From: Pseudomonas sp. MM213 | GTDB taxonomy: Bacteria > Pseudomonadota > Gammaproteobacteria > Pseudomonadales > Pseudomonadaceae | Length of the DNA stretch: 64,000 nucleotides | Direction: 5' to 3' | NCBI RefSeq assembly: GCF_020423045.1 | Contig: NZ_CP081943.1 | Location: forward strand, 2,976,001 to 3,040,000 | Shown: one piece after another, positions 1 through 64,000 of the stretch | Numbering within the stretch: the stretch's first letter is position 1 | Layout: the number at the start of each line of letters is the position of its first letter | Translations under genes and position numbers: made by a program | Notes under the pieces: model-generated | Seen by the model: only the letters and a program-made list of their open reading frames with translations | What the model was told of the DNA's origin: nothing | The model's database searches: none

Positions 1-1464
1 CGGGTTCAGCCAGTCGCGGCTCGGGGTGCCGTGCTTGCTGGTGATGATCTCGACTTGCTCACCGGTTTGCAGGCTGTAGTTGAGCGGTACGATGCGCCCG
101 TTGATCTTCGCGCCACGGCAGTTGTGACCGATCTCGGTGTGCACGCGGTAGGCGAAGTCCAGCGGCGTCGCGCCTTTCGGCAAGTCGATGGCGTGACCGT
201 CGGGGGTGAAGATGTACACCCGATCCGGCTCGATATCGACCCGCAGCTGTTCCGCCAGGCCGCCGATGTCGCCCAACTCTTCGTGCCACTCGAGCACCTG
301 ACGCAGCCAGGAGATTTTCTCTTCGTAGTGGTTGGAGCCGGACTTGACGTCGGTGCCCTTGTAGCGCCAGTGCGCGCAAACGCCCAACTCGGCCTCTTCG
401 TGCATGGAATGGGTGCGGATCTGCACTTCCAGCACCTTGCCCTCAGGCCCGATCACCGCCGTGTGCAACGAGCGGTAGCCGTTCTCTTTCGGGTTGGCGA
501 TGTAGTCGTCGAACTCTTTCGGGATGTGCCGCCACAAGGTGTGGACGATGCCGAGCGCGGTGTAGCAATCGCGCATTTCCGGCACCAGCACGCGAACGGC
601 GCGAACGTCGTAGATCTGGCTGAACTCCAGACCCTTGCGTTGCATTTTGCGCCAGATCGAATAGATGTGTTTGGCCCGGCCGCTGATGTCGGCATCGACG
701 CCGGTGGCCTGCAATTCGACTTTCAGCTGGTTCATCACATCGGCGATGAAACGCTCGCGATCCAGGCGCCGCTCGTGCAGCAACTTGGCGATCTGCTTGT
801 ACTGATCGGGCTCGAGGTAGCGGAAGGACAAGTCCTCCAGTTCCCACTTGATGTGACCGATGCCGAGACGGTGGGCGAGCGGCGCGTAGATGTCGAAGAC
901 TTCCCGGGCGACGCGGTTGCGCTTCTCGTCGTCGGCGGTTTTCACCGCACGGATCGCGCAGGTGCGTTCGGCCAGTTTGATCAGCGCGACACGCACGTCG
1001 TCGACCATGGCCACGAGCATCTTGCGCAGGTTTTCCACCTGGCCCTGAGTGCCCATCACCATGGATTTACGCGGGCTCAGGCTGTCGCTGATCGCCGCCA
1101 TGCGTTGCACGCCGTCGATGAGTTTGGCCACCACGGGACCAAAGCGCTGGCTGACCGCCGGCAACTGGATCTGACCTTCGCGCACGCCTCGGTACAGGAC
1201 CGCGGCGACCAGCGAATCCTGATCGAGCTTGAGGTCGGCGAGGATCTCGGCAATTTCAAGGCCGGTGCGGAAACTGGAGTTTCCCTCTGACCACAAATTC
1301 TTCGCCGCATTGGCTTGTTGTTCTGCCTCGCGAGCGTACTCGCAGGCTTCTTTCAAGGCTTCGCGATCCAGTGCCAGATCGACACTGACCGCATGATCGA
1401 GCCAAGCCTCGAGATTGATACTGCCGTCGGTGTTGATCGGCTGGTGTGCTCTCACCTGTACCAT
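1..1464 (-). CDS. relA: GTP pyrophosphokinase RelA ((p)ppGpp synthetase I), C-terminus outside window
   Basis: Makes (p)ppGpp from ATP and GTP/GDP when ribosomes stall on uncharged tRNA. The first 488 codons are present; the reading frame is open to base 1, so the C-terminal regulatory part is cut off. The ATG at 1464-1462 (MVQVRAHQPI) follows an AGGGAAGG-like ribosome binding site. The HD-hydrolase motif is degenerate (YRGVREGQIQLP where SpoT has HDxxED), as expected for a synthetase-only RelA. The synthetase region has YDVRAVRVLV and NGYRSLHTAV, followed by a TGS domain (IFTPDGHAIDLPKGATPLDF). It lies 122 bp downstream of rlmD on the same strand, as in other pseudomonads. Confidence 0.96.
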   Translation of the reverse strand, partial: MVQVRAHQPINTDGSINLEAWLDHAVSVDLALDREALKEACEYAREAEQQANAAKNLWSEGNSSFRTGLEIAEILADLKLDQDSLVAAVLYRGVREGQIQLPAVSQRFGPVVAKLIDGVQRMAAISDSLSPRKSMVMGTQGQVENLRKMLVAMVDDVRVALIKLAERTCAIRAVKTADDEKRNRVAREVFDIYAPLAHRLGIGHIKWELEDLSFRYLEPDQYKQIAKLLHERRLDRERFIADVMNQLKVELQATGVDADISGRAKHIYSIWRKMQRKGLEFSQIYDVRAVRVLVPEMRDCYTALGIVHTLWRHIPKEFDDYIANPKENGYRSLHTAVIGPEGKVLEVQIRTHSMHEEAELGVCAHWRYKGTDVKSGSNHYEEKISWLRQVLEWHEELGDIGGLAEQLRVDIEPDRVYIFTPDGHAIDLPKGATPLDFAYRVHTEIGHNCRGAKINGRIVPLNYSLQTGEQVEIITSKHGTPSRDWLNP

Positions 1465-1586
1465 CTTGCTTACCTTCCCTACGACGCAGATTCAATGCGT
1501 CAAATCGCTGACCTTCGCTGCCCATGAGCCCACGTCGGGCTGGTACGCGGCTGCACGGGCGGGCCAGTCGGACCAGACGAGCCTTC

Positions 1587-2939
1587 CTAACTCGCTTCAA
1601 ATAACGCCATGGCTTCGACATGCGCCGTCTGAGGAAACATATCGAGAATCCCGGCACGTTTTAACCGGTAGCCCTGCTTGATCAATTCCACTGTGTCGCG
1701 CGCCAGCGTTGCCGGATTGCATGACACATACACCAACCGCTCGGCACCCATCGACTTGAGCTTGCGCACCACCTCGAAAGCACCGTCACGGGGTGGGTCC
1801 AAGAGTACCGCACAAAAGCCTTCGCGCGCCCATTCGGCATCGGTCAAAGGCTGGGATAAATCGGCCTGAAAAAACTTCGCATTATGAAGATTGTTGCTAG
1901 CGGCGTTCGCGGCTGCGCGCTCAACCATCGCCTGCACACCTTCGACTGCCACCACTTCGCGAACCGCCTTGGCCAGCGGCAAGGCAAAGTTACCCAACCC
2001 ACAGAATAGATCGAGAACGCGCTCATCCGCTGTCGGCTTCAACCAGTCCAGCGCCTGGGCAACCATCGCTTCGTTGACCGCCGCGTTGACCTGAATGAAG
2101 TCTCCCGGCCGGTACGCCAGGTTCAAATCCCACTGTTCAAGGCGATAGCCCAAAGACTGATCGGCTTGAACCGGTTGTGGCTCGCCCTCTCCATGCAGCC
2201 ACAATTGAGCTTCATGAAACGAGCAGAAATCCTTGAGGATCGTCAGATCGGATTCGGACAACGGCGCCATGTGCCGCAGCAAAACCGCCAACGACGAACC
2301 ACTGAACAATTCCACATGCCCCAACGCCTGAGGCTTGCTCAAGCGGCGGAGCATTTCCGGCAAGCGGGTCATGATCGGTTGCAAGGGCTGTACCAGCACC
2401 GTGCATTCGTTGATCGCAACGATGTCCTGACTGCCAGCGGCGCGGAAACCGACTTCGAGCTTCTTCGCTTTCATGTCCCAGCGCACCGCTACACGGGCGC
2501 GACGGCGGTAAGCGAATTCCGGACCGCTTAACGGCGCGGCCCATTCTTCGGGCTCGACACCGGCGACCTTCGACAATTGCTCGGCGAGCATGCGCTGTTT
2601 CAGGGCAAGTTGTTCGGTGTGCGGCAGATGTTGCACGCTGCAACCGCCACAGCGACCGGCATGCGGACACGGTGCCGGGCGACGCAGTTCGCTGGCCTGG
2701 AACACACGCTCGGTGCGCGCCTCGACTACTTTGCCGTGGGCGCCCAACACGCGCGCCTCGACCTCTTCACCGGCCAATGCGCCGATGACGAACCAGGTGC
2801 GACCTTCGAAAAACGCGATACCGCGACCGTCATTCGCCAGGCGCTCTATAGTCAGGCGCTGCTTTTTGCCGGTCGGAATTTGCGGGGCCTTGCTGCCGCC
2901 GGTGGGCTGGAAGCGCAGGCCTCTCTCGTGCTTGGCCAT
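1587..2939 (-). CDS. rlmD: 23S rRNA (uracil-1939-C5)-methyltransferase RlmD
   Basis: 450 aa, full length. It methylates U1939 of 23S rRNA with S-adenosylmethionine. In order: an N-terminal TRAM domain (about residues 25-85), the four-cysteine Fe-S motif ([15 protein letters not shown]), the SAM site [15 protein letters not shown], the motif LDPPRDGA and the catalytic [10 protein letters not shown]. The start ATG overlaps the cysM stop by one base (TGATG), so translation is probably coupled. The order cysM-rlmD-relA on one strand suggests a shared transcript. Confidence 0.96.
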
Positions 2940-3841
2940 CAGTTGGGCGCGTCGAAAATGCCGGTCGACAAGTAACGGTCGCCACGGTCGCAGATGATCG
3001 CGACGATCACCGCGTTTTCAACTTCTTTGGACAGGCGCAGCATCGCTGCCACGGCACCGCCCGAGGACACGCCGCAGAAGATGCCTTCTTCGCGAGCCAG
3101 ACGACGGGTCACGTCCTCGGCTTCGCTTTGCGCCATGTCGACGATGCGGTCCACACGATCGGCCTGGTAGATCTTCGGCAGGTATTCCTGCGGCCAGCGA
3201 CGGATGCCCGGGATCGCCGAGCCTTCCATCGGTTGCAGGCCGATGATCTGCACGTTGTCGTTCTGCTCTTTCAAGTAGCGCGACACGCCCATGATGGTGC
3301 CCGTGGTGCCCATCGAACTGACGAAATGAGTGATGGTGCCCTCGGTCTGACGCCAGATTTCCGGGCCGGTGGTGGTGTAGTGCGCTTGCGGGTTATCACC
3401 GTTGGCGAACTGGTCCAGCACCTTGCCACGGCCTTCGGCTTCCATTCGCTGAGCGAGGTCGCGTGCGCCTTCCATGCCTTCTTCCTGGGTCACCAGGATC
3501 AGCTCGGCGCCATACGCCGTCATCGCGGCCTTGCGCTCGGCGCTGGAGTTGTCCGGCATGATCAGGATCATCTTGTAACCCTTGATCGCGGCGGCCATGG
3601 CCAGGGCGATCCCGGTGTTGCCCGAGGTCGCTTCGATCAGCGTATCGCCGACGTGGATCTGCCCGCGCAACTCGGCGCGGGTAATCATCGACAGCGCCGG
3701 CCGGTCCTTGACCGAACCCGCCGGGTTGTTCCCTTCGAGCTTGAGCAAAAGGGTATTGCTGGTGGCGCCGGGCAGGCGCTGCAAACGAACCAGCGGAGTG
3801 TTGCCGACGCAATCGGCGATGGTTGGGTACTGCAAGGTCAT
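2939..3841 (-). CDS. cysM: Cysteine synthase B (O-acetylserine sulfhydrylase B)
   Basis: 300 aa from the ATG at 3841-3839 ([20 protein letters not shown]). The frame is open 22 codons further upstream, but that stretch lacks family similarity. It is a PLP enzyme that makes cysteine from O-acetylserine and sulfide or thiosulfate. Visible motifs are [11 protein letters not shown] with the PLP-binding lysine, the substrate loop [11 protein letters not shown] and the C-terminal GVSSGGAV. It is the first gene of the cysM-rlmD pair, with a one-base overlap. The gap upstream (3842-4237) should hold its promoter. Confidence 0.96.
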
Positions 3842-4237
3842 GGCGTATTCGCAATCCAGACTGCGGGGGCGCCTATCATACCGGCAAACGTTGGAAGGCC
3901 ATATCACGCAAAGTGCGGTGCTTATGGCTTATGGGAATAAGCGACTGATTCAGGACTCTGCTGCCTGCGCAACATAGACCTGGGCAGCGCCTCAAAACTC
4001 TAACTGAACAACTCCCGTGCCGAGGGACAGGGTTTGTGTCAGCAGCGCTCACACTTTTGCCGGCTGGATTTCGCTGCGACCGAACAGCGCAGCTTTGAAC
4101 GAGATTTTACACTGGGGAGAAAATGATCAGGTTGTGGGTCCAGGAAAATTGTCTCACCAGCGGTGAGACTTTTTCGTGGGGCTGACCCGAAGGGCCTCTT
4201 CGCGGGCAAGCCTCGCTCCTACAGGGAATAGCGTTGA
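3842..4237. other. Intergenic gap between cysM and the upstream kinase gene
   Basis: About 400 bp with no convincing gene. It holds the cysM upstream region, a strong hairpin-plus-T-tract near 4151-4174 and one REP half-element at 4194-4226. Nothing else was recognised. Confidence 0.5.
4151..4175 (+). terminator. Intrinsic terminator-like hairpin
   Basis: Perfect 8-bp stem GTCTCACC / GGTGAGAC with a 3-nt loop, followed by five T on the plus strand. On the minus strand four T follow, so it may also end the kinase operon. No plus-strand gene precedes it. Confidence 0.6.
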
Positions 4238-4294
4238 TCACACCATTTGCGGTCGGCACACATCCACTGTGGGAGCGAGCCTGCTCGCGATGGC
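4194..4294. repeat. REP doublet (two inverted halves)
   Basis: One half is at 4194-4226 (CTTCGCGGGCAAGCCTCGCT core) and the inverted half at 4267-4294 (GGGAGCGAGCCTGCTCGCG core). The second half lies inside the 3' end of the upstream kinase gene and encodes its last residues. Confidence 0.85.
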
Positions 4295-5653
4295 GTCATC
4301 AGCCACCAACCGCATGTTCAGCCGCAACCCTGCCCCAGTGTTCTCAGCCCAAAGCCGTCCGCCCTGGCGCTGCACCGCATTCCTTGCAATGCTCAGCCCC
4401 AACCCGAACCCGCCATTCCCCGGCCGCGAACCATCGAGTCGAGTGAACGGCGAGAAGATCCGCTCAAGATCCTCTTCAGCCACTCCGCCCCCTTCATCCT
4501 CCAGCCACAGATGCCAGTAACCGCCTTCACGTCGTCCATCCAGACGCACGATGCCACCCTTCGGTGAATGGCGAATGGCATTGCGCAGGATGTTTTCCAG
4601 CGCCTGGGCCAAGGTGTTGAGATTGCCGCGCACCCAGCAGGATGAATCCACCGCGCACTGCAATTGCTCGGTGGGGCAGCAACTTTCATAGCAGGCGTTG
4701 TCCGTGAGCATTTCCCACAGTGCCTGAATCTGGATCGCCTCGTCGGGCAAGGGCGTACGCTCGGTGTCGAGCCAGGCCAGTTGCAGCGTGTCTTCGACCA
4801 ACCGTTGCATGCCATCGACTTCGCGACCAATGCGTTCGCGCAGTTGCACCAGACTTTGCTCACCCTCGCTCGCCACGCGCAAACGGCTCAAGGGGGTGCG
4901 CAATTCGTGGGACAGGTCGCGCAGCAGCTGTTGTTGCAGGGCCACCGTGCTTTGCAGGCGCTCGGACATGTGATCGAACGCGCGGCCAAGCTCACCCAGT
5001 TCATCGCAGCGATTGGTCGTGCGGCTCGACAGGCGCACACCCAACTGGTCGGCGCGCCACGCATTGGCCTGCTCGCGCAGTTGATTGAGGGGCACGACCA
5101 GCAATCGATACAGCCCGACGCACAACAGCAAGGTGAACAGTCCGGGAATCACACCATTGGTGATGACGCGCCAGAACACCCGGTAGCGCCCCGGCTTGAA
5201 CCGCTGGGGCAGTTCGATCACCACGCTGCCAACGGATGAGTCGCCGGGAAACGGTACACGCAGCCACGGCAGGCGTTTTTTGTGAATGGGCCAGTCCAGG
5301 CCACGCAGAAAAGTCAGGCGCTGGATTTCCTGGTCCGTCAGCGATTGGCTGCTCAACGACTGCAAATCGCCGCCAATCACACCCACCCAGCCCTTTTCAC
5401 GCTGTCGCATATCCTGCAGCCAGGCATCGACACCTGCGCTCTGCCCCTGCTCCCATGCCTGTTCGGCTTCGGCGGCATAGCGCGTCAGAGTGCCTCGGGC
5501 TTCGTCAGAGAGAAACTGGTTGCGCTGTTCCATGTAGCGGCCCCAGGACCAGCTCAGCCAGATCATCAGCAGACAGAACGCCACCAGCAGACAGGCGAGT
5601 TTCCAGAATAGCGAATGCCTGCCCGGCAGGTCAGACCACTTCATGGTCAGCAC
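4238..5653 (-). CDS. Two-component sensor histidine kinase (PirS position)
   Basis: 471 aa inner-membrane kinase. Transmembrane segments at about 17-37 and 168-190 flank a periplasmic region. A HAMP domain follows, then HisKA with the phospho-accepting His249 in LSHELRTPLSR, and an HATPase domain (N box NILRNAIRHSP, G boxes DEGGGV and GFGLGLSIA). The start overlaps the response regulator end by 23 bp. Synteny (cysM - sensor - regulator - gacS) matches what I recall for pirS of P. aeruginosa, but no siderophore receptor gene lies next to it. The last ~20 residues (ASRLAPTVDV...) are encoded by a REP element, so the C-terminus is probably a recent replacement. Confidence 0.88.
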   Translation of the reverse strand: MLTMKWSDLPGRHSLFWKLACLLVAFCLLMIWLSWSWGRYMEQRNQFLSDEARGTLTRYAAEAEQAWEQGQSAGVDAWLQDMRQREKGWVGVIGGDLQSLSSQSLTDQEIQRLTFLRGLDWPIHKKRLPWLRVPFPGDSSVGSVVIELPQRFKPGRYRVFWRVITNGVIPGLFTLLLCVGLYRLLVVPLNQLREQANAWRADQLGVRLSSRTTNRCDELGELGRAFDHMSERLQSTVALQQQLLRDLSHELRTPLSRLRVASEGEQSLVQLRERIGREVDGMQRLVEDTLQLAWLDTERTPLPDEAIQIQALWEMLTDNACYESCCPTEQLQCAVDSSCWVRGNLNTLAQALENILRNAIRHSPKGGIVRLDGRREGGYWHLWLEDEGGGVAEEDLERIFSPFTRLDGSRPGNGGFGLGLSIARNAVQRQGGRLWAENTGAGLRLNMRLVADDAIASRLAPTVDVCRPQMV

Positions 5654-6365
5654 TCAGGACATAGCCCTTGCCCCACACCGTGCGCACTTCCCGTTCGGTG
5701 TAGCCGATGGCCTTGAGTTTGCGACGGATCTGGCTGATGTGCATGTCGAGGCTGCGGTCGTGAGCCGCGTAACCCCGTTGCAACACGTGCTGATAAAGGA
5801 AGGCTTTGCTCAGCACCTCATCGCCGTTGCGGTGGAGAGTGTCCAGCAACCGGTACTCGCTGCGGGTCAGGCCGGCGGCGTGTTCGCCATAGAACACCTC
5901 GAAGCATTCATCGTCGAAACGCAGACTGTCCGCCACCAAGGCAACCGGCGCCACGGCCGGGCGACGATCCAGTGCGACGCGCCGCAGGATCGCTTCGATG
6001 CGCACGCGCAACTCGGCCATGCTGAAGGGCTTGGGCAAATAATCATCGGCGCCGAGGCGGAAACCGCTGATGCGATCGGCTTCGGCGCCCAGTGCCGACA
6101 TCAGCACCACCGGGGTGGAATGGCTCTGGCGCAATTGGGTCAGCACGTTCAGTCCGTTCATGCCCGGCAGCAGAATGTCCATCAACACCACATCGAAGGC
6201 TTGCTCACGGGCAATCGCCAGGCCTTCCTGGCCATTTTGGCACCAGGTCACCTGGAAACCGTTTCGGCCCAGTTGCTCATGCACATAAGCACCGAGCACC
6301 AGGTCGTCTTCGATGGAGAGGATTCGGGGATGGCCAACAGAGATGGGAGTCATGAGTATCTGCAA
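5631..6365 (-). CDS. OmpR-family response regulator (PirR position)
   Basis: 244 aa from a TTG start (6365-6363), or 240 aa from the ATG at 6353. A weak GAG lies before the TTG, so the start is undecided. The receiver domain (about 14-125) has acidic residues IEDD, the phospho-acceptor Asp in VVLMDILLPGMNG and the lysine in DDYLPKPF. The winged-helix output domain (about 145-240) includes LTRSEYRLLDTLHRNGDEVLS and HISQIRRKL. It is translated ahead of, and overlaps, its cognate kinase. It is divergent from gacS with about 200 bp between them. Confidence 0.9.
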   Translation of the reverse strand: MQILMTPISVGHPRILSIEDDLVLGAYVHEQLGRNGFQVTWCQNGQEGLAIAREQAFDVVLMDILLPGMNGLNVLTQLRQSHSTPVVLMSALGAEADRISGFRLGADDYLPKPFSMAELRVRIEAILRRVALDRRPAVAPVALVADSLRFDDECFEVFYGEHAAGLTRSEYRLLDTLHRNGDEVLSKAFLYQHVLQRGYAAHDRSLDMHISQIRRKLKAIGYTEREVRTVWGKGYVLSADHEVV

Positions 6366-6567
6366 ATAATTCTCAGTTGATGATTATTCAAGATTGCCTC
6401 GCCGGGGGCAACCCAAGGTTTGCCAGCCACGCAAAAGCGCTGGACTGCCCGACGAATGACGTCATCAATTTTACGAGGATTGCCCGCAAGCAAATCGCTA
6501 CACTGCGCAAGTGGCGTGTACCGGATGTACGCGCAGGTTCTTAAATGGCTGGATGCAGGAGAGAGGC

Positions 6568-9321
6568 GTGCTCAAGAAACTGGGAATAAAAGGCCGCGTG
6601 CTGTTGCTGACCTTGCTGCCAACCAGCCTGATGGCCTTGGTGCTGGGCGGCTATTTCACCTGGATGCAGCAATCCGACCTGCAAACCCAACTCATGCAGC
6701 GTGGCGAAATGATCGCCGAACAGCTCGCGCCCCTTGTCGCGCCGGCCATGAGCCACAAGGACACCGAACTGCTGGAACGCATCGCCACCCAAGCGCTGGA
6801 AACGCCCGATGTGCGCGCGGTGACGCTCCTCGCCCCGGACCGCTCGTCGCTGGCGCATGCTGGCCCGACCATGCTCAATCCGGCGCCGCTGGGCAATGGC
6901 TCGCAAATGCTGCGCCGCAGCGGCAACGATGCGACGCGTTACCTGCTGCCGGTGTTCGGCAAGCACCGCAACCTGGCCGGTGACCTGATACCCGAGGAAT
7001 CTGACCGCCTGCTGGGTTGGGTCGAGCTCGAACTGTCCCACAACGGCATGCTGCTGCGCGGTTATCGCAGCCTGTTCGCCAGCCTGCTGTTGATCGGCGC
7101 GGGCCTCGCCGGTGCGGCGCTGCTGGCATTACGCATGGGCCGTACGATCAATCGGCCGCTGAGCCAGATCAAGCAAGCGGTGGCGCAACTCAAGGACGGT
7201 CACCTGGAAACCCGCCTGCCGCCGCTCGGCAGTCAGGAGCTCGATGAACTGGCGTCCGGCATCAACCGCATGGCCGGCACCCTGCAGAACGCCCAGGAAG
7301 AATTGCAGCACAGCATCGATCAGGCCACCGAAGACGTGCGCCAGAACCTGGAAACCATCGAAATCCAGAACATCGAGCTGGACCTGGCACGCAAGGAAGC
7401 CCTGGAGGCGAGCCGGATCAAATCCGAATTCCTCGCCAACATGAGCCATGAAATCCGCACGCCGCTCAACGGCATTCTCGGTTTCACCCATCTGCTGCAA
7501 AAAAGCGAACTGACCCCACGTCAGCTCGACTACCTGGGCACCATCGAAAAATCCGCCGACAGCCTGCTGGGGATCATCAACGAGATCCTCGACTTCTCGA
7601 AAATCGAGGCCGGCAAACTGGTGCTCGACCACATTCCGTTCAACTTGCGCGATTTGCTCCAGGACACCCTGACCATCCTCGCCCCGGCCGCCCACGCCAA
7701 ACAACTGGAACTGGTGAGCCTGGTCTATCGCGACACGCCGCTGTCGCTGGTCGGCGATCCACTGCGTCTGAAGCAGATCCTCACCAACCTGGTGAGCAAC
7801 GCGATCAAGTTCACCCGCGAAGGCACCATCGTTGCCCGCGCCATGCTCGAAGACGAGCATGAAGACAGCGTGCAACTGCGCATCAGTATTCAGGACACCG
7901 GCATCGGCCTGTCGAACGAGGACGTGCGCGCGCTGTTCCAGGCCTTCAGCCAGGCCGACAATTCGCTGTCCCGGCAACCCGGTGGCACCGGCCTGGGGCT
8001 GGTGATTTCCAAGCGCCTGATCGAACAGATGGGCGGCGAGATCGGCGTCGACAGCACGCCGGGCGAAGGTTCGGAATTCTGGATCAGCCTGAGCCTGCCG
8101 AAAACCCGCGACGACGCCGAAGACCTGCCCGCTCCGCCGTTGCTCGGACGCCGCGTCGCCGTGCTGGAGAACCACGAACTGGCCCGTCAGGCGTTGCAGC
8201 ATCAGCTGGAAGACTGTGGCCTGGAAGTCACCCCGTTCAACACTCTGGAAAGCCTGACCAATGGCGTGACCGGCGCACACCAGACCGATCTGGCGATCGA
8301 CCTCGCCGTGCTCGGCATCACCAGCAACGACATGCCGCCGGAGCGTCTCAACCAGCATATCTGGGACCTTGAGCACCTCGGCTGCAAAGTGCTGGTGCTG
8401 TGCCCGACCACCGAACAGACACTGTTCCACCTCTCGGTGCCGAACCCACACAGCCAGCTCCAGGCCAAACCGGCCTGCACACGCAAGTTGCGCCGGGCTT
8501 TGTCCGATCTGGTCAATCCGCGCCAGCAACGTAGCGATCCCGGCGAACCGGTGTCCAGCCGCGCACCGAAGGTGCTCTGCGTCGACGACAACCCGGCCAA
8601 TCTGTTGCTGGTGCAAACCCTGCTCGAAGACCTTGGCGCCAAGGTGCTTGCAGTGGAAAGCGGCTATGCCGCCGTCAAAGCGGTGCAGACCGAGACCTTC
8701 GATCTGGTGTTGATGGACGTGCAGATGCCTGGCATGGATGGTCGTCAGAGCACCGAAACCATTCGCCAGTGGGAAAGCGAACGGCATTGCACGCCGCTGC
8801 CGATCGTAGCCCTCACCGCCCACGCGATGGCCAACGAAAAACGCGCGCTGCTGCAAAGTGGCATGGATGATTACCTGACCAAACCGATCAGCGAGCGGCA
8901 ATTGGCTCAGGTGGTGTTGAAGTGGACCGGCCTGGCGCTGCGCAATCAGGGGCCCGAGCGTTCCAGCGACAGTCACGGCGGCGGCCACGAGTTGCAAGTG
9001 CTGGATCACGAAGAAGGGTTGCGGCTGGCGGCGGGCAAGGCGGATCTGGCGGCGGACATGCTGGCGATGTTGCTGGCATCGCTGGAAGCCGACCGCGAAG
9101 CCATCCGCTTCGCCCGGAAAACCAACGATCACAACGCATTGATCGAACGCGTACACCGCCTGCACGGCGCCACCCGTTATTGCGGCGTGCCGCAGCTGCG
9201 CGCTGCCTGCCAGCGCAGCGAAACCCTGCTCAAGCAACAGGACCCGAAGGCTCCGGGCGCATTGGAAGACCTCGACCGGGCCATCAATCGCCTGGCGGCG
9301 CATGCCCGTATCAATGCTTGA
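6568..9321 (+). CDS. gacS: Hybrid sensor kinase GacS (BarA family)
   Basis: 917 aa from a GTG start at 6568 ([14 protein letters not shown]) preceded by AGGAGAGA. The open frame extends 19 codons further, but the family begins here. GacS phosphorylates GacA, which drives small RNAs that titrate RsmA. In order: TM1 (about 10-32), periplasmic domain, TM2 (about 170-192), HAMP, HisKA with His294 in [12 protein letters not shown], HATPase ([20 protein letters not shown]), receiver with Asp717 in [13 protein letters not shown], and a C-terminal HPt domain with His866 ([12 protein letters not shown]). All phosphorelay residues are present. The downstream partner rsmA lies near 56.3 kb in this window. 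Confidence 0.97.
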
Positions 9322-9368
9322 TGCAACGCAATCCGTTTGATTGCCACGGGCGTAAGCTCACCGCAATC

Positions 9369-9460
9369 CCTTGTAGGAGCATGGCTTGCCAGCGAAGGGG
9401 CCCTCAAACCCTTCTTCATTCTGGAGGACGCCTTCGCTGGCAAGCCATGCTCCTACAAGG
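9369..9460. repeat. REP doublet (REPIN) between gacS and ldhA
   Basis: Inverted halves CCTTGTAGGAGCATGGCTTG and its complement at the other end, with about 25 bp of unrelated spacer. The outer stem is nearly perfect over 28 bp. Confidence 0.9.
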
Positions 9461-9522
9461 TATCCGGCGGGCCTGAAGTTTTCGGCAACAGGCATACCGC
9501 GTGTTTTTTCCAGGAGGACGCC

Positions 9523-10512
9523 ATGCGCACCATTCTTTTCAGCAGCCAGACCTACGACCGCGACAGTTTTCTCGGCGCCGACCTCCCTGCCGGCATCGAG
9601 CTGCACTTTCAATCGGCGCGACTCAGCCTCGACACGGCAGCGCTGGCGGAACATCACGAAGTGGTCTGTGCCTTTATCAATGACGACCTCAGCGCCCCGG
9701 TGCTCGAACGTCTGGCAGCGGGCGGCACACGCCTGATTGCCCTGCGCTCGGCCGGCTACAACCATGTCGACCTGACGGTGGCGAAGCGCCTGGGGTTGTC
9801 GATTGTGCGGGTTCCGGCCTACTCGCCCCACGCGGTGGCCGAACACGCGGTGGCGCTGATCCTGGCGCTCAACCGTCGTTTGCACCGTGCCTACAACCGC
9901 ACCCGCGAAGGGGATTTCAGCCTCCACGGGCTGACGGGTTTCGATCTGGTGGGCAAAACGGTCGGCGTGGTTGGCACCGGGCAAATCGGCGCGACCTTCG
10001 CGAAAATCATGAACGGTTTCGGCTGCCGGCTACTGGCCTATGATCCTTACCCCAATCCACAGGTCGAAGCCCTCGGCGCACGTTATTTGAGTTTGCCCGA
10101 GCTGCTGGCCGAATCGCAGATCATCAGCCTGCACTGCCCGCTCAACGAGCAGAGCAAACACCTGATCAACCGCGAGTCACTGGCGCACATGCAAGCAGGC
10201 GCCATGTTGATCAATACCGGTCGCGGCGGTCTGGTGGACACGCCGGCGCTGATCGACGCGCTGAAGGACGGCCAACTCGGTTACCTGGGACTGGATGTGT
10301 ATGAAGAAGAGGCGCAGCTGTTCTTCGAGGACCGTTCCGACCTGCCGCTGCAGGACGATGTGCTGGCGCGCCTGCTGACCTTCCCGAACGTGATCGTCAC
10401 CGCACATCAGGCCTTCCTGACCCGTGAAGCCCTGGGTGCAATTGCCGCGACGACGTTGCAGAACATTGCAGCCTGGGCGGCCGGCACGCCGCAAAATCAG
10501 GTCGAGGGCTGA
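9523..10512 (+). CDS. ldhA: Fermentative D-lactate dehydrogenase
   Basis: 329 aa D-2-hydroxyacid dehydrogenase that reduces pyruvate to D-lactate with NADH. The ATG at 9523 has a clear CAGGAGG site; the frame is open upstream through the REP element, but that part is not coding. It shows the Rossmann motif VGVVGTGQIGATFAKIM, the catalytic Arg in LINTGRGGLVDTPAL, Glu in YLGLDVYEEEAQLFFED and His in VTAHQAFLTREAL. The position after gacS is conserved in Pseudomonas. Confidence 0.95.
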   Translation: MRTILFSSQTYDRDSFLGADLPAGIELHFQSARLSLDTAALAEHHEVVCAFINDDLSAPVLERLAAGGTRLIALRSAGYNHVDLTVAKRLGLSIVRVPAYSPHAVAEHAVALILALNRRLHRAYNRTREGDFSLHGLTGFDLVGKTVGVVGTGQIGATFAKIMNGFGCRLLAYDPYPNPQVEALGARYLSLPELLAESQIISLHCPLNEQSKHLINRESLAHMQAGAMLINTGRGGLVDTPALIDALKDGQLGYLGLDVYEEEAQLFFEDRSDLPLQDDVLARLLTFPNVIVTAHQAFLTREALGAIAATTLQNIAAWAAGTPQNQVEG

Positions 10513-10517
10513 GCGGA

Positions 10518-10898
10518 TCAGGCCTTGGACAACAGGATCATCAAGGCCAGCCAGCCAAAACCGAGCAAGCGTTGGCCTGTTGAATGCCCGCGACGCAGCA
10601 GGAACCAGACAAAAAACGGTGGCAGAAAGAAAATCATCAGTTTCAACCACAGCTCCACCGGACGCGGGCCGTTGAGCGGCGGAGCGGGAATCGCTGCTTC
10701 GACGTCGGCTTTGCGTTTACGCCCGAACGCGGCCGGCGAAACCTTGGCCACACTCTCGTCTTGCGGTAAACGTCCGAAAGACAGTGGCGCCTTCGACGTT
10801 GCCGCTTGCGCCTCTCGTGTCGGCGCACCGCAATGAACACAAGCAGGCGCCGTTGAACTGATGCGTTGCTTGCACTCAAAACATTCGATTAACGCCAT
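10518..10898 (-). CDS. Zinc-ribbon membrane protein, function unknown
   Basis: 126 aa. The N-terminus has two CxxC pairs (CFECKQ and CVHCGAP), typical of a zinc ribbon. A low-complexity Pro/Ala linker follows, then two hydrophobic segments at about 86-103 and 110-125 (LMIFFLPPFFVWFLL, LGFGWLALMILL). It is convergent with ldhA with only 5 bp between stops. I cannot assign a role. Confidence 0.8.
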   Translation of the reverse strand: MALIECFECKQRISSTAPACVHCGAPTREAQAATSKAPLSFGRLPQDESVAKVSPAAFGRKRKADVEAAIPAPPLNGPRPVELWLKLMIFFLPPFFVWFLLRRGHSTGQRLLGFGWLALMILLSKA

Positions 10899-11032
10899 GT
10901 CCGTTCCTTAGAAATGCAAAAGCGGCAGTTTGCCATGAGTCGGCAGGTCATTTGAACCTGATCGAAGGTCATCTGCTTGCGCAATGCTGCGTGCAGGCCC
11001 GTGCTAGCATACCGCGCATATTTGGAGGACCC

Positions 11033-11467
11033 ATGGTCGAACACGATTTCCGCTATAACCTGATGAACCCGCAACACACCCTCACCGAATGCCGCGCCCT
11101 CGTGCCGGGGCGTTATCAAGTCACCGGCAACGGCGGCTCGATTCGCAACAATGACGTGCTGGTCGTGACCCTCAAAGGTGCCAAGGACTTGTCCATGCGC
11201 CTGACCGTCGAAACGGTTCGCCATTTGATCAACCCGCCCGGTCAATGGGTCGCGGTGGCCAGTGGTCCGGTGTTCGGTGAACTGGCGATCCACACCTGGA
11301 AAGTCAACTGCGACAGCTGCGCCAAAGAGCTGAGCTTCGAGTTCGCGGTCGACGCCAAACTGGGTAACAAGGCTGAAAAGCCTGCTGCCACTGCGCGGAT
11401 TGCCGAGTTGGGCTGGACCGCCGTCGGTGAGAAGCACCTGTGCCCGAAATGCCAGGAGCCTGCGTGA
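11033..11467 (+). CDS. Conserved hypothetical protein with CxxC motifs
   Basis: 144 aa from the ATG at 11033 (MVEHDFRYNLMNPQHTLTEC), preceded by TTTGGAGGACCC. Two CxxC pairs, one central (NCDSCAKEL) and one near the C-terminus (HLCPKCQEP), suggest a metal site. There is no signal peptide or membrane segment. Its stop overlaps the start of the next gene (TGATG), so the two are co-translated. No function recognised. Confidence 0.82.
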   Translation: MVEHDFRYNLMNPQHTLTECRALVPGRYQVTGNGGSIRNNDVLVVTLKGAKDLSMRLTVETVRHLINPPGQWVAVASGPVFGELAIHTWKVNCDSCAKELSFEFAVDAKLGNKAEKPAATARIAELGWTAVGEKHLCPKCQEPA

Positions 11468-11871
11468 TGAAACGCCTTGCTCTGACCGCAATGGTCGGCG
11501 CCAGCCTGCTGGGCTGTGCCGCCGAGCCGGTAAAATTGCAGCAGAACCGCAGCTACATTCTGGAATGGATCGGCGAACGCCCGCTGATGGATTACAGCCA
11601 CCTGACCGTCACCCTCGGCGAAGATGGCCGGGCCTATGGCAACGGCGGCTGCAACCACTGGTTCGCACCGTATACGCTCGAAGACGACAAGCTGAGTTTC
11701 GGCAAAGTCGGCAGCACGCGCAAACTGTGCGCGCCGGCGTTGATGGAACAGGAAAAGCGCTTCCTCCAGGCCCTGGAAAACGTGCAGCGCTGGGATGTTT
11801 CGCCAATCGACCAGATGCGCTTCTGGCCGGCCGAAGGCAAGCCGCTGCGTTGGTGGCTTGAAGAAGGCTGA
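11467..11871 (+). CDS. META-domain lipoprotein (HslJ-like)
   Basis: 134 aa. The ATG at 11467 overlaps the previous stop. A lipoprotein signal with lipobox LLGC is followed by a META domain with the typical GNGGCNHWFAPY and FGKVGSTRKLCAP segments. It should be anchored in an envelope membrane. HslJ/META proteins are linked to envelope stress or antibiotic tolerance in other bacteria; the role here is inferred only from the family. Confidence 0.85.
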   Translation: MKRLALTAMVGASLLGCAAEPVKLQQNRSYILEWIGERPLMDYSHLTVTLGEDGRAYGNGGCNHWFAPYTLEDDKLSFGKVGSTRKLCAPALMEQEKRFLQALENVQRWDVSPIDQMRFWPAEGKPLRWWLEEG

Positions 11872-11929
11872 ACCCGTGCCGGCGACAACGGCGGGTCATT
11901 CACCATTGATGTCGCCTGATACGATTTCC

Positions 11930-11961
11930 CCTGTAGGAGCCGGCTTGCTGGCTCCTACAGG
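11930..11961. repeat. Single REP-type palindrome
   Basis: A compact hairpin with a 12-bp perfect stem CCTGTAGGAGCC / GGCTCCTACAGG and an 8-nt loop. It lies between convergent genes and could act as a transcription end. Confidence 0.8.
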
Positions 11962-11971
11962 TCCGTGTGAA

Positions 11972-12439
11972 TCAGTTCGTTGCTTTTAGCGCCTCAAGCT
12001 TCGCCATCAGCCCCGCCGCTGTCTGCTCACCCATCAACTGTTCCCGCACCTTGCCCTTGTTATCGATGATGTACGTCACCGGCAACGCCTCGCTGCGCGG
12101 CAGTTCAAACAGCTCCGCCGGATCCGAAGCCAATACGGTGAACCTGATCCCCAGTTTCTCGCTGGCGCTTTTCAGCTCTTCGCCCTGCACGTTGTCGAAG
12201 TTGACCCCGAACACACCGATCTTCTTGTCCTTCAACTGCTCGGCCAGCCCGTTCAATTCCGGGATCTCGGTTCGGCACGGGCCGCACCATTCGGCCCAGT
12301 AATTAAGCACCAGCCATTGTTTGTCCAGACGTTCGGCGGCGACTTTTTGGCCGTTCTGATCGATGCCATAGTCATTGCCGCAGCCCCCCAACATCAGCGC
12401 ACCGATGATCGCCAATGCCGCTGCCAATCGCCTTGTCAT
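11972..12439 (-). CDS. Thioredoxin-like (TlpA family) lipoprotein
   Basis: 155 aa from the ATG at 12439-12437, with AAGGATC upstream. A lipoprotein signal ends in LMLGGC. The thioredoxin fold carries the active site WCGPC in NYWAEWCGPCRTEIPEL and a cis-Pro in SEALPVTYIID. It probably acts as an envelope-bound thiol-disulfide oxidoreductase. It is divergent from arsC. Confidence 0.9.
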   Translation of the reverse strand: MTRRLAAALAIIGALMLGGCGNDYGIDQNGQKVAAERLDKQWLVLNYWAEWCGPCRTEIPELNGLAEQLKDKKIGVFGVNFDNVQGEELKSASEKLGIRFTVLASDPAELFELPRSEALPVTYIIDNKGKVREQLMGEQTAAGLMAKLEALKATN

Positions 12440-12553
12440 GTCGTGATCCTTGTTCAAAATTGAATGCGCCTGCGACCCATCGCCTCCCAAGGTTCTGGAT
12501 TACGCGCTGCACAGTTAGAATAGCCGTCACCTTACGCAAGATGCGACCCGCAC

Positions 12554-13500
<947 letters not shown>

Positions 13501-13501
13501 A

Positions 13502-13927
13502 ATGGCGAAAAAGCCGAAGATCCTGCCTTCCATTGAATGGCTCGAACCACGGGTTCGGGCGATGCGCGTCATCAGTCTGCTGTGCTACTTCGGCCTGGTG
13601 GGATTGCTCTGCGCTTATTACCTGGTGGTCGCCGACCTGCATGGCGCGCGGCCGTGGGTGATTCTGCTGATCGAACTGGTGCCGCTGCTGTTGCTGGCGC
13701 CGGGGATGATCGTCGGCAGCGCGCGCGGGCATTCGTGGATGTGTTTTGTGGTGAACCTGTATTTCATCAAAGGCGCACTGGCGGCGTATGACCCGAACCG
13801 GCAGCTGTTCGGTTTGCTGGAAATGGGCGCGAGCCTGGCGGTGTTCTGCTCGGCGCTGTTGTATGTGCGGTGGCGGTTTCAGTTGAATCGCAAACTGGCG
13901 GGTGAAGGCGAAATCTCCGTCGCCTGA
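13502..13927 (+). CDS. DUF2069 inner-membrane protein
   Basis: 141 aa with four hydrophobic segments (about 21-42, 54-73, 78-97, 103-123), matching DUF2069 proteins encoded after wrbA in many gammaproteobacteria. The third gene of arsC-wrbA-DUF2069, with 1 bp after the wrbA stop. Function unknown. Confidence 0.9.
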   Translation: MAKKPKILPSIEWLEPRVRAMRVISLLCYFGLVGLLCAYYLVVADLHGARPWVILLIELVPLLLLAPGMIVGSARGHSWMCFVVNLYFIKGALAAYDPNRQLFGLLEMGASLAVFCSALLYVRWRFQLNRKLAGEGEISVA

Positions 13928-13935
13928 CAGATTGC

Positions 13936-14014
13936 AATCGCTAGCAGGCTAGCTCCCACATTGGATTTGTGTACGCCACAGATCCAATGTGGGAGCCAGC
14001 CTGCTGGCGATTGG
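13936..14014. repeat. REP doublet
   Basis: Inverted halves of the GGGAGCCAGCCTGCTGGCGA type separated by a short spacer, between convergent genes. The left half has a mutated core (CTAGCAGGCTAGC). Confidence 0.85.
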
Positions 14015-14029
14015 CCGGGCGACTCGGTG

Positions 14030-14704
14030 TCAATGATTGGCGGTGTACGCCAGCATCATCGAGATCTGACTCATCGGCCGCCCGCCGCTTTCTTCATGCC
14101 ACTGGTTGAACACGCCCTGCACCGTGGCCAGGTCCCGCAGGCTGGTGGGCACTTTGTCGACGATCTTCTGCGCATTCAGCGCCGCCACCACGTCATAACT
14201 CGGCACAAAGGTGTCCTTGCCGACCATCCGCAAAAATCTCGGCGCCGACAAACCACCCAATTGATGACCGTGTTTTTTCAGGTAGGTCCACAAGCCGACG
14301 ATATCGGTCACCGGCCAATCGGCGATCAACTCGCCAAAGCTGCCTTTCTCATGGGCCACGTCCAGCACGAACTGCGCATTGCGCGGCACGCTCTTGAGCT
14401 TGCCCAGGTGGCGGATGATCCGCGCGTCCTGCATCAGGCGTTCAAGGTGTTCGGCGCTCATCAGCACGACTTTTTCCGGGTCGAACTTGAAGAACACTTC
14501 TTCGAAGGCCGGCCACTTGGCGTCCACTAGGCTGTGCTTGAGCCCCGCGCGGAACACACGCAGCGCCATGGTCGAGAGGTAGCGATCGTCGCTGATATCG
14601 CGCAATTGCGCGGCAGTCTTCGGAACGGGCAGATGGGCTTCCAGTTCGGCTGCGGAACCGAAGCGGTTCAGACAGTATTCGTGCAGCCACTTGTAATCGC
14701 GCAT
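14030..14704 (-). CDS. DNA-3-methyladenine glycosylase I-like (Tag family) protein
   Basis: 224 aa. Helix-hairpin-helix glycosylase-like, with the Tag-like stretch AFEEVFFKFDPEKVVLMSAEHLERLMQDARIIRHLGKLKSV and, later, GGLSAPRFLRMVGKDTFVPSYDVV. Tag excises 3-methyladenine from DNA. The N-terminus lacks the zinc-binding Cys/His set of E. coli Tag, so the substrate may differ. REP elements bound the gene on both sides. Confidence 0.8.
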   Translation of the reverse strand: MRDYKWLHEYCLNRFGSAAELEAHLPVPKTAAQLRDISDDRYLSTMALRVFRAGLKHSLVDAKWPAFEEVFFKFDPEKVVLMSAEHLERLMQDARIIRHLGKLKSVPRNAQFVLDVAHEKGSFGELIADWPVTDIVGLWTYLKKHGHQLGGLSAPRFLRMVGKDTFVPSYDVVAALNAQKIVDKVPTSLRDLATVQGVFNQWHEESGGRPMSQISMMLAYTANH

Positions 14705-14734
14705 GCCCTCTCCTGAGGAGTCAGTGAGTAGACC

Positions 14735-14819
14735 AATGTGGGAGCCAGCCTGCTGGCGATAGCGGTGGGTCAGTCAACGTCTGACTTACCGCTATCGCCA
14801 GCAGGCTGGCTCCCACAGT
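14735..14819. repeat. REP doublet
   Basis: Inverted halves GGGAGCCAGCCTGCTGGCGA and its complement, between the Tag-like gene and ttcA. The extended stem includes TAGCGGTNNGTCAG. Confidence 0.88.
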
Positions 14820-14827
14820 GATGGTGT

Positions 14828-15652
14828 TTAGAGGTTTACTACGTTAACGAACCGCGACATGGCGGTTTCGTCGATCCGCAGGTTGGTGAAGTCGAACAGG
14901 TTGCGGTCCGCCAATTGCGACGGGATCACGTTTTGCAAGCTGCGGAAAATGCTTTCGGTGCGGCCCGGCGTCTTGCGCTCCCACTCCTGCAGCATTTCCT
15001 TGACCACCTGACGCTGCAGGTTTTCCTGGGAACCGCAGAGGTTGCACGGGATGATCGGGAATTGCTTGAGGTCCGAGTAGGCCTGGATGTCTTTTTCGTT
15101 GCAGTAGGCCAACGGGCGGATCACCACGTTGCGGCCGTCGTCGGCGCGCAGCTTCGGCGGCATGGCCTTGAGCGAGCCGTTGAAGAACATATTGAGGAAG
15201 AACGTTTCGACGATGTCGTCGCGGTGGTGACCGAGGGCCATTTTGGTCGCGCCGATTTCGTCGGCAAAGGTGTAGAGCGTGCCGCGACGCAGGCGCGAGC
15301 ACAGCGAGCAGGTGGTCTTGCCTTCCGGAATCAGCTCCTTGACCACCGAATACGTGTCTTTCTCGACGATGTGGTATTCGATGCCCAGGGTTTTGAGGTA
15401 CGCCGGCAGCACGTCCTCAGGGAAACCCGGCTGCTTCTGGTCCATGTTCACGGCCACGATCTCGAACTTGATCGGCGCGACCTTCTGCAAATGCATCAGC
15501 ACGTCGAGCATGGTGTAGCTGTCCTTGCCGCCGGACAGGCAGACCATGACCTTGTCGCCGTCTTCAATCATGTTGAAATCGGCGACAGCCTCACCGGCCT
15601 GACGGCGAAGGCGCTTTTGCAGTTTGTTCTGGTTGACCGTGAGAGTGCCCAT
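14828..15652 (-). CDS. ttcA: tRNA 2-thiocytidine(32) synthetase TtcA
   Basis: 274 aa from the ATG at 15652-15650 ([18 protein letters not shown]). The frame is open upstream through a REP element, which I treat as non-coding. The PP-loop ATPase motif is [12 protein letters not shown]; the Fe-S cysteines are in [10 protein letters not shown] and CNLCGSQ. It adds sulfur to C32 of certain tRNAs. Confidence 0.96.
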
Positions 15653-15729
15653 GACGCGAGATCCGTGAGGTGTGACGAAAGGCCGGCATTTTACGCAAAA
15701 ACCCGCCTCCGGCGAAGTACCCACGATCC

Positions 15730-15828
15730 CCTGTGGGAGCGAGCCTGCTCGCGATGGCGGTGTGTCAGTCCAAACAGTCATGCCTGATACACCGCCATCG
15801 CCGGCAAGCCGGTCTCGCTCCCACAGGG
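15730..15828. repeat. REP doublet
   Basis: Inverted halves CCTGTGGGAGCGAGCCTGCT and, on the other side, CGCCGGCAAGCCGGTCTCGC. The second half carries a 2-bp insertion relative to the usual core. Confidence 0.85.
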
Positions 15829-16006
15829 ATAACGTTGACAGTGCCAGTGGCGATTAACAGAGGGATTTACAGCGCGATTTGCTCTAACGCCCTACAACCT
15901 GCGGGGTTAAGACCTTTCTATACTGCGTCATAAGGTCGCACACATATCCAGACCTTTACTTACTTGGCCACTTTGGTCTGTAGGCGCTCCACTGGGGGGC
16001 GACGGT

Positions 16007-16015
16007 AAAAACAAG
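16007..16015 (+). promoter_or_regulatory. Candidate Hfq/Crc target motif at the Yip1-gene RBS
   Basis: AAAAACAAGAGGAG precedes the start. The first nine bases form three A-A-N triplets (AAA AAC AAG), the pattern bound by Hfq with Crc in Pseudomonas catabolite repression, and they run straight into the Shine-Dalgarno AGAGGAG. Confidence 0.5.
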
Positions 16016-16028
16016 AGGAGTGACTGGC

Positions 16029-16631
16029 ATGATCCATCACGTAGTGGGGCTCTTCACCCACCCCGACCAGGAATGGAAAGAAATCCGTGGCGACCAAGAG
16101 GAAAGCATCAGCCACATGTACCTGACCCACACGCTGATTCTGGCGGCGATCCCCGCCGTGTCGGCGTTTATCGGCACCACGCAGGTCGGCTGGGTAATTG
16201 GCAGCCGGGCACCGGTGATGCTGACGCAGGAAAGCGCGCTATGGATGACGATCATGTCGTACGTGGCGATGCTCGGCGGCGTTGCCGTAATGGGCGCGTT
16301 CATCCACTGGATGGCCCGCACCTATGACGCCAACCCGAGTCTGGCACGTTGCGTTGCGTTTGCGACCTACACCGCGACCCCGCTGTTCATTGGCGGCCTC
16401 GCGGCACTGTACCCACACATGTGGCTGGGGATGATCGTCGGGACGGCGGCCATCTGCTACACGGTGTACCTGCTGTATGTGGGGCTTCCAACTTTCATGA
16501 ACATTCCATCTGACGAGGGATTTCTGTTTTCAAGTTCGGTGCTCGCCGTCGGTTTAGTCGTACTGGTGGCGATCATGGCGTTCACTGTCATTGTCTGGGG
16601 ACTCGGCGTGGGGCCGGTCTACACGAACTAG
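16029..16631 (+). CDS. Yip1-family inner-membrane protein
   Basis: 200 aa from the ATG at 16029, 8 bases after AGGAG; a GTG three codons earlier overlaps the ribosome site and is less likely. The pattern MIHHVVGLFTHPDQEWKEI followed by five hydrophobic segments (about 36-55, 71-92, 108-128, 133-153, 170-195) is typical of bacterial YIP1/DUF1282 proteins. Function unknown. A terminator follows at 16668, so the gene is monocistronic. Confidence 0.88.
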   Translation: MIHHVVGLFTHPDQEWKEIRGDQEESISHMYLTHTLILAAIPAVSAFIGTTQVGWVIGSRAPVMLTQESALWMTIMSYVAMLGGVAVMGAFIHWMARTYDANPSLARCVAFATYTATPLFIGGLAALYPHMWLGMIVGTAAICYTVYLLYVGLPTFMNIPSDEGFLFSSSVLAVGLVVLVAIMAFTVIVWGLGVGPVYTN

Positions 16632-16667
16632 TTACGCTCTCCACCCAAAATCAAGATCTGCCAACAC

Positions 16668-16690
16668 AGGCCGCCGCAAGGCGGCCTTTC
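16668..16690 (+). terminator. Intrinsic terminator after the Yip1 gene
   Basis: GGCCGCC / GGCGGCC stem with GCAA tetraloop and a short T-rich tail. Confidence 0.75.
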
Positions 16691-16781
16691 AATGTGGGGG
16701 GGTAACGACCATTCGGCGCCCTGGCGATTCGCAAGGCCCGAGCGTTGCGGCATACTCGACGTCTCTGGAGATCCATCAAGC

Positions 16782-17276
16782 ATGCCCGAGCAACTCAATA
16801 CCCGCGTCGAAGACTGTTACCAACAAGCCGAATCCTTTTTCAAACGAACCTTCAAACGCCCCGTGGTGAGCCTCAAGCTGCGCGGGCAAAAAGCCGGTGT
16901 CGCGCATCTGCACGAGAACCTGCTGCGCTTCAATCCGCAGCTGTACCGCGAAAACACTGAAGACTTCCTCAAGCAGACCGTGGCCCATGAAGTCGCCCAC
17001 CTGATCGCTCATCAGCTGTTTGGCGATCGCATCCAGCCCCACGGCGAAGAGTGGCAACTGATCATGCGTGGCGTGTACGAACTGCCGCCCAATCGCTGCC
17101 ACACCTACGACGTCAAGCGCCGCAGCGTGACGCGCTATATCTACAAATGCCCGTGCGCCGACAGTGATTTCCCGTTTTCGGCGCAGCGCCATAGCCTGGT
17201 GCGGCAGGGGCGGCGGTATTTGTGTCGGCGGTGCCGGAGCACGTTGGTGTTCAGTGGGGAGATGCGGGTCGAATAA
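16782..17276 (+). CDS. sprT: SprT-family zinc metalloprotease-like protein
   Basis: 164 aa from the ATG at 16782 (MPEQLNTRVEDCYQQA). The zinc motif is HEVAHLIAH, with a downstream HGEEWQLIM. A C-terminal zinc ribbon has CPC and CRRC pairs. SprT-like domains relate to the SPRTN protease acting on DNA-protein crosslinks; the bacterial role is not settled. Confidence 0.92.
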   Translation: MPEQLNTRVEDCYQQAESFFKRTFKRPVVSLKLRGQKAGVAHLHENLLRFNPQLYRENTEDFLKQTVAHEVAHLIAHQLFGDRIQPHGEEWQLIMRGVYELPPNRCHTYDVKRRSVTRYIYKCPCADSDFPFSAQRHSLVRQGRRYLCRRCRSTLVFSGEMRVE

Positions 17277-17299
17277 GTCGGATTTGTGGTGTTTTGGCG

Positions 17300-17394
17300 G
17301 GCCCCTTCGCGGGCAAGCCTCGCTCCTACAGGTGATCTCGATGCGTCTGTAGGAGCGAGCGATGCGGCGATCCGACTTGCCCGCGAAGAGGCCA
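17300..17394. repeat. REP doublet with variant right half
   Basis: The left half is a standard CTTCGCGGGCAAGCCTCGCT. The right half reads TAGGAGCGAGCGATGCGGCG followed by ATCCGACTTGCCCGCGAA, an expanded core also seen at 43690. Confidence 0.85.
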
Positions 17395-17403
17395 TCGAAA
17401 ACC

Positions 17404-18585
17404 CTACATAATCACCTTGGCACGCCGCAATTCTTCAATTCGCAGCGAACTAAACCCCAACTCCCCCAATACCTGATCCGTATGCTCACCCAGCGCCGCA
17501 CCGATATGCCGAGGCTCGGGCAACCCATCCGAGAACTTCAACGGACACGCCATCTGCGCCTGGTTCGTGCCATCCCCTCGCGGCACGTCGGTCACCAATT
17601 CCCGCGCCTGCAACTGCGGATGCCGAATTGCCTCACCCAAGGTCAGCACCGGCTCGACGCACGCATCGAGCTCGGCAAACAGTGCGCACAATTCGGCAAA
17701 GTCGTGTTTCTCGAATTCAGTCTGCAGCGCGTCCTTTAGCTTCTTTTGCTGGGCAGGCTGAGGTGACAGGCCCAACGCCGCCAACTCCTCCAGCCCCAGT
17801 GCCGTGCACAGTTGCTTCATGAACGGCGGCTCCAGGCTGCCCACCGATAACCAGCGGCCATCCCGCGAACGGTAATAGTCGTAAAAGCTGCCGCCGTTGA
17901 GCATCTGGTCTTCCCGGCCCGGCTCCTCGCCGCAGGCCAGGTACCCGGCCCCGGCCATGGCGTTCAGGCTGAATGCGCAGTCGGTCATGCTCACATCCAG
18001 ATGCTGCCCCAATCCGCTTTGTTGCCGGGCGATCACCGCCGCCAGCAGGCCGATGACGCCGTGCAGCGAACCGCCGGCGACATCCGCCACTTGCACGCCC
18101 AAGGGCAGCGGGCCGTTGTCGGCGCGGCCGGTGTAGCTCGCCAGCCCCGCCAACGCCAGGTAATTGATGTCGTGGCCGGCGCGATCCTTGTAGGGGCCGG
18201 TTTGCCCGTATCCAGTGATCGACACGTAGATCAGCTTTGGGTTGATGGCTTTCAACGCTTCATACCCCAGGCCCAATCGTTCCATGACACCAGGGCGGAA
18301 TTGTTCCAGGACGATGTCGTAGTCCTGCACCAGTTGCTTGATCACCGCCAGCGCCTCGGGCTGCTTGAGGTCCAGCGCCAGGCTGCGCTTGTTGCGATTG
18401 AGGTACGCGTGGCTGGCCGACACGCCTTGGTCATGGGGCGGCAGCACGCGCAACAGGTCCATGCGGGTCGGCGATTCGATGCGCAAGACCTCGGCGCCCA
18501 TGTCAGCCAATAACAGCGAGGCGAACGGCCCCGGCAACAGTGTCGAGAAATCCAGAACCTTGAGTGATGCCAATGGGCCGGGCAT
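17404..18585 (-). CDS. CaiB/BaiF-family CoA transferase or alpha-methylacyl-CoA racemase
   Basis: 393 aa from the ATG at 18585-18583 (MPGPLASLKVLDFSTLLPGP). Upstream frame excluded because it runs through the dctA terminator. Class III CoA-transferase motifs: LLLADMGAEVLRIESP, LNRNKRSLALDLK, ISITGYGQTGPY-like YVSITGYGQTGPY, and GHDINYLALAG with the Asp of the active site. HDINY is the pattern of racemases, so AMACR-type racemase is preferred over a true transferase. Confidence 0.9.
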   Translation of the reverse strand: MPGPLASLKVLDFSTLLPGPFASLLLADMGAEVLRIESPTRMDLLRVLPPHDQGVSASHAYLNRNKRSLALDLKQPEALAVIKQLVQDYDIVLEQFRPGVMERLGLGYEALKAINPKLIYVSITGYGQTGPYKDRAGHDINYLALAGLASYTGRADNGPLPLGVQVADVAGGSLHGVIGLLAAVIARQQSGLGQHLDVSMTDCAFSLNAMAGAGYLACGEEPGREDQMLNGGSFYDYYRSRDGRWLSVGSLEPPFMKQLCTALGLEELAALGLSPQPAQQKKLKDALQTEFEKHDFAELCALFAELDACVEPVLTLGEAIRHPQLQARELVTDVPRGDGTNQAQMACPLKFSDGLPEPRHIGAALGEHTDQVLGELGFSSLRIEELRRAKVIM

Positions 18586-18690
18586 GAGCGATCTCCGTAT
18601 TCGATGCCTCCAGCCTAGGCAGCCAATCGCGTTGCAGCAATCACCTGATGTGTCAGCAACTGTGACCGTTACGCTCAAATTCCAGGCATG

Positions 18691-18717
18691 AAAAAACCCG
18701 CCGAAGCGGGTTTTTTC
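18691..18717. terminator. Bidirectional terminator after dctA
   Basis: AAAAAACCCGC / GCGGGTTTTTT with a 5-nt loop. A/T tracts on both sides allow function on either strand; dctA ends 14 bp away. Confidence 0.9.
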
Positions 18718-18730
18718 ATGACAACGCGTG

Positions 18731-20065
18731 TTACTTGACGTTGCTTGGGGTTGGGCCTTCGGCCACACCCAGGTCGTCTACTTCACGTTCATCGGAGATA
18801 CCGCGACCGCCGGAAGCCAGCTCGACTTGCAGCTTGTCTTCGTCCAGCTCTTTCACCCACTTGGCCACGACCAGGGTCGCAACAGCATTACCAACGAGGT
18901 TGGTCAGCGCACGGGCTTCGGACATGAAGCGGTCGATACCGAGGATCAGCGCCAGGCCGGCTACTGGCAGAGTACCCACGGCCGACAGGGTGGCTGCCAG
19001 CACGATGAAACCACTACCGGTCACACCTGCCGCACCTTTGGAGGACAACAGCAGCACCAGCAGCAAGGTGATCTGGTGAGTGAGGTCCATCGGCGTATCA
19101 GTCGCCTGAGCGATAAACACAGCCGCCATGGTCAGGTAGATCGAAGTACCGTCGAGGTTGAAGGAGTAACCAGTCGGGATCACCAGACCCACTACCGATT
19201 TATCCGCACCCAGGCGTTCCATTTTGATCAGCATGCGTGGCAGAGCCGATTCCGACGAGGAAGTGCCCAGTACGATCAGCAGTTCTTCACGGATGTAGCG
19301 GATCAGCTTGAGTACGCTGAAACCATGCGCGCGGCAGATGGCGCCCAATACCAGAACCACAAACAGGATGCAGGTGATGTAGAAGCAGATCATCAGTTGA
19401 CCGAGCTGTACCAGCGAGCCAACACCGTAAGCACCAATGGTGAAGGCCATGGCACCGAAGGCACCGACCGGCGCGAGCTTCATGATCATGTTGATGATGT
19501 TGAACATCACGTGAGCGAAGCGATCGATAAAGTCCAGGACCGGCTTGCCGTATGCACCCAGGCGATGCAGGGCGAAACCGAAGATCACCGAGAACATCAG
19601 AACTTGCAGGATATCGCCGTTGGCGAAAGCGCCGACGATGGTGTTCGGGATCACATTGAGGATAAAGGCGACGATGCTCTGGTCTTTACCGGCCGAGATG
19701 AAGCCAGCGATTTTGCTGGTGTCCAGAGTCGTTACGTCGATGTGCATGCCGGCGCCCGGTTGCACGACGTTGACCACGACCAGACCGATCAGCAAGGCAA
19801 TAGTGGAAACGATTTCGAAGTACAGCAGCGCATAACCGCCGGTCTTGCCGACCGATTTCATGTTCTGCATGCCGGCGATACCGCTGACGACCGTACAGAA
19901 GATGATTGGCGCGATGACCATTTTGATCAGTTTGATGAACCCGTCACCCAGCGGCTTGAGGGCCACACCGGTCTGCGGGTAGAAGTGACCAAGCAGGATG
20001 CCGATGGCGATGGCAACGATCACCTGGAAATACAGGGATTTGTACAGTGGCTGACGAGTCGTCAT
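18731..20065 (-). CDS. dctA: C4-dicarboxylate:cation symporter DctA
   Basis: 444 aa from the ATG at 20065-20063 ([14 protein letters not shown]), with AGGAAC upstream. It imports succinate, fumarate and malate. Glutamate/dicarboxylate symporter motifs: [11 protein letters not shown] (hairpin serine-rich loop), [12 protein letters not shown] and the [13 protein letters not shown] loop; about eight membrane helices. Upstream is a near-perfect sigma-54 promoter at 20197-20211 and two palindromes, which fit control by DctB/DctD as known for dctA in Pseudomonas. No dctBD genes are in the window. Confidence 0.97.
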
Positions 20066-20194
20066 TGCAAAGTTCCTCAAGAGTGCGCGCTAACAACATC
20101 CATCTGTTGCCCACGACACCTGAATTGCGAACCCTCCTGCACTGGAGGGATTTGTTTTTTCGAGCTGCACGACGGCAGGCATCTGCTCGTTGTA

Positions 20195-20211
20195 GCGCAA
20201 GCGGCGTGCCA
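20195..20211 (-). promoter_or_regulatory. Sigma-54 (-24/-12) promoter for dctA
   Basis: On the minus strand TGGCACG-CCGC-TTGC, a full match to the RpoN consensus TGGCACG-N4-TTGC. Predicted start near 20185, giving a leader of about 120 nt. Confidence 0.9.
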
Positions 20212-20289
20212 CTTTTGCAAAACCCGCTGCGAGCCTTTTGACATCAGGGTTTACAGGTTCAACGTACCTTGGGTGCGCTATAAAACAGT

Positions 20290-20344
20290 GGCGGATTTCC
20301 GCCCATCCGCCAAACCTCGTCCTGCAATTTGGCGGATATCCGCC
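20290..20344. promoter_or_regulatory. Paired 14-bp palindromes, candidate enhancer sites
   Basis: GGCGGATTTCCGCC at 20290-20303 and GGCGGATATCCGCC at 20331-20344. The centres are 41 bp apart (four helical turns) and 80-130 bp upstream of the sigma-54 promoter, the usual place for a bacterial enhancer-binding protein such as DctD. They also precede the divergent AraC-type gene, which might use them instead. Confidence 0.75.
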
Positions 20345-20403
20345 TTGTCCATTGCCTGACCCGACGACTACCATCCGTCGTTCAATAGACGGACCTGCCT
20401 TCT

Positions 20404-21402
20404 ATGCGCGAACGTACCATCGCCAGCCATTTCGCCCGTGCCGCCCTCGGTGGCGCGCGTCGGCTGGGTCATGACTGTTCAAACCTGCTGCAACAACTCG
20501 GCATCAGCCCCGAGCTGCTGGAAGAACCGCGTGCGCGGATTGCGCCTGAGCAGTTCACCCGCTTGATCCAGGGATTGTGGCTGGCACTCGACGACGAGTA
20601 CCTGGGCTTCGGGCCGGTCCCGAGTAAAACCGGCAGTTTCGCGATGATGTGCCACGCGGTGATTCACTGTCGCAATCTCGATAAGGCACTGCATCGCGGC
20701 TTGTTGTTTTATAGCCTGTTCCCCGGCGGCCCGCGCCTGACCCTGACCCGCGAAAACGAAATGATCCGCCTGAGCCTGGACGATTCGCAGTTTCAGGACC
20801 CGGACCATTTCCTCACCGAGAGCCAGTTGATGGTCTGGCATCGCCTCGGCAGTTGGCTGATCGGCCAGCGCATCCGCCTGGAACAAGCGACGTTCAGCTA
20901 CCCGAAGCCCGAGCACGGCGCGGAATACGAGTTGCTGTTCCCCTGCCCGATGGAGTTTTCAGCGGCGCAGAGCAGCCTGCTGTTCCACAGTCGCTACCTG
21001 AACATGCCGTTGCTGCAGGACGAGCGGACCCTCAAGCATTTCCTCGAACACTCCCCCGCCGACCTGTTGTCGCGCCCGGATGACGGCGACAGCCTGAGCA
21101 GCCAGTTGCGCCGCTTGCTCAGCCGCGACAGTGCGCGCTGGCCGGACCTGGAAGCGGTGGCCGCGCACCTGCACATCAGCCCGCAGACGCTACGCCGGCA
21201 TTTGCGCGAAGAGGGTTCGAGTTTTCAGGAGTTGAAGGATCAGTTGCGCCGGGACATTGCGATTTATCATCTGGGGCGCGCGGACCTGTCGTTGCAACAG
21301 ATTGCCGAGCAGCTGGGGTTTTCCGAGCCTTCGGCGTTTCATCGGGCGTTCAAGAAATGGACCGGGCTTACACCCGGTGCCTACCGCGCGCAGGAGAATT
21401 GA
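20404..21402 (+). CDS. AraC-family transcriptional regulator
   Basis: 332 aa. An N-terminal arabinose-binding-like (type 2) domain spans about residues 20-205. The C-terminal double helix-turn-helix includes PDLEAVAAHLHISPQTLRRHLREEGSSFQELKDQLRRD and LSLQQIAEQLGFSEPSAFHRAFKKWTGLTPGAYR. It resembles the OruR/ArgR-type family of P. aeruginosa. Divergent from dctA with 338 bp between; its effector is not known. Confidence 0.92.
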   Translation: MRERTIASHFARAALGGARRLGHDCSNLLQQLGISPELLEEPRARIAPEQFTRLIQGLWLALDDEYLGFGPVPSKTGSFAMMCHAVIHCRNLDKALHRGLLFYSLFPGGPRLTLTRENEMIRLSLDDSQFQDPDHFLTESQLMVWHRLGSWLIGQRIRLEQATFSYPKPEHGAEYELLFPCPMEFSAAQSSLLFHSRYLNMPLLQDERTLKHFLEHSPADLLSRPDDGDSLSSQLRRLLSRDSARWPDLEAVAAHLHISPQTLRRHLREEGSSFQELKDQLRRDIAIYHLGRADLSLQQIAEQLGFSEPSAFHRAFKKWTGLTPGAYRAQEN

Positions 21403-21421
21403 TTGTTGCGGTGAATTCACC

Positions 21422-21498
21422 GGCCCCTTCGCGGGCAAGCCTCGCTCCTACAGGAAAGCGCATTCCTGTAGGAGCGAGGCTTGCCCGCGAAGGGGCCC
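21422..21498. repeat. REP doublet (near-perfect REPIN)
   Basis: CCCCTTCGCGGGCAAGCCTC and its complement, with a very short spacer (AAAGCGCATT). Confidence 0.92.
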
Positions 21499-21521
21499 GT
21501 AAAAACGCTGAAGAACTCAGG

Positions 21522-22868
21522 TCAAACCACCGGAAAATGAATCCGGAACGCCGCGCCGCCCATCGGCGAATCGCCCAGGGTCAGTTTCGCGTTGTAACTC
21601 TCGATGATGTCCTTGACCACCGCCAACCCGATCCCCTGCCCCGGGTGCTGACGGTCCAGCCGTTCGCCGCGCTGCAGAATCCGTGCACGCTGATCCGGTG
21701 GCACACCCGGCCCATCGTCCTCGACACACAACTCGACGCCGCTCAAGGTCTCGCGCACGCTGATGCGCACTTCGCCCAGGCACAGGCGATAGGCGTTTTC
21801 CAGCAGGTTGCCCATCATTTCCAGCAAGGCGCCCTGCTCGATCGGCACGTAGCATTGCTCCGGCAGATCGAAGGCCACCCGCACGCGTTTGTCGCGGTAG
21901 ACCTTGTCCAGCGTGTCGCAGAGGCTTTGCAGCACCGGCCGCAACCGCACCTGATGGCGCACCAGGCCGCTTTTGCGCAGGCTGGCGCGCTGCAATTGAT
22001 AGCTGATCTGCTGGCTCATGCGCTCGATCTGGGTTTGCAGCACCCAGGCCTGATCGCGATCCGCCGGGCGTTGCGCCATGTCTTCGCTGACGCCTTGCAG
22101 CACGGTCAACGGGGTTTTCAGGCTGTGGGCCAGGTCGCCGAGGGAATCGCGATAGCGGCTGCGCTGTTCGCGCTCGCTGTGCAACAAGCGGTTGAGCGAG
22201 CCGGTCAGGCGCAGCAATTCACGCGGGTGCTGTTCGCTGAGGCTTTCACGGGTGCCGCTTTCGATTTCGTCGAGCTCCTGACTGAGTCGGCGCAACGCCT
22301 GCAAGCCCCAGGTCAGGCCGATCCACAGCAACGCCAGCAGCACCAACAAAGCGGCGCCGAAACCCAGATAGAGATTTTCCCGCAGACCTTCGAGGGTGTC
22401 TTCGTACTCGCGCACCGGTTGCAGCGCGACGATGCTGAACGCCGCGCTTTTGCCGCCGAGCAGTTTGACTTCGACGTCATAGACGAAGAATTCCTGGCCG
22501 TTGGCTTCGCTGATCCTCGCGAACTCGTTACCGCGCCCGTCGTAACGCGGTTTGTAGTTGATGTCCTCTTCCTGAGTCCCCTTCGAGCGCCAGACCAGGT
22601 GACCTTCACGGTCATAGATGTAGCCGAGCAAACGGCTGTCGGTGAGGTTGAAACGCTCGTCGGGCAACTGCGCCGGCATCTGCAAGTGGTTGCCCTCGAC
22701 CCGGGCGGCGGAAATCAGCGTGGTGACGTCCGACGCCAGGCGCTGCTCGATGGAATCCTGCAACGCCAGGCTGAACGCGCCCTGCATCGCCGGCAGCAAC
22801 GCCAGCATGAACAACACCGCCAGGATCGTGGCGGCGAGCATCAAACGGACACGAAGCGAACGAATCAA
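21522..22868 (-). CDS. phoQ: Sensor histidine kinase PhoQ
   Basis: 448 aa. TM1 (about 8-30) and TM2 (about 165-187) flank a periplasmic sensor domain. HAMP follows, then a HisKA with the PhoQ-type motif LAHSLKTPLTVL, and an HATPase domain with NLLENAYRLC, EDDGPGVP and GQGIGLAVV. It senses divalent cations and cationic peptides in related species. The start overlaps the phoP stop by 4 bp. Confidence 0.93.
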   Translation of the reverse strand: MIRSLRVRLMLAATILAVLFMLALLPAMQGAFSLALQDSIEQRLASDVTTLISAARVEGNHLQMPAQLPDERFNLTDSRLLGYIYDREGHLVWRSKGTQEEDINYKPRYDGRGNEFARISEANGQEFFVYDVEVKLLGGKSAAFSIVALQPVREYEDTLEGLRENLYLGFGAALLVLLALLWIGLTWGLQALRRLSQELDEIESGTRESLSEQHPRELLRLTGSLNRLLHSEREQRSRYRDSLGDLAHSLKTPLTVLQGVSEDMAQRPADRDQAWVLQTQIERMSQQISYQLQRASLRKSGLVRHQVRLRPVLQSLCDTLDKVYRDKRVRVAFDLPEQCYVPIEQGALLEMMGNLLENAYRLCLGEVRISVRETLSGVELCVEDDGPGVPPDQRARILQRGERLDRQHPGQGIGLAVVKDIIESYNAKLTLGDSPMGGAAFRIHFPVV

Positions 22869-23542
22869 GTGCAGCGCTCATTGAACAGGTAGCCGAGGCC
22901 CCGCACGGTGTCGATCGGCTTGAAGCCGGCCGGGCCTTCGAGTTTGCGGCGCAAGCGGCCGACCAGCACTTCGATCACGTTCGGATCGCGCTCGTCGTCA
23001 TCCGGGTAGAGCTGCTCCATCAAGCGGTCCTTGGCCACCACTTGCTGATGATGGCGCATCAGGTATTCGAGGATCCGGTACTCGTAGGCAGTCAGCGCCA
23101 GCGGTTGTTCATCGAGGGACGCCTGCTTGCGATTGAGGTCGAGCAGCAGCGGCCCGGCGACGATGGTTGACTGGGTGAAACCGCTGGAACGACGCAGCAA
23201 GGCATTCAGGCGCGCATCCAGCTCTTCGAACTGGAACGGCTTGACCACGTAATCGTCGGCGCCGGCAGCGAGGCCTTCGACCTTATCCTGCCAGTTGCCG
23301 CGCGCGGTGAGGATCAGGATCGGGAAGGTCTTGCCCCGCGAGCGCAGCTGACGGATCAGGTCGAGCCCGCCCATGCCGGGCAGGCCGAGGTCGATCACCG
23401 CCAGGTCATGGTTGAATTGCTCGGTCTGGTACAGCGCCTCCTCGGCGTTGGCCACGGACTCGACCACGTGGCCACTGTCCGTCAGGCGGGTTTGCAGGTG
23501 ATGGCGCAACAGCGCTTCATCTTCGACGACCAGCAATTTCAT
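22865..23542 (-). CDS. phoP: Response regulator PhoP
   Basis: 225 aa OmpR-family regulator. The receiver domain has VVEDEALLRHHL, Asp in LAVIDLGLPGMGG and DDYVVKPFQFEEL. The winged helix has LTAYEYRILEYLMRHHQQVV and VLVGRLRRKLEG. The sequence agrees closely with PhoP of P. aeruginosa as I recall it. It lies 48 bp after the small periplasmic gene and probably shares its promoter, which carries an 11-bp-spaced repeat array. Confidence 0.95.
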   Translation of the reverse strand: MKLLVVEDEALLRHHLQTRLTDSGHVVESVANAEEALYQTEQFNHDLAVIDLGLPGMGGLDLIRQLRSRGKTFPILILTARGNWQDKVEGLAAGADDYVVKPFQFEELDARLNALLRRSSGFTQSTIVAGPLLLDLNRKQASLDEQPLALTAYEYRILEYLMRHHQQVVAKDRLMEQLYPDDDERDPNVIEVLVGRLRRKLEGPAGFKPIDTVRGLGYLFNERCT

Positions 23543-23590
23543 AACGCTCTCCCGGGCAATTCAACCTCTCCAGAGGTGCAACGGCGTATT

Positions 23591-23896
23591 TCAAGACAGA
23601 TCATAGCGGCCCATGAGGTTCTCCTGACGGAGTTTAATGCCATTGTGAAAGACCGACACGTTCGCGTAAGCAGCGCAGTAATCGGCCTGAGGGTTCGGGC
23701 GGCCCAACTGCGCGCCCCAGGCACTGTCATGACTGACCACGCCGTTCGTGCCGATGCTGTGCAGGGTGAGGGACTTTTTGGGTCGCTCGCCGGTCTTCCC
23801 AAGAGCAAGGCTGGCGACATTATCGTCGGAAGCGAACGCCGCGGTGCTCGCGCTCAAAACGGTGAATGCCAGCAGCAGGTTTTTAAAGCCAGTCAT
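23591..23896 (-). CDS. Small periplasmic protein upstream of phoPQ
   Basis: 101 aa with an N-terminal signal peptide (hydrophobic core about 5-20, cleavage near AFA-SDD) and a polar mature part of about 80 residues. No domain recognised. It takes the place that oprH holds in P. aeruginosa, first in the phoPQ transcript. Its promoter has four GTTCAG repeats at 11-bp spacing with a TAATGT -10 box, which suggests PhoP control. Confidence 0.75.
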   Translation of the reverse strand: MTGFKNLLLAFTVLSASTAAFASDDNVASLALGKTGERPKKSLTLHSIGTNGVVSHDSAWGAQLGRPNPQADYCAAYANVSVFHNGIKLRQENLMGRYDLS

Positions 23897-23943
23897 AGGA
23901 AAATGTCCTCATGCGCAGATGCTTTGGGTACGGCGCTACATTA

Positions 23944-23993
23944 CGCACCGGCCCCTGAACTCCCCCTGAACGCACTCTGAACCCGAGCTGAAC
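23944..23993 (-). promoter_or_regulatory. Promoter with four GTTCAG direct repeats (candidate PhoP boxes)
   Basis: On the minus strand GTTCAG occurs four times at exactly 11-bp steps (plus-strand CTGAAC starts at 23955, 23966, 23977, 23988). The last repeat ends about 11 bp before a TAATGT -10 element, the layout of PhoP boxes that replace the -35. Confidence 0.8.
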
Positions 23994-24039
23994 CAGATCG
24001 ACTAGGCTGTGTTGACGACTTTTTTCAGGAGATCCGACC

Positions 24040-24830
24040 ATGCGTATATTCCTTGCCCTGTTCTTGCTGGCCGTGAGCGGGCTCAGCCAGGCGGCCATCA
24101 AGACCCAGGAAATCCCCTATCAAAGCCCCGACGGCACCAAGCTGATCGGGTATTACGCTTACGACGACGCGGTTAAAGGCCCCGCCCTGGCGTTGTGGTG
24201 GTTCACGAGTGGTGGGGGCTCAATGACTACGCCAAGCGCCGCGCCCGTGACCTCGCCGGCCTGGGCTACAGCGCCCTGGCCATCGATATGTATGGCGACG
24301 GCAAAAACACCGAACACCCCAAGGACGCCATGGCGTTCATGCAAGCGGCGATCAAGGACAGCGACGCTGCCAGTGCGCGGTTTCAGGCCGGGCTGGATCT
24401 GTTGAAGAAACAGCCGCAAACCGATCCGGATAAAATCGCCGCGATTGGCTACTGCTTCGGCGGCAGCGTGGTGCTGAACGCGGCACGTCAGGGCTTGCCG
24501 CTGGCGGGCGTGGTGAGTTTCCACGGGGCGCTGGCGACCAAAGCGCCTGCAACACCGGGCAGCGTGAAGGCGAAAATCCTCGTGGAGCATGGCGCGCTGG
24601 ACAGCATGGTGACGGCGGAAAACGTCGCGGCGTTCAAGGCGGAAATGGACAAGGCCGGGGCCGATTATCAATTCGTCAACCTTGAGGGCGCCAAGCATGG
24701 GTTCAGTAATCCGGACGCGGATCGCTTGAGCCATGGCGATCATGGCGGGCCGGATATTGGTTACAACAAGGCGGCGGATGAGAAGTCGTGGGCGGATATG
24801 CAGGCATTCTTCAAGAAGATATTTGGTTGA
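24040..24830 (+). pseudogene. Dienelactone hydrolase family protein, frameshifted
   Basis: The start at 24040 follows CAGGAG and gives a signal peptide (MRIFLALFLLAVSGLSQAA) and the first ~47 residues in frame. At about 24181 one base is missing: the frame KGP-A-L should continue as KGPRPGVVVVHEWWGL, which is found in the +2 frame. From there the rest is intact to 24830: VHEWWGLNDYAKRRARDLA, catalytic nucleophile Cys in GYCFGGSVVL, Asp near ALDSMV and His in AKHGFSNPDA. The whole would be about 263 aa. It is either a true frameshift or a base-call error. Confidence 0.88.
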
Positions 24831-24844
24831 GCAGGTAGACCGAG

Positions 24845-24927
24845 GTGCGGCCTTCGCGGGCAAGCCTCGCTCCTACAGGTTAGCGTTGTTCCCTGTAGGA
24901 GCGAGGCTTGCCCGCGAATGGCCGCAC
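24845..24927. repeat. REP doublet (near-perfect REPIN)
   Basis: GTGCGGCCTTCGCGGGCAAG and its complement, with a spacer of about 12 bp. Confidence 0.92.
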
Positions 24928-24975
24928 TGCGGTTCTGAACCTTTGCACTACCCAGCATCAAGGCAACCCGGCAAA

Positions 24976-25710
24976 ATGCCCGACATGAATCCCGTCCCCG
25001 CCCTGCCCGCCTGCTGCACCCCACTCGATGCCCATTGGCCGCTGCCGTTCGTGTTGCCCGATACGGTGCTGCTGAGCACGCACTTCAACACCTCGCAACT
25101 GGCCGCCGATGACTTTCAGCGCAGCGCCATCGAGCCACCCGCGACCATCCAGCGTTCGGTGGCCAAGCGTCAGGCCGAGTTTCTCGCCGGCCGGGTTTGC
25201 GCTCGCGCCGCGTTGCAGCGGTTGGAAGGGCTGAATTTTACCCCGGCCATTGGCGAAGACCGGGCGCCGGTCTGGCCCGCGCACATCTGCGGCTCGATCA
25301 CCCACAGCACCGGCCGCGCTGCGGCGATTGTCGCGCAGAAAACCCACTGGCGCGGCCTGGGGATGGACCTGGAAAACCTGCTCAACCCTGAACGGGCCGA
25401 GCGCCTGGCCGGGGAAATTCTCACCCCGCCGGAGTTACAACGCATGGCGGCAGGCCATCGCGATCAACTGGCGCTGCTGGTGACGCTGACGTTTTCGGTG
25501 AAGGAGAGTCTGTTCAAGGCGCTGTATCCGATTGTTCAGCAGCGCTTCTACTTCGAGCATGCCGAGGTGCTGGAGTGGTCCGAGGCGGGTGAGGTGCGGT
25601 TGCGATTGCTGACGGACCTGTCCAGTGAATGGCGCCATGGCACCGAGCTGGATGCGCAGTTCGGGGTTAAGGATGGGCAGTTGTTGAGTTTGGTGAGTAT
25701 CAAGGCCTGA
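24976..25710 (+). CDS. 4'-phosphopantetheinyl transferase (EntD/PcpS type)
   Basis: 244 aa (or 241 from the ATG at 24985). It transfers phosphopantetheine from CoA to acyl or peptidyl carrier proteins. Motifs: VWPAHICGSITHSTGRAAAIVA (P1/P2-like), GMDLENLLNPERAERLA (Mg-binding GxDxE) and FSVKESLFKALYP (W/FSxKESxxK). In Pseudomonas a single broad-range enzyme (PcpS) serves fatty acid and siderophore synthesis; this may be it. Confidence 0.92.
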   Translation: MPDMNPVPALPACCTPLDAHWPLPFVLPDTVLLSTHFNTSQLAADDFQRSAIEPPATIQRSVAKRQAEFLAGRVCARAALQRLEGLNFTPAIGEDRAPVWPAHICGSITHSTGRAAAIVAQKTHWRGLGMDLENLLNPERAERLAGEILTPPELQRMAAGHRDQLALLVTLTFSVKESLFKALYPIVQQRFYFEHAEVLEWSEAGEVRLRLLTDLSSEWRHGTELDAQFGVKDGQLLSLVSIKA

Positions 25711-25764
25711 AGATTTACGGCGTCGGTTCGGGCCTCATCGCGAGCAGACCATTCACCGCCAATC

Positions 25765-27375
25765 TCAACGCTTCTCCTGATTGCGCGGCCAACTCAAACT
25801 GAAACACGCCCCACCCAGGCTCTTGCTCTTGCTGATCAACGCTCGCCCGTCATGCCAATGGATGATCCGCCGCACGATCGACAGCCCCAACCCATGCCCG
25901 CCCGAAGCACGGGTTCGGCTGTCATCGAGACGCAGGAACGGCGTAAAGATTTTCTCCCACGCGGATTCCGGCACACCCGGCCCGTCGTCCTCGATGTCCA
26001 CTCGACAACGCTGCTGCCCGACCTGATAGCTGACGGTCACCCGCGATGAGGCATGACGCATGGCGTTGCTCACCAGGTTCTGGATCGCCCGGTGCAGGTA
26101 ACGGGGTTCGGCCTCGACCCAGGCATCGTCGCAATCGGCGGCCGAGAGGCACAAACCGCGCTGCACCGTGACGTCGGCGCGCAAGGGCGCCAATTCTTCG
26201 ATAACTTGATTGACCAGCGCATCCAGGTCAATCCGCTGGAAATTCAGCGCGGGCGAACCCTGTTCCAGCCGCGCGTAAGTGAGCATCTCGTCCACCAGCC
26301 GATCAAGGTCTTCAATGTCGTGATCCATGCCCTCGCGGTACTTCTCCAACGCCTGCGGCGTGGTGGCCGAGCCGATCATCTCCAGGCCGAAACGCAGCCG
26401 CGCCACGGGCGTGCGCAATTCGTGGGACACGGCGCGTACCAGTTCACGCTGGATCGCCAGCAACTGCTGCAAGTGCTCGGCCATGCCGTTGAACGCCGAG
26501 GCCAGGCGTCCCACCGAGTCGGCGCCGCGCGCCGGCACGCGGGTTTCCAGGCTGCCTTTGGCGATGCGCGTGGCGGCCGCTTCGAGCCCGCGCAAACGAC
26601 GCTCCAGTTGCCGCACCAAGAGATAGACGATCAACCCGATCAGGCTTAAGCCCAGCGCCGCGATCAGCACCAGCCACTCCGGCGGGTAAGGATTCATCTG
26701 ATATAGCGGACCGATTTCCAGTACCCACGGCGTGCCGACCATGCCGGCAAACACCCGGATCGAATCGCCGCCCTTGCCCAGCGCCATTACCGTATCGCCT
26801 TCGGCCACCCGACGGCTCTGGTCTTCGTCCATGTCCGCTTCGCCGACCGTGACCAGCCGCAAGTCGAAACCAAACCCCTTGTCTTCTTTCAACTGCGCCA
26901 GGCGCTTGGGCTGCTCGGCCACCGGCACGCGCACCAGCTCATCGGCGAGCAGGTAAATAGTTGCGCGGGCCAGTTGCTCGCTGATCTGCTGCACTTCCCC
27001 CGTGAGCACCAACTGCTCCTTGTCGCTGATCAGTCGATAGACCTTCGCTGCATGCGGACCGGTCTGCTCCACCAGCGCCTGACCACGCAGCACGCGGGTG
27101 CGCTGAGTCAGGTCGAGGTCGGTCTGGGCGAAGGTCTTCAGCGCCAACGGAATCCCGAGCAGGCGTTCCCACACCAGCAAGGCGCGGTGACGCTGGGTTT
27201 CGTTCATCGGTTGCAGGTTGTCGGCCATCAGCGAGAACGTGCCATGGGCCAGGCGCTCGCGGTATTGCTCGCTGCGCACCTGGTTGAGCATGTGCAGGGC
27301 CAGCACGCCGAGCACCGCCACCAGAATCAGCGCCGCGCACATGCCGCCATAGATGCGCAGGAAGATCGAGTTCAC
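25765..27375 (-). CDS. Sensor histidine kinase, RstB-like
   Basis: 536 aa. TM1 about 8-30, a long periplasmic region, and TM2 about 232-253. HAMP follows, then HisKA with VRAVSHELRTPVARLRF and an HATPase domain (NLVSNAMRHA, EDDGPGVPE, GHGLGLSIVRR). The start overlaps the regulator stop by 4 bp. It is encoded next to nrdA, as is a two-component pair in P. aeruginosa. Confidence 0.92.
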   Translation of the reverse strand: MNSIFLRIYGGMCAALILVAVLGVLALHMLNQVRSEQYRERLAHGTFSLMADNLQPMNETQRHRALLVWERLLGIPLALKTFAQTDLDLTQRTRVLRGQALVEQTGPHAAKVYRLISDKEQLVLTGEVQQISEQLARATIYLLADELVRVPVAEQPKRLAQLKEDKGFGFDLRLVTVGEADMDEDQSRRVAEGDTVMALGKGGDSIRVFAGMVGTPWVLEIGPLYQMNPYPPEWLVLIAALGLSLIGLIVYLLVRQLERRLRGLEAAATRIAKGSLETRVPARGADSVGRLASAFNGMAEHLQQLLAIQRELVRAVSHELRTPVARLRFGLEMIGSATTPQALEKYREGMDHDIEDLDRLVDEMLTYARLEQGSPALNFQRIDLDALVNQVIEELAPLRADVTVQRGLCLSAADCDDAWVEAEPRYLHRAIQNLVSNAMRHASSRVTVSYQVGQQRCRVDIEDDGPGVPESAWEKIFTPFLRLDDSRTRASGGHGLGLSIVRRIIHWHDGRALISKSKSLGGACFSLSWPRNQEKR

Positions 27376-28094
27376 AGCGACGGGTCTACGCAGGCTTCCG
27401 GCACGAACAGGTAGCCTTTGCTGCGGATGGTTTTGATCAGTCGCGGATGATCCGGGTCATCGCCGATCTTCGGCCGGATGCGCGAAATGCGCACGTCGAT
27501 CGAGCGGTCCTGGCCGTCATAGCCGATGCCACGCAGTGCGGTGAAAATCTCTTCACGAGAGAGGATGCGCCCGGCATTGGCCACCAACAGCCACAGCAGG
27601 TCGAACTCGGCGCTGGTCAGTTCGATGCCGTTGTCGTGCAACCAGGCTTCACGCAAGGCGTTGTCCACCACCAGCGGGCCGAATTGCAGGCGCCGTTGTT
27701 TTTCCGGAACGGGTTCAGGCGCTTCACTGCGCCGCAACAGGGCCTGGATGCGGGCCAGCAGCAGGCGTGGGCGAACTGGTTTGCAGACGTAGTCGTCGGC
27801 GCCCAGGTCGAGGCCGAGGATCTGATCGGTGTCGTCGGTACGCGCGGTGAGCATCAGGATCGGCCCGTCGTACTTGTCACGGACCTTGCGGCAAATGCTC
27901 AGGCCGTCTTCGCCCGGCAGCATCAGGTCGAGGATCACCAGGTCCGGTTTCTCCTTGATGATGCGCGCGGCCGCCAGGGCGCCGTTGCCTTCGATCGACA
28001 CACGCAGGCCATTGGCCTCCAGGTATTCGCGGGTCAGTTCGGCCAGACGCTGGTCGTCTTCCACTATCAATACCTGCCAGGCTTCTTGCTCCAC
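27372..28094 (-). CDS. OmpR-family response regulator, RstA-like
   Basis: 240 aa. The receiver has IVEDDQRLAEL, Asp in LVILDLMLPGEDG and the switch lysine in DDYVCKPVRP. The winged helix has LTSAEFDLLWLLVANAGRILSREEI and DVRISRIRPKIGDD, typical of RstA/OmpR regulators. First gene of the pair; the stimulus is unknown. Confidence 0.92.
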   Translation of the reverse strand: MEQEAWQVLIVEDDQRLAELTREYLEANGLRVSIEGNGALAAARIIKEKPDLVILDLMLPGEDGLSICRKVRDKYDGPILMLTARTDDTDQILGLDLGADDYVCKPVRPRLLLARIQALLRRSEAPEPVPEKQRRLQFGPLVVDNALREAWLHDNGIELTSAEFDLLWLLVANAGRILSREEIFTALRGIGYDGQDRSIDVRISRIRPKIGDDPDHPRLIKTIRSKGYLFVPEACVDPSL

Positions 28095-28372
28095 GGTGAC
28101 CTCTGCTTGCCAACAACACTAATAAGGAAGGATCCGCCCGTCTTTTTGTAATGATTGGGGAGGATAAGAATGCGTAACCATCGGCCGATTGTATAAACGT
28201 CGCCCGCCGAGAACACAAGCCGGCAAATGCGTTCAGACAACCCGGTTTTTTGTGATAGGGTTCGCGCCCTTAAAAATCCGAATGACTGTTTTCAATCGCT
28301 GAAAATCAGTGAAAAACAGTCCGCTCCAGCTAGGTCGCGGCCTACACGCTCGTTCCACCTTTCACACACAAT

Positions 28373-28393
28373 TTACGCACAGGTTTATCCACA
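28373..28393 (+). promoter_or_regulatory. Two DnaA boxes upstream of nrdA
   Basis: TTACGCACA at 28373-28381 and the perfect box TTATCCACA at 28385-28393, 12 bp apart in the same orientation. DnaA is known to act on nrdAB in E. coli. Confidence 0.65.
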
Positions 28394-28402
28394 GGTAGTA
28401 CG

Positions 28403-28431
28403 TTGCAACACCCTCCGAAACGCATTATCTT
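28403..28431 (+). promoter_or_regulatory. Predicted nrdA promoter
   Basis: TTGCAA (-35) at 28403-28408, a 17-bp spacer, and TATCTT (-10) at 28426-28431. The first NrdR box covers the -10. Confidence 0.55.
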
Positions 28432-28466
28432 GTACCCCGGCGCGAAAAAAACCCTACATGTAGGGT
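28420..28466 (+). promoter_or_regulatory. Tandem NrdR boxes
   Basis: ACGCATTATCTTGTAC at 28420-28435 and the palindrome ACCCTACATGTAGGGT at 28451-28466. Both resemble the NrdR consensus ACACWATATATWGTGT. The centres are 31 bp apart, the spacing of known NrdR operator pairs. Confidence 0.8.
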
Positions 28467-28831
28467 TTTACGCCAAAAACCAAACACAAACCGGACACCG
28501 ATTTCAAGCGCTTTTATTGCCTCTTTCCGGTTGAACCAAACGTATTTTCGAAAGACCAAACCGCGCGTGCGGATGGCTACTGTTTTTGAGCCGGAAACGG
28601 CGTTAACGGTACGGGTGTTGCAGTCGATTACTGTCACCCAAAAGGATCCTGGTGTCAGGCTCAAGGCCTGGGACCAAAGACTTCGGCATGGAAGCGGCGC
28701 CCCAACAGCCCCCTTCCTGATCTGTCCCGAAGTTGGTATGCCCGGCCCAGCCGGTTGTAGTGCTTCAGGACGGAACGGTGGGCACCGTGATGGTGCCCAA
28801 ACAAACATAGAGAATGTGGAGACAACCCCCC

Positions 28832-31726
28832 ATGCAAACCGACACAACTCGCGAGAACCCGCAGGGCACTTTGCCGCAGGCCGCTGATTCGACTTCGGAT
28901 CTGTCCGCCACCGCGCCTGGCCAACTGCGCGTGATCAAGCGTAACGGCACTGTCGTTCCTTACACCGATGACAAGATCACCGTCGCGATCACCAAAGCGT
29001 TTCTCGCAGTTGAAGGCGGCACCGCTGCCGCTTCGTCGCGAATCCATGACACCGTGGCCCGCCTGACCGAACAGGTCACCGCGACCTTCAAGCGTCGCAT
29101 GCCGTCGGGCGGCACCATCCACATCGAAGAAATCCAGGACCAGGTCGAACTGGCCCTGATGCGTGCCGGTGAGCAGAAAGTGGCTCGCGACTACGTGATT
29201 TACCGCGACGGTCGTTCGAAACAACGCGCTGCCCACGCTCCGGCAGAAGAAGCGGTCAACGCTCACCCGTCGATCCGCATCACCCGCGCCGACGGCACTT
29301 TTGCACCGCTGGACATGGGTCGCCTGAACACCATCGTCACTGAAGCGTGCGAAGGCCTGGAAGAAGTCGACGGCGACCTGATCCAGCGCGAAACCCTGAA
29401 AAACCTGTACGACGGCGTGGCCCTGACCGACGTCAACACCGCCCTGGTGATGACTGCCCGCACCCTGGTCGAGCGTGAGCCGAACTACTCGTTCGTGACC
29501 GCCCGCCTGCTGATGGACACCCTGCGTGCCGAAGGCCTGAGCTTCCTGAACGTTGCCGAAAGCGCGACCCACCACGAGATGGTCGACCTGTACGCCAAGG
29601 CATTGCCTGCGTACATCGCCAAGGGTATCGAATTCGAATTGCTGAACCCGGTCCTGGCCACCTTCGACCTGGAAAAACTCGGCAAGGCGATCAACCACGA
29701 GCGCGATCAGCAGTTCACTTACCTGGGCCTGCAAACCCTGTACGACCGTTACTTCATCCACAAGGACGGTATCCGCTTCGAACTGCCGCAAATCTTCTTC
29801 ATGCGCGTGGCCATGGGCCTGGCGATCGAAGAGAAGCAGAAAGAAGACCGTGCGATCGAGTTCTACAACCTGTTGTCGTCCTTCGACTACATGTCGTCGA
29901 CTCCGACCCTGTTCAACGCCGGCACCCTGCGTCCACAGCTGTCCAGCTGCTACCTGACCACCGTGCCGGATGACCTGTCGGGCATCTACCACGCGATCCA
30001 CGACAACGCCATGTTGTCGAAATTCGCCGGCGGCCTGGGCAACGACTGGACCCCGGTTCGTGCACTCGGTTCGTACATCAAGGGCACCAACGGCAAATCC
30101 CAGGGCGTGGTTCCGTTCCTGAAAGTCGTCAACGACACCGCCGTTGCCGTTAACCAGGGTGGCAAGCGCAAAGGCGCTGTATGTGCCTACCTGGAAACCT
30201 GGCACATGGACATCGAGGAGTTCATCGAACTCCGCAAGAACACCGGTGATGATCGTCGTCGTACCCACGACATGAACACCGCCAACTGGATCCCTGACCT
30301 GTTCATGAAGCGCGTCTTCGATGACGGCAAGTGGACCCTGTTCTCGCCGTCCGAAGTACCGGACCTGCACGACCTGACCGGCAAGGCTTTCGAAGAGCGT
30401 TACGAGTACTACGAAGCCCTGACCGAGTACCCGGGCAAGGTCAAGCTGTTCAAGACCATCCAGGCCAAAGACCTGTGGCGCAAAATGCTGTCCATGCTGT
30501 TTGAAACCGGCCACCCATGGCTGACCTTCAAAGACCCGTGCAACCTGCGCAGCCCGCAGCAGCACGTTGGCGTGGTCCACAGCTCGAACCTGTGCACCGA
30601 GATCACCTTGAACACCAACAAGGACGAGATCGCCGTTTGCAACCTGGGCTCGATCAACCTGCCGAACCACATCGTCAACGGCAAGCTGGACACCGCCAAG
30701 CTGGAACGCACCGTGAACACCGCTGTTCGCATGCTCGATAACGTTATCGACATCAACTACTACTCGGTGCCGCAAGCGAAGAACTCCAACTTCAAGCACC
30801 GTCCGGTCGGCCTGGGCATCATGGGCTTCCAGGACGCTTTGTACCTGCAGCACATTCCTTACGGTTCCGACGCTGCCGTCGAGTTCGCCGACAAGTCGAT
30901 GGAAGCGGTCAGCTACTACGCGATCCAGGCGTCCTGCGACCTGGCCGACGAGCGCGGCGCGTACGAGACGTTCCAGGGTTCCCTGTGGTCCAAAGGCATC
31001 CTGCCGCTGGATTCGCAACAGATCCTGATCGAGCAGCGCGGCCAGAAGTACATCGACGTTGACCTGAACGAATCCCTGGACTGGGCACCGGTTCGCGCCC
31101 GTGTACAGAAAGGCATTCGTAACTCCAACATCATGGCCATCGCACCGACCGCGACCATCGCCAACATCACTGGCGTCTCGCAGTCGATCGAACCGACCTA
31201 CCAGAACCTCTACGTGAAATCGAACCTGTCGGGCGAATTCACCGTGATCAACCCGTACCTGGTTCGCGACCTGAAGGCTCGCGGTCTGTGGGACTCGGTC
31301 ATGATCAACGACCTGAAGTACTACGACGGTTCGGTGCAGCAGATCGAGCGCATCCCGCAAGAACTCAAAGAGCTCTATGCGACTGCCTTCGAAGTGGACA
31401 CCAAGTGGATCGTCGACGCGGCAAGCCGTCGTCAGAAGTGGATCGACCAGGCTCAGTCGCTGAACCTGTACATCGCCGGCGCCTCGGGCAAGAAGCTGGA
31501 CGTGACCTACCGCATGGCCTGGTACCGTGGTCTGAAAACCACTTACTACCTCCGTGCCCTGGCCGCGACCAGCACCGAGAAGTCGACCATCAACACCGGC
31601 AAGCTGAACGCTGTTTCCAGCGGCGGCAACCACGGTGAAGATTCGGTCCTGGCAGCTCCTGCCGGTCCTGCTCCAGTGCCGAAGGCTTGCGCCATCGACG
31701 AGCCGGATTGCGAAGCTTGCCAATAA
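28832..31726 (+). CDS. nrdA: Class Ia ribonucleotide reductase, large subunit
   Basis: 964 aa from the ATG at 28832 (MQTDTTRENPQG). It reduces ribonucleoside diphosphates with the NrdB radical subunit. The N-terminus has two ATP-cone domains (about 33-125 and 145-235), as in P. aeruginosa. Catalytic motifs: PQLSSCYLTTVPD, SSNLCTEITLNTN, the PTATIANITG stretch and the C-terminal CEAC pair that passes electrons from thioredoxin. NrdR and DnaA sites precede it. nrdB is not adjacent: the next gene is flgE on the other strand. Confidence 0.97.
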   Translation: MQTDTTRENPQGTLPQAADSTSDLSATAPGQLRVIKRNGTVVPYTDDKITVAITKAFLAVEGGTAAASSRIHDTVARLTEQVTATFKRRMPSGGTIHIEEIQDQVELALMRAGEQKVARDYVIYRDGRSKQRAAHAPAEEAVNAHPSIRITRADGTFAPLDMGRLNTIVTEACEGLEEVDGDLIQRETLKNLYDGVALTDVNTALVMTARTLVEREPNYSFVTARLLMDTLRAEGLSFLNVAESATHHEMVDLYAKALPAYIAKGIEFELLNPVLATFDLEKLGKAINHERDQQFTYLGLQTLYDRYFIHKDGIRFELPQIFFMRVAMGLAIEEKQKEDRAIEFYNLLSSFDYMSSTPTLFNAGTLRPQLSSCYLTTVPDDLSGIYHAIHDNAMLSKFAGGLGNDWTPVRALGSYIKGTNGKSQGVVPFLKVVNDTAVAVNQGGKRKGAVCAYLETWHMDIEEFIELRKNTGDDRRRTHDMNTANWIPDLFMKRVFDDGKWTLFSPSEVPDLHDLTGKAFEERYEYYEALTEYPGKVKLFKTIQAKDLWRKMLSMLFETGHPWLTFKDPCNLRSPQQHVGVVHSSNLCTEITLNTNKDEIAVCNLGSINLPNHIVNGKLDTAKLERTVNTAVRMLDNVIDINYYSVPQAKNSNFKHRPVGLGIMGFQDALYLQHIPYGSDAAVEFADKSMEAVSYYAIQASCDLADERGAYETFQGSLWSKGILPLDSQQILIEQRGQKYIDVDLNESLDWAPVRARVQKGIRNSNIMAIAPTATIANITGVSQSIEPTYQNLYVKSNLSGEFTVINPYLVRDLKARGLWDSVMINDLKYYDGSVQQIERIPQELKELYATAFEVDTKWIVDAASRRQKWIDQAQSLNLYIAGASGKKLDVTYRMAWYRGLKTTYYLRALAATSTEKSTINTGKLNAVSSGGNHGEDSVLAAPAGPAPVPKACAIDEPDCEACQ

Positions 31727-31762
31727 GCTGAGCCGGTAGGCGCTGAAAGGCGCTTACCCGAC

Positions 31763-31804
31763 AACCCCCGATCAGTCCTCTGGATTGGTCGGGGGTTTTC
31801 TTTT
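31763..31804 (+). terminator. Terminator of nrdA
   Basis: Stem AACCCCCGATCA / TTGGTCGGGGGTT with one bulge and a TTTTCTTTT tail. Confidence 0.9.
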
Positions 31805-31832
31805 GCCCATGGAAATGTGGTGACTGGTGTGA

Positions 31833-31917
31833 CGCCTTCGCGGGCAAGCCTCGCTCCTACAAGGTCTTGTGAACGACAAAGAGCTTTGTAGGAGCGAGGC
31901 TTGCCCGCGAAGAGGCC
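31833..31917. repeat. REP doublet
   Basis: Inverted CCTTCGCGGGCAAGCCTCGC halves between the converging nrdA and flgE genes. Confidence 0.9.
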
Positions 31918-31944
31918 ATCCCTGACAACACAAAATCCCGGCCA

Positions 31945-31970
31945 CAAAAAAGCCCCTCTTCCGAGGGGCT
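31945..31970 (-). terminator. Terminator of the flgBCDE operon
   Basis: On the minus strand AGCCCCTC-GGAA-GAGGGGCT followed by TTTTTTG. Confidence 0.9.
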
Positions 31971-31999
31971 CCTTGTGTAGCGCTTTCAACCAACCCGTA

Positions 32000-33319
32000 T
32001 CAGGTCATCTGAATGATGGTCTGCATGATGGTGCTTTGAGTCGAGATGGTCTTGGCGTTCGCCTGGTAGTTGCTCTGCGCCTTGATCAGGTCGACCAGCT
32101 CGCTGGTCAGGTTGACGTTGGACTCTTCCAGGGAGTTGGAGTGGATCTCGCCCAAGGTGCCGGTGTTCGGCGCATCGTAGCCCGGGATACCCGACGCGTA
32201 GGTTTCTTTCCAGCTGGTGCCGCCTACTGGCTGCAGACCTTGCTCGTTGGTGAAGCTGGCGAGCGAGATCTGGCCGATGGCCTTGGTCTGGCTGTTGCTG
32301 AAGTTGGCCAGCATGATACCGCTACCATCGATGGTCAGGTTGGTGATCTGGCCGGTGGCGTAGCCGTTCTGCGTAGGAATCGAACGTGCGGTGTCAGCAT
32401 TGTATTGCGAGGTTTTGGCCATGGAGACCGTAACGACGCCGGAAGTAGCGCCGTTCGCTGTCCACACGCCATTTTTCACGTCACCGGGAATCCAGCCGGT
32501 GACCCTCAGGTCAGGGCTCACGATCGGCGCCGGAACGGCCGGAGTGGTAACCGAAACCAGATTGCCCGAGGTATCGAACACCATGGTCGAAGCGACCGGC
32601 AGGTTCAACGGAACCGCGGTAGGACTAGGGTCGGTGCCATTCGGGTTGCGACCATCAATCAGGGTGTAGGTTTTCCAGGTGTTCGCCCCGGTCTTGACCA
32701 TGTATTGGTCCATGACGTGCTTGTTACCCTGAGTGTCATAAATCGGGGTACTGAACTGTTTGGTGAAGGTGGCTTCTTTGGTCGAATCAAACGGGGTGGC
32801 AACCTGATCGATAACCGGTGCGGTGGAGTTCAGGTTGATCGTCGACGACACCGTGGAGGTGTTTTTTGGCGCCAGGTTCGAAGTATCGATACGCAGGTCG
32901 GTCAACACGCCGTTGATGATCTTGCCGTTGGCGTCCACGCCGTAACCTTGCAGACGCGAAGTGCCGTCGGTGTTGGTGACGTAACCGTCCTTGTCGACCT
33001 TGAACGTACCGGCACGGGTGTAGGACAGCGAGCCGTTGTCGTTCAGCACGAAGAAGCCGGAACCGTTGATGCCCATGTCCAGCACGTTGCCGGTGTTGTT
33101 GACGTCGCCCTGGGTGAACTGCTGGGAAACGTTGGCCAGGCGCACGCCGTTACCAATGGTTTTGCTGCCGGAACCCAGCTTGGTGGCCGAGTAAACGTCC
33201 GAGAATTCCGCACGGGACGATTTGAAACCGGTGGTCGCGACGTTGGCGATGTTGTTGCCGGTCACGTCCAGTTGTTTGTTGGCTGCATAGAGACCGCTAA
33301 GGCCGATATTGAAAGACAT
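32000..33319 (-). CDS. flgE: Flagellar hook protein FlgE
   Basis: 439 aa. Conserved N-terminal rod/hook motif (SGLYAANKQLDVTGNNIANVATTGFK) and C-terminal helix (EESNVNLTSELVDLIKAQSNYQANAKTIS) enclose variable hook domains. It builds the flexible hook. Last gene of flgB-C-D-E; a terminator follows. The usual next genes flgF-L are absent and nrdA lies beyond instead. Confidence 0.97.
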   Translation of the reverse strand: MSFNIGLSGLYAANKQLDVTGNNIANVATTGFKSSRAEFSDVYSATKLGSGSKTIGNGVRLANVSQQFTQGDVNNTGNVLDMGINGSGFFVLNDNGSLSYTRAGTFKVDKDGYVTNTDGTSRLQGYGVDANGKIINGVLTDLRIDTSNLAPKNTSTVSSTINLNSTAPVIDQVATPFDSTKEATFTKQFSTPIYDTQGNKHVMDQYMVKTGANTWKTYTLIDGRNPNGTDPSPTAVPLNLPVASTMVFDTSGNLVSVTTPAVPAPIVSPDLRVTGWIPGDVKNGVWTANGATSGVVTVSMAKTSQYNADTARSIPTQNGYATGQITNLTIDGSGIMLANFSNSQTKAIGQISLASFTNEQGLQPVGGTSWKETYASGIPGYDAPNTGTLGEIHSNSLEESNVNLTSELVDLIKAQSNYQANAKTISTQSTIMQTIIQMT

Positions 33320-33350
33320 ATTCCACTCCTTTGTGCCGTGTTAGTCGGCT

Positions 33351-34073
33351 CTACATACCAATTGTTTGTACTTTGGACAGGGCGATGCTGCCCCCACCGG
33401 CGAGATTGAGCATCAACTCACCACCGGTCTGGCTGATGGTCACGCTGCTGACAGTCGCCGGCAGGTACGTCACCAGCGAAGTCGCCTTGCCGTCGTAAGT
33501 TGCGGTGGCGCCGAAGGTGTACGTACCCGCCTTGGCCACTTCGCCTGCATCGTTCTTGCCGTCCCAGATGAAACTGGCGCTGCCGGCTTTTTGGCTGCCC
33601 AGGTCGATGGTGCGGATGACCTTGCCATCGGCGTCGGTAATCTTCACTTTCACCGGGTCCACCGAGGCCGGAACCGCGATGGTCCCGTTGAAGCTCTTGG
33701 AGGTATCGACCACGGCCTTCTCGCTCGGCGCGATGACCGAACGCCCGACCAGCGACGAAGCCTGCAGGGCCTGGGACGAGTTGTAATTGCTGGCCAGGCC
33801 ACTCACGGTGGTGTTGAGCGTGGTGATGCCTTCCAGGCTGCTGAACTGCGCCAGCTGGGCAACGAACTCGCCGTTGTCCTGCGGCTCCAGCGGGTTCTGG
33901 TTCTTCAGCTGTGTCACCAGCAACTGCAGGAACGCGTCCTTGCCCAGGGCCTTTTTGCCGGTGGCGCTGTTCGTGGCGGACGCCAGGCCATCGGCGCTGG
34001 TGTTGGTCTTGATCGAGGAGTTGGCCAGGATGTCTTTGAGGCTAATGCCGCTAGTGGTATCGGTAACACTCAT
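33351..34073 (-). CDS. flgD: Flagellar hook assembly (capping) protein FlgD
   Basis: 240 aa. The N-terminal segment LGKDAFLQLLVTQLKNQNPLEPQDNGEFVAQLAQFSSLEGI is diagnostic. A FlgD Ig-like domain follows (IWDGKNDAGEVAKAGTYTF). It caps the growing hook and is removed when the hook is complete. Operon gene between flgC and flgE with short gaps. Confidence 0.96.
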   Translation of the reverse strand: MSVTDTTSGISLKDILANSSIKTNTSADGLASATNSATGKKALGKDAFLQLLVTQLKNQNPLEPQDNGEFVAQLAQFSSLEGITTLNTTVSGLASNYNSSQALQASSLVGRSVIAPSEKAVVDTSKSFNGTIAVPASVDPVKVKITDADGKVIRTIDLGSQKAGSASFIWDGKNDAGEVAKAGTYTFGATATYDGKATSLVTYLPATVSSVTISQTGGELMLNLAGGGSIALSKVQTIGM

Positions 34074-34088
34074 CTGAGTCGCCCCTTA

Positions 34089-34532
34089 TCACTGACCGAG
34101 GGTCAGGACCTTCTGCATCATGGTTTTGGCGGTGTTCATCATTTCGGCGTTGGTCTGGAACGAACGGCTCGCGGAAATCATGTCGGCCATTTCTTCAACC
34201 ACGTTGACGTTCGGGTAGTAGACGTAGCCCTTGGCGTCGGCCGCCGGGTGGTTCGGCTCATAGCGCGCTTCAAGATTGCTCTGGTCTTCGACCACGCCCA
34301 GCACTTGCACGCCCTGACCGGCCGCGTCCTGGTTCTGGAACAACGAATCGCTGCCGCCGCTCTGCCCGCCCTGGAACATGGTGGCGAACACTGGATGACG
34401 TGCGCGATAGGTCTGGTCGATGCTCGACGAGACGGTCTCGGCGTTGGCGATGTTCGAGGCCACGGTGTTCAAGCGCGTGGTTTGCGCACTCATGCCGCTA
34501 CCGGCAATGTTGAAAACACTGGATAGAGACAT
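34089..34532 (-). CDS. flgC: Flagellar basal-body rod protein FlgC
   Basis: 147 aa with the rod motif FNIAGSGMSAQTTRLNTVASNIANAETV and the C-terminal VVEEMADMISASRSFQTNAEMMNTAKTMMQKVLTLGQ. It forms the proximal rod. It starts 3 bp after the flgB stop. Confidence 0.96.
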   Translation of the reverse strand: MSLSSVFNIAGSGMSAQTTRLNTVASNIANAETVSSSIDQTYRARHPVFATMFQGGQSGGSDSLFQNQDAAGQGVQVLGVVEDQSNLEARYEPNHPAADAKGYVYYPNVNVVEEMADMISASRSFQTNAEMMNTAKTMMQKVLTLGQ

Positions 34533-34535
34533 GTC

Positions 34536-34943
34536 TTACTCTCCGCGAATGGCTGACATCAGCCCTTTGAATTTGCTGTTGAGCAAGGTGAAGCTGGCCT
34601 GGAAGTTGATCGCGTTTTCCGCGTAGTTCGACTGTTCCAGCTGGGCGTCCACGGTGTTCTGGTCAATCGACGGTTGCATCGGCGTGCGATACAGCAGCGA
34701 CTCGTCGCCATTGCCCATGCCTTCGGCTTCGATATGACGGTTGTTGGTCATGTTCAAGGCGAATGTGCCGCTCTTGGTTTTCTCGTTCTGCTCGGCGAGC
34801 ACTTTCGAGAAGTCCAGATCCCGAGCCTTGTAGTTCGGGGTGTCGGCGTTGGCGATGTTGTTGGCCAGGACTTCGGCACGCTGGGCGCGGAAGCCCAGGG
34901 CTTGTTCGTGGATACCGAGCGCTTTATCGAAGCTGATGCTCAT
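34536..34943 (-). CDS. flgB: Flagellar basal-body rod protein FlgB
   Basis: 135 aa from the ATG at 34943-34941 (MSISFDKALGIHEQALGFRAQRAEVLANNIANADTPNYKARD). The upstream open frame runs through the promoter and is not coding. Proximal rod subunit and first gene of flgBCDE, transcribed from a sigma-54 promoter about 50 bp upstream. Confidence 0.96.
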   Translation of the reverse strand: MSISFDKALGIHEQALGFRAQRAEVLANNIANADTPNYKARDLDFSKVLAEQNEKTKSGTFALNMTNNRHIEAEGMGNGDESLLYRTPMQPSIDQNTVDAQLEQSNYAENAINFQASFTLLNSKFKGLMSAIRGE

Positions 34944-34988
34944 GTCGGGAAACCTTCGGGTGACCTGATTTTTCGTACGATGGATATA

Positions 34989-35003
34989 GCAAGCGGCGTG
35001 CCA
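34989..35003 (-). promoter_or_regulatory. Sigma-54 promoter of flgBCDE
   Basis: Minus strand TGGCACG-CCGC-TTGC, identical in core to the dctA promoter. Predicted start near 34977, leaving a leader of about 34 nt. It fits class III flagellar genes activated through FleR in P. aeruginosa. Confidence 0.9.
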
Positions 35004-35058
35004 ATTCAAAAAAGCCCGTAAACCGGGGCTTTGCGGGCTTGGGCAAGGCGGCAATGCC

Positions 35059-35098
35059 AGAAAAGCGGCAACGGGTTTCCGCCGTCTGCCGCTTTTCT
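35059..35098. repeat. 12-bp inverted repeat upstream of the flgB promoter
   Basis: AGAAAAGCGGCA (35059-35070) and TGCCGCTTTTCT (35087-35098), 16 bp apart and about 60-95 bp upstream of the -24 element. Could be an activator site or a stem. Confidence 0.6.
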
Positions 35099-35124
35099 GC
35101 CGCTTTCGGTTTGGGGCTAGGGTT

Positions 35125-35377
35125 GTGTGCATATCCGTTTTGGGGGTAACGGCGGCTATTGGTTTCGCCCTTACGGCGAGTCACTTGGAAGAGCCCCAAG
35201 TAACCAAGGGCTTTTGCCCCTTTCGTTCGGTGCCTCGCCTAGGCTCGGCATACCCTCGCTCCGGTCCTGCTCCGTGGGCCCGCCGCCATCGGCCATCCAT
35301 GGCCGGGGGCGGCTAACCCGGCATCCATGCCGGGTTGCCCACTGCGCAGAACCTCCACTCGGCCTCTCGAGGGGGCG
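35125..35377 (+). repeat. Long intergenic repeat, copy A
   Basis: About 253 bp, nearly identical to the reverse complement of 35907-36163. It includes two internal palindromes (AACCCGGCATCCATGCCGGG and GGCCATCCATGGCC). It resembles the long intergenic repeats known in P. fluorescens genomes; I cannot name the family. Confidence 0.9.
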
Positions 35378-35486
35378 ACCACCGCCACAGCCGCCGAGGC
35401 GGCCTGAAAGCCGACCTGGCTCTTTGGTCGTGTGCACACTTCCGCATTGTGATGGCTGCACTAATTTTGGATATTTGCACATTCCC

Positions 35487-35580
35487 CCTGTAGGAGCCGG
35501 CTTGCTGGCGATGGCGTCCGTCCAGCCAATACATGCGTCGACTGATCCACCGCTATCGCCAGCAAGCCGGCTCCTACAAG
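35487..35580. repeat. REP doublet
   Basis: Inverted CCTGTAGGAGCCGGCTTGCT halves. First of three REPINs between the long repeats. Confidence 0.9.
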
Positions 35581-35581
35581 G

Positions 35582-35835
35582 GATTGGGTTCACACGATTC
35601 AAAATGGTAGGAGCTGGCTTGCCGGCGATGGGCGTCAACGACAACGCGGGCTGTCTGAATGAACGCGTTGCCCCGACGCTGTTCGCCGGCAAGCCGGCTC
35701 CTACAATGGATTGGGTTCACACGATTCAAAATTGTAGGAGCTGGCTTGCCAGCGATGGACGTCAACGATAACGCGGGCTGTCTGAATGAACGCGTTGTCC
35801 AGACGTTTTTCGCCGGCAAGCCGGCTCCTACAGGG
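35582..35835. repeat. Tandem duplication of a 127-bp REPIN unit
   Basis: Two direct copies (35582-35708 and 35709-35835), each starting GATTGGGTTCACACGATTCA and containing one REP doublet around a shared 'ACGCGGGCTGTCTGAATGAA' middle. They differ at a few positions. Confidence 0.9.
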
Positions 35836-35906
35836 AATCGCGTTTGCTTTTGATTTTCACCACTCATCAGGCCGAGCGTTAGCTCGCCTTCAGCTTTTGA
35901 TCTGAG

Positions 35907-36163
35907 CGCCCCCTCGAGAGGCCGAGCGCAGGTTCTGCGCAGTGGGCAACCCGGCATGGATGCCGGGTTAGCCGCCCCCGGCCATGGATGGCCGATGGCG
36001 GCGGGCCCACGGAGCAGGACCGGAGCGAGGGCATGCCGAGCCACAGCGAGGCACCGAACGAAAGGGGCAAGAGCGCTTTGGTTACTTTCGCGCTTTTCGA
36101 AAGTGACTCGCCGTAAGGGCGAAACCAATAGCCGCCATAACCCCAGAAACGGATATACACACC
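35907..36163 (-). repeat. Long intergenic repeat, copy B (inverted)
   Basis: About 257 bp, the inverted partner of copy A. The two share the CCGCCATCGGCCATCCATGG segment and the flanks CCTCTCGAGG and CGCCCTTACGGCGAGTCACTT. The main difference is an insert with GAAAAGCGCGAAAG near 36095. Confidence 0.9.
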
Positions 36164-36174
36164 AACACAGCAGA

Positions 36175-36211
36175 CAAAAAAAAACGGGAGCCCCAAGGAC
36201 TCCCGTTTTTC
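36175..36211 (-). terminator. Terminator after cheR
   Basis: ACGGGAG / CTCCCGT stem with A/T tracts on both sides, 18 bp past the cheR stop. Confidence 0.85.
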
Positions 36212-36228
36212 AAACTACCGCCAACCCA

Positions 36229-37056
36229 TCACTTAGCCTGGTAAATGATCCCCGGGCTGCACTGGACCATCTGGTAATGATCCGGCAAACCGTTCAGCGC
36301 TTCAGACGCGCCAAGGAACAGATAACCGCCAGGCTTCAACGTGCTGTGGATGCGCAACAGGATGTCTTTCTTCACCTCGGCGGAGAAATAGATCAGCACG
36401 TTGCGGCAGAACACGATGTCGAACTTGCCGAGGCTCGCGTAGCTGTCCAGCAGGTTGAACGAGCGAAACTCCACCCGACTCTTGATCGGCGCCTTGATGG
36501 CCCAGCGCCCCGGCCCTTTCGGGTCGAAATAACGTTGAAGACGCTCGGGCGACAACCCGCGGCCGATGGCCAGGCTGTCGTACTCGCCAGTCTTGCAGTT
36601 GGTCAGCATGGTGCCGGACAGGTCAGTGGCAACGATCTGCACACCCATCTTCAACTGGCCCATATTGACCCGCTCGAACTCGTCGATGGACATCGACAGC
36701 GAATACGGTTCCTGACCCGACGAGCAGGCCGCCGACCAGATTCGCAAGCGTTGCCCCGGAGCCGCCTTGATCGCTTCGGGCAGTACCTTGTTCTTCAAGA
36801 CTTCAAACGGATAGGTGTCACGAAACCACAGGGTTTCGTTGGTCGTCATGGCATCGACCACCAACTCGCGCAAACCGCTGCGCGGCTGGGTCTGGATGCG
36901 CTGAACCAGCTCACCCAGGGACTTGATGCCTTGCTGTTCCATCAGTTTGTTGAGACGGCTCGAAACCAGGTACTGCTTGTTTTCACCGAGCAAAATGCCA
37001 CAGGCTTTTTCCAGGAAGACCCGGAACTGTTCGAAATCCAAATTACCCGTAGACAA
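36229..37056 (-). CDS. cheR: Chemotaxis protein methyltransferase CheR
   Basis: 275 aa from a TTG start (37056-37054; STGNLDFEQFRVFLEKACGIL), with AGAGG upstream. It methylates glutamates on chemoreceptors with SAM. The N-terminal helical domain has SSRLNKLMEQQG; the SAM domain has MTTNETLWFRDTYPFEVL, IWSAACSSGQEPYSLSM and IVFCRNVLIYFS. It lies 46 bp downstream of cheV, the usual Pseudomonas arrangement next to the flg genes. Confidence 0.95.
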   Translation of the reverse strand: MSTGNLDFEQFRVFLEKACGILLGENKQYLVSSRLNKLMEQQGIKSLGELVQRIQTQPRSGLRELVVDAMTTNETLWFRDTYPFEVLKNKVLPEAIKAAPGQRLRIWSAACSSGQEPYSLSMSIDEFERVNMGQLKMGVQIVATDLSGTMLTNCKTGEYDSLAIGRGLSPERLQRYFDPKGPGRWAIKAPIKSRVEFRSFNLLDSYASLGKFDIVFCRNVLIYFSAEVKKDILLRIHSTLKPGGYLFLGASEALNGLPDHYQMVQCSPGIIYQAK

Positions 37057-37102
37057 AGATGCCGCCTCTTAAATCGTGTTAACCACCAAGGGCAAAAGGC
37101 CC

Positions 37103-38035
37103 CTAGCTGATGTCTGCTGCTTTGATCCGGTCAACTACCCGGGATGCCAGGTCATCAGGACGGAATTTGGCCAGGAAGTCATCGGCACCGACTTTCTTGA
37201 CCATCGCCTGATTGAACACACCCGACAACGAAGTATGCAGGATGATATGAAGCTTTTGCATGCGAGGGTCGTTGCGGATCTCGGCCGTCAGGGTGTACCC
37301 GTCCATCTCCGGCATCTCGATGTCGGAGATCATCATCAGGAACTCTTCTTCCGGCTTCTTACCCTCGTCGGCCAGTTTGCGCAGATAATCCAGCGCTTGC
37401 CGTCCGTCGTTCAACGCCACCACTTCGACACCGACCGTTTGCAGGCAACGCGTGACCTGCTTGCGCGCCACCGACGAGTCATCGACCGTCAGCACCCGCA
37501 GCGACAGCGCCTTGTGCTGGGTTTCGACATCGACCACGCCGACGGAAATCGCTTCCGGTGTCGGCGCCACTTCCGCCAGGATCTTCTCGACGTCGATGAT
37601 TTCGACTAACTGATTGTCGACCCGAGTCACAGCCGTCAGGTAATGATCGCGTCCGGTGCCCTTGGGAGGCGGATGAATCTCCTCCCAGTTCATGTTGACG
37701 ATGCGTTCCACCGAGCGCACCAGGAAACCCTGGGTCTTGGTGTTGTACTCCGTGATGATCACGAAAGGATTGCTTTGATCTTTAAGCGCCCCGGAACCAG
37801 TCGCCATTGCCAGATCAAGGATCGGAATGGTCGCCCCCCGGATATTTGCCACACCGCACACGACAGGACTGGACTTGGGCATCAGGGTCAGCTTGGGGCA
37901 TTGCAGCACCTCGCGAACCTTGAACACGTTGATCCCGTACAGCTGCTGGCCGTCGAGACGGAACAACAACAGCTCCAGGCGATTCTGCCCTACCAGTTGC
38001 GTGCGCTGGTTTACCGAATCCATTACACCAGCCAT
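37103..38035 (-). CDS. cheV: Chemotaxis coupling protein CheV
   Basis: 310 aa: an N-terminal CheW-like domain (about 15-160; QLYGINVFKVREVL, VCGVANIRGATIPILDL) and a C-terminal receiver (about 180-305) with VDDSSVARKQ, Asp in MMISDIEMPEMDG and lysine in DDFLAKFRPD. It couples receptors to CheA and may act in adaptation. Divergent from flgA. Confidence 0.95.
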   Translation of the reverse strand: MAGVMDSVNQRTQLVGQNRLELLLFRLDGQQLYGINVFKVREVLQCPKLTLMPKSSPVVCGVANIRGATIPILDLAMATGSGALKDQSNPFVIITEYNTKTQGFLVRSVERIVNMNWEEIHPPPKGTGRDHYLTAVTRVDNQLVEIIDVEKILAEVAPTPEAISVGVVDVETQHKALSLRVLTVDDSSVARKQVTRCLQTVGVEVVALNDGRQALDYLRKLADEGKKPEEEFLMMISDIEMPEMDGYTLTAEIRNDPRMQKLHIILHTSLSGVFNQAMVKKVGADDFLAKFRPDDLASRVVDRIKAADIS

Positions 38036-38089
38036 GCCCAGACTCCTACACCAACGCTAAGTGTGTTGCGACGCACATTCATCACTAAA

Positions 38090-38105
38090 CGGCACGGCGC
38101 TTGCT
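38090..38105 (+). promoter_or_regulatory. Sigma-54-like promoter before flgA
   Basis: CGGCACG-GCGC-TTGC, with GG at 38091-38092 and GC at 38103-38104. One mismatch to consensus. The predicted start (about 38116) falls on the flgA ATG at 38117. Confidence 0.65.
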
Positions 38106-38116
38106 TTTTAACTTTT

Positions 38117-38878
38117 ATGAACACAGAACCGACATTTTTCCGACGCCTGACATCACCTATCCGCAGATTGCTCTGTGCAGTGTCGGCCGTTTGCCTGTTC
38201 AACGCTGGCAGCCCTGCCTTTGCTGACGCAGTTACCTTGCCTGACATGCTTATCGGCGTCACCCAGGGCTTTCTTGAATTCACCGTAGAAGACTATCTGG
38301 CTACCAGTCAAACGGAAGGTCGCTACGAAATCCAGGTCAACCAGCTCGACCAGCGACTGCGCATGCCCATGTGCGACAAGGAATTGACAGCCAGCCTCGA
38401 GAGTCCGGCCAAGCCGCTGGGCCGGGTCACGGTCAAGGTTCGCTGCGAGGGGGCATCGCCCTGGACAGTCTTCGTACCCGCTCAAGTCCGCCTGTTTCGC
38501 GACGTTGTGACCGTCACCCGGCCCCTGCGCCGCGCAGGGATTGTCGAGCCCGATGACGTGACGCTGCGCGAGCGTGACGTCAGCCTGATTGGCCAGGGCT
38601 ACTTCACATCCGTAGACCAGGCGATCGGCCAGCGACTTACCCGACCAATGGTCACCGACCAGGTGATTACCCTGGTTCATCTCGAACAGGCGGAAGTCAT
38701 TAGCAAAGGCGATCAGGTGGTGATTACCGCCCGCAGTGGTACGCTCAGCGTGCGAATGCCCGGCGAGGCCCTGTCCAATGGCAGAATGGCCGAGCAGATA
38801 CGGGTGAAAAACCTCAACTCCAGACGGGTCATCAAGGCGCAGGTTACCGCGCCAGGTCAGGTGGAAGTGTCCATGTAG
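38117..38878 (+). CDS. flgA: Flagellar basal-body P-ring assembly chaperone FlgA
   Basis: 253 aa from the ATG at 38117 (MNTEPTFFRRLTSPIRRLLC), with no clear Shine-Dalgarno. A signal peptide (core about 19-33, cleavage near AFA-DAV) is followed by the SAF-like domain (RRAGIVEPDDVTLRERDV) and the C-terminal RVKNLNSRRVIKAQV. It helps assemble FlgI into the P ring in the periplasm. The open frame extends far upstream antisense to cheV, which is not coding. Confidence 0.93.
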   Translation: MNTEPTFFRRLTSPIRRLLCAVSAVCLFNAGSPAFADAVTLPDMLIGVTQGFLEFTVEDYLATSQTEGRYEIQVNQLDQRLRMPMCDKELTASLESPAKPLGRVTVKVRCEGASPWTVFVPAQVRLFRDVVTVTRPLRRAGIVEPDDVTLRERDVSLIGQGYFTSVDQAIGQRLTRPMVTDQVITLVHLEQAEVISKGDQVVITARSGTLSVRMPGEALSNGRMAEQIRVKNLNSRRVIKAQVTAPGQVEVSM

Positions 38879-38982
38879 GATTCTCTGTTCGTGAAGATGT
38901 GGCGTTGCCCGAGGCTGTTCCCTAAACTGTGCCGCATGCAGGAGAAGTGCTGGCGCATGCGGGCCCATTTGATAAATGGGTC

Positions 38983-39009
38983 TAAAGTTTTCACAGGGAG
39001 AGCCGAAAA
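38983..39009 (+). promoter_or_regulatory. Sigma-28 (FliA) promoter of flgMN
   Basis: TAAAGTTT-N11-GCCGAAAA against the consensus TAAAGTTT-N11-GCCGATAA: 15 of 16 positions match. Confidence 0.88.
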
Positions 39010-39045
39010 CATGGCAAGCGTCCAAATACTCAGAGGTTTTTTACC

Positions 39046-39372
39046 ATGGTCATCGATTTCAGCCGTTTGAACAGCTCCTCGCCACTTACGGGCAGTACAC
39101 GTACCAGCGTTGCCAAGGAAACTGCCGACGCCGGCAAATCCGCGCCGCTGAATACCCCGGCCGAACAGGCCACTGCCATCAAAAGCGGGGAATCGGTACA
39201 CCTCAGCAATGAGGCTCAACAGTTGCAACAGGTCACTGACAAGCTGCGCGATCAGCCTGCCGTCGACAACGCCCGTGTGGCCGAGTTGAAAGCAGCGATT
39301 GCCGATGGCAGCTATAAAGTCGACAGCAGCCGTGTAGCCAGCAAACTGCTCAACTTCGAAGCCCAGCGCTAG
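39046..39372 (+). CDS. flgM: Anti-sigma-28 factor FlgM
   Basis: 108 aa. It binds FliA and holds it inactive until the hook is finished and FlgM is exported. N-terminal [12 protein letters not shown], a disordered middle, and the C-terminal sigma-binding part [28 protein letters not shown]. First gene of flgMN. Confidence 0.95.
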
Positions 39373-39420
39373 GCTACGGCCCGCGCCAGGCTTTTGGACG
39401 CTTAAAACCCAAGGCCAGCC

Positions 39421-39888
39421 ATGCAAGACACTAATTTACTGCAACTGATCACCGACGACTTTGCTCCAGCGCAACACTTGCTTGAGTTACTGCAAACCGA
39501 GTCCCTCGCCTTGCACGGTCGGGACATGCCACTGCTCGAAGAGATTCTGGCGCAGAAACAGGCATTGATCATTCTGCTTGAACAGCATGGCCGCAAGCGC
39601 AGCGAAATCCTCGCCAGCCTCAACCTGCCGACCAATCGCAACGGCCTGGAGCAACTCGCCAGCCATTCGAGCATTGGCGAGCAGTTGCTGGCCCAGAGCG
39701 ATGTGCTGACCGATCTACTGGCTCAATGCCAGGCGGCGAACGCCAATAATGGCCAGTCCATCCTGGTCCAACAGGCCGCCACGGCCAATCAGCTGAAAAT
39801 CCTGACCGGCGGTGAACCGCCAGCGCTTTATGACGCCCGCGGATCAACCGCCAAGCTTGCGAAGCCGCGCCCGCTCAGTCAGGCTTGA
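39421..39888 (+). CDS. flgN: Flagellar export chaperone FlgN
   Basis: 155 aa, mostly helical, with the FlgN pattern LLELLQTESLALHGRDMPLLEEILAQKQALIILLEQHGRKR. It is the chaperone for the hook-filament junction proteins FlgK and FlgL. It lies 48 bp after flgM. Confidence 0.93.
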   Translation: MQDTNLLQLITDDFAPAQHLLELLQTESLALHGRDMPLLEEILAQKQALIILLEQHGRKRSEILASLNLPTNRNGLEQLASHSSIGEQLLAQSDVLTDLLAQCQAANANNGQSILVQQAATANQLKILTGGEPPALYDARGSTAKLAKPRPLSQA

Positions 39889-39980
39889 GCCCGCAAATGA
39901 CCGCGCCCTATCAAGACTCGCAACATGCTGGCAATATACTGGCCAGCCGTAGTCATATTTTGTCTGGAGATTGATGAACC

Positions 39981-40727
39981 GTGTCCAATGCCTTAACCGC
40001 GGAAGATGCCCCGCAGCCACCCAAGGTGCTTACCACACCGTTGGAAATCTCCGGCAACCTGCGCCAACTGCAAGAAAGCCATGACCCGCTGATCATCACG
40101 TTCCATGAGCGCACCCAGCGCTTCCAGAGCTATCTGGTGGACGTGGACCGCGAGCGCGGGACCATCGCGCTCGACGAAATGATCCCGCGTGACGGTGAGC
40201 GCTTCATGCTGGCCGGCGAACCGTTCAAGGTCGAAGGTTTTCACGAAGGCGTGCGCATTGCCTGGGAAAGCAACGGTCAACTGACCATCGACGAGTCCGG
40301 TGACAGCCGCTGCTATCGTGGCCCGCTGCCGGATGAAGTGGTTTATCACCAGCGTCGCAATGCCTTCCGCGCAGCCTTGAAGCTGGCCCAACTGGTCAAC
40401 GTCGATCTGGACGGTGAAAAGCTCAAGGCGCCGATCAGCGGCAAGCTGTTGGACATCTCCGCCACCGGCTGCAAGTTGCGCTTTGAAGGCGACATCACCG
40501 GCAGCCTGCAATTGGGTCAGGTCTACGACCGCTTCGCCGCCGCCCTGCCCTTTGGCAAAATGACGGCACCGGTCGAACTGCGTTATCTGCACTTCGAAGA
40601 AAGAATCTCCACCACCTTCGCCGGCATCCGCTTTCATAACATGAGCGGCCTGGTGCAGCGTCAGGTCGAGCGTTTCGTCTACCAGCTTCAGCGCGAAGCA
40701 CGACGTTTCGACAAAGACGACCTGTAA
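39981..40727 (+). CDS. flgZ: PilZ-domain c-di-GMP receptor FlgZ (YcgR-like)
   Basis: 248 aa from a GTG start ([17 protein letters not shown]). A YcgR N-terminal domain (about 18-110) is followed by a PilZ domain with the c-di-GMP motifs RRNAFR (RxxxR) and [11 protein letters not shown] (DxSxxG). It slows swimming when c-di-GMP rises, by acting on the motor. It follows flgN as in P. aeruginosa. Confidence 0.93.
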
Positions 40728-40740
40728 TTCAAGCACCCAT

Positions 40741-40780
40741 AAAAAACGGGCAGTCCCTTGCGGTGACTGCCCGTTTTTTT
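40741..40780 (+). terminator. Terminator after flgZ (bidirectional)
   Basis: AAAAAACGGGCAGTC / GACTGCCCGTTTTTTT, a 15-bp stem. Also suitable for the convergent MFS gene. Confidence 0.92.
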
Positions 40781-40790
40781 ATGCCCCGAT

Positions 40791-42161
40791 TTAAGGCCTG
40801 GCCTCGGTGAAGCTTTGCTCGCGGCCCGCGTCAGGGTCCTCCGGAGGTGGAGTGGTGGGTGTCTCGGCCTCCGACTCAGGAGCCGGATCAGGATTGGCCG
40901 GGGTCTGCATCTGGTCCTGCACCACTTGCTCATCAACCCGTGGATCAAGGCAAGCCACCAGCGGCGAACTCGACATGCTGTCCGGCATGGCGACGTGATG
41001 CAGCGGCGCGTCGTCGACCTGATGCAGGTTGGTCACCGCTTTCGGGCGGATCCGCCACACCAGCACCAACGCAAAGAAACTGAAGAAGGCGTAGAGCATC
41101 TGACTGCCGAACATCTTCATCAGTACCCCGGCGACCAACGGCCCGATACTCGCGCCGACACCGTAGGTCACCAGCAACATCGCCGTCAGTGATACCCGCC
41201 GATCAGCCTCGACGTGGTCATTGGAAAACGCGACCGCCAGCGGGTACAGGCAGAATTTCACCAGCGAGCAGATAAAACCGGTGATGAACAACACCTCCAG
41301 CGGCACCTGCTTCATGATCGCCAGCGGCAACGCGGCGAGGGCCAGCACCAGCGCAAAACAGCGGATTAACAGCGCCCGGTCATAACGGTCGGACAACCAG
41401 CCCAACGGCCACTGCACCAGCAGGCCGGCAAAAATGCAGCTACCCATGAACAGACCGACCTGCTCCGTGGACAACCCTTGCTGCGAGGCATACAACGGCG
41501 CCAGACCGTAGAACGAGCCGATGATCAGCCCCGCCCCCAGCACCGTACTCAACGACTGCGGCACACGCTTGATAAAGAAGCGCGGCTCCATCGGCGCCGG
41601 ATGCAGCGGCGCCGGGTGAATCCGCCGCGTCAGGGCCACCGGCACCAGGCACAGGGCAAAGCACAGGGCGACCAGCATCAGAAGCTCCAGACCGAGGCCC
41701 GGGTGCATGACCAAAATGAGCTGCCCCAGCACCAGGCCAAGATAAGAAGCGATCATGTAACCGCTGAACACCGTGCCACGCTGCGAGGCTTCGGCCTGCT
41801 CATTGAGCCAGCTTTCGATGACCATGTACTGGCACATCATGCCGAGACCGACGATGACCCGCAGGAATATCCACGCCGGCAGCCAGTCCACCAGACCATG
41901 GCCCAGCACCGCCGCGCCGACAATCCCGGCGCAGGCCGAATAAGCCCGGATATGCCCGACCCGGGCAATCAACCGGTGACCGATCTTGCCCCCCAGCACG
42001 AGGCCGAAATAGTTGGCCGCCATCAACGCACCGACCCACAGGCTGTCGACATGGTCGGCCGCCAGGCGCAAGCCCAGGTAAGTACTCAGCAAGCCGGAGC
42101 CGATCAACATCATCAGCGAGGCGAAATACAGCGCTCGAAAGGGTTTCCAGATTTGGCGCAT
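40791..42161 (-). CDS. MFS transporter (YcaD-like)
   Basis: 456 aa with 12 predicted membrane helices. The inter-helix motif between TM8 and TM9 is GWLSDRYDRALLIR. The C-terminal ~75 residues are hydrophilic and rich in Pro, Glu and Asp (PDPAPESEAETPTTPPPEDP), an unusual cytoplasmic tail. The substrate is not known. Confidence 0.9.
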   Translation of the reverse strand: MRQIWKPFRALYFASLMMLIGSGLLSTYLGLRLAADHVDSLWVGALMAANYFGLVLGGKIGHRLIARVGHIRAYSACAGIVGAAVLGHGLVDWLPAWIFLRVIVGLGMMCQYMVIESWLNEQAEASQRGTVFSGYMIASYLGLVLGQLILVMHPGLGLELLMLVALCFALCLVPVALTRRIHPAPLHPAPMEPRFFIKRVPQSLSTVLGAGLIIGSFYGLAPLYASQQGLSTEQVGLFMGSCIFAGLLVQWPLGWLSDRYDRALLIRCFALVLALAALPLAIMKQVPLEVLFITGFICSLVKFCLYPLAVAFSNDHVEADRRVSLTAMLLVTYGVGASIGPLVAGVLMKMFGSQMLYAFFSFFALVLVWRIRPKAVTNLHQVDDAPLHHVAMPDSMSSSPLVACLDPRVDEQVVQDQMQTPANPDPAPESEAETPTTPPPEDPDAGREQSFTEARP

Positions 42162-42230
42162 CGGCGTTCCGAGCGGCTCCTTGCGGTAAGAAACGGGCTA
42201 TCCGAAAGATAGCCCGAAGACGAAGGTTCG

Positions 42231-43574
42231 TCAGGCCTGGGCGGCTAAAACACGGCGCTCCCAGGGCGTAATTTCATCAAAGAAGCTGGTCAACTCCATG
42301 GTCTTCGAAGCGACGTAGCCTTCGATGAACTCCTTGCCGAACAGTTCCTTCGCCAATTGGCTACGTTTCAGACGCTCGAGCGCGGCATGCAAGGTACACG
42401 GCAACGAAAGATTATCCGGCACCTCGAACTCACCCTGGATCGCTTCACTCGGCTCCAACCTGTTTTCAATGCCATACAACCCGGCCGCCAGGCTCGCTGC
42501 AATCGCCAGATACGGGTTGGCATCAGCCCCCGGCAGGCGGTTTTCCACCCGACGCGCCACCGGCGAGCTGGCCGGGATGCGCAAACCGGCTGCCCGATTG
42601 TCGTAGGACCAGCAGGCATTATTCGGTGATGCGAACGGATGGCACAAGCGCTGATAGGAGTTCACGTTCGGTGCAAATAATGCCGTGAAATCCGCCATGC
42701 CGGCCTGCTGGCCACCGATGAAGTGACGGAAGGTCGCCGTCGGCTCACCGGCCTCGTCGCTGAAGACGTTACGCCCGGTGGCGATCTCGACGATGCTCTG
42801 GTGAATATGCATCGAGCTGCCCGGCGTGTGCGCCAGTGGCTTGGCCATGCAGACCACCGTCAACCCATGCTTGAGCGCCACTTCTTTAAGCAGATGCTTG
42901 AACAGCAATGTCTGGTCGGCCAGCAACAAGGGATCGCCGTGCAGCAGGTTGATCTCGAACTGACTGACGCCCATCTCGTGCATGAACGTATCGCGCGGCA
43001 AACCGAGGGCCGCCATGCACTCATAGACTTCACTGAAAAACGGCCGCAAGCCGTTATTGGAACTGACACTGAACGCCGAATGACCGTCCTCGCGCCGCCC
43101 GTCCAGGCCCACCGGCGGCTGGAACGGTTGCGTCGGGTCGGTGTTGGGTGCGAAGACAAAAAACTCAAGCTCAGTGGCCACCACCGGCGCCAGCCCAAGG
43201 GCGGCGTAACGCGCGATAACTGCTTTGAGTTGACCGCGAGTCGACAGAGGGGAGCTTTCGCCGGTCAGTTCGTCCGCATCGCAAATGGCCAAGGCACGCG
43301 GCTGCTTGCTCCAGGGCAAGCGATGGATCTGCGCAGGGTCGGGCACCAGCGCCAGGTCGCCGTCATCGCTGCCGTAAAAACGCGCTGGCGGATATCCGCC
43401 CATGATGCATTGCAGCAGCACACCCCGCGCCATCTGCAAACGCCGCCCCTCGTGAAAGCCTTCGGCCGTCATGACCTTGCCACGAGGCACGCCGTTCAAA
43501 TCCGGCGTAACACATTCAATCTCATCAATGCCCGTCAATCGCTGCGCGAGTGAGCGCTGGCCACCGGTTGTCAT
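42231..43574 (-). CDS. Glutamine synthetase family protein (gamma-glutamylpolyamine synthetase type)
   Basis: 447 aa from the ATG at 43574-43572 (MTTGGQRSLAQRLTGIDEIECVTPDLNGVPRGK), with AAGGA upstream. Glutamine synthetase motifs: VVATELEFFVF, EMGVSQFEINLLHGDPL, CMAKPLAHTPGSSMHIHQS and NRLPGADANPYLAIAA. The DLNGVPRGK start and length fit PuuA/Pau-type enzymes that join glutamate to putrescine or other amines. No other polyamine genes are in this window. Confidence 0.9.
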   Translation of the reverse strand: MTTGGQRSLAQRLTGIDEIECVTPDLNGVPRGKVMTAEGFHEGRRLQMARGVLLQCIMGGYPPARFYGSDDGDLALVPDPAQIHRLPWSKQPRALAICDADELTGESSPLSTRGQLKAVIARYAALGLAPVVATELEFFVFAPNTDPTQPFQPPVGLDGRREDGHSAFSVSSNNGLRPFFSEVYECMAALGLPRDTFMHEMGVSQFEINLLHGDPLLLADQTLLFKHLLKEVALKHGLTVVCMAKPLAHTPGSSMHIHQSIVEIATGRNVFSDEAGEPTATFRHFIGGQQAGMADFTALFAPNVNSYQRLCHPFASPNNACWSYDNRAAGLRIPASSPVARRVENRLPGADANPYLAIAASLAAGLYGIENRLEPSEAIQGEFEVPDNLSLPCTLHAALERLKRSQLAKELFGKEFIEGYVASKTMELTSFFDEITPWERRVLAAQA

Positions 43575-43689
43575 GACGCAATCCTTTGTAGTTGTGCAAG
43601 CCGCGAACGGCGACCGTACAAAATAGGCTCCGCGTGTTCGGAATATCAAGCAGCGACTTGCAAATACACCCTCACGGATCACGCCCACT

Positions 43690-43803
43690 CCCTGTAGGAG
43701 CGAGCGGTGCGGCGATCCGACTTGCCCGCGAAGGCGTTGTACCAGCCAATACTTGAATTAACTGACACATCGCCTTCGCGGGCAAGCCTCGCTCCTACAG
43801 GGG
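43690..43803. repeat. REP doublet with variant half
   Basis: The left half has the expanded core GAGCGGTGCGGCGATCCGAC, as at 17300. The right half is standard. Confidence 0.88.
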
Positions 43804-43815
43804 GATGCGGTGTTT

Positions 43816-44508
43816 TCAGGGGAGATAGAGGCTGAACACACCACCGCCCAACGGGCCGCCGTTGCTGATTTCTGTGCGCCCACCAATCCCGTTGCGCTGA
43901 TGCAACGCGGCAATCCGTCCGGCGAAATACAGGCCCAGGCCGGTGCTGCCGCTGCTGTGGTTGATGCCCTGCACGTAATCGGCCTGACGCTCGATCATCT
44001 CGGCCGGGTAACCCTCGCCATCGTCGTTAATGGTCAACACCAATTGCCCGGCCTCGTCGCTCACCGTGATCAACAATGCGTGACGGGCGTAACGGATGGC
44101 GTTGTTGATGCTGTTGGCCAGCACCGACGCAATCAGCTCACGGTCGAAGAAACCCAACGGGCTCAGCGGGTCCACTTCATAGGTCGCCATGATGCCGCGA
44201 CTGGCGAACACGTCCTGATGACAGGCCAGTTGTGCTTCGATGAAGTCATCCAGTTCGTGGTAAGCCGGCTGCAATGGCATCTGGTTGACGCCAAGTTTGT
44301 ACAGCCCCAGCAACTGCACCAGCATGCCGTTGAGGTGGGCGAACTCAAACTCGATCACACCCTGCTCCGGGGTGTGCCGCTCCGGGTCGGGCAAGCGCGC
44401 CAGCCATTGGCTGTGTGCCTGCATCAGCATCGCCAGAGAGTTCTTCATGTCGTGCACGGTGGAAGCAATCACCGTGGAGAAATCCAGTGCCGGGTTGTCT
44501 TGGTTCAT
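43816..44508 (-). CDS. Short soluble sensor histidine kinase
   Basis: 230 aa from the ATG at 44508-44506 (MNQDNPALDFSTVIASTVHDMKN). No membrane segment or sensor domain. The phospho-acceptor region is STVHDMKNSLAMLMQAH. The ATPase domain has LANSINNAIRYARHALL, INDDGEGYP and GSTGLGLYFAGRIAALH. Its start overlaps the end of the TPR response regulator by 4 bp, so they form a pair. Confidence 0.88.
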   Translation of the reverse strand: MNQDNPALDFSTVIASTVHDMKNSLAMLMQAHSQWLARLPDPERHTPEQGVIEFEFAHLNGMLVQLLGLYKLGVNQMPLQPAYHELDDFIEAQLACHQDVFASRGIMATYEVDPLSPLGFFDRELIASVLANSINNAIRYARHALLITVSDEAGQLVLTINDDGEGYPAEMIERQADYVQGINHSSGSTGLGLYFAGRIAALHQRNGIGGRTEISNGGPLGGGVFSLYLP

Positions 44509-46109
44509 CCGCTGAACGCCTTGATTTTCAGTTTCTGATAACGCGCATATCGCGCATCGGTATCGGGCATCAGGCCGACCGTTTTCAGGCAGGCGCGACA
44601 TTCTTCAAGCTCCGCCGATGGCGCGCTGGTGTCGGTGCCATGCAGCAGCGATTGCGCCATGTTCAACGCAATACTGATGTTCTTCGGTTGCAACGCCAGG
44701 GCTTTGCGGAACACCGCCCGCGCCTCCACCAGGTTGCCGGTCTTGTACACCCGCACGCCTTGACGGTTGAGTTCCGCCGCATCGTTGCCGGAGTTGAGGA
44801 TGCTCGGGTCGTCGGTCAGCTTGGCGATGCCCTGCATCACTGTCGGATCGTCACCGTAGATTTCTGCGCAGTTTTTCAGCATCGACTTGCCTGCATCAGC
44901 CTGCCCAAGCATTTGCAGCTGCTTGGCCACCAGCAGCGCGGCTTCGGCACTCATGAATTGCTCCATGCCATCGAGGCGCAACATCGCCTGCTCGGTGAGC
45001 TTTTCCGCGGTTTCGGCGTCGTTGAGCAACAGGCTGGTGGCCTTCATCAGCCGCGCACGAATCTGCAGGCCCGGGTCGGAAGGGTTTTCCTTGGCCACGG
45101 CACTCAGCGTGGTGTTGATTTCCAGCCGGGTCCGGGTGTCCAGGCCCTTTTCGCTGCCCTTGCTGATCAACGCATGGGCGAGGCCGAGGTTGCTTTCGGC
45201 GTCCTTGAAACGTGACTGGGCACCCTGGCTGACGGCCTGACGATAAGCTTTGGACGCGGTATCGAAATCTTCGTTGGTCATCGCCAGCTTACCCAGCAGC
45301 GCTTGCCGGCGTACGGCCAGCGGCGACAAACGAATCGCCTCCTCCAACACCTGTTGCGCAGCCTTGGTGTCGCCCTCGGCGACCAGCACATCGGCCATGC
45401 CGTCATAGAGCGCCGGCATCATCGGGAACACTTTCAACGCTTTTTCGTAGACGCCCTTGGCCTGGCTGACCTGACCCCGCTTGAACAGCAACTGGCCCAG
45501 CCCGGCAAAGGCCCATGGCAAAGGCCGATCGGCAATGATGCTGTCGTAGAGTCGCTCCAGCGCTTCGTTCTGGTTCAAGTCGCGCAAGGCATCGGCGCGG
45601 TAGCGCAAACACAGCGGCGAGTAGCGGATGTCCTGCTTGCACAAGGCGATGCAGGCATTGAGCACTTCAACCGGTTTACCGCGATCGAGCGCCTGCAGGA
45701 TCGGCTTGAGCAAGGTCTTGCGCTGCTCCAGACGTTCCAGGCGCTGAGCCAGGCCGGAACGGTTGAAGGGTTTGGTCAGGTAAGCATCGGGCTCATGTTC
45801 CAGGGCGCTGAGCACCATCGCCTGGCTGGTCTCGGCGGTGACCATGACAAACACGGATTCGTGGCTGATCAGCTTCTCGACCATCAGGTCTTCGAGAACC
45901 TGCTGACCGTTCTTCTTGCCATCGCCGAGGTGGAAATCCTGGAGGATGAAATCGTAGGACTTCTGCGAACACATGCGCAGCGCCTGCTCGCCGGTGTCGG
46001 CGGTGTCCACGTCCTTGACGCCCAGCTCACGCAGCATGGACCTGACGGAACTGCGGAAATCCGAGAAATCATCGACGATCAAAAAACGCTTTTGGTGATA
46101 CGACAGCAT
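44505..46109 (-). CDS. Response regulator with TPR repeats
   Basis: 534 aa from the ATG at 46109-46107 (MLSYHQKRFLIVDDFSDFRSS). An N-terminal receiver (about 8-130; DD pair IVDDFSDF, Asp in FILQDFHLGDG, lysine in DAYLTKPFNRSG) is followed by tetratricopeptide repeats (about 150-510). Examples are PWAFAGLGQLLFKRGQVSQAKGVYEKAL and NRQGVRVYKTGNLVEARAVFRKALALQPKN. There is no DNA-binding domain, so the output is probably protein-protein contact. First of an operon with the short kinase. Confidence 0.9.
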   Translation of the reverse strand: MLSYHQKRFLIVDDFSDFRSSVRSMLRELGVKDVDTADTGEQALRMCSQKSYDFILQDFHLGDGKKNGQQVLEDLMVEKLISHESVFVMVTAETSQAMVLSALEHEPDAYLTKPFNRSGLAQRLERLEQRKTLLKPILQALDRGKPVEVLNACIALCKQDIRYSPLCLRYRADALRDLNQNEALERLYDSIIADRPLPWAFAGLGQLLFKRGQVSQAKGVYEKALKVFPMMPALYDGMADVLVAEGDTKAAQQVLEEAIRLSPLAVRRQALLGKLAMTNEDFDTASKAYRQAVSQGAQSRFKDAESNLGLAHALISKGSEKGLDTRTRLEINTTLSAVAKENPSDPGLQIRARLMKATSLLLNDAETAEKLTEQAMLRLDGMEQFMSAEAALLVAKQLQMLGQADAGKSMLKNCAEIYGDDPTVMQGIAKLTDDPSILNSGNDAAELNRQGVRVYKTGNLVEARAVFRKALALQPKNISIALNMAQSLLHGTDTSAPSAELEECRACLKTVGLMPDTDARYARYQKLKIKAFSG

Positions 46110-46352
46110 CGAAGATTTCCAGGCAATTTTAAGAAGAAGATCATGACTGTCCGGGTTATCGGCCAGCAGGGCCATTCACTTGAAGAATTGGAATGCATTT
46201 GCGCCGCTGGAGTCCAAATTTAAAAGGGCCGCGAATGCGGGCTAAATATTTGAAGGCGTTATTGAAAAACGGGATTATCCTGATTTATTGCAACGCGTCT
46301 GCTACCCCTCTTTCAGACCCAGACGCTCCCGTCGTCGGCACAGGCAAAAGTT

Positions 46353-49300
46353 ATGACCACCACTCCCAATCGCTCAGCGAATTCCAATGAGCGAAAGACC
46401 CTGATCCCCAGTACCCTGGATTTTCCGGTGGTGGGAATTGGCGCGTCGGCAGGTGGGCTGCAAGCCATCAAGCTGTTCTTCGAAAACATGCCGCAGGACA
46501 ACGGCATGGCGTTCGTGATCATTCTTCACCTCTCCCCCGATCACCAGAGCATTGCCGACAGGATCGTCCAGGAATCGACCGCGATGCCGGTTCTGCAAGT
46601 CACTGAAAGGGTGTCCATCGAGAAAAACCATGTGTACGTCATTTCACCGGCGCAACGCCTGTCGATGAACGATGGTTTTCTTGAGGTCAGTACCAGCGAT
46701 ACCCGGGAATCCCGGCACGCCTCGATCGATCTGTTCTTCCGCGACCTGGCCGATGTCCATCGGGAACGAGCGTTCTGCCTGGTGCTGTCGGGCACCGGCT
46801 CCGACGGTGCCGTCGGTCTTTCGCGCATCAAAGAACAGGGCGGCGTCACGCTGGCGCAGGCACCGGAAGACGCCGAGTTCGACGGCATGCCCCGCGCCGC
46901 CATCGATACCCGCATGGTTGACCTGGTTTTGCCGGTCGTTGAAATGCCGCAAAAACTGCTGGAGTTGTGGCGTAACTCTCAGGAAATCAGCTTGCCCATT
47001 GCCAACGACCCCGAACCGCAGACCATTGTCGCCATCTCCGAACGCGAAGCGCTGGTGGCGGAGCAAATGCTGCACGACATTCTGATCCAGTTGCGTACCG
47101 GCACCGGCCATGATTTCAAACACTACAAACGCGCCACCGTGTTGCGCCGGATCGAACGGCGGATGCAGGTCACGTCTCAACCGGATCTGGCGTCCTATTT
47201 CCATTACCTGCAAAACAATCCCGAAGAAACCAAGGCCCTGCTCGGCGACATGCTGATCGGCGTGACCAACTTCTTCCGCGATCGCGAGGCCTTCGAAGCG
47301 CTGGAGCGCGATGTCCTGCCGCAACTGGTCAGTGCCGCCGTGTCGGCGCAGCCAGAGAAAGAAGAAATTCGCGTCTGGTCTGCGGGTTGTTCCACCGGCG
47401 AAGAAGCCTACAGCCTGGCGATGTTGCTCAGCGATCAGTTGCAACTGGACGCCAGTGCGGCATCGCTGCAACTGTTTGCCACTGACATTGACGAGCGCGC
47501 CATCAGCGTCGGCCGGGCCGGGCTGTACCCGCAAGCCATCGTCACCGACGTGCCGCCCACACGACTGCGGCATTACTTCCTCAAGGAAGATGACCATTAC
47601 CGGATTCGCAAGGAAATCCGCGAAAAAGTCCTGTTCGCCAAACACAGCCTGCTGTCCGATCCGCCGTTCTCGCAGATCGACCTGATCGTGTGCCGCAACC
47701 TGCTGATCTATCTCGATCGCGAAGTGCAGCGCGAAATCCTGCAAATGTTCCACTTTGCCCTGCGCCCCGGCGGGTTCCTGTTTCTCGGCTCCTCCGAAAG
47801 CGCGGACGCATGCCACGAACTGTTCGCCCCGGTGGACAAGCGCAACCGGATCTTCCGCGCCAAGACCGGTACGGCCAACAGTCGCCGCACGCCGACCATG
47901 CCGCGTGGAGGCTACGTGCGGACCAACATTTCCCAGCAGCCGACGCACAGCGGTGTACAGCGCAAAACCTCTTTCGCCGACATCCATCAACGCGCCCTCG
48001 AACAGTCGGCGCCACCGAGCGTGATCGTCGACGCCAACGCCGACATTCTGCACATGAGTGAAAGTGCCGGGCGTTTCCTGCGGCACGTCGGTGGTGAGAT
48101 GTCGCGCAATTTACTGACGTTGATCCTTCCAGAGCTGCGCCTGGAACTGCGCACCACGTTGTTCCAGGTTCAGCAGAGCAGCCTGTCGGTCAAATCCCGC
48201 GAGGTGTCGATCAAGCGTGATGAGCGGCGTTATCTGATCGATCTGGTCGCTCATCCCTACAAGGATGAAGGCTCGGACAGCGAGTACGTGCTGGTGATTT
48301 TCGAGGAGGTCGAAGTCGATCCTTCAGAACTGGCGGCGACCACCGTGCTGCAGAACGAAAACCAGGTGCTGTCCAACCTCGAACGCGAACTGCAACGCAC
48401 CAAGCTGCATTTGCAGGACACCATCGAACAATCGGAAGTCTCCAGCGAAGAGCTCAAGGCCTCCAACGAAGAAATGCAGGCGATCAACGAAGAACTGCGC
48501 TCGGCCACCGAAGAGCTGGAGACCAGTAAAGAAGAGCTGCAATCCATCAACGAAGAGTTGCTGACGGTCAATTTCGAGCTGAAAACCAAGGTCGAAGAAA
48601 CCGACAAGATCAACGACTACCTGACCAACCTGATCGCCTCCACCGACATCGCCACGGTATTTGTCGACCGCAGCATGCGCATCAAGTGGTTCACCCCGCG
48701 TGCCACCGACATTTTCAGCATGCTGCCGGTGGACACCGGGCGCTCCCTGCTCGACATCACCCATCGCCTGCATTACGACAACCTGGCCGGTGATGCCGCG
48801 CTGGTGTTCGAATCGCTGAACATGATCGAGCGTGAAGTCAGCAGCACCGACAATCGCTGGTACATCGCCCGCCTGCTGCCCTACCGCTCCAGCGAAGACC
48901 ACATCGACGGCACCGTGCTGACCTTCATCGACATCACCAAGCGTCGGGCGGCCGAAGAAGAGCTGCGCCTGGGCGAGGAGCGCATGCGCCTGGTCGCTGA
49001 AAGCACCCGCGACTACGCGATCATCACGCTCGATGAACAAGGGGTGATCACCACCTGGAACAAAGGCGCGGAGTTGATCTTCGGCTACAGCAAGGCCGAG
49101 GCCGAAGGCGCCTACTATGACTTCATTTTCTCTGCGGAGGACCGCGCGGCAGGCGTGCCGGAAAACGAGCTGCTGACGGTGCGCAACCACGGTCGCAGCG
49201 ACGATGAACGCTGGCATTTGCGCAAGGATGGCAGCCGCTTCTTTTGCAGCGGCGAAGTGACTCTGCTCAGCGGCGATAACCTGCAGGGCTACGTGAAAAT

Positions 49301-50486
49301 TGCCCGTGACCTGACCGGCCATAAACGCCAGCACGAAGAACAGAGTCAGGAGCTGGCCGAGACTCGTAACACCAACAACCTCAAGGACGAGTTCTTTGCG
49401 GTCATGTCCCACGAGCTCAAGCACCCGCTGAACCTGATCCAGCTCAACGCAGAATTGCTGCGGCGCTTGCCGGTGACCAAGTCGCTGGCACCGGCGGCCA
49501 GGGCGGTGAACACCATCTGCGACGCGGTCACCAGCCAGGCGCGGATCATCGACGATCTGCTGGATGTCGCCCGGGTCCGCACCGGCAAGCTCAAGCTGCA
49601 AACGGTCGCCGTCGACCTCGCCAGTGTGCTGCGCGATGTCCACACTGTCGTGCTCAATGACCAGCATGACGTCACGGTCGAACTGCTGGTGCCGTCCGAT
49701 GCATTGATGGTCCAGGCCGACCCGACACGGCTGGAGCAAATCATCTGGAACCTGGTGAACAATGCACTGAAATTCACCCCGACCAAGGGGCGTGTGCAAT
49801 TGATCGCCAGCCAGGCCGGGGACATGGCGCGGCTCGACATCAAGGACAATGGCGTCGGCATTGCCCCGGAAAACCTCGATCACGTGTTCGACCTGTTCGG
49901 CCAGGCCGAAAAACAACATGCCACCCATAACCGTGAAGGGCTCGGGATTGGTTTGTCACTGGTCCGTCAGTTGACCGAGGCGCAACGCGGTGCAGTCGAG
50001 GTGAGTTCGGCCGGTGTAGGCACAGGCTGCACGTTCACCGTCTACCTGCCATTGGCCAAAACCGACGGCGAAGCGCAAGCCGCTGCCCAGACCGAAGAGA
50101 GCTGCGGCAGACTGAGCGGACTGACGATTCTGTTGGTGGACGATTCCGCGGACGTGCTGGAAACCCTGAAAATGCTGCTGGAGATGGAAGATGCGCAAGT
50201 GATTGCCTTTGACCGCCCGGTGGCGGCGCTGGACGCGGCGAAAAGTACCCGATTCGACCTGATCATTTCCGACCTCGGCATGCCGGTCATGAATGGCCAC
50301 GAGTTGATGAGCGCACTGCGTGAGTTGCCGCTCGCGAAGGATGTGCCGGCCATCGCCCTGACCGGCTACGGGGCTCACAGCGACATTCAGAAATCGCGAC
50401 AGTCGGGCTTTGACCAGCATGTTGGCAAACCGGTGTCCTACGATGACCTGATCCAGACCATCGAGACGCTGCGCAACCAGCGCTGA
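46353..50486 (+). CDS. CheB-CheR-PAS-histidine kinase-receiver hybrid
   Basis: 1377 aa soluble protein. In order: CheB methylesterase domain (about 25-205; VVGIGASAGGLQAI, SGTGSDGAVG); CheR methyltransferase (about 230-500; TNFFRDREAFEAL, VWSAGCSTGEEAYSLAM, IVCRNLLIYL); a coiled coil (about 657-752; repeated SEELKASNEE-like heptads); two PAS domains (about 757-985); HisKA with His1020 (VMSHELKHPLNLIQ); HATPase (NLVNNALKF, GLGIGLSLVRQ); and a C-terminal receiver with Asp1307 (LIISDLGMPVMNG). It lacks the N-terminal receiver of chemotactic CheB. Divergent from the TPR regulator, 243 bp apart. The signal is unknown. Confidence 0.93.
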   Translation: MTTTPNRSANSNERKTLIPSTLDFPVVGIGASAGGLQAIKLFFENMPQDNGMAFVIILHLSPDHQSIADRIVQESTAMPVLQVTERVSIEKNHVYVISPAQRLSMNDGFLEVSTSDTRESRHASIDLFFRDLADVHRERAFCLVLSGTGSDGAVGLSRIKEQGGVTLAQAPEDAEFDGMPRAAIDTRMVDLVLPVVEMPQKLLELWRNSQEISLPIANDPEPQTIVAISEREALVAEQMLHDILIQLRTGTGHDFKHYKRATVLRRIERRMQVTSQPDLASYFHYLQNNPEETKALLGDMLIGVTNFFRDREAFEALERDVLPQLVSAAVSAQPEKEEIRVWSAGCSTGEEAYSLAMLLSDQLQLDASAASLQLFATDIDERAISVGRAGLYPQAIVTDVPPTRLRHYFLKEDDHYRIRKEIREKVLFAKHSLLSDPPFSQIDLIVCRNLLIYLDREVQREILQMFHFALRPGGFLFLGSSESADACHELFAPVDKRNRIFRAKTGTANSRRTPTMPRGGYVRTNISQQPTHSGVQRKTSFADIHQRALEQSAPPSVIVDANADILHMSESAGRFLRHVGGEMSRNLLTLILPELRLELRTTLFQVQQSSLSVKSREVSIKRDERRYLIDLVAHPYKDEGSDSEYVLVIFEEVEVDPSELAATTVLQNENQVLSNLERELQRTKLHLQDTIEQSEVSSEELKASNEEMQAINEELRSATEELETSKEELQSINEELLTVNFELKTKVEETDKINDYLTNLIASTDIATVFVDRSMRIKWFTPRATDIFSMLPVDTGRSLLDITHRLHYDNLAGDAALVFESLNMIEREVSSTDNRWYIARLLPYRSSEDHIDGTVLTFIDITKRRAAEEELRLGEERMRLVAESTRDYAIITLDEQGVITTWNKGAELIFGYSKAEAEGAYYDFIFSAEDRAAGVPENELLTVRNHGRSDDERWHLRKDGSRFFCSGEVTLLSGDNLQGYVKIARDLTGHKRQHEEQSQELAETRNTNNLKDEFFAVMSHELKHPLNLIQLNAELLRRLPVTKSLAPAARAVNTICDAVTSQARIIDDLLDVARVRTGKLKLQTVAVDLASVLRDVHTVVLNDQHDVTVELLVPSDALMVQADPTRLEQIIWNLVNNALKFTPTKGRVQLIASQAGDMARLDIKDNGVGIAPENLDHVFDLFGQAEKQHATHNREGLGIGLSLVRQLTEAQRGAVEVSSAGVGTGCTFTVYLPLAKTDGEAQAAAQTEESCGRLSGLTILLVDDSADVLETLKMLLEMEDAQVIAFDRPVAALDAAKSTRFDLIISDLGMPVMNGHELMSALRELPLAKDVPAIALTGYGAHSDIQKSRQSGFDQHVGKPVSYDDLIQTIETLRNQR

Positions 50487-50493
50487 AGCGCGC

Positions 50494-51033
50494 TCAGTTC
50501 AGATAGTCGCGCTGCACGCAGGCGCGCCGATCAATCGCCTGCCTGAGCCGCTCCTTGTGATCGGCCCAGGCCATAGGGTCAACCTTGGTGGAGCGCATCA
50601 AGACGAGCATGGCCTCCTTGGCGTCCAGGTACTCTGACCAGGCATCGGCAGACCTGAGCTTCAAGCGTTCACGCTCAGTCATCTCCATCCGGCGCAACGC
50701 GACGACCGACTCATCGGTAATCACCGGACTCAACGTCAGTTGCACCCGGTGCGGCGCGACGAACTCCTGAGTGTCCGCCACAATCTCCCTCGCCCGCTGG
50801 GTACCCCACTTCAATGCGGCGCAGTAATGCTCACCCGCCTTGAGGTCATGATGCTCCTCGCAAATCGGCCAGCCATCAGCGCCGTAGACACCTACAAAAA
50901 TCTGGGTAACCCCTTCAACACTGATCCGCGCATGCACCTCGATTTGCACGCCACTGCCCAGCACTTCTTCGTGGGTGTGCAGAGGCAATCGCGTGTTGGT
51001 CCACAACCAGAATTGGGCGCCCCTGCGTCGCAT
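50494..51033 (-). CDS. Hypothetical protein
   Basis: 179 aa from the ATG at 51033-51031 (MRRRGAQFWLWTNTRLPL), preceded by GGAGCGAAATCG. Mixed polar sequence with no membrane segment or signal peptide; the C-terminal half is charged and helical (RRMEMTERERLKLRSADAW). The N-terminal part may be a small beta domain (IEVHARISVEGVTQIFVGVY). No family recognised. Convergent with the hybrid kinase gene, 7 bp between stops. Confidence 0.75.
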   Translation of the reverse strand: MRRRGAQFWLWTNTRLPLHTHEEVLGSGVQIEVHARISVEGVTQIFVGVYGADGWPICEEHHDLKAGEHYCAALKWGTQRAREIVADTQEFVAPHRVQLTLSPVITDESVVALRRMEMTERERLKLRSADAWSEYLDAKEAMLVLMRSTKVDPMAWADHKERLRQAIDRRACVQRDYLN

Positions 51034-51116
51034 CGATTTCGCTCCCTGTGTGGTCTTTGGAGTAAGGCACAGCAATGCGCGTCTATCAAATGTTGGTCGT
51101 CAGGTGATCGCACACG

Positions 51117-51157
51117 AAAAAGCCCCGCCGGATGCGAAATCCTGGCGGGGCTTTTTT
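51117..51157. terminator. Terminator after tRNA-Arg(CCT)
   Basis: AAAAAGCCCCGCC / GGCGGGGCTTTTTT with a 14-nt loop. On the minus strand it ends the tRNA transcript. Confidence 0.88.
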
Positions 51158-51181
51158 GACAGCCACAGGGCTGGAAATTGA

Positions 51182-51258
51182 TGGTGTCCCAGGGCAGGTT
51201 CGAACTGCCAACCTTCCCCTTAGGAGGGGGATGCTCTATCCAATTGAGCTACTGAGAC
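51182..51258 (-). tRNA. tRNA-Arg (anticodon CCT)
   Basis: 77 nt with encoded CCA. Acceptor GTCTCAG / CTGGGAC, anticodon loop CTCCTAA (CCT), T loop GTTCGAAC. It reads AGG. Confidence 0.96.
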
Positions 51259-51390
51259 ACAAGTCGCCCGCGAGAAATGCGATGCGATGGACGGCGTGCA
51301 TGTTAACGGGCGGGTCTGATTTTGTCATGTCGTCCGTAGGCTTTTTAAGTGTAGGCAGATGCCCCTCTACAGCACGGGATTTGTTAACCG

Positions 51391-51432
51391 TGCAAATTGC
51401 ATCACCGCAAAAAGCCATCATTGCAAATTGCA
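51391..51432. promoter_or_regulatory. Two TGCAAATTGCA palindromes (candidate enhancer)
   Basis: The 11-bp palindrome TGCAAATTGCA occurs at 51391-51401 and 51422-51432. The copies are 31 bp apart (three turns) and about 70-110 bp upstream of the sigma-54 element at 51498. Confidence 0.7.
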
Positions 51433-51497
51433 ATGAGACCACCTTGCACGATTATCTTAATTCTTTGTTTTTAAAGGATTTAATAGCCGTTAGACTC

Positions 51498-51514
51498 TTG
51501 GCACGTCGGCTGCT
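51498..51514 (+). promoter_or_regulatory. Sigma-54 promoter of the two-small-protein operon
   Basis: TTGGCACG-TCGG-CTGCT, with GG at 51500-51501 and GC at 51512-51513. One base off the TGGCACG-N4-TTGCW consensus. Start predicted near 51525. Confidence 0.75.
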
Positions 51515-51527
51515 TCAGCTGTTCTCA

Positions 51528-51541
51528 AAGAACAACGGAGG
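51528..51541 (+). promoter_or_regulatory. Candidate Hfq/Crc motif overlapping the RBS
   Basis: AAGAACAAC is three A-A-N triplets and abuts GGAGG, the ribosome binding site of the gene starting at 51551. It would be at the very 5' end of the sigma-54 transcript. Confidence 0.55.
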
Positions 51542-51550
51542 TCAGCCCTC

Positions 51551-51784
51551 ATGAACCGCGCCCTTTTACTCTCGAACGCGATCGCTTTGGCGGTTTTTTT
51601 GGGTTTTCATTTTGTCCCGCAGAGCGGTGCCGAGCCGGTTGCCCAACGAATGCCTCATTACCTCCAGGTACAGAAGGCACCTCAATTGGCGGTGTTGGGT
51701 AATCAGCAGGGTTTTGTCGGTCAAGAAGTGAGTCAGGAAAATGTCCTGCTGCCAGCGCAGTCTTCAGAACGCCTGGCATTTTGA
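51551..51784 (+). CDS. Small secreted or membrane-anchored protein
   Basis: 77 aa. A hydrophobic N-terminus (MNRALLLSNAIALAVFLGFHF) acts as a signal peptide or anchor. The rest is polar (about 50 residues). A strong GGAGG site precedes it. It is first in a two-gene unit with the 59-aa membrane protein 21 bp downstream, behind a sigma-54 promoter. No family recognised. Confidence 0.72.
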   Translation: MNRALLLSNAIALAVFLGFHFVPQSGAEPVAQRMPHYLQVQKAPQLAVLGNQQGFVGQEVSQENVLLPAQSSERLAF

Positions 51785-51805
51785 ACAACCCATCAGGAGC
51801 ACAGC

Positions 51806-51985
51806 ATGTCCAAATCAGCCGCAGGATTTTTCGTCCTCGCCCTGCTCAGCGGCATTCTTCATTTATCACTGGTAGAGGACGCAATCGTCACTCTGCCGTT
51901 GATTGCCTGCGGCGTTTTCAGTGCGTTGTTTGTGCTGGCGCTGGTCGCTGGGCGCAAGATCAAGTTTGATCCGGTGTTGCGCTGA
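51806..51985 (+). CDS. 59-aa membrane protein
   Basis: MSKSAAGFFVLALLSGILHL start at 51806, with CAGGAGCACAGC upstream. Two hydrophobic segments (about 7-22 and 29-50) end in a basic tail (GRKIKFDPVLR). Its stop overlaps the 3' end of the convergent phnN by 26 bp. Probably co-expressed with the preceding small gene. Function unknown. Confidence 0.68.
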   Translation: MSKSAAGFFVLALLSGILHLSLVEDAIVTLPLIACGVFSALFVLALVAGRKIKFDPVLR

Positions 51986-52532
51986 CTTGTAGCAGCTTCA
52001 ACAGGCCGGCCACTGTGTCCGAAAGTTCGCCTGAATTGTCGAGTTGGTGGATAAGCGTCTCACCGACTGAGGCGTCCGCCGTGAACAGTTCATTTCTGCG
52101 CAATCTCGCCTCAATCTCCGCCAGACTTTCACGCCCCCGCCGCAGCAAGCGCTCTCGCAGCACGTCCTCCTTGACCGTCAACAGAATCGGCACCAACGCT
52201 GGATAGCAGCGTAGCGCCTGGGCCAAGTGCCCGCGGGAGCCGTTGATCAGGACATCCCTGCCCTCCTTGAGCCATTGATCGATCACGACGGGAATACCGT
52301 AATCCAGGCCATTGGCATGCCAGCACAGCGCGAAGTCGCCCTCTTCTTTGCGGCGCGCGAACTCTTCACGGGAAACACCGATGGCATCCTCGCCCACGGA
52401 TTCGGCTGAACGCGTAATGACCCGACGCACCACTTCGCAGTTGATTGCCTGCAAAGGCTCGCGAGCAGCCTCGATGAGACTGTCCTTGCCGGATCCGGAA
52501 GGCCCCATCAGGTAAATCAGTCTGCCATCCAT
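51960..52532 (-). CDS. phnN: Ribose 1,5-bisphosphate phosphokinase PhnN
   Basis: 190 aa P-loop kinase: Walker A GPSGSGKDSL, guanylate-kinase-like VVRRVITRSAESVGEDAIGVSREEFARRKEEGDFALCWHANGLDYGIP and a lid ERLLRRGRES. It makes PRPP from ribose 1,5-bisphosphate in phosphonate breakdown. None of the C-P lyase genes (phnG-M) that normally precede it are present, so it is an orphan here. The ATG follows a weak ribosome site. Confidence 0.93.
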   Translation of the reverse strand: MDGRLIYLMGPSGSGKDSLIEAAREPLQAINCEVVRRVITRSAESVGEDAIGVSREEFARRKEEGDFALCWHANGLDYGIPVVIDQWLKEGRDVLINGSRGHLAQALRCYPALVPILLTVKEDVLRERLLRRGRESLAEIEARLRRNELFTADASVGETLIHQLDNSGELSDTVAGLLKLLQVSATPDQT

Positions 52533-52920
52533 CCTGAATTAGCCCCCCATGTCGTGGTTGCCACTAGTAAATCGGCCAATTGCCACTATTCTGTACGAAG
52601 TAAGGAATCGTGATCGAAATCCGCACAGCATGCACCTTCAGGTGTCTCAGGACATCTCCTGTTGTGCAATAGGACGCGGCCAGCGATACGGACATGGGTA
52701 GTCTTTTCAAACCAGTCCGCATTTCTGATAATTGGTGCTGGCATAACGCCTTTATCCAGTTCAATATTTGTCACAGAATTGACGCCAATGATCTGGCTTC
52801 TTTGAGGCATGATGCGAGCCTCTATCAATTCAGGTTGAACATTTGGCCAGAGTCCTTGTCCTATCAGACATCGCGCGGCCAATCCCGAGAACCGCTCCCC
52901 TGAACTAACCGGTTAAATAT
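52533..52920. other. Gap between phnN and amrZ, AT-richer than its surroundings
   Basis: 388 bp of lower GC. One weak minus-strand ORF (52586-52810) and several partial GGCCA...CCA stretches that could be AmrZ sites. In P. aeruginosa, as I recall, this interval holds the phn gene cluster. Confidence 0.5.
52586..52810 (-). CDS. Hypothetical ORF, possibly a remnant
   Basis: 74 aa from the ATG at 52810-52808 (MPQRSQIIGVNSVTNIELDK). The frame can start earlier at a TTG. Low GC and codon use unlike the neighbours. Nothing recognised. It may be a recombination scar rather than a gene. Confidence 0.3.
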   Translation of the reverse strand: MPQRSQIIGVNSVTNIELDKGVMPAPIIRNADWFEKTTHVRIAGRVLLHNRRCPETPEGACCADFDHDSLLRTE

Positions 52921-53247
52921 ATGCGCCCATTGAAACAGGCAATTTATTCCAGCCGTACGGCTGACAAGTTCGTCGTACGTCTGCCAGACGGAATGCGTGA
53001 ACGCATTGCCGAGGTGGCTCGCAATCATCATCGCAGCATGAACTCCGAAATCATTGCGCGCCTTGAGCAGAGTCTCATTCAGGAAGGCGCACTGGGTGAA
53101 GAGTTGAGCATGCGACTGGACAGCCCGGAGCTGTCACTGCACGAACGCGAACTGCTGCAGCGCTTCCGCCAACTCTCCCACCGTCAGCAGAACGCACTCG
53201 TTTCGCTGATTGCCCACGACGCCGAAATGGCCGCAGACGCCTCCTGA
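52921..53247 (+). CDS. amrZ: Ribbon-helix-helix regulator AmrZ
   Basis: 108 aa. It has the Arc-type fold [41 protein letters not shown] and a C-terminal tetramer domain [27 protein letters not shown]. The sequence agrees closely with AmrZ (AlgZ) of P. aeruginosa. It controls motility, exopolysaccharide and c-di-GMP genes in Pseudomonas. The N-terminal tail is two residues shorter than in the P. aeruginosa protein as I recall it. Confidence 0.95.
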
Positions 53248-53263
53248 TTCATCCGAACGCTCA

Positions 53264-53290
53264 AGCCAGCTTAATCGCTGGCTTTTTTTT
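53264..53290 (+). terminator. Terminator of amrZ
   Basis: AGCCAGC / GCTGGCT with a 6-nt loop and eight T. Confidence 0.9.
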
Positions 53291-53307
53291 GCCTGAAATT
53301 CAGGCAC

Positions 53308-53332
53308 AAAAAAACCCGCCGATTGGCGGGTT
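53308..53332 (-). terminator. Terminator of mgtE
   Basis: Minus strand ACCCGCC-AATC-GGCGGGT then TTTTTT. A REP doublet lies between it and the gene end. Confidence 0.82.
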
Positions 53333-53340
53333 AATTGCTC

Positions 53341-53410
53341 TTGTAGGAGCCAGGCTTGCCGGCGAAGGCGACCCTGAGATCGCCTTCGCCGGCAAGCCTG
53401 GCTCCTACGA
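53341..53410. repeat. REP doublet (near-perfect REPIN)
   Basis: TTGTAGGAGCCAGGCTTGCC and its complement with a 10-bp spacer. Confidence 0.9.
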
Positions 53411-53440
53411 GCTGATTTGCGGGCTTCAGGCAGAGGGCAA

Positions 53441-54883
53441 TCAGAGCAGGAAGATGGTCGCCAGCCCGAGGAAGATGAAGAAACCACCGCTGTCGGTCAT
53501 GGCCGTAATCATCACGCTGGCGCCCATCGCCGGATCGCGGCCCATCTTCGCCAGGGTCATGGGGATCAACACCCCCATCAACGCTGCGAGCAACAGGTTA
53601 AGCGTCATGGCGGCGGTCATCACCACGCCGAGGGACCAACTGCCATAAAGCAGGTAGGCGACCGCACCAATCACCCCACCCCACACCAAACCGTTGATCA
53701 AACCGACGGCCAGCTCCTTGCGCATCAGACGCGAGGTATTGCCGGTACTCACCTGGTCCAGCGCCATGGCGCGAACGATCATGGTGATGGTCTGGTTACC
53801 CGAGTTGCCACCGATGCCCGCCACGATCGGCATCAATGCCGCGAGCGCCACCAGCTTCTCGATAGAACCTTCGAACAATCCGATCACGCGAGAGGCAATA
53901 AAGGCGGTGATCAGGTTGATTGCCAGCCAGGCCCAACGGTTACGCAGGGACTTCCAGACTGACGCGAAAATATCTTCCTCTTCACGCAGACCCGCCATGT
54001 TGAGAACTTCGTTTTCGCTCTCTTCACGAATCAGGTCGACCATTTCATCGATGGTCAGACGGCCGATCAGCTTGCCGTTCTTGTCGACCACCGGGGCCGA
54101 GATCAAGTCGTAACGTTCGAACGCCTGTGCAGCATCGTAGGCGTCTTCGTCCGGGTGAAAACTCACCGGGTCGCTGGCCATGACTTCCGATACTTGTTTT
54201 TCCGGGTCGTTGACCAGCAGACGCTTGATCGGCAGCACGCCCTTGAGCACGCCGTCGTAATCGACCACAAACAGTTTGTCGGTATGGCCCGGCAGCTCCT
54301 TGAGCCGACGCAGGTAGCGCAACACCACTTCGAGACTGACGTCCTCACGGATCGTCACCATCTCGAAGTCCATCAGCGCACCGACCTGCTCCTCGTCATA
54401 GGACAACGCGGAGCGGACGCGCTCACGCTGTTGACCGTCGAGGGTTTCCATCAGCTCGTGGACGACGTCTCGCGGCAGCTCGGAGGCCAGGTCAGCCAGT
54501 TCGTCGGCATCCATGTCCTTGGCCGCCGCCAGGAGCTCGTGATCGTCCATGTCGGCGATCAGGGTTTCACGTACCGAGTCGGACACTTCGAGCAGGATGT
54601 CGCCGTCGCGGTCAGCCTTGACCAATTGCCAGAGCGTCAGACGATCGTCCAGCGGCAAGGCTTCAAGGATGTAGGCAACGTCGGCGGAGTGCAGGTCATC
54701 GAGCTTGCGTTGCAGCTCGACGAGGTTTTGCCGGTGAACCAGGTTTTCAACCCGATCGTGATGCGGACCTTCCTGGCGATGAGTCAGGTCTTCGACCACC
54801 CGCTGACGCTGCAACAGCTCAATCACTTGAGCGAGGCGGTCCTGCAGGCTTTCTTGCGTTTTCTTTACTTCAACTTCGGACAT
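53441..54883 (-). CDS. mgtE: Magnesium transporter MgtE
   Basis: 480 aa from the ATG at 54883-54881 (MSEVEVKKTQESLQDRL). An N domain (about 35-140), two CBS domains (about 145-270; VFVVDYDGVLKGVLPIKRLL, DLISAPVVDKNGKLIGRLTI), a plug helix, and five membrane helices with the selectivity motif PIVAGIGGNSGNQT and TDSGGF. It imports Mg2+. It complements phoPQ in this window, though no direct link is seen. Confidence 0.96.
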   Translation of the reverse strand: MSEVEVKKTQESLQDRLAQVIELLQRQRVVEDLTHRQEGPHHDRVENLVHRQNLVELQRKLDDLHSADVAYILEALPLDDRLTLWQLVKADRDGDILLEVSDSVRETLIADMDDHELLAAAKDMDADELADLASELPRDVVHELMETLDGQQRERVRSALSYDEEQVGALMDFEMVTIREDVSLEVVLRYLRRLKELPGHTDKLFVVDYDGVLKGVLPIKRLLVNDPEKQVSEVMASDPVSFHPDEDAYDAAQAFERYDLISAPVVDKNGKLIGRLTIDEMVDLIREESENEVLNMAGLREEEDIFASVWKSLRNRWAWLAINLITAFIASRVIGLFEGSIEKLVALAALMPIVAGIGGNSGNQTITMIVRAMALDQVSTGNTSRLMRKELAVGLINGLVWGGVIGAVAYLLYGSWSLGVVMTAAMTLNLLLAALMGVLIPMTLAKMGRDPAMGASVMITAMTDSGGFFIFLGLATIFLL

Positions 54884-55203
54884 AGGCGAACTCCACTCCC
54901 AGCAGCGGGGCACGCCGGAAGGATCAATCAGTCAATTCATGATTGGAAAAGCGGTTTACTGAATTACTACTGGGTAAGTCCATGGAGGTATTCCACAAGC
55001 CCCGGCGGGGCTGACGGGCGCAATGATACACCGCCCAACGGTTTTAAATGTTAAAAAATCGCGGCTGAAACAAGCGCTTGCGAGACAAACCTGAGCGCCG
55101 TCCTGATCCGTGAAAATGCGACGACTCATTCTGAAAAGAAAACACACCAGCACTGAAAAATGTAGCGGCTACCCTTGAGTCAGACCGTCATGGAGGACGT
55201 TTG
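54884..55203. other. Gap between mgtE and the SmpA-like gene
   Basis: 320 bp of divergent upstream sequence. It holds a hairpin AGCCCC-GGC-GGGGCT near 54998-55012 that would lie in the mgtE leader. No Mg2+ riboswitch pattern was recognised and no gene was seen. Confidence 0.5.
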
Positions 55204-55773
55204 ATGCCATTGAATGCCTGTTATTTTCTGCTGATCGCCCTGCTCTGCCTGCCGCCCGTGGCACTTGCCTCAACCGTTCACCGCTGCGAGGCAGCAAACG
55301 GCCGCATCACCTTCACCACGCTGAGTTGTACGGCCGGAGAAAGCCTTTCGCTCCAGGAAGTGCGCACGTTTACCCCCGGCAGCACAGTGTCGCTGATGCC
55401 GGAAGCGGACTTTCGTGAAACATCACGTATGAATATCAAAAGGAGGGAGCCGACAGTCGTCGGCCAGGCAGAGGACAACTGTGGAAACCTGATCGATGCC
55501 AGGGAACGCAGGGAAGCAATCATCAATCAACGGATTGTCGCCGGCATGACCCGGCAAGACGTCGAAAGCGCCCTCGGCAAGCCAGACAAGATCAGCATTC
55601 GCAATTCGGCCACGAGCTACCGATACGACACCAAGCGAGGTCGTAGCGCACACGTCGAATTCGATGAGAGAGGTTGTACCAGAGGAAAAGCCAAATCCCA
55701 GACGGCAAAAAAGCCCGCGTTAAACGCGGGCTTTTTTGTTGTTTGGTGCACTCGACAGGATTCGAACCTGTGA
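55204..55773 (+). CDS. Secreted DUF4124/SmpA-like protein without a normal stop
   Basis: 189 aa from the ATG at 55204, after GGAGGACGTTTG. Signal peptide (PLNACYFLLIALLCLPPVALA), then a DUF4124-like start (HRCEAANGRITFTTLSC) and an SmpA/OmlA-like stretch (INQRIVAGMTRQDVESALGKPDKI). The natural end is probably after ERGCTRGKAKS, but no stop occurs. The frame passes through a terminator hairpin (55707-55738) and into the antisense of tRNA-Arg, ending CTRQDSNL at 55773. The last ~25 residues are therefore suspect. Confidence 0.75.
   Translation: MPLNACYFLLIALLCLPPVALASTVHRCEAANGRITFTTLSCTAGESLSLQEVRTFTPGSTVSLMPEADFRETSRMNIKRREPTVVGQAEDNCGNLIDARERREAIINQRIVAGMTRQDVESALGKPDKISIRNSATSYRYDTKRGRSAHVEFDERGCTRGKAKSQTAKKPALNAGFFVVWCTRQDSNL
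55707..55738. terminator. Terminator of the tRNA operon, inside the preceding ORF
   Basis: AAAAAAGCCCGCGTT / AACGCGGGCTTTTTT, bidirectional. It ends the minus-strand tRNA transcript and lies within the SmpA-like ORF on the plus strand. Confidence 0.9.
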
Positions 55774-55820
55774 CCGCTCGGTTCGTAGCCGAGTACTCTA
55801 TCCAGCTGAGCTACGAGTGC
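55744..55820 (-). tRNA. tRNA-Arg (anticodon ACG), copy 1
   Basis: 77 nt with encoded CCA. Acceptor GCACTCG / CGAGTGC, anticodon loop CTACGAA (ACG). Identical to the next copy. Confidence 0.97.
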
Positions 55821-55892
55821 AATTTGTGTTTTTAGACCAGATCACAACTGGTTGAAACAGAGTAGCTCACATCACTGCAAACAACTCTTAAA

Positions 55893-55969
55893 TGGTGCAC
55901 TCGACAGGATTCGAACCTGTGACCGCTCGGTTCGTAGCCGAGTACTCTATCCAGCTGAGCTACGAGTGC
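55893..55969 (-). tRNA. tRNA-Arg (anticodon ACG), copy 2
   Basis: 77 nt with encoded CCA, same sequence as copy 1, 72 bp away on the same strand. Confidence 0.97.
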
Positions 55970-56077
55970 ATTTGTTGCCGCGCATTATAGGCCGTCGAAT
56001 CTTTTTGTAAAGCGCTTTTTTCTAGTAATTTCAACAACTTACCGAAGAAGCCAGATTACAACGTACTACGCAAATAA

Positions 56078-56168
56078 TGGCGGAGAACGGGGGATTCGAA
56101 CCCCCGACACCCTTTTGAGGTGTACTCCCTTAGCAGGGGAGCGCCTTCGGCCACTCGGCCAGCTCTCC
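56078..56168 (-). tRNA. tRNA-Ser (anticodon GCT)
   Basis: 91 nt with encoded CCA. Acceptor GGAGAGC / GTTCTCC with a G-T pair, anticodon loop CTGCTAA (GCT), and the long variable arm of type II tRNAs (ACACCTCAAAAGGGTGT). Confidence 0.97.
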
Positions 56169-56230
56169 GCAACACGGGGCGTATATTAACCAGCTTCTTC
56201 CCCGTTTGCAAACATAAAAAACGATAAAAA

Positions 56231-56419
56231 TTAATGGCTTGGTTCTTCGTCCTTCTCTTTCTTTATACGCAGGTAAATTTCCTCACGGTGGACCGCAACC
56301 TCTTTCGGGGCGTTGACACCGATACGCACTTGATTTCCTTTAACGCCGAGCACGGTCACGGTGATTTCTCCATCACCAATAATCAGGCTTTCTGCGCACC
56401 GACGAGTCAGAATCAGCAT
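56231..56419 (-). CDS. rsmA: Carbon storage regulator CsrA / RsmA
   Basis: 62 aa from the ATG at 56419-56417 ([25 protein letters not shown]), with AGGAGAAAGG upstream. RNA-binding dimer that represses translation at GGA motifs and is sequestered by the Gac-controlled small RNAs. The conserved [12 protein letters not shown] segment is present. It lies between lysC and the tRNA-Ser/Arg genes, as in P. aeruginosa. No terminator is visible before the tRNAs, so they may share a transcript. Confidence 0.97.
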
Positions 56420-56559
56420 ACCTTTCTCCTCACGCATTTCATTTCAGGGACAACAGTCTGCAAAAAAAAGGCACTCGACCTACAACCTGAAAGATCGTAG
56501 CCCTACATGCCTGAGTATTGACCAGCGCGGGCAAAAGAACAGCTTCGAGCCGCACCATT

Positions 56560-56595
56560 CAAAAAAACAAAAGGGCGCGGTCAGACCGCGCCCTT
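56560..56595 (-). terminator. Terminator of lysC
   Basis: Minus strand AAGGGCGCGGTC / GACCGCGCCCTT followed by TTGTTTTTTT. Confidence 0.92.
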
Positions 56596-56606
56596 CGGCA
56601 AACGCA

Positions 56607-57848
56607 TCACTCGCCCGTTCGGGCCGGCGCGTCCAGTTCGAAAGCCGTGTGCAGGGCGCGCACAGCCAGTTCCAGGTACTTCTCTTCGATCACCACGGAA
56701 ACCTTGATTTCCGAAGTCGAGATCATCTGGATGTTGATGCTTTCTTTCGCCAGGGATTCGAACATGCGGCTGGCCACACCTGCGTGGGAGCGCATGCCGA
56801 CACCGACGATCGAGACCTTGGCGATCTTGATGTCGCCAACGACTTCACGGGCACCGATCTCGCGAGCGGTGTTTTCCAGCACGGTTTGCGCGGCCTGGAA
56901 GTCGTTGCGGTGTACGGTGAAGGTGAAGTCGGTGGTGTTATCGTGCGCAACGTTCTGCACGATCATGTCGACTTCGATGTTCGCGGCGCTGATCGGGCCG
57001 AGAATCTTGAATGCAACGCCCGGGGTGTCTGGCACGCCACGGATGGTCAGCTTGGCTTCATCGCGGTTGAAAGCGATGCCGGAAATGATCGGCTGTTCCA
57101 TGGTTTCCTCTTCATCAATAGTAATGAGGGTGCCCGGACCCTCCTTGAAGCTGTGCAGTACGCGCAGCGGAACGTTGTACTTGCCGGCGAATTCCACCGC
57201 ACGGATCTGCAACACCTTGGAACCGAGGCTGGCCATTTCCAGCATCTCTTCAAAGGTAATCTTGTCCAGGCGCTGGGCCACGGACACCACACGCGGGTCG
57301 GTGGTGTAGACGCCGTCGACGTCGGTGTAGATCTGGCATTCGTCAGCCTTCAAGGCTGCCGCCAGCGCCACGCCGGTGGTGTCGGAACCGCCACGACCGA
57401 GGGTGGTGATGTTGCCGTGCTCGTCGACGCCCTGGAAACCGGCGACAACCACCACACGACCTGCTTTCAGATCACCGCGAATCTTCTGGTCATCAATCTG
57501 CAAGATACGCGCTTTATTGTGCGCGCTATCCGTCAGAATCCGTACCTGGTTGCCGGTGTAGGACACCGCTGGCACGCCGCGCTTGATCAGCGCCATGGCC
57601 AACAGGGCAATCGTCACCTGCTCACCGGTGGAGACGATCACATCCAACTCACGCGGAACCGGTTGACCGTCGCCACTGATTTGCTTGGCCAGATCGATCA
57701 GACGGTTGGTTTCGCCGCTCATTGCAGACAGCACAACCACCAGGTCATCGCCGGCATCGCGGAATTTCTTAACCTTGTCGGCGACCTGCTCGATTCTCTC
57801 GACAGTGCCGACCGAGGTGCCTCCAAATTTCTGTACGATCAAAGCCAT
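56607..57848 (-). CDS. lysC: Aspartate kinase
   Basis: 413 aa from the ATG at 57848-57846 (MALIVQKFGGTSVGTVERI). It phosphorylates aspartate, the first step to lysine, threonine and methionine. The kinase domain has KFGGTSVG, VVVLSAMSGETN and LGRGGSDTTGVALAAAL; two ACT domains at the C-terminus (about 270-400; VPDTPGVAFKILGPIS, GVGMRSHAGVASRMFESL) give feedback control. It lies between alaS and rsmA. Confidence 0.97.
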   Translation of the reverse strand: MALIVQKFGGTSVGTVERIEQVADKVKKFRDAGDDLVVVLSAMSGETNRLIDLAKQISGDGQPVPRELDVIVSTGEQVTIALLAMALIKRGVPAVSYTGNQVRILTDSAHNKARILQIDDQKIRGDLKAGRVVVVAGFQGVDEHGNITTLGRGGSDTTGVALAAALKADECQIYTDVDGVYTTDPRVVSVAQRLDKITFEEMLEMASLGSKVLQIRAVEFAGKYNVPLRVLHSFKEGPGTLITIDEEETMEQPIISGIAFNRDEAKLTIRGVPDTPGVAFKILGPISAANIEVDMIVQNVAHDNTTDFTFTVHRNDFQAAQTVLENTAREIGAREVVGDIKIAKVSIVGVGMRSHAGVASRMFESLAKESINIQMISTSEIKVSVVIEEKYLELAVRALHTAFELDAPARTGE

Positions 57849-57939
57849 TTCAAAGCCGCCTCTGCCCATGAAGGGCGCCCAAATAATCACTCAAACAGCG
57901 TTCCGGCCCACCACTAGACTGTGGGCCGGACACACTGCC

Positions 57940-60558
57940 TTATAAACCCTGCTCTACAAATGGAACAGTCAGGGCCAATGCCGCATCCAGTGCGCCAGCG
58001 TCAGTACCACCGCCCTGCGCCATGTCTGGACGACCACCGCCCTTCCCGCCCACTGCCGCAGCGGCTTGCTTCATCAAATCACCGGCTTTGAGTTGGCCAG
58101 TCAGGTCTTTGGTTACGCCTGCAACCAGAACGACCTTTTCCTCATGGACACTGCCGAGCAGGATCACTGCGCGGCCGAGTTTGTTTTTCAGTTGATCGAC
58201 CAGCGCCAGCAGCGCCTTGCCGTCCTGACCGTCCAGACGCACGGCCAGTACTTTCACGCCTTTGACGTCCAGGGCGGAAGCCGACAGATCGTCGCCCGCC
58301 GCGCTGGCAGCCTTGGCCTGCAACTGCTCGAGTTGCTTCTCCAGCAGACGGTTGCGCTCCAGCACAGCCGACAGCTTGTCGATCAGGTTGTCGCGGCTGC
58401 CCTTGACCAGGTTGGCCGCTTCCTTGAGTTGTTCTTCGGCAGCGTTCAAGTATGCCAGCGCTGCAGCGCCGGTGACCGCTTCGATACGACGCACACCGGA
58501 AGCCACACCGCCTTCGCTGATGATTTTCAGCAGGCCGATGTCGCCGGTACGGTTGGCGTGGATCCCGCCGCACAGCTCGACGGAGAAATCGCCGCCCATG
58601 CTCAGTACGCGCACGTTGTCGCCATACTTCTCGCCAAACAGCGCCATGGCGCCTTTTTGCTTGGCGGTTTCGATATCGGTTTCTTCGGTTTCAACAGCCG
58701 TGTTCTTGCGAATCTCGGCGTTGACGATGTCTTCCAGCGCCTTCAGTTGCTCAGGCTTGATGGCTTCGAAGTGGCTGAAGTCAAAGCGCAGGCGCTGACT
58801 GTCGACCAGCGAACCTTTCTGCTGAACGTGATCGCCCAGCACCTGACGCAATGCCGCGTGCAGCAAGTGAGTGGCCGAGTGGTTCAGCGAAGTCGCGTGG
58901 CGCACGTCGGCTTCGACGTGGGTCTCGACCGGCGAACCGATAGTCAGGCTGCCCAATGCCTGCACACCGTGGTGCAGGAACGCGCCACCGGTCTTGGTGG
59001 TGTCGCGCACGTCGAAACGGCCGATGTTCGATTGCAGGTAACCGCAGTCGCCAACCTGACCGCCGGATTCAGCGTAGAACGGGGTCTGATCGAGAACGAT
59101 CACGCCCTCTTCGCCTTCACTCAAGACGTCGACGGACTTGCCTTCTTTATAGATAGCGACAATTTTCGCCGAACCACTGGTGGCCTTGTAGCCGGTGAAT
59201 TCGGTGGCCACGTCAACCTTGACCAGCGTGTTGTAGTCCAGACCGAACGAACTGGCGGAACGGGCACGGACGCGCTGGGCTTCCATTTCACGCTCGAAGC
59301 CGGCTTCGTCGACGGTCAGGTTGCGCTCGCGGGCGATGTCCGCGGTCAGGTCCATCGGGAAACCGTAGGTGTCGTAGAGTTTGAACACCACGTCGCCCGG
59401 CACCACGGTGCCTTTGAGTTCCAGCAGATCCTGCTCGAGAATTTTCAGGCCGTGCTCCAGGGTCTTGGAGAACTGCTCTTCTTCGGCCTTGAGCACGCGC
59501 TCGATGTTGGCTTGTTGCTTCTGCAGTTCCGGGAACGCCTCGCCCATCTCGGCAACCAGCGCCGCGACGATCTTGTAGAAGAAGCTGCCGGTCGCGCCCA
59601 GCTTGTTACCGTGACGGCACGCACGACGAATGATCCGGCGCAGCACGTAGCCACGACCTTCGTTGGACGGCAGCACGCCGTCGGCAATCAGGAAACCGCA
59701 CGAACGGATGTGATCGGACACAACCTTCAGCGAAGACTGATCGTCATTGGTGCAGCCAATGGCCTTGGCCGATGCGCTCAGCAGGTTCTTGAACAGGTCG
59801 ATTTCATAGTTGGAATGAACGTGCTGCATCACCGCACTGATCCGCTCCAGGCCCATGCCGGTGTCGACCGACGGTGCTGGCAGCGGATGCAACACGCCAT
59901 CGGCGGTGCGGTTGAACTGCATGAACACGTTGTTCCAGATCTCGATGTAACGGTCGCCGTCTTCTTCCGGCGAGCCCGGTGGGCCGCCCCAGATGTCGGC
60001 GCCGTGATCGTAGAAAATCTCGGTGCAAGGACCGCACGGGCCGGTATCGCCCATGGTCCAGAAGTTGTCGGAGGCGTAAGGCGCGCCCTTGTTGTCGCCG
60101 ATGCGGATCATGCGCTCGACTGGCACACCGATCTGCTGGGTCCAGATGTCATAGGCTTCGTCATCCGAGGCATAGACCGTTACCCAGAGTTTTTCCTTGG
60201 GCAGCTTCAGGACGCCGGTCAGGAAGGTCCAGGCGTAGGTGATTGCGTCGTGCTTGAAATAGTCACCGAAGCTGAAGTTACCCAGCATTTCGAAGAAGGT
60301 GTGGTGACGAGCGGTATAACCGACGTTTTCCAGGTCACTGTTCTTGCCACCGGCACGCACGCATTTCTGGCTGCTGGTCGCACGGGTGTACGCACGTTTT
60401 TCCTGGCCCAGGAAACAGTCCTTGAACTGGTTCATCCCCGCGTTAGTGAACAGCAGGGTTGGGTCGTTGCCCGGAATCAAAGAGCTGGAGGCTACACGAG
60501 TGTGGCCTTGCTCTTCGAAGAAGCGAAGGAAGGCTTCACGGATTTCTGCGCTTTTCAT
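57940..60558 (-). CDS. alaS: Alanyl-tRNA synthetase
   Basis: 872 aa from the ATG at 60558-60556 ([20 protein letters not shown]). Class II catalytic core with [22 protein letters not shown] and [19 protein letters not shown]. The editing domain has [11 protein letters not shown] and the [13 protein letters not shown] zinc/editing residues. The C-terminal oligomerisation domain ends in [22 protein letters not shown]. Upstream of lysC, as in P. aeruginosa. Confidence 0.97.
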
Positions 60559-60704
60559 TAGGTTCTTCCACGGAGGCTGCGGCCAAAGGCCTGTGCGAAA
60601 CGTCAACAGACGAAGCGACGGCAAAGGGCCGCATTATATCGGCCCAGCGCGCGGGGTACAGCGTGTTTATACGATAGAAACGGTCAATTGGACGGCTAAC
60701 GCTG

Positions 60705-61709
60705 TCAGTTGCGCGAAAACTCGACGAATGTCGCGATGACTTGCTCGATTTGCGCGCGGCTCACGTCCATGTGCGTGACCATTCTAAGACGACCGGCGGC
60801 GCTGAGTTTGATCCCGCGCTCAGCGGCAAACGCCTTGATCGCCTCGGCCTTGTCGCCCATCTGCACATAAACCATGTTGGTTTGCACCGGTTCGACTTCG
60901 TAACCGGCTTTTCGCAGTCCGTCCGCGAGGAATTGCGCGTTGGCATGATCGTCCGCCAGACGCAGGACGTTGTTATCCAGTGCGTACAGCCCCGCCGCCG
61001 CCAGAATCCCGGCCTGACGCATGCCGCCGCCGACCATCTTGCGCAGACGGCGCGCCTTGCCGATCAACTCGACCGAGCCGCACAACACCGAACCGATCGG
61101 CGCGCCCAGCCCCTTGGACAGGCAGACTGACACCGAATCGAAATGCTGGGTGATTTCCCGGGCATCGACACCCAGTTTGACCGCCGCGTTGTACAGGCGA
61201 GCGCCGTCGAGGTGCAGTTGCAACCCGTGTTCGCGAGTGAAACTGCGCGCCCGGGCCAGATACTCCAGCGGCAGCACCTTGCCCTGCATGGTGTTTTCCA
61301 GCGCCAGCAAGCGGGTGCGGGCGAAATGGAAGTCGTCCGGTTTGATCGCGGCGGCCACCTGAGCCAGGTCCAGCGAGCCGTCGGCCTGCACTTCCAGCGG
61401 TTGCGGCTGGATCGAACCGAGCACCGCCGCGCCGCCACCTTCGTACTTATACGTGTGCGCCTGTTGGCCAACGATGTATTCGTCACCGCGCTCGCAGTGC
61501 GCCATCAGGCCCAGCAGGTTGCTCATGGTGCCGGTCGGCACGAACAGCGCCGCGGCAAAGCCCAGGCGTTTCGCCAACTCGGCTTCCAGACGATTGACCG
61601 TCGGATCTTCACCGTAGACGTCGTCACCGGTGGCCGCGTTGGCCATCGCGTCGAGCATCCCTGGAGTCGGCTGAGTGACGGTGTCGCTGCGAAGATCGAT
61701 AACGCTCAT
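60705..61709 (-). CDS. ltaE: Low-specificity L-threonine aldolase
   Basis: 334 aa PLP enzyme that splits L-threonine (and allo-threonine) into glycine and acetaldehyde. Motifs: [45 protein letters not shown] and [16 protein letters not shown] with the PLP lysine. A separate transcript from alaS (gap 147 bp). Confidence 0.95.
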
Positions 61710-61908
61710 GAATCTGGCCTCGGTAAGCAGGGGAAAATCCCTTTCGGAATGGAATTACTGCGGTCATGTCGACGAATAATCAACCCTTGGGCGAGGAAAA
61801 GACGCAGCAAGTGAGCGAAAAAGTCGATAGCAATCATCAGATAGCAGCAATGCACGGCTGAGAAATATGTGTTAAAAACGCTGCGCCGCCAGACAATCTG
61901 TCGGCAAA

Positions 61909-62076
61909 ACGTTCTCAGGGCGGGGTGCAACTCCCCACCGGCGGTAATTGCGCGCAATGCGCATAGCCCGCGAGCGCTTGGCGACAGGCACGGCTTCGGC
62001 GGTGTTTGACGGCAAGGTCAGCAGACCCGGTGTGATCCCGGGGCCGACGGTCATAGTCCGGATGAAGAGAGAACGG
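61909..62076 (+). ncRNA. FMN riboswitch (RFN element)
   Basis: Conserved RFN elements in order: GTTCTCAGGGCGGGGTGCAA near 61911, CTCCCCACCGGCGGTAA, AGCCCGCGAGCG, GGTCAGCAGACCCGGTGTGA and, at the end, GCCGACGGTCATAGTCCGGATGAAGAGAGAA. It lies 105 nt upstream of ribH2 and represses it when FMN is high. Confidence 0.95.
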
Positions 62077-62150
62077 GATTGGCACCAAAGGGCCGTCCGC
62101 AGGCATTCGTGCGAGCGTGCGTACCCTTAAATCCCATTCGATTCATATGC

Positions 62151-62173
62151 CCTGTTTTTTACATAAACAGGAG
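62151..62173 (+). promoter_or_regulatory. Hairpin masking the ribH2 ribosome binding site
   Basis: CCTGTTT (62151-62157) can pair with AAACAGG (62165-62171), which includes part of the AGGAG site before the ribH2 ATG. A possible translational expression platform for the riboswitch. Confidence 0.5.
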
Positions 62174-62180
62174 TCAGAAC

Positions 62181-62690
62181 ATGCAACCCACCGCAATCGA
62201 CAGCAAAAGCAAACACCATCAGGGCGAGCGCGTTGCGTTCATCCAGGCCTGCTGGCACAAGGAAATCGTCGATCAGAGCCGTAAGGGCTTCGTCGCAGAA
62301 ATGATTGCTCAGGGTTATCAGGAATCCGACATCGACTTCTTCGAAGTCGGCGGCGCCTTTGAAATGCCCCTGCACGCCAAGTTGCTGGCCAAGACCGGCC
62401 GTTATGCCGGTATTGTCGCGGCAGCCCTGGTTGTGGACGGCGGGATCTACCGTCACGAATTCGTCGCCCAGTCTGTGGTCAGCGGCCTGATGCAGGTTCA
62501 ATTGGAAACCGAAGTGCCGGTGTTCTCGGTGTCCCTGACCCCGCACCACTTCCATGCCGGCGAAGAGCATCAGAAGTTCTTCTTCGAGCATTTCGTGCAC
62601 AAAGGCCAGGAAGCGGCGAAGACGTGTGCGGATACGCTGAGCAAGATTCGGGCGTTGCGTCGTACTGAGCCACGCGCAGTAGCCGTCTAA
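62181..62690 (+). CDS. ribH2: 6,7-dimethyl-8-ribityllumazine synthase, RibH2 type
   Basis: 169 aa from the ATG at 62181. It condenses 5-amino-6-ribitylamino-uracil with dihydroxybutanone phosphate in riboflavin synthesis. VAFIQACWHKEIVDQSRKGF, VGGAFEMPLHAKLLAKTGRYAGIVAAALVVDGGIYRHEFVA and PVFSVSLTPHHFHAGEEHQKFFFEHF align with the Brucella RibH2 branch rather than the usual RibH. Monocistronic behind an FMN riboswitch. Confidence 0.92.
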   Translation: MQPTAIDSKSKHHQGERVAFIQACWHKEIVDQSRKGFVAEMIAQGYQESDIDFFEVGGAFEMPLHAKLLAKTGRYAGIVAAALVVDGGIYRHEFVAQSVVSGLMQVQLETEVPVFSVSLTPHHFHAGEEHQKFFFEHFVHKGQEAAKTCADTLSKIRALRRTEPRAVAV

Positions 62691-62701
62691 ACACCGCTCC
62701 C

Positions 62702-62796
62702 CCTGTAGGAGCGAGGCTTGCCCGCGAAAGCGATTTAACATTCAACATCATCGCTGAATCTGGAATCGCTTTCGCGGGCAAGCCTCGCTCCTACAG
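62702..62796. repeat. REP doublet
   Basis: CCTGTAGGAGCGAGGCTTGC and its complement, with outer arms AAAGCGATT / AATCGCTTT. Confidence 0.92.
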
Positions 62797-62811
62797 AGTC
62801 AGCGTCGTCAG

Positions 62812-63822
62812 TTAGGCCAGGTTTTCGTCGGTGGTCGGCACGATCAGGATGCCGGCGCGCAGGCCGTTCTTGACCTTGGGGTTCGGGAAGATAATCCGCG
62901 CGCCCTCTTCTTCGATGATCCAGCGCGTCTGGGCGATGTCTTCGGCCAACAGATAACCCACTTCCAGTTCCGAAAAATTCTCGATGTCCGCCGGCAGGTT
63001 CAAGCGGAAGCTATCGCTGTGCTTGATGATTTCCCGTGCCACGCTGAACAACTGCAACCCATTCAGCGCCTCTTCGGTCAGTTCCGGCTCGGTGCCTTCG
63101 ATGATCTGTTTAAGGCGGGTTTCCAGCAGGGAGACGTTGACCCCGTCGTTCTGTCCGAACGGCCGCGCCTTGCCCAACTCCAGGGTGAAAGACTCGGCAC
63201 CCAGCTTGTCGTAGGTGTAGGAACTGAAAACGATGGACGGCTTGTTTTGCAGCAGCACCGCTTCCATGCCGGCGGCGCGCAGGCGAGCCAGTTCCTGACG
63301 GGAATGCTGGCGATCTTCTTTCCACGGATACAACGCAAACTGCTCGATCTTCGAGCCTCGAATCGCCGTATGCAGGTCGTAATGCAGACGATCGCGATCC
63401 GGCAGGCTGAAGAAACTGGCGGCCAGCCGCTCCAGTTCACAGGCGCGCAGGGCTTCGGAGCCGCTGGTTTGTTCGTGACGGCCGTTGAACAGCCGATTGA
63501 CGTCCTGTTCGATGAAACGCTCGCCCTTGCGAATCGCTTCCGGGTTGCCGAACAGGAACAGAATACGTGCGCGCGGCTTCAAATCGCCGCGAGCGATGTC
63601 ATGCAACAGGCGATCGAGCAACTCGATCGGCGCTGTTTCGTTGCCATGGATCCCGGCTGACAGCAGCAGGTCCAGGCCATTGTCGCGAGCTTCAGGTGGC
63701 CGGACTTCCAGCGCACCTTCGCTCAACCAGCGCATGCGTACGCCTTCGACAGTCAGTTGAGTCTTCTCCGCCGGTTCGCGGCCGGCGAGGGTCAGTTCAA
63801 GCAGTTTGCCGAGGGCGAGCAT
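62812..63822 (-). CDS. astE: Succinylglutamate desuccinylase
   Basis: 336 aa zinc carboxypeptidase-like enzyme that releases glutamate and succinate, the last step of the AST arginine catabolic pathway. Zinc motif [11 protein letters not shown], then [21 protein letters not shown] and [18 protein letters not shown]; glutamate in [13 protein letters not shown]. The other ast genes should lie beyond the window end. Confidence 0.95.
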
Positions 63823-63834
63823 AGAGCGGTTTCC

Positions 63835-64000
63835 TTAGTGGTCGTGGGCGCAATCCGGGCCGTGCACGTGGTCTTCGTCGCCGACTTCAGCCGGTTCCAT
63901 TTCCAGTTGCAGACTTACCAGATTAGTCGCCAATGGGCGCAGCAGCAGGTTGGCGTATTCAGCGTCACCTTCTTCGACGTCCACGCCGATCAGCAATTGG
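63835..64000 (-). CDS. Conserved hypothetical protein, N-terminus outside window
   Basis: The last 54 codons of a gene upstream of astE, ending TAA at 63837-63835. The visible part reads QLLIGVDVEEGDAEYANLLL and ends in an acidic, histidine-rich tail (DEDHVHGPDCAHDH) that might bind metal. It lies 12 bp before astE, so co-transcribed. In P. aeruginosa a small unknown gene also precedes the astE homologue. Confidence 0.75.
   Translation of the reverse strand, partial: QLLIGVDVEEGDAEYANLLLRPLATNLVSLQLEMEPAEVGDEDHVHGPDCAHDH

Follow-up and report, generated by a model that had tools for sequence, protein, structure and literature searches.

A conserved small-protein operon of Pseudomonas with a sigma-54-type promoter and paired upstream sites: a candidate AlgB-controlled signal for the AlgW protease

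Organization of the srgA–srgC operon

We propose, with a probability of about 0.55, that the small-protein operon srgA–srgC belongs to a sigma-54 regulon driven by AlgB, and that the C-terminal tail of SrgA triggers the pathway that runs from the protease AlgW through MucA to AlgU. The operon lies in the window, the stretch of 64,000 nucleotides of Pseudomonas DNA that we analysed, and consists here of only two genes on the plus strand, encoding proteins of 77 and 59 amino acids. The gene in the srgA position (51551–51784) encodes a protein with an N-terminal hydrophobic helix, a low-confidence tail and the C-terminus ERLAF. Conservation of the tail singled out the codons for these last five residues (51767–51781), which are the proposed ligand of the AlgW PDZ domain. 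The second gene, srgC (51806–51985), encodes a membrane protein of the PA3371 family. Outside the operon lie the convergent neighbor phnN (51960–52532, minus strand; TIGR02322, 217 bits) and a gene on the plus strand for an Arc/RHH regulator of alginate genes (52921–53247; Pfam Arc, 6.4e-26), which we take to be AmrZ. For comparison we collected 170 loci, comprising 90 that include the window's own and 80 named loci; 166 of them are distinct. A motif search of the fetched flanks found an amrZ-like gene near the operon in 83 of the 90 loci and in 55 of the 80 named loci. An Rfam search gave no match inside the operon.

The sequence-only reading had described a small envelope operon behind a −24/−12 promoter and a site repeated 31 bp apart, and these elements were borne out. 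Putative activator site 1, TGCAAATTGCA (51391–51401, plus strand), forms an imperfect palindrome about an odd centre, with the core TGCA-N3-TGCA. Exact copies of it start at 51391 and 51422, placing putative site 2, ATTGCAAATTGCAAT (51422–51432, plus strand), 31 bp from site 1 from start to start, or about three helical turns. The promoter, TTGGCACGTCGGCTGCT (51498–51514, plus strand), matches the sigma-54 consensus at 13 of 13 positions, with GG at 51500–51501 and GC at 51512–51513, so that both a GG-N10-GC element and upstream activator sites are present. Transcription is predicted to start at 51525 on the plus strand, about 12 nt past the −12 GC. Close to the 5' end of this predicted transcript (51528–51541, plus strand) is AAGAACAAC, a motif like the CA motif of Hfq/Crc, followed by the ribosome site GGAGG, as had also been noticed. 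The window has one further 13/13 sigma-54 match, at 35002 (minus strand), upstream of what we take to be a flagellar basal-body gene, flgB-like. Two equal-scoring matches to the TwoAYGGAY RNA were also observed on opposite strands of the window (35276–35340, minus; 35944–36008, plus), possibly as an inverted repeat element.

Rarity and conservation of the control region

Under a base-composition model about 0.007 exact copies of TGCAAATTGCA are expected per strand of the window, and this 11-mer occurs five times in the 6.75-Mb genome, with two of the copies at this operon. Single sites were less distinctive. Matches to TGCAAATTGCA with one mismatch numbered 4 in the window compared with a shuffle mean of 1.88, a value that is not unusual in that 4 was reached in 13 of 100 shuffles, and with three occurrences in the window against a shuffle mean of 2.15 the looser single site TGCANNNTGCA is not rare. 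The exceptional feature is the exact pair, not the single sites.

Both parts of the control region were retained across the loci that we collected. A GG-N10-GC promoter scoring 11–13 of 13 was found in 169 of the 170 loci and in all 166 distinct ones, among which the core TTGGCA-G----CTGC was nearly invariant; a strict search in a fixed distance window recovered the promoter in 75 of the 80 named loci. With spacings of 28–34 and up to two mismatches per site allowed, a TGCA-N3-TGCA pair was present in 165 of the 166 distinct loci, with no mismatch in the 16 bases in 115 of them, one in 49 and two in 1. The spacing was 31 bp in 138 and 32 bp in 27 of these 165 loci, corresponding to three turns of DNA, and this fits the expectation of two activator dimers on one face. 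By the stricter count of two exact TGCA-N3-TGCA sites upstream, the numbers were 80 of the 90 loci and 75 of the 80 named loci. In contrast, the exact form on which the sequence-only reading had been based, TGCAANTTGCA, occurred twice in only 16 of the 90 and 2 of the 80 loci. Thus the conservation check proposed with that reading favored the promoter and the relaxed sites but neither the exact palindrome nor the AAN triplets, which were found mainly in near relatives. The control region as a whole is more conserved than could have been known from the single sequence.

The same reading had suggested a nutrient-triggered operon under a sigma-54 activator and under catabolite repression by Hfq/Crc. 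AAGAACAAC is truly present beside GGAGG, and AANAANAA was enriched in near relatives (19 of 41; shuffle mean 0.27, maximum 2) and modestly so in more distant loci (8 of 49; shuffle mean 1.6, maximum 6), although these base shuffles left in the shared ancestry of close relatives, which inflates the enrichment. However, the motif was not enriched in the named loci (1 of 76; shuffle mean 2.0), and none of the genes examined behind paired sites was recognised as metabolic. Since its conservation is limited mainly to close relatives, we set the motif aside as a general feature of the operon; Crc control may still operate in particular lineages. We consider a nutrient trigger with Hfq/Crc repression very improbable as an explanation of the operon. 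Instead, the evidence presented below points to AlgB, the regulator of alginate and envelope stress, and to a MucE-like C-terminal signal on the first protein.

The paired sites mark a sigma-54 regulon

The exact pair (gap 12–28) was found at four places in the window's genome, and the reversed pattern at none. In 248 genomes of the family the exact pair (gap 18–21) was present in 171, compared with 0 for the reversed control among the rows listed. Every one of the 32 exact-pair loci that we tested (3 from the window's own genome and 29 from others) had a flanking sigma-54 match of at least 10/13, although these loci are not independent because many are srg loci and some come from near-duplicate relatives. 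For 18 of the 32 loci, chosen to include non-srg genes, 200 rounds of dinucleotide shuffling yielded 0.85 such matches on average and never more than 4. The distance from the promoter GG to the pair was 66–70 bp in 26 of the 32 loci and 55–56 bp in the other 6 (L279, L280, L281, L282, L286 and L292), which is about one helical turn nearer. This shift of the pair by one turn suggests that DNA phase matters. The fourth pair of the window's genome, at L105, is exact with a gap of 13, or has a gap of 20 with one mismatch, and is followed downstream by TGGCACAATCACTGCA.

A search for the pair at other sigma-54 promoters had been recommended as a way to identify the activator; those genes behind paired sites that we named by Pfam encode BON-domain proteins, DUF3509 and DUF1652. 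BON-domain, OsmY-like proteins are encoded behind paired-site sigma-54 promoters at L107:1000–1353 (minus strand) and L283:1689–2042, these two loci being the ones searched with Pfam; look-alikes were seen in L276, L287 and L299. At C1:1329739 a pair lies between an ecotin gene and a DUF1652 gene that diverges from it, and which of the two it serves is ambiguous: a 10/13 promoter 66 bp away faces DUF1652, as in L274, and weaker-placed matches face ecotin. In the open-access literature, judged by titles and the beginnings of abstracts, we found no relevant paper for the exact motif TGCAAATTGCA. We suggest the TGCA-N3-TGCA pair as a candidate motif by which the AlgB regulon could be traced across Pseudomonas.

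Co-occurrence and adjacency of the paired sites and algB

Support for an AlgB regulon comes from co-occurrence of AlgB with the pair and from adjacency of the pair to algB. AlgB was called with a probe of 44 amino acids from the AlgB tail at E 1e-3, a threshold loose enough to let through at least one weak hit, G306 (6.8e-5), which has no pair. The pair was present in 170 of 203 AlgB-positive genomes but in only 1 of 45 AlgB-negative genomes; that is, among the 248 family genomes 170 had both, 33 AlgB alone, 1 the pair alone and 44 neither (Fisher p 1.6e-26, a value that ignores kinship). The sole genome with the pair and no AlgB, G484, is 92% complete and in 350 contigs. Within the window's genus the corresponding numbers were 48, 2, 0 and 5 (48/50 versus 0/5). 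AlgB was also present in 99 of the 100 genomes with SrgC. The 33 of 203 AlgB-positive genomes that lack the exact pair count against our model.

In 13 of the 67 genomes that could be compared from the positions listed, about 2 kb separated srgC and algB. At L268, srgAC is followed by kinB and algB, both on the opposite strand, and beyond them by a divergent operon that has a pair and a sigma-54 site of its own. The names kinB and algB at these loci are our assignment; among the NCBIfam matches listed, these genes had only NtrC-type and histidine-kinase matches below cut-off. Paired sites flank algB on both sides in at least 8 genomes among the positions listed, L268 included, and the paired-site genes beside algB encode a three-BON-domain protein (L284 and L291) or form a DUF2383 plus DUF1328-type operon (L268). 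In the window's genome a looser pair with two mismatches and the sigma-54 site TGGCATGCAGGCTGCA lie between algB and a divergent operon, which encodes a 95-aa first protein ending in ERWVF and a DUF1328 protein (L148:1059–1346 and 813–977, minus strand). This operon of two small proteins shares the promoter type of srgAC and may constitute a parallel signal.

Another sigma-54 enhancer-binding protein could act at the paired sites, with AlgB merely co-distributed, and the window's genome contains 26 strong matches to sigma-54 activators. However, the pair is nearly absent where AlgB is absent, and its position on both sides of algB likewise argues against a different activator, an explanation that we regard as rather improbable. 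AlgB is the likely activator of the paired sites, judging from these genomic associations.

Published expression data touch on the same genes, among them PA5482, which we take to be a neighbor of algB. In a low-shear experiment three operons were reported to be down together, including PA3370–PA3371 and PA5482–PA5481 (PMC4981712). Expression of PA3369–PA3371 was reported to be lowered in a PA2206 mutant (PMC3557286), indicating that the operon has other inputs. A search of the open-access literature found no DAP-seq study of AlgB.

SrgC and the relationship to P. aeruginosa srgABC

The 59-aa protein matched NF041882, the PA3371 family, with an E value of 4.2e-24 and 85.3 bits, well over the cut-off of 50, and it is a member of this family on that basis. 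SrgC ends in GR(K/R)xKFDPxLR in a 7-row alignment. A single-sequence search found SrgC matches in 180 of 298 genomes of the same genus, and 100 of the 248 family genomes had SrgC over the curated cut-off.

PA3371 is srgC of srgABC (PA3369–PA3371), which encodes three small proteins and was described in 2023 for its role in serum resistance of P. aeruginosa; SrgA was predicted to be a periplasmic protein that is cleaved at Gly27 (PMC9901815). PA3369 is also named in PMC2998477. The earlier statement that the operon has no described function is thus not supported, an orthologous operon having been published, and the statement that it is undescribed is only partly right. Only 8 residues of the tail of the first protein align, so that orthology of the first gene is based on position, promoter and tail.

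Locus L255 fits the published operon: a 91-aa frame with Gly at position 27 and the ending QAWTF is followed by a frame of 48 amino acids and then by a 61-aa protein of the PA3371 family (70.3 bits). The only exact pair in the genome of L255 (count 1) matches the pair before srgABC. The SrgB-like 48-aa protein (L255:2733–2879, minus strand) has a hydrophobic stretch and no NCBIfam match, and it was seen at L255 alone among the srg loci with ORFs listed.

In the published account, overexpression of srgABC in a mutant went together with raised expression of algU, algR and mucABCD and with increased alginate production (PMC9901815), which fits release of AlgU. The same account describes a plasma phenotype of SrgA overexpression that was independent of alginate, and no plasma phenotype of an srgABC deletion in P. 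aeruginosa (PMC9901815). It is gene position, promoter and tail that would link the SrgA phenotypes to the window's protein. The main text of PMC9901815 contains no match for RpoN, sigma-54 or AlgB, and neither sigma-54 control of srg nor a link to AlgW was found in the open-access main texts searched.

The C-terminal tail of the first protein

The 77-aa protein had no match in Pfam, NCBIfam or PHROGs, and the named entries among the homologues listed were hypothetical or uncharacterized. Its C-terminus was conserved. When ORFs ending in F were preferred where several were possible, the tail [LWF][VITA]F was present in 88 of the 90 loci (44 LVF, 29 WVF, 5 LIF, 3 FVF, 3 WIF, 2 LAF, 1 WAF and 1 FTF); the two misses were L048, where the frame is interrupted, and L064, where SrgC is also short. 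At L048:1240–1480 the tail codons are kept behind the interruption of the srgA frame, which may be a natural change or a sequencing error. The tail [LWF][VIT]F was found in 79 of the 80 named loci (61 WVF, 9 WIF, 4 FVF, 2 WTF, 2 LVF and 1 LIF), the single miss being L224, which begins about 250 bp upstream of srgC. All 120 of the homologues listed, from a total of 242, ended in F, and 104 of these ended in LVF. In an alignment of 29 diverse members with a mean column identity of 28%, only the M1 and F77 columns showed no variation, and L5 and A47 were close to invariant. AlphaFold2 predicted a helix at residues 2–20, a short turn of helix and an otherwise unstructured chain, with a mean pLDDT of 61.

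The window's protein therefore has the features of the MucE type, being small with a hydrophobic N-terminus and a C-terminal hydrophobic-x-Phe, but not an exact WVF. It ends in LAF, and its close homologues mostly end in LVF. LVF and LAF tails may be weak AlgW ligands, which counts against our model.

A different role for the tail also has to be considered. AlgB and sigma-54 could control the operon as we suggest while the proteins act directly on the envelope by protecting the membrane or peptidoglycan, in which case the terminal Phe would be no AlgW ligand and the AlgU response would reflect generic stress. Along these lines, the authors of the published account propose that the proteins interfere directly with the complement pore, or act on peptidoglycan or another envelope component (PMC9901815), and the other paired-site genes, encoding BON and DUF proteins, lack such a tail among the translations listed. 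However, direct action would not account readily for a protein in which only the first and the last residue are invariant and in which the model, at low confidence, leaves most of the chain after the first helix unstructured, nor for the ERWVF ending of the first protein of the algB-adjacent operon. We consider direct action on the envelope unlikely, and we favor the reading in which the tail is a ligand of AlgW.

The proposed target is available in the window's genome, which encodes a DegS-type protease of 386 amino acids (L300). It matched TIGR02038 below cut-off, and its best match was the solved AlgW (E 1e-193). According to a published alternative, algW itself is transcribed under the control of RpoN (PMC3684759). 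The 300 bp upstream of algW in the window's genome contained no sigma-54 match of 8/13 or better.

Proposed model of AlgW activation

In our model, AlgB would become active when it is phosphorylated and the phosphatase activity of KinB is off. From the paired TGCA-N3-TGCA sites, bound AlgB would then contact sigma-54 RNA polymerase about 67 bp downstream and open the promoter. SrgA would be exported, its N-terminal hydrophobic helix entering or crossing the inner membrane, and its flexible tail would present the C-terminal hydrophobic-x-Phe tripeptide in the periplasm. Binding of this tripeptide to the PDZ domain of AlgW, as for the WVF of MucE, would activate the protease, which would cut the anti-sigma factor MucA, leaving AlgU free to induce genes for envelope stress and alginate. 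For SrgC, a small membrane protein with weak similarity to DUF1328, a probable role is to support or modulate SrgA.

More broadly, SrgA-type proteins might be widespread, dedicated ligands of the AlgW PDZ domain that are made on the command of KinB and AlgB from sigma-54 promoters with paired sites, a generalization that we consider evenly balanced. If it is correct, a two-component system would open regulated proteolysis by synthesising its own peptide trigger. KinB-dependent mucoidy is described in later papers as dependent on RpoN and as proceeding via proteolysis of MucA. Our model would explain this RpoN-dependent mucoidy of kinB mutants by supplying the missing step between AlgB/RpoN and AlgW-dependent MucA proteolysis. 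With an operon, an enhancer motif and a C-terminal signal in hand, the KinB and mucoidy question becomes directly testable, and a mechanistic reading can be offered for the serum-resistance gene srgA.

Comparison with known systems

MucE (PA4033) offers a precedent for the proposed signal. Protein L308 (89 amino acids), encoded in the genome of L255, is what we take to be MucE; it ends in SVRDETRWVF, and its upstream region has neither a paired site nor a sigma-54 match. Similarity to SrgA did not extend beyond the tail: 8 residues aligned, with an hhalign probability of 7% for L308 against the SrgA profile. MucE acts by way of its C-terminal WVF to activate the protease AlgW, and mucE is driven by AlgU and has been reported only from P. 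aeruginosa (PMC3819740). Like MucE, the SrgA type is a small protein with a C-terminal hydrophobic-x-Phe, and overexpression of mucE or of srgABC is accompanied by more alginate; in contrast to mucE, the SrgA-type genes have sigma-54 promoters and are widespread, and many of their products end in LVF. PilA108, a truncated pilin that ends in FTF and acts via AlgW, resembles our proposal for SrgA in its C-terminal x-x-F tail and in AlgW-dependent mucoidy that requires RpoN (PMC3684759). However, PilA108 is the by-product of a mutant, whereas we propose the SrgA type as a dedicated signal.

The window's operon shares with P. aeruginosa srgABC the SrgC family, the order of the first and last genes, a small first protein with a hydrophobic N-terminus and, at L255, the same type of promoter with paired sites. 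It differs in having two genes, without a separate SrgB, where L255 has three, and only the last 8 residues of its first protein align with SrgA of L255 (hhalign probability of 8% with a 29-row profile). SrgC is weakly similar to DUF1328/UPF0391 proteins, which are present in the algB-adjacent paired-site operons and which matched NF041882 below cut-off (E 6e-5 and 2.1e-6; hhalign probability of 69%). The two DUF1328 proteins examined end in GRRGR(G/V), unlike the KFDPxLR tail of SrgC.
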